From positions 1-27,910 of IMG/VR virus record IMGVR_UViG_3300025141_000576: DNA of 27,910 nucleotides; one strand, given 5' to 3'. This DNA is from a virus. The position numbers were made by a program, and so were the translations under genes. The notes under the pieces were generated by a model. The model saw only the letters and a program-made list of their open reading frames with translations, was not told the DNA's origin and searched no databases. Positions 1 through 27,910 of this stretch are shown here, piece by piece. Every line of letters starts with the position of its first letter. The stretch's first letter is position 1.

Positions 1-2570
1 ATATAGTTTGTGTTGACAGAGTTTCTAAATTGGGATTTTATATCAACACTAAAAGATGGATGAGCATCTATTGCGCAATAAGATCTAGAAGCAATATTCC
101 AATAATCAAATGCTCCACTAATATGGGCTGTTGTTCCTGGGAAGTGATATGCCGAGCCTAAATCTATTATAGTCGTACTATTTGTGGCATATGTTCCAAG
201 ATCTGGTGCCAGTGAAGATCCGCTTTTCCAATAAAAAACATGCCTTTCTTGAGGATCTACATTTTCAGACGGTGTATATGAGTGGGTGGATCTACATGAC
301 AATATAAAGAAACTAGAAGTATACATTGTTGGTAGAGCGGGCCCTGCTTGGTTAAATCCATCACTTGCGTCTGTATCGTTAGGCGCTGGAGAGTTTGCTG
401 TAGCGTAATTATTAAATGCGTTTCCGGGAGTTGCGACTAATTGCATGTTATTGTGTCCTGGACCTACAGCTGTTGTTCCCATGTAATCAAAGTTTCCAAC
501 GACTGAGGATGATATTACAATTTCTCCATCAAATAAATTTGTTTGGGCTCTGGCTGGAACGATAGACGATGCGCTTACCATGAGAATTCTTGGGCTGGCT
601 GATGATGTTTGGCCAAAATCCATACCTGAGTTTATTTTGCTACATATAAAATTGTTAAAGCTACTAATAGATGAGGTTATTGGCGCTCCATTTGGAGCAG
701 TTCCATGCATTGATATGTATGGATAGACTGCATTAGACGCTGAAGTTAAAATTAAGGTGTGGCCTGTTCCAAATACATCTTTAACTGTAATTGCCGATGA
801 TTCACTTGGTTGTCTTAATATTTTTGCGTAGCTTGTTCTAGTACATGATACTCCTGCATGGGAATATACCCTGTGGTGGGGGTGGTTGGGATTGTCCATA
901 TTGTTTATACTACCAGTATTACTCTCTAATCTTGACGAATCAATATTAAGTACTGGATCCCAACCTCCTGCAAATGCTCTAAATACTGATTGTGATGGTC
1001 CTTGTCTCCAAACAAAATACCTACCGGCATGCCTATCAAAATTTGTTCCTTGTACAGAGTCATTTTGAAAATGTAGATGTCCTTTGTATCCAAAACATAT
1101 ATTTGAGTAATTTGTAACAGTAGAGGTTTTGTTCCATGCTTTAATCATTCCTATCTTTGAAGCATATTTAGATTGCGTTGCGGCATTATTGAAATGCTCT
1201 ATAACCTTTTGCATGTCTGCGAACACGCCTCCTTGTGTTGGTACATACATATGATGGTCGGTATTTTTTCCATCAACGTCTGCATTTGTTGTTGACGCAG
1301 TTACATGTACCGTTAATACATTTGATTCGTCGTGGCCAATCATAAAACTAGAACTTCCAACAGCAGGAATGTTTCCTCCTCCCCATGAAGAGAATCCAAA
1401 AGCAATAGATGCGCTATGTGCAGATGCAGATTCTATACAATGGTTGGTTATTCTAAGTAATTGTTTTGCTGCTCTACCCTTTACGCCTCTGGTTGAATAT
1501 GCCTGTTGCCTAAACACAAGGTTAGCTTGTTCACGGACGCCGGCAGTTTGGTTATACATGACAAGATCGAATGGAAAATTACTAGACCAGTGGCCGGATG
1601 GGGAGTTTGGGTCAGGATGTTCTCCTTGCCCAGACGTAACTATATAATTAAATAGTCCAGTTGTATCAGATTGTGTTGGTGGTAATTTTGCCCACAACGA
1701 AAGTGCAAAATCTTCATCTCGTCTAAAGTCAAGCTTATCATGTTTTTCAGCCCTAAAAAAACTGTATTTAGTTGGGTCGTATATATTTCCTCGTTGGCCA
1801 GTTAGCATTGCCCCTGCGCCATGTTTACTTCCTGAATGAATAAATACAGAATTACCTATTGTATTTGTTTGGTATCTGGATCCATCCTTTATCTGTGTAA
1901 AAAAACTTGGGCAATGTCCTGAAACGTGGGGAGTGTGATAAGGATATAATTCATTAAACCCCCAATATCCAACTAAACTAGACGTTGTTGTACTATATAT
2001 TGTATACGGATTAGATAGATTAGCAGCCTTTGTATCATACAGGTTTCCAAAACCATCTTCGTGTAATTCAATTGTTCCGCTTAATATTTTTAAAGAAGGA
2101 TTATCTTTGTCAAATAAAATATCATTTTCTAATAGTTTATCACCAAATAATTGTTGAGGTATACTTAGTATTTGGGCATAACCGTTTAATTCTCTGTATT
2201 CATTTCTAGTTGGCTCTACACAAAAAGAATTATCTAAATTTACGTTGATGGCGTGTGATCCATTATAATACATGTGGGCCAAAGAATCGTGCAAACTTCT
2301 CTTATAGAGATTATTGGTTGTTTGCATTTCAGTATAAGTTGTTCCGGCGATTGTTCCTACTAAAAACTCGTCATGTCTTATGTTTCTACCTGAGTCATGA
2401 TCGTGGGTGAATGCAGAAACATATTGAGAATCGTATGCAAAAAGATGATATTTTTCATACCCTTGTTGCGAACCAGAATATTCTGTTACGTTTATATTAT
2501 ACTGTTTGTGGGCAGTATATTTTGTTTTGACAATGTTGTCGGTTCTAAACTTTTTAAATGTCGTAGACAT
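1..2570 (-). CDS. Large tail/adhesion structural protein with LamG-like region (partial, C-terminus off left edge)
   Basis: The frame starts at an ATG at 2570 (M-S-T-T-F-K-K-F) and stays open for about 856 codons to the left edge, so the C-terminus is missing. The start lies just downstream of the neighbouring 401-aa gene. Around residues 198-300 the text L-V-G-Y-W-G-F-N-E and, about 90 residues on, F-A-L-S-L-W-A-K-L-P looks like the first strands of a concanavalin-A/LamG-like jelly-roll. The rest is Ser/Thr/Asn-rich and His-rich, with no membrane segment, as in long phage tail or adhesin proteins. As the last gene seen in the baseplate operon, it is probably a distal baseplate or tail-fibre protein that touches the host surface. 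The open frame and the structural context are clear; the exact role is inferred. A carbohydrate-binding role would follow if the LamG-like fold is real. Confidence 0.75.
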   Translation of the reverse strand, partial: MSTTFKKFRTDNIVKTKYTAHKQYNINVTEYSGSQQGYEKYHLFAYDSQYVSAFTHDHDSGRNIRHDEFLVGTIAGTTYTEMQTTNNLYKRSLHDSLAHMYYNGSHAINVNLDNSFCVEPTRNEYRELNGYAQILSIPQQLFGDKLLENDILFDKDNPSLKILSGTIELHEDGFGNLYDTKAANLSNPYTIYSTTTSSLVGYWGFNELYPYHTPHVSGHCPSFFTQIKDGSRYQTNTIGNSVFIHSGSKHGAGAMLTGQRGNIYDPTKYSFFRAEKHDKLDFRRDEDFALSLWAKLPPTQSDTTGLFNYIVTSGQGEHPDPNSPSGHWSSNFPFDLVMYNQTAGVREQANLVFRQQAYSTRGVKGRAAKQLLRITNHCIESASAHSASIAFGFSSWGGGNIPAVGSSSFMIGHDESNVLTVHVTASTTNADVDGKNTDHHMYVPTQGGVFADMQKVIEHFNNAATQSKYASKIGMIKAWNKTSTVTNYSNICFGYKGHLHFQNDSVQGTNFDRHAGRYFVWRQGPSQSVFRAFAGGWDPVLNIDSSRLESNTGSINNMDNPNHPHHRVYSHAGVSCTRTSYAKILRQPSESSAITVKDVFGTGHTLILTSASNAVYPYISMHGTAPNGAPITSSISSFNNFICSKINSGMDFGQTSSASPRILMVSASSIVPARAQTNLFDGEIVISSSVVGNFDYMGTTAVGPGHNNMQLVATPGNAFNNYATANSPAPNDTDASDGFNQAGPALPTMYTSSFFILSCRSTHSYTPSENVDPQERHVFYWKSGSSLAPDLGTYATNSTTIIDLGSAYHFPGTTAHISGAFDYWNIASRSYCAIDAHPSFSVDIKSQFRNSVNTNY

Positions 2571-2584
2571 AACATTACCCTAAC

Positions 2585-3790
2585 CTAGTATTCTAATTTA
2601 ATTCTGATTAAAGCTTCCCTATTATATGTTTTAAGTAATGGCTTACTTAATTTTGCAACAGCTAGTAATTCATTATTGTTATTATACATCCCAACAGTTG
2701 TTATATATACCTTAGGATCTTTAAAGAACGTTGGGTGTGTAAACGTTCCTTGTGAACCAGAGGTAAATGTTGGATTATTACTAAAATTGTATTCGTTATT
2801 TTTTACTCTAATAAAGTAGTGTGATGCGTGAACTGTTTCTTTATTTCTAGCTGCAAAGTATGGTCCTGCTGATACATGATTAAAAAAGTTAGTTGTATTA
2901 GCATTAGAAACTGTAACAGGAGTCGCACAATATGCAAACGATTGACTGTTTATATTTAATCCTATTTCACCATCAATACCAACACTATCTAAAATAAGCA
3001 TTCCATTGTCTGGATAAAATAAACCGTATTCTGTATACGGAGTAGTTCCAACTGGTCCATTGGCAATTGTTCCACTAATAATTTTATATACTTTTCCGCC
3101 TTCAGTTACACTTCCATCAGATACAGAAGAATCATCTATAAGTTTAATTCCAACATCTCCAGTTGTACTTGCTGGATTTGTGCCTTGTCCTGGGGAAATT
3201 GTTCCTGAAATGTGTAATTCCCAGTTTGCAGGATCCACTTTTTCTCTAAACCTATTTCTTTGAATGTTTACAGTATGCACTTGGGCTAAATTACCGCTTA
3301 ATGATCCAGATCTATTAACCAAAGTAAATTGATCGTCATTTGGGGCCAGTAATAAATTTGCATATTGAGAGTATATTGCTTTTGACGGACTAAAGCCAAC
3401 ACTTGCATATTGGGGTTGTTGGGATCCTGATCCTTTATAGTGTCCATAGGCTACCGAAAACTGTACTTCAGCTGAAGTGTTTGATGTTGGGTTTTCCCTA
3501 TATACATCTAAGTAGTATTCACCAGAACTTTGGCTTTGGACAGAAGAGGTAAAAAATTCTCCAGAAGCTAACACTCCGTCTTGGTTAGACCACATTGCTG
3601 CAGTTACTTGATCCGTATCAGCACTTTCAACAATATCATCGCCTTGAAACTTTTTATATATAGGTTGTAATACCGGAGATGTAGGTCTACGTCTAACTTG
3701 CCTAATTCTAGGTAAGTCTCTTCTACGACCAACTCTTTCTATTTGATTTCTTCTCGGTGAACGGCTAAATTTGTCGCTATATCTTACCAT
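2585..3790 (-). CDS. Phage tail/baseplate structural protein, 401 aa
   Basis: ATG at 3790 follows the SD-like AGAGGAT. The first 40 residues are strongly basic (several RR/RRR runs) and probably disordered. The body is Ser/Thr/Gly-rich beta-type sequence without cysteine motifs or membrane helices. The last 50 residues (D-P-K-V-Y-I-T-T-V-G-M-Y-N ... L-L-A-V-A-K-L-S-K-P) resemble a C-terminal signature that I recall from structural proteins of marine T4-like phages. It lies between the 223-aa structural protein and the large LamG-like tail protein, with short gaps. The likely role is a virion component at the baseplate periphery. I cannot assign a T4 gene number. The basic N-terminus resembles that of the 455-aa protein further upstream in the operon, so the two may dock in a similar way. 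Confidence 0.7.
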   Translation of the reverse strand: MVRYSDKFSRSPRRNQIERVGRRRDLPRIRQVRRRPTSPVLQPIYKKFQGDDIVESADTDQVTAAMWSNQDGVLASGEFFTSSVQSQSSGEYYLDVYRENPTSNTSAEVQFSVAYGHYKGSGSQQPQYASVGFSPSKAIYSQYANLLLAPNDDQFTLVNRSGSLSGNLAQVHTVNIQRNRFREKVDPANWELHISGTISPGQGTNPASTTGDVGIKLIDDSSVSDGSVTEGGKVYKIISGTIANGPVGTTPYTEYGLFYPDNGMLILDSVGIDGEIGLNINSQSFAYCATPVTVSNANTTNFFNHVSAGPYFAARNKETVHASHYFIRVKNNEYNFSNNPTFTSGSQGTFTHPTFFKDPKVYITTVGMYNNNNELLAVAKLSKPLLKTYNREALIRIKLEY

Positions 3791-3801
3791 ATTTTATCCT
3801 C

Positions 3802-4473
3802 TTAATATACTGCTCGTTCTAATATATTAGAACTTAAGTTTTCTTTATTAACCGTAAGGCTTATTGTTTGTACGCCTCCAGTCTCGTTTCCTATAATAGT
3901 TATTGTGCAAGTTTTAGTCTCTATTGGCTGAGGTTTTGCAACCACTTGAAATCTTCTTCCTGTTACAGAAACAGACTTGGTACTGTCACCTGCAAAGTCG
4001 GCTACTGTTGGATTAAATCTACTGTCAATTTCTCCTCCAGGAGCAATGTTTAAATATGCTGCGTCTGTGTCTGAAAGAATTGCAGTATATCCATATGTAT
4101 TATTTCCGTTTGCAAAGTTAACAGTTGTAGGAGTAATTATTGCACTTTGGCCTCCAACAGCTAAAGTTATTGCTGAAGGTTGTACAGATAATACAGGCAT
4201 TCTTGCAACGTTTTTAGGTAAGGTTACAAGTTTATATTTCATTACTTGTGTTTCATCTGGTACTGCTTCAACTAAAGGTAAAGCTTCGATGGCTTGACCA
4301 TAATAGTTCGAACCAAGAGAATGATTAACATCCCAAAGGTTGTAATCTATTTCATCATCTGCTAAAGCATATTGTGTTATATTAAAATTTTCAGAGCCTT
4401 TAGCTAAAAGTTCTCTTCCTTTTTTGGTTAAAATTGCATCTACTGTTATTGTTGTTTTGTCTAAATATCCCAT
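3802..4473 (-). CDS. Structural protein with C-terminal Ig-like (Big-type) domain, 223 aa
   Basis: ATG at 4473 is preceded by a clear SD (AAGGAG). Residues 1-95 (M-G-Y-L-D-K-T-T-I-T-V-D-A-I-L-T-K-K-G-R-E-L-L-A-K-G) resemble a short N-terminal module seen in virion proteins of marine T4-like phages. From about residue 95, the pattern S-A-I-T-L-A-V-G-G-Q-S-A followed by alternating beta strands up to T-C-T-I-T-I-I-G-N and S-L-T-V-N-K suggests a bacterial Ig-like fold. An 87-bp gap with a TATAAATAT box separates it from the 1535-aa gene upstream, so it may have its own promoter or start a sub-operon. Virion location is inferred from position and composition; no catalytic motif is visible. Confidence 0.7.
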   Translation of the reverse strand: MGYLDKTTITVDAILTKKGRELLAKGSENFNITQYALADDEIDYNLWDVNHSLGSNYYGQAIEALPLVEAVPDETQVMKYKLVTLPKNVARMPVLSVQPSAITLAVGGQSAIITPTTVNFANGNNTYGYTAILSDTDAAYLNIAPGGEIDSRFNPTVADFAGDSTKSVSVTGRRFQVVAKPQPIETKTCTITIIGNETGGVQTISLTVNKENLSSNILERAVY

Positions 4474-4502
4474 TTGGTTTACTCCTTACATTTTTATTCG
4501 TA

Positions 4503-4511
4503 TATAAATAT
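4503..4511. promoter_or_regulatory. TATAAATAT box in the gap before the 223-aa structural gene
   Basis: A perfect TATAAATAT is seen on the plus strand (ATATTTATA in gene orientation), about 30 nt before the ATG at 4473, in one of the few real gaps of the tail operon. The same 9-mer occurs in four other gaps of the window. A promoter role is inferred. Confidence 0.35.
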
Positions 4512-4560
4512 ATCTTTTCGATAAAATTAGTTAACTATACAAATGTTGTTTACATATTAT

Positions 4561-7500
4561 CTAACTAAATCTACCCGTTCTTGGATTAGGCCTTGCTGCC
4601 GTTCTTCCGCTACTTCCTCGGGTTAAAGTTGTGACTCTATTACCTGTTCCTTCTCCAGCCGTGAGTACTTTTCCGTCTGCGTTTTCATCTGCTGCTACGT
4701 ATTTATATGGGCTGGTCTCATAAAATTCAACAACTGGGCCACCGTCAATTGTTTGTTTAGATTCCATATTAAAAGCAGATCCCACCAACTTACAACCATT
4801 CCAATATAAATTTTTAAGTGACGTTGCTTTATAATCTTGATATTCTGCCTGCTCCGTCAATGAATGGGATGGAAGTAATTTCCCGTTTAATCTAGATCCG
4901 TCATATGCATCGGCTATGTTTGATAATATGTCTGCCTCTGGAATCGGTCTTCCTAAAGATTGACTAAAGGCTGTTGCATAGTAGTATAGTTGTTTTTTCT
5001 TTTCAAATGATTTTCGCATGTCTCCAATAAATGGTACAATCAGTTCACTTGTTAGTTTTCTATTTAGTCCATGCTTTTCAAAGCCTTGGGTAACTCCTTG
5101 GGCATTTGAAGCTGTATAATTATCTAGCGTTCCTCCTCCATCTACGTTATTTCCAAGTATAACTTGTGAATCAGTTCTGAATTTAGTACCTATGCTGGCT
5201 TTAGCGTTTCTTAGGTTTGCCAGTTTATCGTTTATTTGTATATATGGGTTTGGCGGAGTATGAATTATCATTCCAACACTATCTCTTTGCCAATACGGAT
5301 TCCAAACCCTTGCTCCATTTGTTCCAGTATTACCGACATCAGATAAATCAACAGTGGTGTATATGTATCTAGAACCTAAATACCTATGGTCATAAAATTC
5401 AGTATAATCCATTTCACCTTCTATTTCTCCAACAGCTCTATTATCAAGAGCAGCTTCTTTTTCTTTATTGGATAACGGTCGACCAAAGCCATGCTTGTTT
5501 TGTTGACTATTATTAAATGAAGGCGTTAAACTTTGAGCACCTTCTCTTCCATGTGGTCTGTTTATTGCTCCTGCCCTATAATATGATTCACTAAATACTC
5601 CGCCTAATTCTGTAGTATTACCGCTAGCAGATAATATCATTCCCTTAAGATCGCCTTCAATTGTGAACTGTATTGGAGTTTTATCTGAAACACTATACCC
5701 TTGAAGGCTTGCACTAGGTTTAAATATAACCTTTGGTCGTTCTAGTCCATGTGGTTTTACTAATAATCCTACTTGAGCATTTGTTCTAGCTGGAAGTAGT
5801 TGTCTAATCGTCCTAAATAAAGAATCATCAAAATATTTTAATATGTATAAAAAATCAAAAAATGTTGGGTTACCGCTATACTTTCTAAAATAGTTGTTTC
5901 TTAATCCAGTTAATGGGTTGTATGTCTTTTTAAACTCATCGCTTGGAGCACCAACAAAATCGTCATATTGGAATGGTCCAAATTCATGAGCAATATCTAA
6001 TTCTATTTCGTCTACTGGAGAAAAATAAACACCCAATCTATTTTCATCAACAGGATTGGTATCTGCTGAACTCACTTCTTTTTTTGCGTCGTGAGTTAAG
6101 TTTCCTGTTAGTGTATTGTTTTCAAGTCTTATTTTTTCAGAATATGGAGATGGACCTATATTTCTAGGACTTAATGTATAATGCCTTTCTTCTACTTCTT
6201 CATATTGGGTTAAACCAGTATTTGTAAATCCTTTAAAAACTCCATCTGTAGTCATTTTAGCCGCCGCCAAACTTGAGTGTGGTAGTAGGAATCTAAACCT
6301 GCTTTCTTTAAATGGATATGTTAAAAGTCTTCCAGAATCTGGATGGCTTGAAGATATTATAGAACCATTTGAAAAATCTGTTCTTCCTAAGTCACACCCT
6401 AAGCTATATCTTAATAACATATCTGAATACGAGCTAGTTGTGTTTCTTCCGTTTGCTATAGTTCTAGGGGCTCCAACATGCATATCAAAATAAGATTCGG
6501 TTAAATAATTATGATAAGTTCTCCATTCTTGTACAGATCCAGATAAAGCCTTTAGTTCGGTTAATGACGAAAAGCTAGATCCTAGTGTAGTTGCCCAAGT
6601 GTTAGACTTAACGTCTGCGCCAAGATACTGTTTTAGCGTACTTGCAGTTTGTGCGGTTGGTACATTTAGTAGAAGAGCGGCTGAGTTTTTTGGCTGTTCA
6701 ATAATACCCCAAGCACTGTTGTTAGCTACACCAGCCGCTGTTTCACCGTCTGTAGATAATGATGCTGTTAACTGGTGGCTCATTCTACCAAATTGACTAA
6801 AGTCTCCTTGCTTTTTGCAAAACATATCATATTTTAAACTTTGACTAACATGGTCGAGAATGTCTACTGATTCTGTAAATGCATAATGTTGTGTAATTTT
6901 GCTAGCATCATATCTCATTAAAGCAACATTCCACCAGTCTCCATCAAATATTGGGCCATAGTCTGTTGATGCAGTTACGGTTGGTTGCCCATTACTACCA
7001 CTTAAATGAAAAACTAATCTTCCATATGGGCTGTCTGATGGCGCACTAGAATACATAGATGTTGTATGTTCTGCAACGATTGCTACACTGCCGCTATGAA
7101 GATGCCATAATATAGTATTTCTTTTTAATGCAGAGTTATTACTTTTTCCTTCATGAGATAGATCTGGTATCTTAAACCTAAACTGTACCGTGTCTGGGTA
7201 CCTCATTGGTCCTCTATCTGCGATTGCTGGGCCCCATGGAGCTTCTAAATAAGATGCACCATTTGAATGGCTTTCCATTCTTAAACCAAAATTAAACCTG
7301 TCATATATTATTTTTGAATGCCTGCTTGGTAGTTTTTGAGGACCACCATATTCATATACCTTTAGTATAGATGAAGGCAAACCATACAAACTAGTCACAG
7401 ACCTTAAACTTTTTTCAGCCCCTTTAGATTTATATATTCCTGGTAAATTATTTAGTATTCTTTTCCAAAGTTCTTTTGTTATTTCTTCTTTTGAAAATGA

Positions 7501-9168
7501 TTGATTTGCTTGGTCATTATTTGCATACGTAACAGATTGCGTAAAGTTTGAAGTATAGTTTATTGCATTACCGCCAAAACTTCCAGAAGAATCTGTTCCC
7601 ATAGCATACGTCCACAAATCATCAAAATCAAATCCTTGGTGAGGGAACCATCCAAAAGATTCTAGTACTGGCTGTATAAGATCTTTTGATATTCCTTCAA
7701 AAAGAGGATTACTTCTATCGTGTATAGATAATAATTCTTTTGCATAGAAATATATATAGTCAAAATGCTGGGCTAGCATGTCTACATATAAACCAAAATT
7801 AGCATTATTTTCTTGTTCTGTTATATGGCTAGGTACTAACCTATTTAATGAATTGTCGTTTGCAACATCATATAAAGATGCCGAGTAGATTGCTCCTGTT
7901 TGGTAGTGTGGTTCTCCATTTTTTAAACTTCCATACCAAAGCTTTGCCGCAGCAGAGTTTACTTTTGCTAGGGTGTACGGCTCTTTTGTTGTTGTTTTTG
8001 GCCAAGTTAAAGGCCAGAAATTTCCATATGAAGAAGAACTATGGGTATTATTTTCATAGTATAGATGTTGCTCAAATTCGTCAAACGTACTTATTACACT
8101 TGCTTGAAGGTTTGTAAACTTTGTTAGGTTTGATTTATAAAACGGCGATCCAGAAGCCGCAGTACCAGACAGTCCAGACAAATTTGAAGATAGTGAGGCA
8201 ACAGAAGAAGAATAATCTTCTATTTGTATGAGTTTATATTTAAAGTTTTCTAATCTTTCTACTGCTGAACCAAAGTGAACTAGTTTTGAAAAGTCTGACC
8301 CTTCTATTTTAAAATCAAAGTTTAGTGGAATTGTTCCTAAGCTTCCAGTTCGTTGACCTATTTTATTTAAAATCTTGCTTCTTACATTATCTTGGGTAGA
8401 AACTAATTCGTCTAAAGTTTTCCATCCTGTTGGAGCTGGAGTATCATATTTGTCAGGTATTGAAAAATCTGCAGGTGCCAACATATATGGAGCGGCTTCT
8501 GGGGCTGTATATTCTACAAGTATTGGTTCAACTATTGATTCAATTACAGCTTTAACTATCCAAAGTTCGTCTTTTTCTTCAATATCGTTTGGAAGAGGCT
8601 CATATAGTTTAATTACCATTGAGTGAGGAGATTCAGGATATGCCTTGTAATCAATTAGCCAATTGGTTGCTACTAGAACGTCATTTCCTCCAAAATTTAA
8701 TCTTACGTCTCTGAAAAAATCAACCTCTATGTCTATTAAATCTGGGTTTTGTTCTCTTCTTCCAAAAGCTAGAAATTCCTCGTTTATACTTGGGTCATCT
8801 ATATTTTTTGGTCTAACTCTTATTTCTGTTCTTGAGTTTGATATTTCGTCTACAATTAAACTATCGGAATTATTACCGACTATATTTCTAAAAAAGTTAT
8901 ATTGTACATCAAATCTACCAGACCTATAGCCTAACTTTCGTATATCGTCGTGTATATTAAGTTGTATGGTAGGAGATTGGTTTTTTGTGTCTTCAACATT
9001 TACAGACCATGTGTTAATATTATATGAACTCTCTAGAGTATTATCTCCACTAAGGACGTGCAATTCAACATAATCGTCAAATAGTCCTAGTCCAAAGTTT
9101 GTAAACATTGGCCTACTTTTAATAAGCTTAATGTCTTTTGGGTCGTATGTATTTATTCTAGTTGCCAT
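4561..9168 (-). CDS. Giant baseplate protein (1535 aa) with GpI-like segment and LamG-like domain; possible gp7 counterpart
   Basis: ATG at 9168 starts 10 nt after the stop of the preceding gene. Residues about 565-608 (W-K-R-I-L-N-N-L-P-G-I-Y-K-S-K-G ... Y-G-L-P-S-S-I-L-K-V-Y-E-Y-G-G) match the 'LP-x-KGT-x-YGIP-x-EYGG' pattern that I associate with GpI-type baseplate wedge proteins of contractile tails. Residues about 655-910 look like a LamG/ConA-like lectin domain, with G-D-W-W-N-V-A-L-M-R-Y-D in the middle and V-Q-E-W-R-T-Y followed by L-T-E-S-Y-F near its end. The rest is Ser/Asn/Tyr-rich structural sequence. In P2 and T4, the GpI/gp7 wedge protein follows the GpJ/gp6 protein; here two extra proteins lie between. 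Assignment as the gp7 equivalent is inference. At 1535 aa it is much longer than T4 gp7 (about 1030 aa) or P2 GpI (under 200 aa). Confidence 0.75.
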   Translation of the reverse strand: MATRINTYDPKDIKLIKSRPMFTNFGLGLFDDYVELHVLSGDNTLESSYNINTWSVNVEDTKNQSPTIQLNIHDDIRKLGYRSGRFDVQYNFFRNIVGNNSDSLIVDEISNSRTEIRVRPKNIDDPSINEEFLAFGRREQNPDLIDIEVDFFRDVRLNFGGNDVLVATNWLIDYKAYPESPHSMVIKLYEPLPNDIEEKDELWIVKAVIESIVEPILVEYTAPEAAPYMLAPADFSIPDKYDTPAPTGWKTLDELVSTQDNVRSKILNKIGQRTGSLGTIPLNFDFKIEGSDFSKLVHFGSAVERLENFKYKLIQIEDYSSSVASLSSNLSGLSGTAASGSPFYKSNLTKFTNLQASVISTFDEFEQHLYYENNTHSSSSYGNFWPLTWPKTTTKEPYTLAKVNSAAAKLWYGSLKNGEPHYQTGAIYSASLYDVANDNSLNRLVPSHITEQENNANFGLYVDMLAQHFDYIYFYAKELLSIHDRSNPLFEGISKDLIQPVLESFGWFPHQGFDFDDLWTYAMGTDSSGSFGGNAINYTSNFTQSVTYANNDQANQSFSKEEITKELWKRILNNLPGIYKSKGAEKSLRSVTSLYGLPSSILKVYEYGGPQKLPSRHSKIIYDRFNFGLRMESHSNGASYLEAPWGPAIADRGPMRYPDTVQFRFKIPDLSHEGKSNNSALKRNTILWHLHSGSVAIVAEHTTSMYSSAPSDSPYGRLVFHLSGSNGQPTVTASTDYGPIFDGDWWNVALMRYDASKITQHYAFTESVDILDHVSQSLKYDMFCKKQGDFSQFGRMSHQLTASLSTDGETAAGVANNSAWGIIEQPKNSAALLLNVPTAQTASTLKQYLGADVKSNTWATTLGSSFSSLTELKALSGSVQEWRTYHNYLTESYFDMHVGAPRTIANGRNTTSSYSDMLLRYSLGCDLGRTDFSNGSIISSSHPDSGRLLTYPFKESRFRFLLPHSSLAAAKMTTDGVFKGFTNTGLTQYEEVEERHYTLSPRNIGPSPYSEKIRLENNTLTGNLTHDAKKEVSSADTNPVDENRLGVYFSPVDEIELDIAHEFGPFQYDDFVGAPSDEFKKTYNPLTGLRNNYFRKYSGNPTFFDFLYILKYFDDSLFRTIRQLLPARTNAQVGLLVKPHGLERPKVIFKPSASLQGYSVSDKTPIQFTIEGDLKGMILSASGNTTELGGVFSESYYRAGAINRPHGREGAQSLTPSFNNSQQNKHGFGRPLSNKEKEAALDNRAVGEIEGEMDYTEFYDHRYLGSRYIYTTVDLSDVGNTGTNGARVWNPYWQRDSVGMIIHTPPNPYIQINDKLANLRNAKASIGTKFRTDSQVILGNNVDGGGTLDNYTASNAQGVTQGFEKHGLNRKLTSELIVPFIGDMRKSFEKKKQLYYYATAFSQSLGRPIPEADILSNIADAYDGSRLNGKLLPSHSLTEQAEYQDYKATSLKNLYWNGCKLVGSAFNMESKQTIDGGPVVEFYETSPYKYVAADENADGKVLTAGEGTGNRVTTLTRGSSGRTAARPNPRTGRFS

Positions 9169-9177
9169 ATATTTTTT

Positions 9178-10545
9178 CTAAAGCTCCTGGTCCCTATATG
9201 TTAATTTATCTACTTCATTTGTTCCTATAAAGGTAAATCCTGTATTTTCTTTGTGGGCTTCATAGTCTGCCATATTTGTAAATTTAATATTTGATTTTCC
9301 TGGCTCAATAAAAAATATATCTGAAGATTTATCTTGGTAATATTTTCCTATGGCTCTTGACTTAGAAAGATTTTTACTTCTTGCCGCTATTGAGCTTGCC
9401 TTTGTAATTAAAGTTTTTGATATGGTTGTAGCCTTTGGTAAATCTTTACCCCTATAAAAATTAGGTTCTTGATTAGACTCTACCCATTGGTTACCGTTCC
9501 AGTCGACTAAAAACCATCTTGAATCTTCTGGGTCATAGTCAAAGTATGAATCAAATTGACTAAATTCAGAGTCATGGTCGTCATCTCTAACCAATGCTCC
9601 AGTTGGTAATCCATTGTCATCTAATTCACGTAGTAATCCTCCAAGTGGGTTAAGAAATATTGTTGTTGTAAAAGCACTGCCTTTTTCATTACTAATTTCA
9701 CAAGTATATCTACCCCTTTGTTGTAATTGTATGTTATATAACCTAAGCACAGGTTCATTACCAACTATAGCGGCTTGGGCGTTTCCAATTCCATCGGCAG
9801 TAAATCTCCAAGTATACGTTAATCCGTCATTAACTCGTGATCCATCGTCGTCTATAAAACTGTAGGCATCTACAAAAAATGCTGCGTTGTTATTGGATGG
9901 AATTTGGTAACTAGGTTCTCCTAATTCTGGGAGAGTTTGAATTGTATATCCATCACTTCTACTACCGTCTAGCAATCCATATCCTGGATAACATTGAGTG
10001 TCTATTACTGTTGGAGCTTTATTTGGTCCATCTAGTGGTTGGGGTTGTACTGCTAATTCAGTTATTTCAGTGTCTACTATTCTCTGGAAGTCGTTGTTGT
10101 CAAATACGTATCTTGCATTTGCAATAATCATTCTTTCGCCATTTTCTTCACTTTCTTCGGTTGATATAATTAATCCGCCTGGGTTTCTAATAACCTTTTC
10201 AGTTGATACTAAATTTAGTCCAGATTCATCACCTTCGTCAGATGCTATTCTATTTTTGTTTGCAGGCCTTACGGAAAGTGAACCAAGAGAATAGTCAAAA
10301 TCATTTCTTAACTCATATTGTTCTGGTGATTCGTTTGTTAGTTCTATTTTACAGGCTCTTGCAAAAGGTGTAAATGTTTCTTCAATTGTTTGAAACCTAT
10401 CAACTTTGCCGGGTACGTTTCGCACAATTTTATTGGCAGGATATTTATTTCCTCTCGGTACAATTGGACTAGTTGGAAACTTAGAGCGCCTTCTTTTGCT
10501 AGTTGGCATTGAACGCCTTGTTTTTCCTTTATTTGAGTATGCCAT
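9178..10545 (-). CDS. Baseplate-associated protein with Ig-like domain, 455 aa
   Basis: ATG at 10545 overlaps the previous stop as TAATG, so the two genes are translationally coupled. Residues 1-35 are highly basic (S-K-R-R-R-S-K) and probably disordered. Around residues 180-300 there is a canonical Ig-superfamily pattern: a strand with Y-T-W-R-F, then V-L-R-L-Y-N-I-Q-L-Q-Q-R-G-R-Y-T-C-E-I-S-N, which matches the 'L-x-I-x5-G-x-Y-x-C-x-x-x-N' F-strand signature. The C-terminal part has Asp-rich turns (D-D-D-H-D-S-E-F) and a W-F-L-V-D-W-N-G-N-Q-W-V segment. It probably decorates the baseplate. Ig-like domains on tailed-phage virions are generally thought to give weak binding to surface glycans. 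No T4 homologue is recognised. Confidence 0.72.
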   Translation of the reverse strand: MAYSNKGKTRRSMPTSKRRRSKFPTSPIVPRGNKYPANKIVRNVPGKVDRFQTIEETFTPFARACKIELTNESPEQYELRNDFDYSLGSLSVRPANKNRIASDEGDESGLNLVSTEKVIRNPGGLIISTEESEENGERMIIANARYVFDNNDFQRIVDTEITELAVQPQPLDGPNKAPTVIDTQCYPGYGLLDGSRSDGYTIQTLPELGEPSYQIPSNNNAAFFVDAYSFIDDDGSRVNDGLTYTWRFTADGIGNAQAAIVGNEPVLRLYNIQLQQRGRYTCEISNEKGSAFTTTIFLNPLGGLLRELDDNGLPTGALVRDDDHDSEFSQFDSYFDYDPEDSRWFLVDWNGNQWVESNQEPNFYRGKDLPKATTISKTLITKASSIAARSKNLSKSRAIGKYYQDKSSDIFFIEPGKSNIKFTNMADYEAHKENTGFTFIGTNEVDKLTYRDQEL

Positions 10546-11720
10546 TACGATATCACCTTAAATATATAGTCGTTGTCAAATATTGATTGACTAGTTGGAA
10601 AGTTATAGCTTCCACCAACGGTTTTAAATACAAACCTATATCTTCTACCAGGATAGAATTGATCCATCCAAAGATTAAAATAATTTCCACTATTATCTGC
10701 ACTAAGCTGTGTTCCTGGGTTATCATATGGAATAACAGTTTCATCAGTTACGTAGTCTCTAACAGAATAAAATGTTTGTGTAGGTAAACGATTATTTGTT
10801 AATGCAGCAGAAACGGTATCATATGTTTTAGCTGGAAACTTTTCTCGCACAACCAATCTAAATTGTTCTCTAGACGCTTGTTGATAATTTGTTTTCATAT
10901 TTTTAATGTCTACTATACTTTCAGTTAGTGTTGTATCTAATATAGATAAAGTAGAAGCGACATTTGTTTCTTTCCAAATTACTTCTAGTTTTGGTTGGTA
11001 TACTGTATGTGTATCTGTTGAGAAGAATTGAAGTAAACCATATGGCAAACCATTTTTTTCTTCGTCTATGTCACCTGTTTGATTAGAGCCACTTCTCAAC
11101 AAAACTAATCCTTCTTGAGCTATTGTTCCATCAATCCACTTACTTACAATATTTGTAATATCCATCCTAACGTCTGTTTTTTCATAGTTAAATGATTGAG
11201 AAGCTGCATATCCATAACTATCAAACCATGTGCCACCTCCAACAGTTGTTGAAAATGATCCAGTTGAACCGGCAATTATTTGACTTCCACTTGCCCATTG
11301 GTTACCTAAATATTTTTTACCGTCTCGATATGTCCAACTTGCCCCTTCTGTTTGGTGGGTAAGTACTCCTCCTTCAGATGTTCGATCAGAGGTTCTACCT
11401 CTACCCATTAACCAAGATTGGCTTACTGGAAAGGCAGCTAAAGAGTATATATAGTCTATATTTTCTGCAGTCACAGTATATAAATTTAGCATATATTTAG
11501 GTGTTGTTAGTCCTGGGTAAGTTCCAATTGTTCCATTCGCAAAAGAAGCAGATACGGTTTTTAAATCAAAATCCATAAGAATTCTAGAATTAAAGGTTTG
11601 TGAAGTTGTTGAAGCAGAAACAGTTTTTACAATTTCTATTAATTCGTCTATTCCAGTATTCATACTTGCAGTTGCTTCGTATATTGTTGTGTCTCTATTT
11701 GGTTTTATTGAATATATCAT
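10545..11720 (-). CDS. Baseplate/tail protein with DNRLRE-like domain, 391 aa
   Basis: ATG at 11720 has an SD (TAGGAG) and follows the gp6-like gene by 10 nt. Residues 1-250 fit the DNRLRE family (a CBM-like jelly-roll named after a motif in methanogen disaggregatase-related proteins). They open with D-T-T-I-Y-E-A ... N-T-G-I-D-E-L-I-E-I and R-I-L-M-D-F-D-L. Later come D-I-T-N-I-V-S-K-W-I-D-G ... E-G-L-V-L-L-R, then G-L-L-Q-F-F-S-T-D-T-H and Y-Q-P-K-L-E-V-I-W-K. Residues 250-391 form a separate region of unknown type. In T4, gp7/gp8 follow gp6; here this protein takes that place, so it could be a wedge-associated protein. The domain call rests on motif pattern; the placement in the baseplate rests on operon position. 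Confidence 0.72.
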   Translation of the reverse strand: MIYSIKPNRDTTIYEATASMNTGIDELIEIVKTVSASTTSQTFNSRILMDFDLKTVSASFANGTIGTYPGLTTPKYMLNLYTVTAENIDYIYSLAAFPVSQSWLMGRGRTSDRTSEGGVLTHQTEGASWTYRDGKKYLGNQWASGSQIIAGSTGSFSTTVGGGTWFDSYGYAASQSFNYEKTDVRMDITNIVSKWIDGTIAQEGLVLLRSGSNQTGDIDEEKNGLPYGLLQFFSTDTHTVYQPKLEVIWKETNVASTLSILDTTLTESIVDIKNMKTNYQQASREQFRLVVREKFPAKTYDTVSAALTNNRLPTQTFYSVRDYVTDETVIPYDNPGTQLSADNSGNYFNLWMDQFYPGRRYRFVFKTVGGSYNFPTSQSIFDNDYIFKVIS

Positions 11721-11730
11721 ATTAAGTCTC

Positions 11731-13614
11731 CTAGTATCCTACAACCTTACCCCTAATATCTTTAGAGGGAAATTTAATTTCAAATATTGCCGGGTCCTGG
11801 GATGGATATACTATTTTATTTTTTGTAGCAGCTGCTACATCATAAAAGTTTCCTGAGTATCCAGATCCTTTATCATATTTACAATGCATGGTAAAATCTA
11901 TAACTGTTTGTACACCTTCAATTTTATCTAATTCTGTTGCAACGTTGCCTAAAAAAATTGGTTCATTGAATTGCCATCTGTCTATTGAAAACATTTCAGT
12001 TAGTTTAAGTATACACCTAGTTAAAATTTCTTTTCCTTGGTATCCAGGCAATGGAACAATTGAAAAATCTATTCCTAAATTTATTATAAATCCGTCTTTA
12101 ATATTTACAGCATCTGTTAATAATCTAAAGCTGCTTAAGTAATTTCTAATGTTTTCTTTAGTTACGATATTTGCCGGTGTTAATTGTTTAGCTGAGTTGT
12201 ATGATAGTATATAGCAATTTATTGCCAAAGGATTACTAATACTTCCTCCAGTTTTAGGGTTTTCTTGTTCATCTTGAACCAAATATGCTTTTGCAACGTT
12301 TCCAAATCTTCCAGGCATTGCATATATTCTAGAAATATAATCTTCTCTGGTAACTGCTCTATTTTGAGCTGCAAAAAACGCCATTGCATTTTGTCTTATT
12401 TCTTCTATTGTTTCTGCTGACTTTCCGCCGGCTGCTGGTTTTGGATTATTTACTGCAATAGATCCTTCAACAAAACTTATTGCTGAGGTTACTAATCCAT
12501 CTGTGTCAAGAGAAAAATTAACAGAAGTTATTTCAGTTATACTTCCTGCTCGTACGTTTGCAGCAACTCCTCCACCAGTAAGATATCTAACGCTTAGATT
12601 GGTATTCGCTGGTGCCTGGCCATATGCTCTGGTGAACATTGTATTGGATGGATCCCAAGCATTATCAATTTGAGATATATTTCCGTACGGTAATGCTAAT
12701 CCAACATTATCTGGGTTAGGAATAATTAATTCATCTGCTTGTCCTGAGTTTCCAGCACCAAATAATACTTCTGTACTCATATTTTCACGGGTGTTTGTTA
12801 CGAATCTTCTACTTGTTCGTCTAAGTTTTAGTAAGTACGGTGTTTGCTCATTAAATTGAGCTAACTCTTCGTCTTGTAAAGCTGTATTTTGAACATCTAC
12901 GAATGCTGTTTCTTGAGCCAAGTAATCAACTTCATACCATTTGTTTCCATCACTATCATTTACACTTAAAACCTCTATTACGTTTGGTTCTGGTAAAAGT
13001 ATTTTATCGAATTTTTTAGGACTTTCAAAACCAAACGATCTTATTTTTTCTACTCCAGATTTTGCAAATACTGATTTCTTAAGTAAGAAACTTTCAGGAT
13101 TACCATTGGCATCTATTTTATATACAGAAATATCTGTTGTATCAAATGAACTAGAAAATCTAAAGTCTATGGGTGCAGTCGTAAAGAACGATTGGTTTCC
13201 TGAATTAGGAGCTGATACAGTCATTCCAGCATCTACAGTTGGAGCATACTTAAAGTCTGGAACAACGTTTGCTCCTGATCCAAATGGTGGTAATAATATA
13301 AAAACATCTAGTTCTACTGTTGCTGCAACCGATGGTTTTACCTTATATCCTAAGCCTTTTGCAATTGACATAACATTACTTCTTTCTTGAGCCTCTGTTA
13401 GTAAACTTTCTCTCAATTGGTTGTCTATATAATATGACAATACATCTCCAACATATGCTGCCATCTCTATGAATATCATTCCAGGCGAAGATTCATTAAA
13501 ATCATTAAACGTATCTGGAAAATAAGTTTTTGAATAGTCTATAAGCTTTGTCCTAAATTGAGAAAAATCTTTATTTAGGTATCTTAAATCTTTTTTTACG
13601 GTTTGTAATCCCAT
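11731..13614 (-). CDS. 6: Baseplate wedge protein, T4 gp6 / P2 GpJ family, 627 aa
   Basis: ATG at 13614 lies two bases after the stop of the gp25-like gene, with SD-like AAGGCAGA inside the end of that gene. The N-terminus (L-N-K-D-F-S-Q-F-R-T-K-L-I-D-Y-S-K-T-Y-F-P, then S-P-G-M-I-F-I-E-M-A-A-Y-V-G-D-V-L-S-Y-Y-I) is diagnostic of the gp6/GpJ baseplate wedge family. The central V-T-R-E-D-Y-I-S-R-I and the C-terminal region near residues 530-560 (L-T-E-M-F-S-I-D-R-W-Q-F-N-E-P-I) also fit. In T4, gp6 dimers form the core ring of the wedge and bridge neighbouring wedges, and they drive the sheath-contraction switch. Length is close to that of T4 gp6 (660 aa). Adjacency to gp25 matches T4 order. 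Confidence 0.92.
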   Translation of the reverse strand: MGLQTVKKDLRYLNKDFSQFRTKLIDYSKTYFPDTFNDFNESSPGMIFIEMAAYVGDVLSYYIDNQLRESLLTEAQERSNVMSIAKGLGYKVKPSVAATVELDVFILLPPFGSGANVVPDFKYAPTVDAGMTVSAPNSGNQSFFTTAPIDFRFSSSFDTTDISVYKIDANGNPESFLLKKSVFAKSGVEKIRSFGFESPKKFDKILLPEPNVIEVLSVNDSDGNKWYEVDYLAQETAFVDVQNTALQDEELAQFNEQTPYLLKLRRTSRRFVTNTRENMSTEVLFGAGNSGQADELIIPNPDNVGLALPYGNISQIDNAWDPSNTMFTRAYGQAPANTNLSVRYLTGGGVAANVRAGSITEITSVNFSLDTDGLVTSAISFVEGSIAVNNPKPAAGGKSAETIEEIRQNAMAFFAAQNRAVTREDYISRIYAMPGRFGNVAKAYLVQDEQENPKTGGSISNPLAINCYILSYNSAKQLTPANIVTKENIRNYLSSFRLLTDAVNIKDGFIINLGIDFSIVPLPGYQGKEILTRCILKLTEMFSIDRWQFNEPIFLGNVATELDKIEGVQTVIDFTMHCKYDKGSGYSGNFYDVAAATKNKIVYPSQDPAIFEIKFPSKDIRGKVVGY

Positions 13615-13615
13615 T

Positions 13616-14152
13616 TTAATCTGCCTTTATTTCTAGTACAATTTCTTTTTCATCAATTGTATTGTTAATTAAACTTATTGTTAGGTGGACAATAATACCG
13701 TGATTAATATCTGCATAAGACGTTCCTTCTTGTGGGTTTTTTGGTATTTCTGTCGATGCATCACTAATTATAATATATGGTAGCCAAAAAGCAATTGCAT
13801 CTCTTATTTCTGATAATACTGCTTCTCTAAGGTTTGGGTAATTTGGCTCAAACATAAATCTTCTTATATTTGTTCCAAAGTTTGGATGCATTACTCTTTC
13901 ACCCTTTACAGTTAATATTAAATTCTTAACATTTGATACGGCTTGGTCTATAGATAAATAATTTTTATCAAATAATCTGCCATTTGAATTTATAAATGGT
14001 AGTGTTAATCCTAAAGATATGTCTTTTTCAAAATCAAGAGGCTCAATTTTAAACTCTTCTCTTCCTGGGCCTGGATTGGTACTTCGATTTACAACCTTTC
14101 CACGCGTTGGATCTATTTGAAAGTTATCTTCGTTATCTATTATTGGACCCAT
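13616..14152 (-). CDS. 25: Baseplate wedge protein, T4 gp25-like (GPW/gp25 family), 178 aa
   Basis: ATG at 14152 follows the 154-aa gene by six bases. The core (residues about 50-125) reads D-I-S-L-G-L-T-L-P-F then V-S-N-V-K-N-L-I-L-T-V-K-G-E-R-V-M-H-P-N-F-G-T-N-I-R-R-F-M-F-E, the standard GPW/gp25 pattern of 'G-E-R-x-x-x-P-x-F-G'. The family forms the wedge part that contacts the first sheath ring and helps nucleate sheath assembly; related proteins occur in type VI secretion (TssE). An N-terminal extension of about 45 residues makes it longer than T4 gp25 (132 aa), as in other marine T4-like phages. It lies directly before the gp6-like gene, as in T4. Confidence 0.92.
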   Translation of the reverse strand: MGPIIDNEDNFQIDPTRGKVVNRSTNPGPGREEFKIEPLDFEKDISLGLTLPFINSNGRLFDKNYLSIDQAVSNVKNLILTVKGERVMHPNFGTNIRRFMFEPNYPNLREAVLSEIRDAIAFWLPYIIISDASTEIPKNPQEGTSYADINHGIIVHLTISLINNTIDEKEIVLEIKAD

Positions 14153-14158
14153 GGTTTA

Positions 14159-14623
14159 TTATTTTCCTTTCTTTTTGTCTATTGCTTTCATTAAACTACT
14201 ATAGTCCCTAGTTAAAGCTTGCTCTACGTCAGGTTTTACTTCAACGTGTTGCCTATCTGCTGGAATCATTTGTTGCGCAGATGGCTTTCCACCAAACATT
14301 TCGTCTGGAGATTTCATTCCCATCATTGCTGCTAAACCAGGGGCTCCGCCTCCTGCATCTGTTTGGTTGAGTTGTCTACCTCCCATTGTTGGCCATTCTT
14401 TTTCAACTGCTGTTTGGTTTAGTGCTTCATTTAAAATAGGGTTTTCAGTAAAGTTTTTTGTTTCTACTGCTTTATTGTTAAATAAACCGTCTGCATGTTC
14501 CATCATTTGATTAAATTCAGGTTTGTCTGACGGTTGTTTTTTATTTAGTTCTTCTTTTATTGCTGAACGAACCTCTCGTTTAACAACTTTTTTTATAACC
14601 TCTAGTAATGTAGATTTTTTCAT
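14159..14623 (-). CDS. Unknown small protein in baseplate operon, 154 aa
   Basis: A longer frame begins with GTG at 14647, but the SD-like AGAGAGGAAA lies inside it and points to the ATG at 14623 (M-K-K-S-T-L-L-E-V-I-K-K). I therefore take 14623 as the start. The first 35 residues form a basic amphipathic helix (V-V-K-R-E-V-R-S-A-I-K-E-E-L). The middle is Gly/Ala/Met-rich low complexity (G-G-G-A-P-G-L-A-A-M-M-G-M) and the end is Lys-rich. There is no membrane segment or enzyme motif. It sits between a 150-aa unknown and gp25. A candidate promoter lies directly upstream. It could be a virion component or an assembly factor; I do not recognise it. Confidence 0.7.
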   Translation of the reverse strand: MKKSTLLEVIKKVVKREVRSAIKEELNKKQPSDKPEFNQMMEHADGLFNNKAVETKNFTENPILNEALNQTAVEKEWPTMGGRQLNQTDAGGGAPGLAAMMGMKSPDEMFGGKPSAQQMIPADRQHVEVKPDVEQALTRDYSSLMKAIDKKKGK

Positions 14624-14647
14624 AATTTTTCCTCTCTTGTAGTTCAC

Positions 14648-14655
14648 TATTTATC
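14648..14655 (-). promoter_or_regulatory. GATAAATA, candidate T4-type late promoter
   Basis: GATAAATA in gene orientation differs at one base from the T4 late -10 element TATAAATA read by gp55. It lies 25 nt before the chosen ATG at 14623, leaving room for a short leader that contains the SD AGAGAGG. The window carries a gp55-like factor, which makes the reading plausible. A second GATAAATA is at 25268-25275. Confidence 0.35.
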
Positions 14656-14659
14656 AATA

Positions 14660-14668
14660 TATAAATAT
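14660..14668. promoter_or_regulatory. TATAAATAT box in the gap before the 154-aa gene
   Basis: A perfect plus-strand TATAAATAT lies just upstream of the GATAAATA element, between the 150-aa and 154-aa genes. It belongs to the set of five identical gap-located boxes in this window. Function is unproven. Confidence 0.35.
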
Positions 14669-14688
14669 CAATTAATAGCAAATATTAA

Positions 14689-15141
14689 CTATAACCATGG
14701 CAACGTTACACCAGAAGTTGTATTTACTGCAATTCCAGTGGCAAACCATTGTAATGCAACTAAAGATAATATTTGCGGGGCTTGTCCCATTGATGTCATT
14801 TTAACAATAGTAGCTCCTTGCTGCTCCCATATTGGGCAAGGAGATGTTGGGGGTACTGCTGCGAAGGCTGGTAGCATGCCTAGGGCTAATGAAGACGCAA
14901 ATGCCGCGGCTCCAGATTTTAGTAGGGTAAGTCCTGGGTCTTTATCTTGGTTATATGCTGTTATGAATATACCAAATGCCGCTTGTCTAGCTATCATTCC
15001 AGAAACAGAAGGAGGGGTAGGATTACCAAAGCCATTATAAAAAGCGTCTGCCCAGCCATTCGCAAATGCTACTGCGTTTGGTGGCTGATTTGCCTCCATT
15101 TGGGCTACTACTGATGCGAAAGCTGCTGGGTTAAATGCCAT
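14689..15141 (-). CDS. Unknown Ala/Pro-rich protein in spike region, 150 aa
   Basis: ATG at 15141 overlaps the spacer after the 129-aa gene; no good SD is seen. The protein is rich in Ala, Pro and aromatic residues, with moderately hydrophobic stretches near residues 65-95 (S-G-A-A-A-F-A-S-S-L-A-L-G-M-L-P-A-F-A-A) and 120-140 (I-L-S-L-V-A-L-Q-W-F-A-T-G-I-A-V). These could be membrane-associated or simply the buried core of a small virion protein. There is no signal peptide. Its place between the spike-associated gene and gp25 suggests a tail or baseplate role. A membrane-active entry protein cannot be excluded. I do not recognise the family. Confidence 0.62.
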   Translation of the reverse strand: MAFNPAAFASVVAQMEANQPPNAVAFANGWADAFYNGFGNPTPPSVSGMIARQAAFGIFITAYNQDKDPGLTLLKSGAAAFASSLALGMLPAFAAVPPTSPCPIWEQQGATIVKMTSMGQAPQILSLVALQWFATGIAVNTTSGVTLPWL

Positions 15142-15142
15142 A

Positions 15143-15532
15143 TTAAAGTGTTTTGTTTTGTGGACTTAAAAATTCTTTAAGCCTACTTTTTATTGATGAA
15201 TATTGAGAAGCATTAATTGGTGGGCCACTTGGTCCGACTGGAGTGGGGTGGGTTTCCGCTGCTAGTGCGTCGCACAATTCTTCTAATAAACCTAGAAGCG
15301 TGTCTCCCAAAACAACGGGTTCTTCTGCACCAAGTCCTAAATATATTTCAGGACTGTTTATTATTGTTTCGCTACCACTATCAACATTAAATGTTCCATT
15401 GGTAGATATTCCAACCGTTTCGTTTCCTATAATTAAAATTGCGTCTTCTTTTGCATTAAACAATAATCTATCTGAGTTTATAATTACCTGTTTTCCTGTA
15501 TATTTATTTGGGCTATCTGGTTTATATGCCAT
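15143..15532 (-). CDS. Spike-associated baseplate protein, 129 aa
   Basis: ATG at 15532 has a strong SD (AGGAGAT) and follows the gp5-like hub gene. The N-terminal half has alternating polar/hydrophobic short strands (V-I-I-N-S-D-R-L-L-F-N-A ... A-I-L-I-I-G-N-E-T-V-G-I-S-T-N-G-T-F-N-V), like the repeating strands of gp5/GpV-type beta-helical spikes. It then reads I-N-S-P-E-I-Y-L-G and P-V-V-L-G-D-T-L-L-G-L-L-E-E-L, and ends in a helical tail after a Pro-rich linker (T-P-V-G-P-S-G-P-P-I). It may form the C-terminal spike part that, in T4, belongs to gp5 itself. The call rests on strand pattern and on adjacency to the hub gene. Confidence 0.68.
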   Translation of the reverse strand: MAYKPDSPNKYTGKQVIINSDRLLFNAKEDAILIIGNETVGISTNGTFNVDSGSETIINSPEIYLGLGAEEPVVLGDTLLGLLEELCDALAAETHPTPVGPSGPPINASQYSSIKSRLKEFLSPQNKTL

Positions 15533-15542
15533 AATTTATCTC

Positions 15543-17171
15543 CTATGTTAAAAAGTCCCAAGTCGGATGGTTTCTAGGTACTCTAGAGAACATTCCTTGG
15601 CCAGGCTGATATTCCCAATGCCAACGCTCTTTTGCAACTGTTCTTATAAAACCATATTGGTGCATGTTTGCTACAATCCATCTCCATGTTTTAGATGTTT
15701 CTTTATAACCTTTAAAGTCTGGATCTCTTTTTGGATGTCCCCATCTTTTACCCATACCTGTATTTATATCAAATGCTTTACCATTTTGGTGGTTTGAATG
15801 TCCTGGTCCAGCAGTTAACGGATCAAAATAGTCTGTTTGTCTTATTTGCTTTGACCAACCATCGTCACTAGTTCCAGCAGGCCTATTTAGTCCAGACTTA
15901 GTACCATCGTATTTTTTATCGGCATTTCTTCGTCTAAGGGTCATTTGCCCATCACCACCAAATCCTTGTCCAGAGTAAGCTTCCATGGGTCTAAATCCAC
16001 TGTTGACCTTAATTGTTACCCCGTCTTTTTTGGCCGCTTGCTTTACAGTTAGTATTTTATCTGCAAATGCTTTGTTTACAATTTTACCGTCGATAACTAC
16101 ACAAGTTATTGTTTCAGTAAATTTACCTCTTCTATATGCGTCATATTCTCCAGCGTCTTGTAGTTCCTCAACAGCTTCTTGTATGTCTTCATCTGCCTCT
16201 ACCTCTGTTTCTGATACTGGACCTTGGTCGTCTTCTCCATCTTCAGCACCTCCACCTCCAGCAGCAGGTTGGGATTCTGCATTTCCTCCGCTTTTTGCAC
16301 CTCCACCAGTTGGAATTTCAGCAGCATCTGGTCCGGCAACTGCCTCTCTTTCTGCCTCTTTTGCACTTTCGTATGCTTGACCATAGGAATCTGCCAATTT
16401 AGAGGCTACGTCTATTGGAATACTTTGACCTGACATCATCCATATTCCTGCAGAATCTTTATTTATACTTTCTATATGATAACCACCATCTTTTGTTGAA
16501 TGGCCGGTTGATAATATCGTTATAGGATCTCCATCAATACCATCCTTTGACCAATCATTTTCAGTTTTAGGTTCAGATACAGTACTACCAAATCTTAAGG
16601 ATTGACCGAATCTTCCTTCTAATATTGTGTCTCCTTCATATGGAAAAATCCTGGCTATTGATTCTGGTTCAAAGGTTTCTCCAAATGGAAGATCGTTTAC
16701 GTCTCCTTTTGCGTTTCCTGTAAACGATCTATAATTCTTATCGTCGCCACCAGCTTTATTTATGTTATAACTAGCTGCTGGTAATCCGTTTTGATTGACC
16801 CCTTGCCAAACTCCAACAGGCATACTCATATAGTATTTTTCAGTAGCTGTGGTTCTTAGTTGAGCGGCTCTTCCAGCAGCTGCTAGTAATACAACAATTT
16901 CTCCTAATAAAGGATATTGTCTTAGGTTTGGAAATAGTGGATTATACCAACTACAACTATCTCCAGAAATACCGAATTCTCTTGGAAAGGCTCGTGCTTG
17001 TATACTGCCAATTACCCTATATTGACTTGGGTTAAACGCAGGGTGTGATGGATCTAATATTATATCAACAACTTCTGCAGATTCTAATATTCCAGCTTGG
17101 GTAGCTTTAGCAGCATTGTTTGCCCCAGTTACTGATGGGTTACTTTTCTTACTTGGTCTTATCCTTGGCAT
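15543..17171 (-). CDS. 5: Baseplate hub/spike protein, T4 gp5-like OB region fused to M15 (VanY-type) peptidase, 542 aa
   Basis: ATG at 17171 overlaps the 3' end of the preceding gene by 23 nt. Residues about 50-110 (Y-R-V-I-G-S-I-Q-A-R ... L-R-Q-Y-P-L-L-G-E-I-V-V-L-L) fit the OB fold of gp5-type hubs. Residues about 170-255 (I-F-P-Y-E-G-D-T-I-L-E-G-R-F-G-Q-S-L-R-F-G-S-T, then G-D-P-I-T-I-L) match hub proteins of marine T4-like phages. A Gly/Glu/Ala-rich linker spans about 265-340. Residues about 350-525 form a zinc D-Ala-D-Ala carboxypeptidase/endopeptidase domain (M15) with G-H-S-N-H-Q-N-G-K-A-F-D (Zn ligands H461 and D468) and E-R-W-H-W-E (H518). T4 gp5 carries a lysozyme instead. The enzyme would cut peptide bonds in periplasmic peptidoglycan during DNA entry. 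Confidence 0.88.
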   Translation of the reverse strand: MPRIRPSKKSNPSVTGANNAAKATQAGILESAEVVDIILDPSHPAFNPSQYRVIGSIQARAFPREFGISGDSCSWYNPLFPNLRQYPLLGEIVVLLAAAGRAAQLRTTATEKYYMSMPVGVWQGVNQNGLPAASYNINKAGGDDKNYRSFTGNAKGDVNDLPFGETFEPESIARIFPYEGDTILEGRFGQSLRFGSTVSEPKTENDWSKDGIDGDPITILSTGHSTKDGGYHIESINKDSAGIWMMSGQSIPIDVASKLADSYGQAYESAKEAEREAVAGPDAAEIPTGGGAKSGGNAESQPAAGGGGAEDGEDDQGPVSETEVEADEDIQEAVEELQDAGEYDAYRRGKFTETITCVVIDGKIVNKAFADKILTVKQAAKKDGVTIKVNSGFRPMEAYSGQGFGGDGQMTLRRRNADKKYDGTKSGLNRPAGTSDDGWSKQIRQTDYFDPLTAGPGHSNHQNGKAFDINTGMGKRWGHPKRDPDFKGYKETSKTWRWIVANMHQYGFIRTVAKERWHWEYQPGQGMFSRVPRNHPTWDFLT

Positions 17172-17517
17172 TTTCTTCTTCCCATTTTACGGGTTTTTCA
17201 GTTTCTTTTATTGTTTCCATTAATTGTTTTCTTTCGTCATCACTAAGGCTAAAATCTCCGCCTTCAGATTCTGACCTAGCAGCTGCTCTTTGTACTATAC
17301 TTGCCATTTTTACGAGCATATCATCGTTCTTAATACCAACGTCCAAGTAGTCCTTTATTAGCGGCACTAGTATTGTTGCATCACTTATATTTTTAATTAG
17401 TGGATGTAGTTGTGCAATTAAAGAATTTATCTGCTTATCTTTTTTCTTTGAGTTGGTATGAATCTCTTTTAATAAGTCAGAAAAATTCTTACCTTGAAAT
17501 ATTTCTTCTTCAAACAT
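17149..17517 (-). CDS. Unknown Lys/Glu-rich protein preceding the hub gene, 122 aa
   Basis: An open frame extends further upstream, but that part runs through an intrinsic terminator. The ATG at 17517 (M-F-E-E-E-I-F-Q-G-K-N-F) with SD-like AAGGGA is the sensible start. The protein is helical and charged (S-K-K-K-D-K-Q-I-N-S-L-I-A-Q-L; I-V-P-L-I-K-D-Y-L-D-V), with a Ser/Glu/Asp-rich stretch near residues 85-100 and a Lys-rich end. No membrane segment or enzymatic motif is seen. As the first gene after a terminator and a TATAAATAT box, it probably opens the tail operon. A tail assembly or accessory role is possible; the family is not recognised. Confidence 0.72.
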   Translation of the reverse strand: MFEEEIFQGKNFSDLLKEIHTNSKKKDKQINSLIAQLHPLIKNISDATILVPLIKDYLDVGIKNDDMLVKMASIVQRAAARSESEGGDFSLSDDERKQLMETIKETEKPVKWEEENAKDKTK

Positions 17518-17532
17518 AATAATTCCCTTTAG

Positions 17533-17541
17533 TATAAATAT
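17533..17541. promoter_or_regulatory. TATAAATAT box before the tail operon
   Basis: A perfect plus-strand TATAAATAT lies 16 nt before the first ATG of the structural operon and just after the intrinsic terminator, where a promoter for the operon would be expected. In gene orientation it reads ATATTTATA. Confidence 0.4.
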
Positions 17542-17552
17542 CAGATTCCGAT

Positions 17553-17588
17553 AAAAATAGAAAAGGCCCGGGAGTTTATTCCCGAGCC
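17553..17588 (-). terminator. Intrinsic terminator after the 74-aa membrane gene
   Basis: In gene orientation a nine-pair stem, G-G-C-T-C-G-G-G-A with T-C-C-C-G-G-G-C-C (one G-T pair), closes a loop of about six bases. It is followed by TTTTCTATTTTT. This is the clearest Rho-independent terminator in the window. It ends the outer-membrane/74-aa unit and insulates it from the tail operon. Confidence 0.9.
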
Positions 17589-17615
17589 TAATAATCATTT
17601 AATATTTTTTATCAA

Positions 17616-17840
17616 TTATTTCTTGACAAAAAATGATGCTACCAATATTAGAACTATTAGTCCTGTGAATCCGCCATTACCAAATCCGTCTACTAAAGCA
17701 GTTAGGTTTGCAATTACGTCCATTCCAAATACTGAACCTCCTGTTAGTACATACCATAAGATAGTTACTGGAAGTACAGCCATAAGAACTGAACCTAATC
17801 CTGCGAATAATCCTGTAATCATTTTTATTACGTTATCCAT
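17616..17840 (-). CDS. Small two-helix membrane protein, 74 aa
   Basis: ATG at 17840 has SD CGGAGAA. Two hydrophobic helices are visible, about residues 8-33 (L-F-A-G-L-G-S-V-L-M-A-V-L-P-V-T-I-L-W-Y-V) and 55-72 (G-F-T-G-L-I-V-L-I-L-V-A-S-F-F), joined by a Gly-rich loop, with a V-K-K end. Size and two-helix topology fit a small holin, but no holin family is recognised and no lysis cassette adjoins it. It follows the outer-membrane protein gene and ends at a strong terminator, so the two may share a transcript. A role in altering the host inner membrane is possible. Confidence 0.7.
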   Translation of the reverse strand: MDNVIKMITGLFAGLGSVLMAVLPVTILWYVLTGGSVFGMDVIANLTALVDGFGNGGFTGLIVLILVASFFVKK

Positions 17841-17908
17841 TTTTGTTTCTCCGTTTTTTTAATTGTTAATACTAAGTTGAGAGAGCATCTCGGTTAATTA
17901 TTTAATTA

Positions 17909-18343
17909 CTAGAAACGGTATGCCAACCCTAAGTTGAACGTACCTTCTCTATCTCCGTTTGCGTCTTCTTTAAGACCCATTGTATAATTAGGTTCTACTG
18001 CTAACCCTTTCCATACTACAAATGTATAACCTAAACCTAATGTTAAGTTATCCATCATTTCTTCAGTTGGTGCTTGAATTGAAATATACATATCCTTTTT
18101 CCAATTATAACGACCGAATAAGTCGTAATTTTTGTCACCTAATGAATCCTCTCCAGCTGTTATTAAACCAACTGTCCAAGTATCGTTTACTGCGTATCCA
18201 ATACCCATATTGTCAGTTAAGCTAGACATTTCCCACTCTGCGCCTTCTTCAGCTGCAGTGTAAGTTGTGACTACCATGAAATTCTGTGCTGATGCGAATA
18301 ATGCTGCCATGCACAATGCTACTGTTAAAATTGTTTTTCTCAT
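17909..18343 (-). CDS. Outer-membrane beta-barrel-type protein with signal peptide, 144 aa
   Basis: ATG at 18343 follows SD AGAGAGG. Residues 1-20 (M-R-K-T-I-L-T-V-A-L-C-M-A-A-L-F-A-S-A-Q) are a typical Sec signal peptide with cleavage after A-S-A, in the 'ASAQ' style common in Bacteroidota. The mature part has alternating strands with aromatic ends (M-G-I-G-Y-A-V-N-D-T-W-T-V-G-L-I; L-F-G-R-Y-N-W; L-T-L-G-L-G-Y-T-F-V-V-W). It ends N-L-G-L-A-Y-R-F, with the C-terminal Phe expected for barrel insertion by BAM. At about 124 mature residues it would suit a small barrel of about eight strands. It lies just after an unusual repeat array. Likely functions are receptor masking, superinfection exclusion or a permeability change; none is shown directly. 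A tail protein is unlikely given the signal peptide. Confidence 0.82.
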   Translation of the reverse strand: MRKTILTVALCMAALFASAQNFMVVTTYTAAEEGAEWEMSSLTDNMGIGYAVNDTWTVGLITAGEDSLGDKNYDLFGRYNWKKDMYISIQAPTEEMMDNLTLGLGYTFVVWKGLAVEPNYTMGLKEDANGDREGTFNLGLAYRF

Positions 18344-18394
18344 AAAATTTCCTCTCTTTGTTTTTGCTTAGTTGAATGCTCTCTTCATTAAGCC

Positions 18395-18454
18395 TTTATT
18401 GAATAACCTCGTGCTATTCATATAACCTTTATTTAATAACCTATTGTTATAACC
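18395..18454 (-). repeat. Iteron-like array of GGTTAT-NN(N)-AATA units upstream of the outer-membrane protein gene
   Basis: Four units in gene orientation start at 18454, 18441, 18427 and 18408: GGTTATAACAATA, GGTTATTAAATAAA, GGTTATATGAATA and GGTTATTCAATAAA. Starts are 13, 14 and 19 bases apart. Two units contain the dyad TTATTNAATAA (same on both strands), which looks like a dimeric repressor or activator site. The array fills most of the gap between the gp55-like gene and the outer-membrane protein gene and ends 52 bases before the latter's ATG. It probably controls that unit. Confidence 0.6.
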
Positions 18455-18457
18455 GAA

Positions 18458-18466
18458 TATAAATAT
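18458..18466. promoter_or_regulatory. TATAAATAT box beside the iteron array
   Basis: A perfect plus-strand TATAAATAT lies four bases beyond the iteron array, just after the end of the gp55-like gene. It is 115 nt before the outer-membrane protein ATG, farther than the other boxes. Confidence 0.3.
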
Positions 18467-18472
18467 ACTTTT

Positions 18473-19252
18473 TTAATTAAAAAATTTCCCTTCTTGGAAT
18501 TTTGTGAATTTATCACTAAAATCTTCCTTTATGACATTCACAACCTTTGTAATGTGTTGTGTTTTAGTGTCAGTCATTTCTCGTATTAGTATATATAATG
18601 CTTTTTTGTTAAATATTTCTATGTTTTTTCGCTCTTCAAATAACCTTAATACTGCATAGGCAATCTTTTTATCTCTTTGAGATCTAAATCTTTCTTGTAC
18701 TACGTTTTGATAATATTCAGGGAATCGTTCCATAAAAACATCAAGATCGTCTCTATAGTCTTGTGTTGCTGATTCTCTACCTAAGTCTCGTTCTCGGTCT
18801 ATTGCTATAATTGGTTTTTTAGCCTTTAAGTCTCTATAGTTTTTATTATTATTTTGTATCAAATAATTTTTTGCAACTATTGAAAAATAAGAAAAAGCTT
18901 TTCCTTTTCCTTCAACAAACTTTGGTAATTTTTCTAACATAAATGCTATAACCTCATGCTGAATTTCTCTTGGTCCGCCGTCAAAATAGTAAAACTTAAA
19001 TGTGTGTATAATATTTTCTGCTAATTTCATCAGGGGTTTATGTATAAATCCGTTGTATACTTTATTTTTTAATACTTGAGAATCTTCTTTATTATACGCG
19101 ATGATGGCACGTTCCGTTTCAAGGGTAAAGTACATCTTAGTTTTCCTTGGTCTTCCACGCTTAGTCTTTAAGGCTTCTATGGCTGCTAACCTTCTTTCTT
19201 CCTCTAATTGGGCATAGAATTCTTGGACAGGGCTAAGTTTTTTATTTTCCAA
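18473..19252 (-). CDS. 55: Late-transcription sigma factor, T4 gp55-like, 259 aa
   Basis: ATG at 19252 overlaps the 3' end of the 86-aa gene by 11 nt. After a basic R-G-R-P-R-K-T-K patch (about residues 33-40), the body has T-E-R-A-I-I-A-Y-N, then L-A-E-N-I-I-H-T-F-K-F-Y-Y-F and G-K-A-F-S-Y-F-S-I-V-A-K-N-Y-L-I-Q-N-N. These are the region-2-like motifs of gp55 proteins in marine T4-like phages. T4 gp55 (185 aa) binds core RNA polymerase and recognises the TATAAATA late promoter, with the sliding clamp and gp33 as co-activators. This protein is longer. It should switch host polymerase to the tail and capsid genes. No gp33 or clamp gene is seen in this window. Confidence 0.88.
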   Translation of the reverse strand: MENKKLSPVQEFYAQLEEERRLAAIEALKTKRGRPRKTKMYFTLETERAIIAYNKEDSQVLKNKVYNGFIHKPLMKLAENIIHTFKFYYFDGGPREIQHEVIAFMLEKLPKFVEGKGKAFSYFSIVAKNYLIQNNNKNYRDLKAKKPIIAIDRERDLGRESATQDYRDDLDVFMERFPEYYQNVVQERFRSQRDKKIAYAVLRLFEERKNIEIFNKKALYILIREMTDTKTQHITKVVNVIKEDFSDKFTKFQEGKFFN

Positions 19253-19502
19253 ACATATTCTCCAGTTTTTTTATTTCTGAGCTTATCATATCATAAATCG
19301 ATCCAACTTCATCATCAGATTCAAACATGTTTTTTGAGTCTAATTCTTTTATATTAAATAATATTTCGCTAAGAGATTTGTAATAAGACATCAACCAATC
19401 ATTTGCTTCTTCGTTTGCCTCATCTAACTTATCGTTTTTTCTGAATAAGTTGACATTAACATATATTGATACAACCAATAATATTGACAGTAACCAAATC
19501 AT
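19242..19502 (-). CDS. Single-helix membrane protein with coiled-coil tail, 86 aa
   Basis: ATG at 19502 overlaps the stop of the HD-domain gene by 4 nt (ATGA). Residues 3-20 (W-L-L-S-I-L-L-V-V-S-I-Y-V-N-V-N-L-F) form one membrane helix. The rest is acidic and helical (K-N-D-K-L-D-E-A-N-E-E-A-N-D-W), consistent with a short coiled coil facing the cytoplasm. It sits between an HD hydrolase and the gp55-like factor. The family and function are not recognised. Confidence 0.75.
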   Translation of the reverse strand: MIWLLSILLVVSIYVNVNLFRKNDKLDEANEEANDWLMSYYKSLSEILFNIKELDSKNMFESDDEVGSIYDMISSEIKKLENMFGK

Positions 19503-20260
19503 TTATTATCCCCAAATAAGTCTTTAAATAAGTCTGCAGCGTTATCGTTTGCGTTAGACACCTTAGGTTTTTTACCATATGGTTTAGGGTTTTTACTAAT
19601 AGATTCGACAATCTTATTACCAAATTTCCAATTTTCATATTCTATTCTGGAAGCCATGTGATCAGCGTGGTGGAGTACTATTGGTAAATTATTCCACAAA
19701 GCTTTTTCTTTACCATAAGGTTTAAGGTATGCATCATTTGCTGAGTCATATACTCCATCATGGGTTAGTATAGCTATCATTTCATTTTGCGAAAACTTTA
19801 TTCCAAAATTTGAAAGCAACCATATGCTTCTATGTGGAACAGTCATGTGTTGAATATTAGGGTTAGGATCGTAAATCTTACCTTGGTTTTTTCTATGCCA
19901 TTCACTAGGGTTAGGTACGTAATATTCATTGTCAATATCTCCGGCCTTACCTAAGTCATGGTTAAGGGCTGCAAACATTAGTTCTTCGTGAGAATAATTA
20001 GATACATGGGATCCCATATCTTTCCACATATTGTATACCCTATCTGCGCACGACATTACTCTCAGTACATGGTCAACATATCCACCAGCAAAGCAGTTGT
20101 GAAAATGTTCTATTCCAGACGCTGGAGCCAACATCATCGTTTCGCCTAATTTATTATATAGCTCTAGTAATTTATTTTTTCTATCGCCTTCAAAATTATC
20201 TTCTATTGCCTGAATCAATTTATTCCAGTTATCTAGTATTTGGTCTTCTGTTAAATTCAT
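19499..20260 (-). CDS. HD-domain metal-dependent phosphohydrolase, 253 aa
   Basis: ATG at 20260 follows the 53-aa gene by one base. The HD signature is visible: G-Y-V-D-H-V-L-R-V (H64), A-L-N-H-D-L-G-K (H101-D102), L-T-H-D-G-V-Y-D (H167-D168) and I-V-L-H-H-A-D-H-M-A (D200). These are the expected metal ligands of a nucleotidase/phosphohydrolase fold. Proteins of this type are common in marine T4-like phages and are usually annotated only as HD-domain hydrolases. Substrates might be nucleotides or a signalling nucleotide; the sequence does not say which. The C-terminal 30 residues are Asn/Asp/Lys-rich (N-D-N-A-A-D-L-F-K-D-L-F-G-D). Overlapping stops and starts link it with the small unknowns upstream and the gp55-like factor downstream. 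Confidence 0.85.
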   Translation of the reverse strand: MNLTEDQILDNWNKLIQAIEDNFEGDRKNKLLELYNKLGETMMLAPASGIEHFHNCFAGGYVDHVLRVMSCADRVYNMWKDMGSHVSNYSHEELMFAALNHDLGKAGDIDNEYYVPNPSEWHRKNQGKIYDPNPNIQHMTVPHRSIWLLSNFGIKFSQNEMIAILTHDGVYDSANDAYLKPYGKEKALWNNLPIVLHHADHMASRIEYENWKFGNKIVESISKNPKPYGKKPKVSNANDNAADLFKDLFGDNK

Positions 20261-20261
20261 A

Positions 20262-20423
20262 TTATTTCCCTATTTTTTTTCCTAGTATCAAAGGAGATCC
20301 ATCTTCATGTTTACATACATGAAAGCAATTAGACTTTTCTCTAATAATTAGATAATTGCCTTTGTACGATGGATAATTCTTATAAACGTAATCTGTTATT
20401 TTTGTTATGGTTTCTTCTGTCAT
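20262..20423 (-). CDS. Short unknown protein, 53 aa
   Basis: An uninterrupted frame runs from ATG at 20423 (M-T-E-E-T-I-T-K-I-T-D-Y-V-Y) to TAA at 20262, ending I-L-G-K-K-I-G-K. The SD GGAG lies in the last codons of the upstream 80-aa gene, and the stop adjoins the HD gene's ATG, so the coupling argues for a real gene. It has one C-F-H-V-C pair and a charged, mostly helical N-terminus. There is no membrane helix and no recognised family. Confidence 0.65.
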   Translation of the reverse strand: MTEETITKITDYVYKNYPSYKGNYLIIREKSNCFHVCKHEDGSPLILGKKIGK

Positions 20424-20425
20424 CT

Positions 20426-20668
20426 TTATTCTCCGTATAAACTAAATTGTTTTGGCGGTTCTGGCGCTTTTTCTACTTGGTTGATAGAATATACTTTTCC
20501 ATCAAACGCTGCTAGATGGTAATCTCTACAACCAGTATCTCTAAATACGTATTCTAATCCGTCTGTTAGGGAATCAAGTATTTTATCCGTTCTACCAACA
20601 GGTTTCCATCTGTCTCCTGGGGCTACTCTTTCTAGAACTAACTTTTTTATGTCTTCTGTCTGTTTCAT
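20426..20668 (-). CDS. Unknown small protein, 80 aa
   Basis: The frame extends three codons upstream to a TTG, but the first ATG is at 20668 (M-K-Q-T-E-D-I-K-K-L), overlapping nothing and following the 77-aa stop by one base. I take it as the start. Residues include R-D-T-G-C-R-D-Y-H-L-A-A-F-D-G-K-V-Y and a Pro-rich end (A-P-E-P-P-K-Q-F). It is soluble in character and not recognised. Confidence 0.65.
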   Translation of the reverse strand: MKQTEDIKKLVLERVAPGDRWKPVGRTDKILDSLTDGLEYVFRDTGCRDYHLAAFDGKVYSINQVEKAPEPPKQFSLYGE

Positions 20669-20669
20669 A

Positions 20670-20903
20670 TTAATCAAATAATAATTTTAGTTGTTTTTTA
20701 TCAGATTCTTTATTCTTGTCTTCAATATCGCCAAAGGTTTCCCTAACAGAAGTTTCATGATAACCTATTGCATGAGCCATTCGCAAACATATTACCTTAA
20801 ACTCGCTACAAGTCATATCGTTTGGAAGCTTTAGTTCTATAGACTTTGCTTCTTTTGTTTCGTTGCCTCTTTTATATATTAAAAAGTCGTATTCTTTATC
20901 CAT
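20670..20903 (-). CDS. Unknown small protein, 77 aa
   Basis: ATG at 20903 (M-D-K-E-Y-D-F-L-I-Y) lies inside the last codons of the small membrane ORF upstream (25-nt overlap). It is charged and soluble, with two cysteines (T-C-S-E-F, V-I-C-L-R). It belongs to the dense run of small genes before the HD hydrolase. No family is recognised. Confidence 0.62.
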   Translation of the reverse strand: MDKEYDFLIYKRGNETKEAKSIELKLPNDMTCSEFKVICLRMAHAIGYHETSVRETFGDIEDKNKESDKKQLKLLFD

Positions 20904-21031
20904 ATTAAAAATCTCTTAACTGCTGTTATTGGTAAATATATAATCCATATAATTGAAAGAAAAAATATTACAAAAAATACTATGCTTAGTACAACAATAA
21001 GGATAAGTATTTCTTCTAGTAATTCTTTCAT
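20879..21031 (-). CDS. Possible small membrane protein, 50 aa
   Basis: ATG at 21031 gives M-K-E-L-L-E-E-I-L-I-L-I-V-V-L-S-I-V-F-F, continuing through a hydrophobic core of more than 25 residues to a basic end (V-K-R-F-L-I-W-I-K-N) and TAA at 20879. Without this frame, the 180-bp gap between the zinc-ribbon and 77-aa genes would be empty in an otherwise packed genome. No SD is visible and the AT-rich sequence could produce a hydrophobic ORF by chance, so I hold it as likely but not sure. Confidence 0.5.
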   Translation of the reverse strand: MKELLEEILILIVVLSIVFFVIFFLSIIWIIYLPITAVKRFLIWIKNTTF

Positions 21032-21082
21032 TATGTTATAATATAATAAAAAATATTCAAATAGAAAAATAATTAATGAAGT

Positions 21083-21628
21083 TTATTTGTTTTTGTATAG
21101 TTTTAAGTATTCTTCCCTATTAAAGTTTCTAGGAAATTTTGCAGATGCCACCTTAGAGTGGAGTTTTATTTTGCTGAGAATTGGTTTTTTGTCTTTTTTC
21201 CAACGGGTTTTTGCTAGTTGTTTTTTCAAACTATTCAAATTTAATGCTGCAGTTGTTATAAGCTCTTCTTTTTCTCTTTTTGTCATTCTTTCAGATTTTT
21301 TTCGCTCTTGCTTTTCAGTTGGATTAATAGATCCTTTTAACTCGGGTACTTCTACTCCTTTGCGATATACGTTTCCATCTTTGTCAACAAACTCTTTCAT
21401 TAGCGTCCAACCTCTAGGTTTATCTGATTTTACATATGTTGATGTTTCTACTGGTCCAACTAATTCAGCCACACATTCTGTGCAGGTTGTTGATACAGTA
21501 TCTTCTCCACACTTAGACATTTGACCACACCTTTTACATTCCATAAATTTATATAATGCTCCTTCTCTTTCATTCCAAGCAGTACCTTTTCTATATTCTG
21601 TGTAGTATTCTATTTTTTCATCTTTCAT
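21083..21628 (-). CDS. Zinc-ribbon-containing unknown protein, 181 aa
   Basis: ATG at 21628 overlaps the previous stop by 4 nt (ATGA), with AAGGGA as SD. Four cysteines near residues 31-52 (C-K-R-C-G ... C-T-E-C) form a C-x2-C/C-x2-C zinc ribbon. The middle (residues about 64-100) reads like a small beta region (R-G-W-T-L-M-K-E-F-V-D-K-D-G-N-V-Y). The C-terminal 70 residues are strongly basic and helical (K-Q-E-R-K-K-S-E-R-M-T-K-R-E-K-E-E). The mix suggests nucleic-acid binding or a transcription-related adaptor, but no family is recognised. Confidence 0.75.
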   Translation of the reverse strand: MKDEKIEYYTEYRKGTAWNEREGALYKFMECKRCGQMSKCGEDTVSTTCTECVAELVGPVETSTYVKSDKPRGWTLMKEFVDKDGNVYRKGVEVPELKGSINPTEKQERKKSERMTKREKEELITTAALNLNSLKKQLAKTRWKKDKKPILSKIKLHSKVASAKFPRNFNREEYLKLYKNK

Positions 21629-22701
21629 AACAATCCCTTATTTCTTAGTTTGCCAATCATAACACGGGTAAGTTTACCTTGTTTTAATAACTTTGTATAA
21701 TATGCTTTATCTTTTTCTTTATATATCTTTAAATCTTTATCTTCTGGTTTTTCTGGTTTTTCTATATCATCTAATGCTATATCTTCATCTTGTAAAGGTA
21801 TAGGATATGGTGTATTAAATTCCATCCCGTCTGGTACTGACATTTTTACGGTTGGTTCTTTTACATACATTCCTGGTGGAGGAACAAAATCAGTACTTTT
21901 TCTTTTTATTTGAGCGAATGCCATATTGGCTGCAACAACAAGGGCTATAGCCAATGGGTCAAATACAAATATAATCATTAATAAGAACCAGTTAACAACT
22001 TGATTCATATCATAACCTGTAGTTTCTGCTAGATATTTAAGTGGTCCTAACTCTCGTTGGTCTTCATTGTCTACTTCCTTTTCTAATATTGCCATATCTG
22101 TTCTTGTGATAGAATCAGTTATTGCCGATAGTTTTGCGTTTATATCATTTCTATCGTTAAGGGTTCTAGCTAATTCATCTTGAAGCGCTCTTCTACTTGA
22201 AGATGAGGTTGTTGTTATCAATTGGCCAGATTCTTTATCTACATATTGAACCTGTGCTGGATTAGATAGTGATATTCTCAAATCAGAAATTGACTTTGTT
22301 AAACCTTCTTTTTCATATTTAATATCCTGTTTTGTTTCTTCAAATCTAACTTGCTTTTGTTGTAATATTGCAAGTGACTTATCAAGTAATTCTGACTGAG
22401 TTGCCGTTGATTGATATGCTCCAGATAAGAATCCATATATACCACCACTAGTTATAATCATAAGAACGAAACAGGCTATGGCTAAGTAGGCTCTTAACAT
22501 CTTGTTTATAGTATCCCAATATTGATACAATAGAGATGCAACGATTAACTTTGCAAATTCCAAAGAACCTGCCATTATAATTACCTGTAGACTGGCTCCT
22601 GCGAATAGCTTACTTAGTCCAAAAACCGAATAAAACGCTGCAGACCCTGATACAGCTAGTGCAGAAATTGCTATTAGTATTGGAAGAATTTTAGCTTTCA
22701 T
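21625..22701 (-). CDS. Four-helix integral membrane protein with long coiled coil, 358 aa
   Basis: ATG at 22701 (M-K-A-K-I-L-P-I-L-I) follows the 210-aa gene by 9 nt. Membrane helices are visible at about residues 5-29, 38-60, 70-95 and 236-262. Between the third and fourth lies a 130-residue charged, helical region (S-E-L-L-D-K-S-L-A-I-L-Q-Q-K-Q ... R-A-L-Q-D-E-L-A-R-T-L) typical of a coiled coil. After the last helix a Pro/Glu/Asp/Lys-rich cytoplasmic tail leads to a short helical end (Y-Y-T-K-L-L-K-Q-G-K-L-T-R-V-M-I). No enzyme motif is seen. I recall similar helix/coiled-coil proteins annotated only as hypothetical in marine T4-like phages. Roles might include lysis timing, superinfection immunity or membrane remodelling. 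Confidence 0.78.
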   Translation of the reverse strand: MKAKILPILIAISALAVSGSAAFYSVFGLSKLFAGASLQVIIMAGSLEFAKLIVASLLYQYWDTINKMLRAYLAIACFVLMIITSGGIYGFLSGAYQSTATQSELLDKSLAILQQKQVRFEETKQDIKYEKEGLTKSISDLRISLSNPAQVQYVDKESGQLITTTSSSSRRALQDELARTLNDRNDINAKLSAITDSITRTDMAILEKEVDNEDQRELGPLKYLAETTGYDMNQVVNWFLLMIIFVFDPLAIALVVAANMAFAQIKRKSTDFVPPPGMYVKEPTVKMSVPDGMEFNTPYPIPLQDEDIALDDIEKPEKPEDKDLKIYKEKDKAYYTKLLKQGKLTRVMIGKLRNKGLL

Positions 22702-22710
22702 AATAAATAA

Positions 22711-23343
22711 TTATAGTTTTTTAATTGAAAAGTGATAGGTATATAAAATAACCTCTTCTCCATCAAGAACATCTACAACATCTTCAGACTTAGATTTAAG
22801 TTCATTTCCATTCGTTTCAAATAGTTTTTGTATGTTATCTAGTACATCTTTATTTGTTGAACAAAGAGATAACATACCAAAACTTGTACTAACATTAACA
22901 GATGTTGGAGATAGATTTGCAGCCTTAAAATAGTCTGAATAGTTTAAAGATTCTTCTATTGATTCTCTAATACTTTCCCCTTTAGATAATCTTTCGACAT
23001 ATTTATCTAGTAGCTCCTTTGGGCAATTGTCAATCCAATCATTAAAAAAATCGATATCACCGTGGAATAGGTCTTCTTTATCTTCTTTTACCAATAGATT
23101 CCACAACACCCTTGTGACTATATCTTCAGCATCTTTTATTTCTTTATATAACGTTCTATTTGCTATATTGTTAAAATATTCTGTGAAGTCGGTTTTAAAT
23201 TTTTCAGTGGATATTGAATTAACCTCTATTTCTGTCAACGATTCAACATACGTTTGCATGTCTTCTTCAATATTATCCCAAAAATTAGAGGTGTGGTCTA
23301 ACACATCATCAATTTTCCACACATGTCTTTTTCCTATTCCCAT
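22711..23343 (-). CDS. Unknown acidic protein, 210 aa
   Basis: The frame is open further upstream through a TTG at 23367, but the first ATG is at 23343 (M-G-I-G-K-R-H-V-W-K-I-D-D). The longer frame would extend into the 3' region of the tmRNA coding piece, so the ATG is preferred; no clear SD is present. The protein is acidic and mostly helical (D-I-V-T-R-V-L-W-N-L-L-V-K-E-D-K-E-D-L), with a more mixed C-terminal third (S-T-S-F-G-M-L-S-L-C-S-T-N). There is no membrane helix or enzyme signature, and no family is recognised. It is the first gene after the tmRNA. Confidence 0.72.
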   Translation of the reverse strand: MGIGKRHVWKIDDVLDHTSNFWDNIEEDMQTYVESLTEIEVNSISTEKFKTDFTEYFNNIANRTLYKEIKDAEDIVTRVLWNLLVKEDKEDLFHGDIDFFNDWIDNCPKELLDKYVERLSKGESIRESIEESLNYSDYFKAANLSPTSVNVSTSFGMLSLCSTNKDVLDNIQKLFETNGNELKSKSEDVVDVLDGEEVILYTYHFSIKKL

Positions 23344-23516
23344 AATAATTTTAATGCCACCACCCAACCCAGCTGAACTTCTTTAGCTATCCGTGACGTC
23401 TCAGACGCGAATTTAAGAAGGTGAGTTCCTAATATACCTTCTTGGTATTTTATACCTCAAACCACCGAAGCTTTTACGATATGGCTTCTTTTTACCGTTT
23501 GCTTTGGGTACCTAAA

Positions 23517-23549
23517 TTAGGCAGCCATTGCTAGTTCAACTTGTTCGCC
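23517..23549 (-). other. tmRNA tag reading frame (GEQVELAMAA)
   Basis: Read from GGC at 23549, the frame is G-E-Q-V-E-L-A-M-A-A followed by TAA. The bases just before it (CATAACT) resemble the conserved sequence before the resume codon (TAGTC in E. coli). The A-M-A-A end fits recognition by ClpXP-type proteases. Tags beginning G-E and ending A-x-A-A are known from Bacteroidota. Confidence 0.8.
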
Positions 23550-23605
23550 AGTTATGCGTTGACCTTCCCTATATCCTTATCATCGTGTCAAATCCAGTCA
23601 CCCCC

Positions 23606-23624
23606 ATGTTGTTGTTCTATTTAG
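23606..23624 (-). other. Intervening segment between tmRNA acceptor and coding pieces
   Basis: Nineteen AT-rich bases separate the discriminator A of the acceptor piece from the first G of the coding piece. Known permuted tmRNAs have such a segment, which is cut out by tRNA-type end processing so that the mature RNA is two chains. The right-hand cut would be RNase P-like and the left-hand cut a 3'-end trimming; this is by analogy. Confidence 0.65.
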
Positions 23625-23687
23625 TGGAGGTGGAGGGTATCGAACCCTCGTCCAACAATGCAGCTAATATAAGTACTAGCAGTCATA

Positions 23688-23696
23688 TATAAATAT
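23688..23696. promoter_or_regulatory. TATAAATAT box at the 5' edge of the tmRNA gene
   Basis: A perfect plus-strand TATAAATAT lies immediately before the acceptor piece of the tmRNA, where its promoter would be expected. It also separates the tmRNA from the 79-aa gene upstream. Confidence 0.35.
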
Positions 23697-23710
23697 CGTT
23701 CTACTTGTAA

Positions 23711-23950
23711 TTATTCTATAATCTGAGCGTCTTTAATAGTTTGGCAAAGTAAATACTTATCTCCTTTGCGCAATACATGATCGCAGTGGTGGGATTCTTT
23801 CCACAACTTAAGTATCTGCATTGCCACCTGATCAGACGTTAAACCATATTTAGACTTAGTAATACCATATGTTAAAGGATCTATAGCATTAAAATTAATC
23901 TTTCTAATGACTACGTATGCTTTTCCTTTATTGTAAAATATTTTTCGCAT
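23711..23950 (-). CDS. Unknown protein, 79 aa
   Basis: ATG at 23950 (M-R-K-I-F-Y-N-K-G-K) has no clear SD. It is small and basic, with an H-H-C-D-H cluster near residues 54-58 (E-S-H-H-C-D-H-V-L) that might bind metal, and a K-Y-L-L-C-Q-T segment. It lies between Hsp20 and the tmRNA, preceded by an AGGTTATATA leader motif. It is not recognised. Confidence 0.65.
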   Translation of the reverse strand: MRKIFYNKGKAYVVIRKINFNAIDPLTYGITKSKYGLTSDQVAMQILKLWKESHHCDHVLRKGDKYLLCQTIKDAQIIE

Positions 23951-23962
23951 ATAACATTTAGC

Positions 23963-23973
23963 CTGCGGGCCGG
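23963..23973. repeat. Left arm of GC-rich inverted repeat flanking hsp20
   Basis: Plus-strand CTGCGGGCCGG matches, in inverted orientation, CCGACCCGCAG at 24500-24510 with one mismatch. Both arms stand out as G+C islands in AT-rich gaps on either side of the Hsp20 gene. Confidence 0.4.
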
Positions 23974-23986
23974 CTTATTTATTGTT

Positions 23987-23996
23987 TATATAACCT
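23987..23996 (-). promoter_or_regulatory. AGGTTATATA leader motif before the 79-aa gene
   Basis: In gene orientation AGGTTATATA is followed by CAATAAATA, about 40 nt before the ATG at 23950. It overlaps the end of the Hsp20 gene and is one of four close copies in leader regions (the others are near 18419, 24489 and 25809). Confidence 0.4.
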
Positions 23997-24444
23997 ATTT
24001 AATTGTAATTGTTTTAGGCTTACTATCTGGGGAAACAGGTACTTCTAGTCGTAAAAGACCGTTTTCCATAGATGCCTTAATTTTTGTTAAATCAAACTTA
24101 GGACTAATCTTCCACCCTAAATGAAAAGACCTTTTTGCAATACCCTTATGGATATATTCTCCTGCGTCTTGGCTTGAATCATTAGATTCGATGGTTGGTT
24201 TAGTGTATGAAACCTTTAACGTGGTTCCATCCTCTGTAGAAAGATCGATGTCCTTCTTATTTAATCCAACTGCAGCTATTTCAAATATTAAGGCTTCTTC
24301 CGTATAGATAATGTCGACAGGATGGTTTATTTTCCTATCAACATTAGTCTCAAAAGCCGAAGCTTGATCGAAAAAATTCTTAAATAATAAATCAGTTGGG
24401 AATAATCTTGTGCCGAAAGGCGTGTTCACTCTTAGTGTTGTCAT
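23995..24444 (-). CDS. hsp20: Small heat-shock protein (Hsp20 / alpha-crystallin), 149 aa
   Basis: A longer frame starts at 24516, but the ATG at 24444 (M-T-T-L-R-V-N-T-P-F-G) with SD AAGGAG is the sensible start. Residues about 40-140 form an alpha-crystallin domain: H-P-V-D-I-I-Y-T-E-E-A-L-I-F-E-I-A-A-V-G-L, then K-D-I-D-L-S ... L-K-V-S-Y, G-I-A-K-R-S-F-H-L, and A-S-M-E-N-G-L-L-R-L-E-V-P-V. The C-terminal I-T-I matches the I-x-I/V motif used in oligomer assembly. Hsp20 genes are common in marine T4-like phages, where they are thought to protect or help fold virion proteins. It has its own leader with an AGGTTATATG motif and may be a single-gene unit. Confidence 0.93.
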   Translation of the reverse strand: MTTLRVNTPFGTRLFPTDLLFKNFFDQASAFETNVDRKINHPVDIIYTEEALIFEIAAVGLNKKDIDLSTEDGTTLKVSYTKPTIESNDSSQDAGEYIHKGIAKRSFHLGWKISPKFDLTKIKASMENGLLRLEVPVSPDSKPKTITIK

Positions 24445-24488
24445 AATAATCTCCTTAGATAATTTTAATTTGTTAAACTTAGTTTTAA

Positions 24489-24498
24489 CATATAACCT
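24489..24498 (-). promoter_or_regulatory. AGGTTATATG leader motif before hsp20
   Basis: AGGTTATATG in gene orientation lies about 45 nt before the Hsp20 ATG. TATATG could act as a -10-like element. The match to the other leader copies is strong in the first eight bases. Confidence 0.4.
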
Positions 24499-24499
24499 A

Positions 24500-24510
24500 C
24501 CGACCCGCAG
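24500..24510. repeat. Right arm of GC-rich inverted repeat flanking hsp20
   Basis: CCGACCCGCAG on the plus strand is the partner of 23963-23973. It lies next to the AGGTTATATG motif of the hsp20 leader. Confidence 0.4.
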
Positions 24511-24535
24511 TGCCAATTGTTATATAGAATAAATA

Positions 24536-24796
24536 TCAAGACTTAACCGTTTTAGTCACAGTTTTTGTTGATGGTTTACCATTTCTTTTATTAGACGTGT
24601 ATTTCTTTTTGTACGTTTTCTTAGGTCTGACCTCTCTTAACGCTTGTTTTAAAAGATTAACGATCATTCGCTTGTCTAATATAATAGATTTTAGTTCTTT
24701 AATTTGCTTGCTTAGCCAGTAGGTAGTACCTAAACTACCTACTACTATGCCTATAATTCCTCCTGCTATTAACAGTTCATATTGAAATATTTCCAT
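24536..24796 (-). CDS. Single-helix membrane protein with basic C-terminus, 86 aa
   Basis: ATG at 24796 follows SD AGGAG. One membrane helix at about residues 8-28 (L-L-I-A-G-G-I-I-G-I-V-V-G-S-L-G-T-T-Y-W-L) is followed by a helical linker. A strongly basic tail (P-K-K-T-Y-K-K-K-Y-T-S-N-K-R-N-G-K) might bind nucleic acid or acidic lipids. It is unrecognised. It lies 9 nt after the 107-aa gene and just before the hsp20 leader. Confidence 0.72.
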   Translation of the reverse strand: MEIFQYELLIAGGIIGIVVGSLGTTYWLSKQIKELKSIILDKRMIVNLLKQALREVRPKKTYKKKYTSNKRNGKPSTKTVTKTVKS

Positions 24797-24805
24797 TTTT
24801 TTCTC

Positions 24806-25129
24806 CTATTTGTTTTGTTGCATGTCAGAAACAACCTCCATAAAGCCAACGTGAGGGGTAGATGTTCTATCCATTCCTAATCTTTTAGATGTACGAGCAG
24901 CCTCTTTAGCATCAATAATAGTTTCAATTAACTTATTACATTCTGAAAATGTTAAATCAAATTCTCTACCACCGATATTTAATGAACCAATTATAGGTTG
25001 ATTTGCTTCTCCTTGAGGGGTTAACCCAGGTTTTCCTTTCCAAAAGATACTTGCCCATGTAGGACCAAATTTACTTGGATTGAACTTTGTTCTTTCTTGT
25101 CTGTTGTTGTAATTTTTCTTGTGCGCCAT
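24806..25129 (-). CDS. Unknown protein, 107 aa
   Basis: ATG at 25129 (M-A-H-K-K-N-Y-N-N-R-Q-E-R-T) lies at the end of a 147-bp non-coding gap. It has a basic N-terminus, then P-T-W-A-S-I-F-W-K-G-K-P-G, a Gly-rich strand region (I-I-G-S-L-N-I-G-G-R-E-F-D-L) and a helical part (C-N-K-L-I-E-T-I-I-D-A-K-E-A-A). It is soluble in character and the family is not recognised. Confidence 0.7.
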   Translation of the reverse strand: MAHKKNYNNRQERTKFNPSKFGPTWASIFWKGKPGLTPQGEANQPIIGSLNIGGREFDLTFSECNKLIETIIDAKEAARTSKRLGMDRTSTPHVGFMEVVSDMQQNK

Positions 25130-25276
25130 TTTAATTTGTTTTAGCGTGATGCTTACTCTATTTCCTTTGTGGACGGGTTTTCAGCTTAACCCCGGTATAT
25201 TAATCTTCTTTCAAACACTTTAAATAATAAAGTTATATAGAATATAATCTATTTCCATGACATAAAAAAATATTTA
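25130..25276. other. 147-bp gap with hairpin and GATAAATA element
   Basis: No credible ORF is seen on either strand. In gene orientation the gap opens with GATAAATA (25268-25275), a possible late-promoter element for the 107-aa gene, followed by an AT-rich tract. Nearer the gene is a hairpin made of CGGGGTT and AACCCG with one bulged G (about 25170-25195). It lacks a T-run, so it is not a clear terminator. Confidence 0.45.
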
Positions 25277-25450
25277 TCACTTTATTTTATCTAATTGTTT
25301 AAAAAATTCTCTTTGTGCTTCGTCAAAATGCCAGTCTATGTCAAAAAATTCACCACTACACATTTCTCCCGACTTCATTTTTTTTCTGGCAGTCTTAAGA
25401 TCTTGCCAAGCGTCTATAAATTTATTGAATGCTTTAGTTAATCTACTCAT
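25277..25450 (-). CDS. Unknown small protein, 57 aa
   Basis: The longer frame starts inside the upstream gene in another phase. The ATG at 25450 (M-S-R-L-T-K-A-F-N-K-F) overlaps the stop of the 114-aa gene by 8 nt and is preferred. It is charged and helical, with W-Q-D-L-K-T-A-R-K-K-M and D-W-H-F-D-E-A-Q-R-E-F-F. The family is not recognised. Confidence 0.62.
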   Translation of the reverse strand: MSRLTKAFNKFIDAWQDLKTARKKMKSGEMCSGEFFDIDWHFDEAQREFFKQLDKIK

Positions 25451-25787
25451 TACCCCATTCAATTCCATCACTTGTAACAAATGAATCAGGTTTTTCAATA
25501 TAATCAGTTGGATCGTATGAAGAATTATCGCTAGAAACTACTATATGGTTTAAAGACTTTCTTAATTTCTTCTTGTTTCTAGTATTTATCCTATTCCAAT
25601 ACTCTACCGTGTCTAGATTGCGCCAAGCCTCCCAAGCCGTATTTGCAATTGCTAGTGAAGGATATTCTTCGCCTATTATATTTTTACCGTTTTGGCTAAT
25701 ATAAACTTGGCCTGAGGGGGTTGATGAAAGCTTTGCGCCTGGAAATTTCTTTTCTAATCTTTTTTTAGTTCGTTTGAACGTAGACAT
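25443..25787 (-). CDS. Unknown small protein, 114 aa
   Basis: An ATG at 25811 also exists, but AGAGG lies just before the ATG at 25787 (M-S-T-F-K-R-T-K-K-R-L), which I choose. The leader carries AGGTTATATG and GATAAATT. The protein has a basic N-terminus, then S-G-Q-V-Y-I-S-Q-N-G-K-N-I and A-W-E-A-W-R-N-L, and ends acidic (S-D-G-I-E-W-G-N-E). It has no membrane helix and is not recognised. Confidence 0.66.
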   Translation of the reverse strand: MSTFKRTKKRLEKKFPGAKLSSTPSGQVYISQNGKNIIGEEYPSLAIANTAWEAWRNLDTVEYWNRINTRNKKKLRKSLNHIVVSSDNSSYDPTDYIEKPDSFVTSDGIEWGNE

Positions 25788-25808
25788 AAATGCCTCTTTC
25801 GAATTTAT

Positions 25809-25818
25809 CATATAACCT
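25809..25818 (-). promoter_or_regulatory. AGGTTATATG leader motif before the 114-aa gene
   Basis: In gene orientation AGGTTATATG is followed at once by ATAAATTC, about 22 nt before the chosen ATG at 25787. It is identical over ten bases to the copy in the hsp20 leader. Confidence 0.4.
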
Positions 25819-25827
25819 GTTTTTAGT

Positions 25828-26343
25828 TTAATCGTTGTAATATTTTGTTAGTGTCGTTTGCTCATTTTTTGTCAGCTTATGAAACCAAGACATAAATTCT
25901 GAACCAGTCTTAGTTTTCATTTCTTTTTCTAGTTGCTCTAGTCCTTTATCAACAGAGTAATCTCTTTCAGATACACCCATTGAAACACGTTCTCTATTCT
26001 CAATAGGAGCTCCAGGTTTTCTACGATAAACCTCATTATTGTCTGGATTTTTTTCGTAAATATATGGTATTTCTTCAATGCTGTTTACCCAATCTTTCTG
26101 TTCTCTATTCCTATTGTATTGTTTCACCAACCAACCACCTCCATCTTCAATAGTATCTCTTAGTTCTTGATTGTCGATAGCTGAATCTGGTATCTTATTA
26201 TCGTGTAATTTAGCAAATTCATTCTGTGATATTAACACCTGTACCCACTCTTCATGTCTATCGTGGTATGGTCTCGTGTAATAGTGTTGAGTTATATTAC
26301 CGCTTATTGCTTCGTTTTTGTGAACCCAAATTTGTATTTTCAT
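25828..26343 (-). CDS. Unknown soluble protein, 171 aa
   Basis: ATG at 26343 (M-K-I-Q-I-W-V-H-K-N) lies within the last codons of the 71-aa gene (47-nt overlap). The N-terminal half reads like a mixed alpha/beta fold (V-Q-V-L-I-S-Q-N-E-F-A-K-L). The middle is charged (Y-N-R-N-R-E-Q-K-D-W) and the end is helical (F-M-S-W-F-H-K-L-T-K-N-E-Q-T-T-L). It has no known catalytic motif and is not recognised. Confidence 0.7.
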   Translation of the reverse strand: MKIQIWVHKNEAISGNITQHYYTRPYHDRHEEWVQVLISQNEFAKLHDNKIPDSAIDNQELRDTIEDGGGWLVKQYNRNREQKDWVNSIEEIPYIYEKNPDNNEVYRRKPGAPIENRERVSMGVSERDYSVDKGLEQLEKEMKTKTGSEFMSWFHKLTKNEQTTLTKYYND

Positions 26344-26512
26344 AACGTTTTTCTTTTTTTGTTTTTACTATATTATAGGCAGCTTCTATTTTATCTCCGT
26401 AACTATAGAATCGTTTGCCATTGTTTTCTAGATATTTTGATTCATCTAATACTTCTTTCCATATGCCCTCATTATGGGCTTGATATAATATATCTTCTAC
26501 TTTGTCTGACAT
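26297..26512 (-). CDS. Unknown small protein, 71 aa
   Basis: ATG at 26512 (M-S-D-K-V-E-D-I-L-Y-Q-A) lies in the last codons of the 89-aa gene (16-nt overlap). It is helical with a Lys/Arg-rich C-terminus. The long overlap with the next gene makes the C-terminal third less certain, though such overlaps recur in this operon. Confidence 0.58.
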   Translation of the reverse strand: MSDKVEDILYQAHNEGIWKEVLDESKYLENNGKRFYSYGDKIEAAYNIVKTKKEKRYENTNLGSQKRSNKR

Positions 26513-26766
26513 GTCGTATTATATTCCTCAATTAGTTTTTGTAATTCAGCACACTTCTCATATTCTTCATACTTTATAAAGAATTGTATCAACTTATTCG
26601 CTAGCCCAACTGGATCTTTACTTCCCATTTCTTTCTTCATACCACCTATTCCGTGTACTAAGAACAGATCATATCCAGAGTCCATAGCTCCTCTCTGTAT
26701 GTCTTCAAAAAAGTTTTCAAGGTTTAACATCTTAAAGTCTCCAAATTCGTGATCAAATATGTTCAT
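26497..26766 (-). CDS. Unknown helical protein, 89 aa
   Basis: ATG at 26766 overlaps the lipoprotein stop by 4 nt (ATGA). The C-terminal helix (Y-E-E-Y-E-K-C-A-E-L-Q-K-L-I-E-E-Y) resembles a UVR-type helical hairpin, a short protein-protein contact motif. The middle has H-G-I-G-G-M-K-K-E-M-G. A regulatory or adaptor role is possible; the family is not recognised. Confidence 0.68.
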   Translation of the reverse strand: MNIFDHEFGDFKMLNLENFFEDIQRGAMDSGYDLFLVHGIGGMKKEMGSKDPVGLANKLIQFFIKYEEYEKCAELQKLIEEYNTTCQTK

Positions 26767-27278
26767 TTCAATATAATATTAAATTGTCTACTGCTACTAT
26801 AACCATCAGCAAATTCAGCTGTTGATTTTATATTTATTGTATCGCCCTTCATACTTCGTACAGGCGCAAACATAATATTTATTTCCCCATCCTCAGTACT
26901 ATAACAAGTTTCATTTATGGTTGGAACCTCAAAACCGTCAAACCAGGTTATGTATGATGTATCAACAGTACTGTATATATAAGTATCATTTAGCATATTA
27001 TTTAGGTGTATGATATAGCCTAAAGTATCTCCAATATACCAATAGTGAGAGCTGCTCCAATAAACCTTTATTAGTTCATATGTATTATCTACAGGTGATA
27101 CTTTACCTGAGATTCGATGTAAGGTTTGCCAGCTCTCTGACATTTGTAAATGATAATAGCCCATAGAGTCGGCATTTAACCTTACATCTAACTCAAATTC
27201 ATGGCCTAAAGGGGCTACCGCTTCTTTATTACAACTAAATAAGATAAACAATATTGGTATGTATATTAGTTTATTCAT
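26763..27278 (-). CDS. Lipoprotein, possibly surface-exposed, 171 aa
   Basis: ATG at 27278 overlaps the VWA stop (TAATG). The N-terminus (M-N-K-L-I-Y-I-P-I-L-F-I-L-F-S-C) is a lipoprotein signal with lipobox L-F-S-C, so C16 would be lipidated. It is followed by N-K-E; a Lys/acidic patch after the Cys acts as a surface-export signal for some Bacteroidota lipoproteins. The mature part is strand-rich (L-D-V-R-L-N-A ... I-K-V-Y-W-S-S-S-H-Y-W-Y) with no enzyme motif. Phage lipoproteins such as T5 Llp block receptors against further infection, so this could act in superinfection exclusion. The lipidation call is strong; surface exposure and function are inferred. Confidence 0.8.
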   Translation of the reverse strand: MNKLIYIPILFILFSCNKEAVAPLGHEFELDVRLNADSMGYYHLQMSESWQTLHRISGKVSPVDNTYELIKVYWSSSHYWYIGDTLGYIIHLNNMLNDTYIYSTVDTSYITWFDGFEVPTINETCYSTEDGEINIMFAPVRSMKGDTINIKSTAEFADGYSSSRQFNIILK

Positions 27279-27910
27279 TATACTGTTGCAAACATTTTGT
27301 TAAGTGTATTTGCTAGTGGGATTAACTGTTGAGTGTTGATGAATTCAGCGTCTTTACCGTACATTGTTTTGAAACTTGAGTCGTTTATTTTATAACCGCC
27401 AGAAATAAAGTAGCTAAGTATCTTAATACCTTTAGACCTCATTGAATCTACCTGTTTCTTAGTATGATTAGCAGCTTCTTCTCCATAGTATTGAATATCT
27501 TTATTTTCAAAATATGGTTCTCCATCAGAAAAATTTATAAAGTAGCTATCAACACTAGAAGAACCTCCAACGATTTCATTTTGTATTGCTTCAAAGCATA
27601 GTCCTTCAGGTGTAGTACCTGGACAACTTATATATTTGAATAGGTTTAGTATTTTAGATACTTTGTCTTTTCTAGAATCATAAGCTATAAATATTGCTGG
27701 GATATTTTTGTTTCCAACTCTCTCTGTACTTCTGTATGATATTACAACATCTAAGTTTTGTACCATTGAAGAGGCTTTTGCAATAGCAACGGTAGCTTTT
27801 TGAGCGTTTACCCATTTTATACCTCCCATTGAACCACTAGCGTCAACACTAATATGAATTACACCAGGATTAAATCTTTCTTCAAATACTTGTTGGAATA
27901 CATTTTGGTA
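27278..27910 (-). CDS. VWA-domain protein, possible CobT-type partner (partial, N-terminus off right edge)
   Basis: The frame is open to the right edge, giving 210 residues without the start. Near the left end of the visible protein, I-H-I-S-V-D-A-S-G-S-M-G-G (27830-27844 for D-A-S-G-S) is the MIDAS metal-binding motif of von Willebrand A domains. Later I-F-I-A-Y-D-S-R and Y-F-I-N-F-S-D-G-E-P fit the T and D ligand strands of the fold. Marine T4-like phages often carry VWA proteins of the CobT type next to a CobS-like MoxR AAA+ ATPase. That partner would lie upstream, outside this window. The job of the pair in phages is not settled. It is translationally coupled to the lipoprotein gene. Confidence 0.82.
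   Translation of the reverse strand, partial: YQNVFQQVFEERFNPGVIHISVDASGSMGGIKWVNAQKATVAIAKASSMVQNLDVVISYRSTERVGNKNIPAIFIAYDSRKDKVSKILNLFKYISCPGTTPEGLCFEAIQNEIVGGSSSVDSYFINFSDGEPYFENKDIQYYGEEAANHTKKQVDSMRSKGIKILSYFISGGYKINDSSFKTMYGKDAEFINTQQLIPLANTLNKMFATV

Follow-up and report, generated by a model that had tools for sequence, protein, structure and literature searches.

A circularly permuted tmRNA gene without PK1 in a probable Bacteroidota phage

Permuted tmRNAs and the locus under study

Circularly permuted tmRNA genes have been described for three main bacterial clades as well as for mitochondria. The Rfam model tmRNA_permuted (RF04321) merges the models for the alpha (RF01849), beta (RF01850) and cyano (RF01851) forms. 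Two-piece tmRNAs are described as typically keeping both PK1 and PK2 (PMC3985003). Permuted tmRNA is already known in phages as well: in one survey it accounts for 53 of 133 distinct phage tmRNAs, nearly all of them from marine or aquatic phages, and the tmRNA of methylophage Melnitz was placed with the Alphaproteobacteria by its authors (PMC9004378).

The gene discussed here is located on the minus strand (23686-23467) of a 27,910-nt stretch of viral DNA (IMG/VR record IMGVR_UViG_3300025141_000576, positions 1 to 27,910), referred to below as the window. It lies between a 79-aa ORF on its upstream side (23711-23950, minus strand) and a 218-aa ORF on its downstream side (22711-23367, minus strand), which belongs to no known family and has its likely start at the ATG at 23343; a 358-aa protein is encoded at 21625-22701 (minus strand). 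A gene for an Hsp20 small heat-shock protein (23995-24516, minus strand) is also found near the tmRNA, which places two protein-quality-control genes close together. RF04321 detects the tmRNA in the window with 63.8 bits (E 2.3e-10, cut-off 47), and ARAGORN calls a permuted gene (tmRNA*) with the tag GEQVELAMAA, while 200 dinucleotide-shuffled windows gave no tmRNA call. None of the separate alpha, beta and cyano models scores above its cut-off in the window; only RF04321 does. The comparison of covariance models suggested alongside the original prediction was run, and the one-piece form does not score better: the standard model RF00023 reaches 18.7 bits over the tmRNA locus and 34.9 bits in a truncated match to its T-arm half, both below the cut-off of 47, and a one-piece model of the locus was rejected. 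The original prediction was thus right in recognising a permuted gene, but it overlooked both the phage cases already reported (PMC9004378) and the absence of PK1.

It had also assigned the gene the interval 23370-23698, which does contain the tmRNA but is too wide, as its low end (23443-23368, minus strand) is an independent element, a conserved and pseudoknotted RNA within the 5' leader that precedes the 218-aa gene. This element is represented by 19 distinct copies (the window copy, L016:7243-7372, L020:839-968 and 16 more), in which GCGUCUGAGACGUC is invariant and a long-range pairing GAACUCU/AGAGUUC covaries and is 98% paired. It has no match in Rfam, an exact-pattern scan of IMG/VR found no copy outside the phage clade of the window, and single-sequence folding of the element was no better than that of shuffles. 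L016 and L017, two sister contigs, share 80-85% identity around the site, have an HD protein 99% identical to that of the window, and form a natural empty site (L016:7180-7420) from which the tmRNA is cleanly absent. Since both retain the downstream element, it does not belong to the tmRNA, and a single RNA spanning all of 23370-23698 was rejected.

Architecture and conservation of the gene

The conserved core of the tmRNA extends from P2 to the downstream pseudoknot (23467-23686, minus strand, as are all parts below) and is supported by the RF04321 match, ARAGORN and covariation. The 3' (acceptor) piece comes first (23625-23685; sequence, models and covariation). It comprises the P2 3' strands (23685-23656), the T-arm GAGGG-UUCGAUA-CCCUC (23633-23649), the acceptor 3' strand CACCUCC (23626-23632) and the discriminator A at 23625; CCA is not encoded. 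An intervening sequence (ITS) of 19 nt follows (23606-23624), the removal of which is expected. The 5' (coding) piece then starts with the acceptor 5' strand GGGGGUG (23599-23605; ARAGORN and covariation). This order, with the T-arm and the 3' acceptor strand upstream of the 5' acceptor strand and 19 nt in between, is the one originally predicted. The acceptor strands (23632-23626 with 23605-23599) form seven pairs, including G3-U70, that join the two pieces. A D-loop remnant, ACUGGAUUUGAC, separates the acceptor 5' strand from the P2 5' strands (23560-23585), which pair with the P2 3' strands in three segments: P2a (23585-23581 with 23660-23656), P2b (23575-23568 with 23673-23666) and P2c (23564-23560 with 23685-23681). 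P2 is paired in 94-96% of cells, with double changes at 8 pairs. Both helices that had been predicted to form across the two pieces, the acceptor stem with its G3-U pair and P2, are therefore present and both covary. A 10-nt linker (23550-23559) leads from P2 to the resume codon of the tag frame GGC GAA CAA GUU GAA CUA GCA AUG GCU GCC UAA, encoding GEQVELAMAA (23517-23549), a tag with small or hydrophobic residues at its end. A small hairpin (GCCUA/UAGGU, 23510-23522; 94.9% of cells paired) covers the tag stop codon, and a PK2-like H-type pseudoknot (ACGGU/AUCGU and GAAGC/GCUUC, 23467-23498), with 6 pairs changed on both sides, follows the tag.

A PK1 between P2 and the tag is a typical, though not strictly defining, trait of two-piece tmRNAs and is absent here: P2 and the resume codon are 8-14 nt apart in 35 relatives, which leaves no room for it. 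The distance from G1 to the resume codon is 54-62 nt in all 53 genes with an automatically readable short tag, compared with 93-97 nt to the tag in flavobacterial standard genes, 82-89 nt in permuted genes of proteobacterial phages and 109 nt in an alpha-type gene. The loss need not abolish function, as single-stranded RNA can take the place of PK1 in E. coli tmRNA with tagging in vivo still efficient (PMC4236655). No description of a PK1-less form in Bacteroidota phages, or of its spread over unrelated phages, was found in the openly accessible literature that was searched.

In known phages, a BLAST search with the window tmRNA matched nothing beyond short T-arm stretches, some of them in ordinary tRNAs (L004), for which reason relatives were collected through neighbour proteins and sequence patterns. 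Neighbour proteins, among them the 358-aa protein by which the clade was found in IMG/VR, led to about 90 IMG/VR loci; at many of these the gene recurs at an identical position, its tag being GEQVELAMAA, GEQVEMAMAA or GEHVEMAMAA. Among 35 distinct sequences the proposed structure is paired in 95.5% of cells, against 41-48% in a control in which the partners were slid by 1-3 columns. Compensatory changes affect 17 pairs (shuffle mean 10.5) and 142 cells (shuffle mean 37.9), these counts being drawn from kindred sequences and not representing independent events. Covariation in the 35 relatives is seen in the acceptor stem, the T-arm, P2 and the pseudoknot; the second pair of the T-arm, for example, occurs as A-U, U-A, C-G or G-C. 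G3-U70 is invariant among 42 distinct sequences, in which the fifth pair of the acceptor stem (5-68), bridging the spacer, occurs as G-C, A-U or C-G.

The tag varies mostly at synonymous sites, and codons 7, 9 and 10 show synonymous variation only. Its stop codon is kept while alternating between UAA, UAG and UGA. Together with the synonymous-only changes at the three codons, this suggests that the tag is read. Several relatives for which ARAGORN placed the tag at 77-226 nt are mostly miscalls, the tag with a Gly start opening at 54-62 nt. Four permuted tmRNAs (L198, L213, L224 and L233), also miscalled by ARAGORN, have 37-aa tags that open 55-56 nt from G1 and end in AMAA, such as GTQIKSVKAGIFASLAAIRLLATETVATEESVYAMAA, and the 10-aa tag in the window resembles such a longer tag with an internal part removed.

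The spacer is free in length and sequence, ranging from 15 to 213 nt among relatives. In L218, a member of the same clade, it holds an intact tRNA-Ala(UGC) gene (L218:3674-3748), and in the crAss-like cr114_1 (L250) an intact tRNA-His gene (L250:862-934). One case of tRNA-Ala in a tmRNA spacer has been reported, from a nominally archaeal MAG (PMC11915505). As an intact tRNA inside the tmRNA would otherwise be odd, the spacer is probably cut out, and cuts at the ends of the enclosed tRNA would suffice to part the two pieces of the tmRNA. We infer that the spacer is removed and that the mature RNA consists of two pieces, for which the spacer tRNA genes offer a direct test. In four relatives (L076, L055, L097 and L054), the spacer is 67-68 nt long instead of the usual 17-20 nt and contains repeated UAUAUUCA..UAUAAU motifs.

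With these features, the locus is very probably a functional, phage-encoded, circularly permuted tmRNA gene. Two other readings of the locus can be weighed against it. Since tRNA-like pieces can confuse both ARAGORN and covariance models, the gene could in principle be an ordinary one-piece tmRNA whose true 3' half is encoded elsewhere, in which case the T-arm close by would be a stray piece of a tRNA. However, the only T-arm and acceptor that match the 5' piece are those upstream of it, which covary with the 5' piece across the 42 sequences, and with the low score of the standard model this leaves such an arrangement a negligible probability. The absence of PK1 could instead point to a decayed, non-functional tmRNA remnant or to an inhibitory decoy comparable to the tmRNA of mycobacteriophage DS6A, which lacks a CDS (cf. 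PMC11915505). Against this stand a full tag frame under coding constraint and the covariation of all helices, which make a remnant or decoy improbable.

Proposed function and the phage host

If the gene is functional, as is preferred here, the acceptor half, the short spacer and the coding half would be made as one transcript; a scan for promoters and terminators gave nothing clearly above shuffles. Host tRNA enzymes would cut out the spacer, with RNase P acting at G1 and with RNase Z or exonucleases and CCA addition acting at the acceptor end, resulting in two RNAs that stay together through P2 and the seven pairs of the acceptor stem. The host would alanylate the acceptor with G3-U70, after which the RNA, together with host SmpB and EF-Tu, would enter ribosomes stalled on broken mRNAs. 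No SmpB gene was found in the 19 phage records searched, so tmRNA function would depend on SmpB of the host. Translation would resume at GGC after the short single-stranded linker that remains without PK1, and addition of GEQVELAMAA would mark the protein for ClpXP-type proteolysis. The AMAA ending also occurs in tags of some hosts (GEDNYAMAA, GENNYAMAA) and the GE start is as in the host tag GENNYALAA, so host proteolysis should accept the phage tag. During infection, the phage RNA may supplement the one-piece tmRNA of the host when mRNA turnover strands many ribosomes. Candidate benefits to the phage are ribosome recycling when mRNA is degraded, or replacement of host tmRNA lost to defence. 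If this holds, phages maintain a ribosome-rescue RNA of their own and PK1 is dispensable in nature.

The host is likely to be a member of the Bacteroidota, probably a flavobacterium. The nearest relatives of the baseplate (gp6-like) protein are found in Microcystis phage Mel-JY01 (49%), an uncultured jumbo phage (42%) and Flavobacterium phage immuto (41%). In the phage collection the HD protein matches only immuto phages, and one of the two matches in the genome collection lies in a Flavobacteriaceae MAG. These matches lend indirect support to the earlier assignment to a Bacteroidota phage. Mel-JY01 (L012, PP395634.1) is the nearest named relative of the clade, and its stated cyanobacterial host may merit checking. 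The description of the phage as T4-like, on the other hand, is only loosely right: gp6/gp25-type baseplate wedge genes (phrog_219, phrog_261) are present, but capsid, terminase and replication genes of the T4 type are not within the 27.9-kb fragment. A standard tmRNA scores above the cut-off in 94 of 100 Flavobacteriaceae genomes, which bears out the expectation that the hosts have one-piece genes.

Distribution, origin and relation to known tmRNAs

Genes of the PK1-less type are not confined to the clade of the window. A pattern for the Bacteroidota-type tRNA-like domain retrieved 41 and 2 stretches, and one that looks for a closely spaced Gly resume codon retrieved 61 stretches, with one-piece genes in at least two of them (L220 and L222). 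The search as a whole gave no fewer than 63 distinct genes of this permuted type from Bacteroidota-linked phages, comprising the immuto-like marine clade, crAss-like phages, Chryseobacterium phage MA9V-3 and a prophage-like region. The named members (crAss-like cr50_1, cr10_1, cr53_1, cr60_1, cr114_1 and cr125_1, and MA9V-3) are annotated in GenBank only as 'tmRNA/SsrA' or carry no annotation, and the MA9V-3 paper lists a tmRNA with its permutation unmentioned. Like the window gene, the crAss-like and MA9V-3 tmRNAs have the PK1-less layout and a Gly resume codon, with 59-62 nt from G1 to the tag, but their spacers (59-213 nt) and tags (for example GNNFVTDYTAIGA and GNVIDINKYVAKLEVAA) differ. 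The known hosts of these phages make the PK1-less form testable. In crAss-like phages, RAGATH-22 (L005:854-1020), RAGATH-9 (L250:338-505) and RAGATH-20 (L252:431-532) RNAs precede the permuted tmRNA by a few hundred bases. No permuted tmRNA was found in Mel-JY01, LR756508 and immuto, the nearest relatives with a name.

Among 395 Bacteroidota genomes, a permuted match above the cut-off was obtained in a single one, a count that may miss cases as few candidates were scored per genome. This match (L138) is the prophage-like region; it is situated in a 1.6-Mb contig beside tRNAs and phage replication-type genes, and the genome that holds it also has a standard tmRNA of its own, with the tag GEDNYALAA.

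The original prediction had left a choice between a separate origin of the permutation and transfer from another lineage, which was the right question, and the evidence favours a separate, phage-borne lineage of Bacteroidota type. A separate permutation in a Bacteroidota-type tmRNA gene is favoured, rather than proved, by the UUUGAC signature, the unencoded CCA and the lack of a match to any of the clade models, as opposed to the beta matches of proteobacterial-phage genes. It is somewhat more likely than not that such a tmRNA became permuted, lost PK1 and now circulates as a virus-borne lineage among unrelated Bacteroidota phages (crAss-like, immuto-like and MA9V-3-like phages and prophages), with no sampled Bacteroidota chromosome using a permuted gene of its own. 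The permuted gene form could then arise and spread in viruses. Alternatively, the genes could have been transferred from alpha-, beta- or cyanobacterial permuted genes, with the tRNA-like domain and the tag adapted to their hosts afterwards, an explanation that contests the separate origin only and not the identification as permuted tmRNA. Permuted tmRNAs in phages of several proteobacteria (PMC9004378) render phage-to-phage transfer plausible, and adaptation to host SmpB and AlaRS could mimic Bacteroidota-type features. The tRNA-like domain of the phage genes is also nearly as similar to alpha-type (0.81) as to flavobacterial genes (0.82), a comparison that rests on about 50 informative positions, too few to settle the origin, and that does not alone tell the two histories apart. 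However, UUUGAC is present in 13 of 13 clade genes and 17 of 17 flavobacterial genes but in none of 3 alpha-type genes. Genes of proteobacterial phages match the beta model at 93-104 bits, whereas none of the three clade models scores above its cut-off here, and PK1 is absent in all readable Bacteroidota-phage members while the others have a stretch of PK1 length. Transfer is accordingly judged the less likely history, though a serious one, and separate permutation is preferred.

In comparison with the two-piece tmRNAs of RF04321, the Bacteroidota-phage genes share the order of acceptor piece, spacer and coding piece, the G3-U70 pair, P2 across the pieces, the tag ORF and the pseudoknot after the tag. 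They differ in the missing PK1, in tags starting with G-E/K/N, in having no clade model above cut-off, and in the UUUGAC domain and unencoded CCA, as in many flavobacterial genes. The permuted tmRNAs of proteobacterial phages that were tested, unlike that of the window, match RF01850 and have the longer distance from G1 to the tag given above; these beta-type permuted tmRNAs, several of them unannotated, belong to Stenotrophomonas, Acinetobacter and Alcaligenes phages (L253, L256, L257 and L258). Methylophage Melnitz resembles the window phage in being a marine tailed phage with a permuted tmRNA (PMC9004378). The standard tmRNA of Flavobacteriaceae (RF00023) shares with the window gene the signatures GACUGG.UUUGAC and GGACGAGGGUUCGA..CCCUCC and the GE- tag start, but it is a one-piece RNA with PK1 in the 93-97 nt before its tag, which is usually of 9 aa (GENNYALAA).
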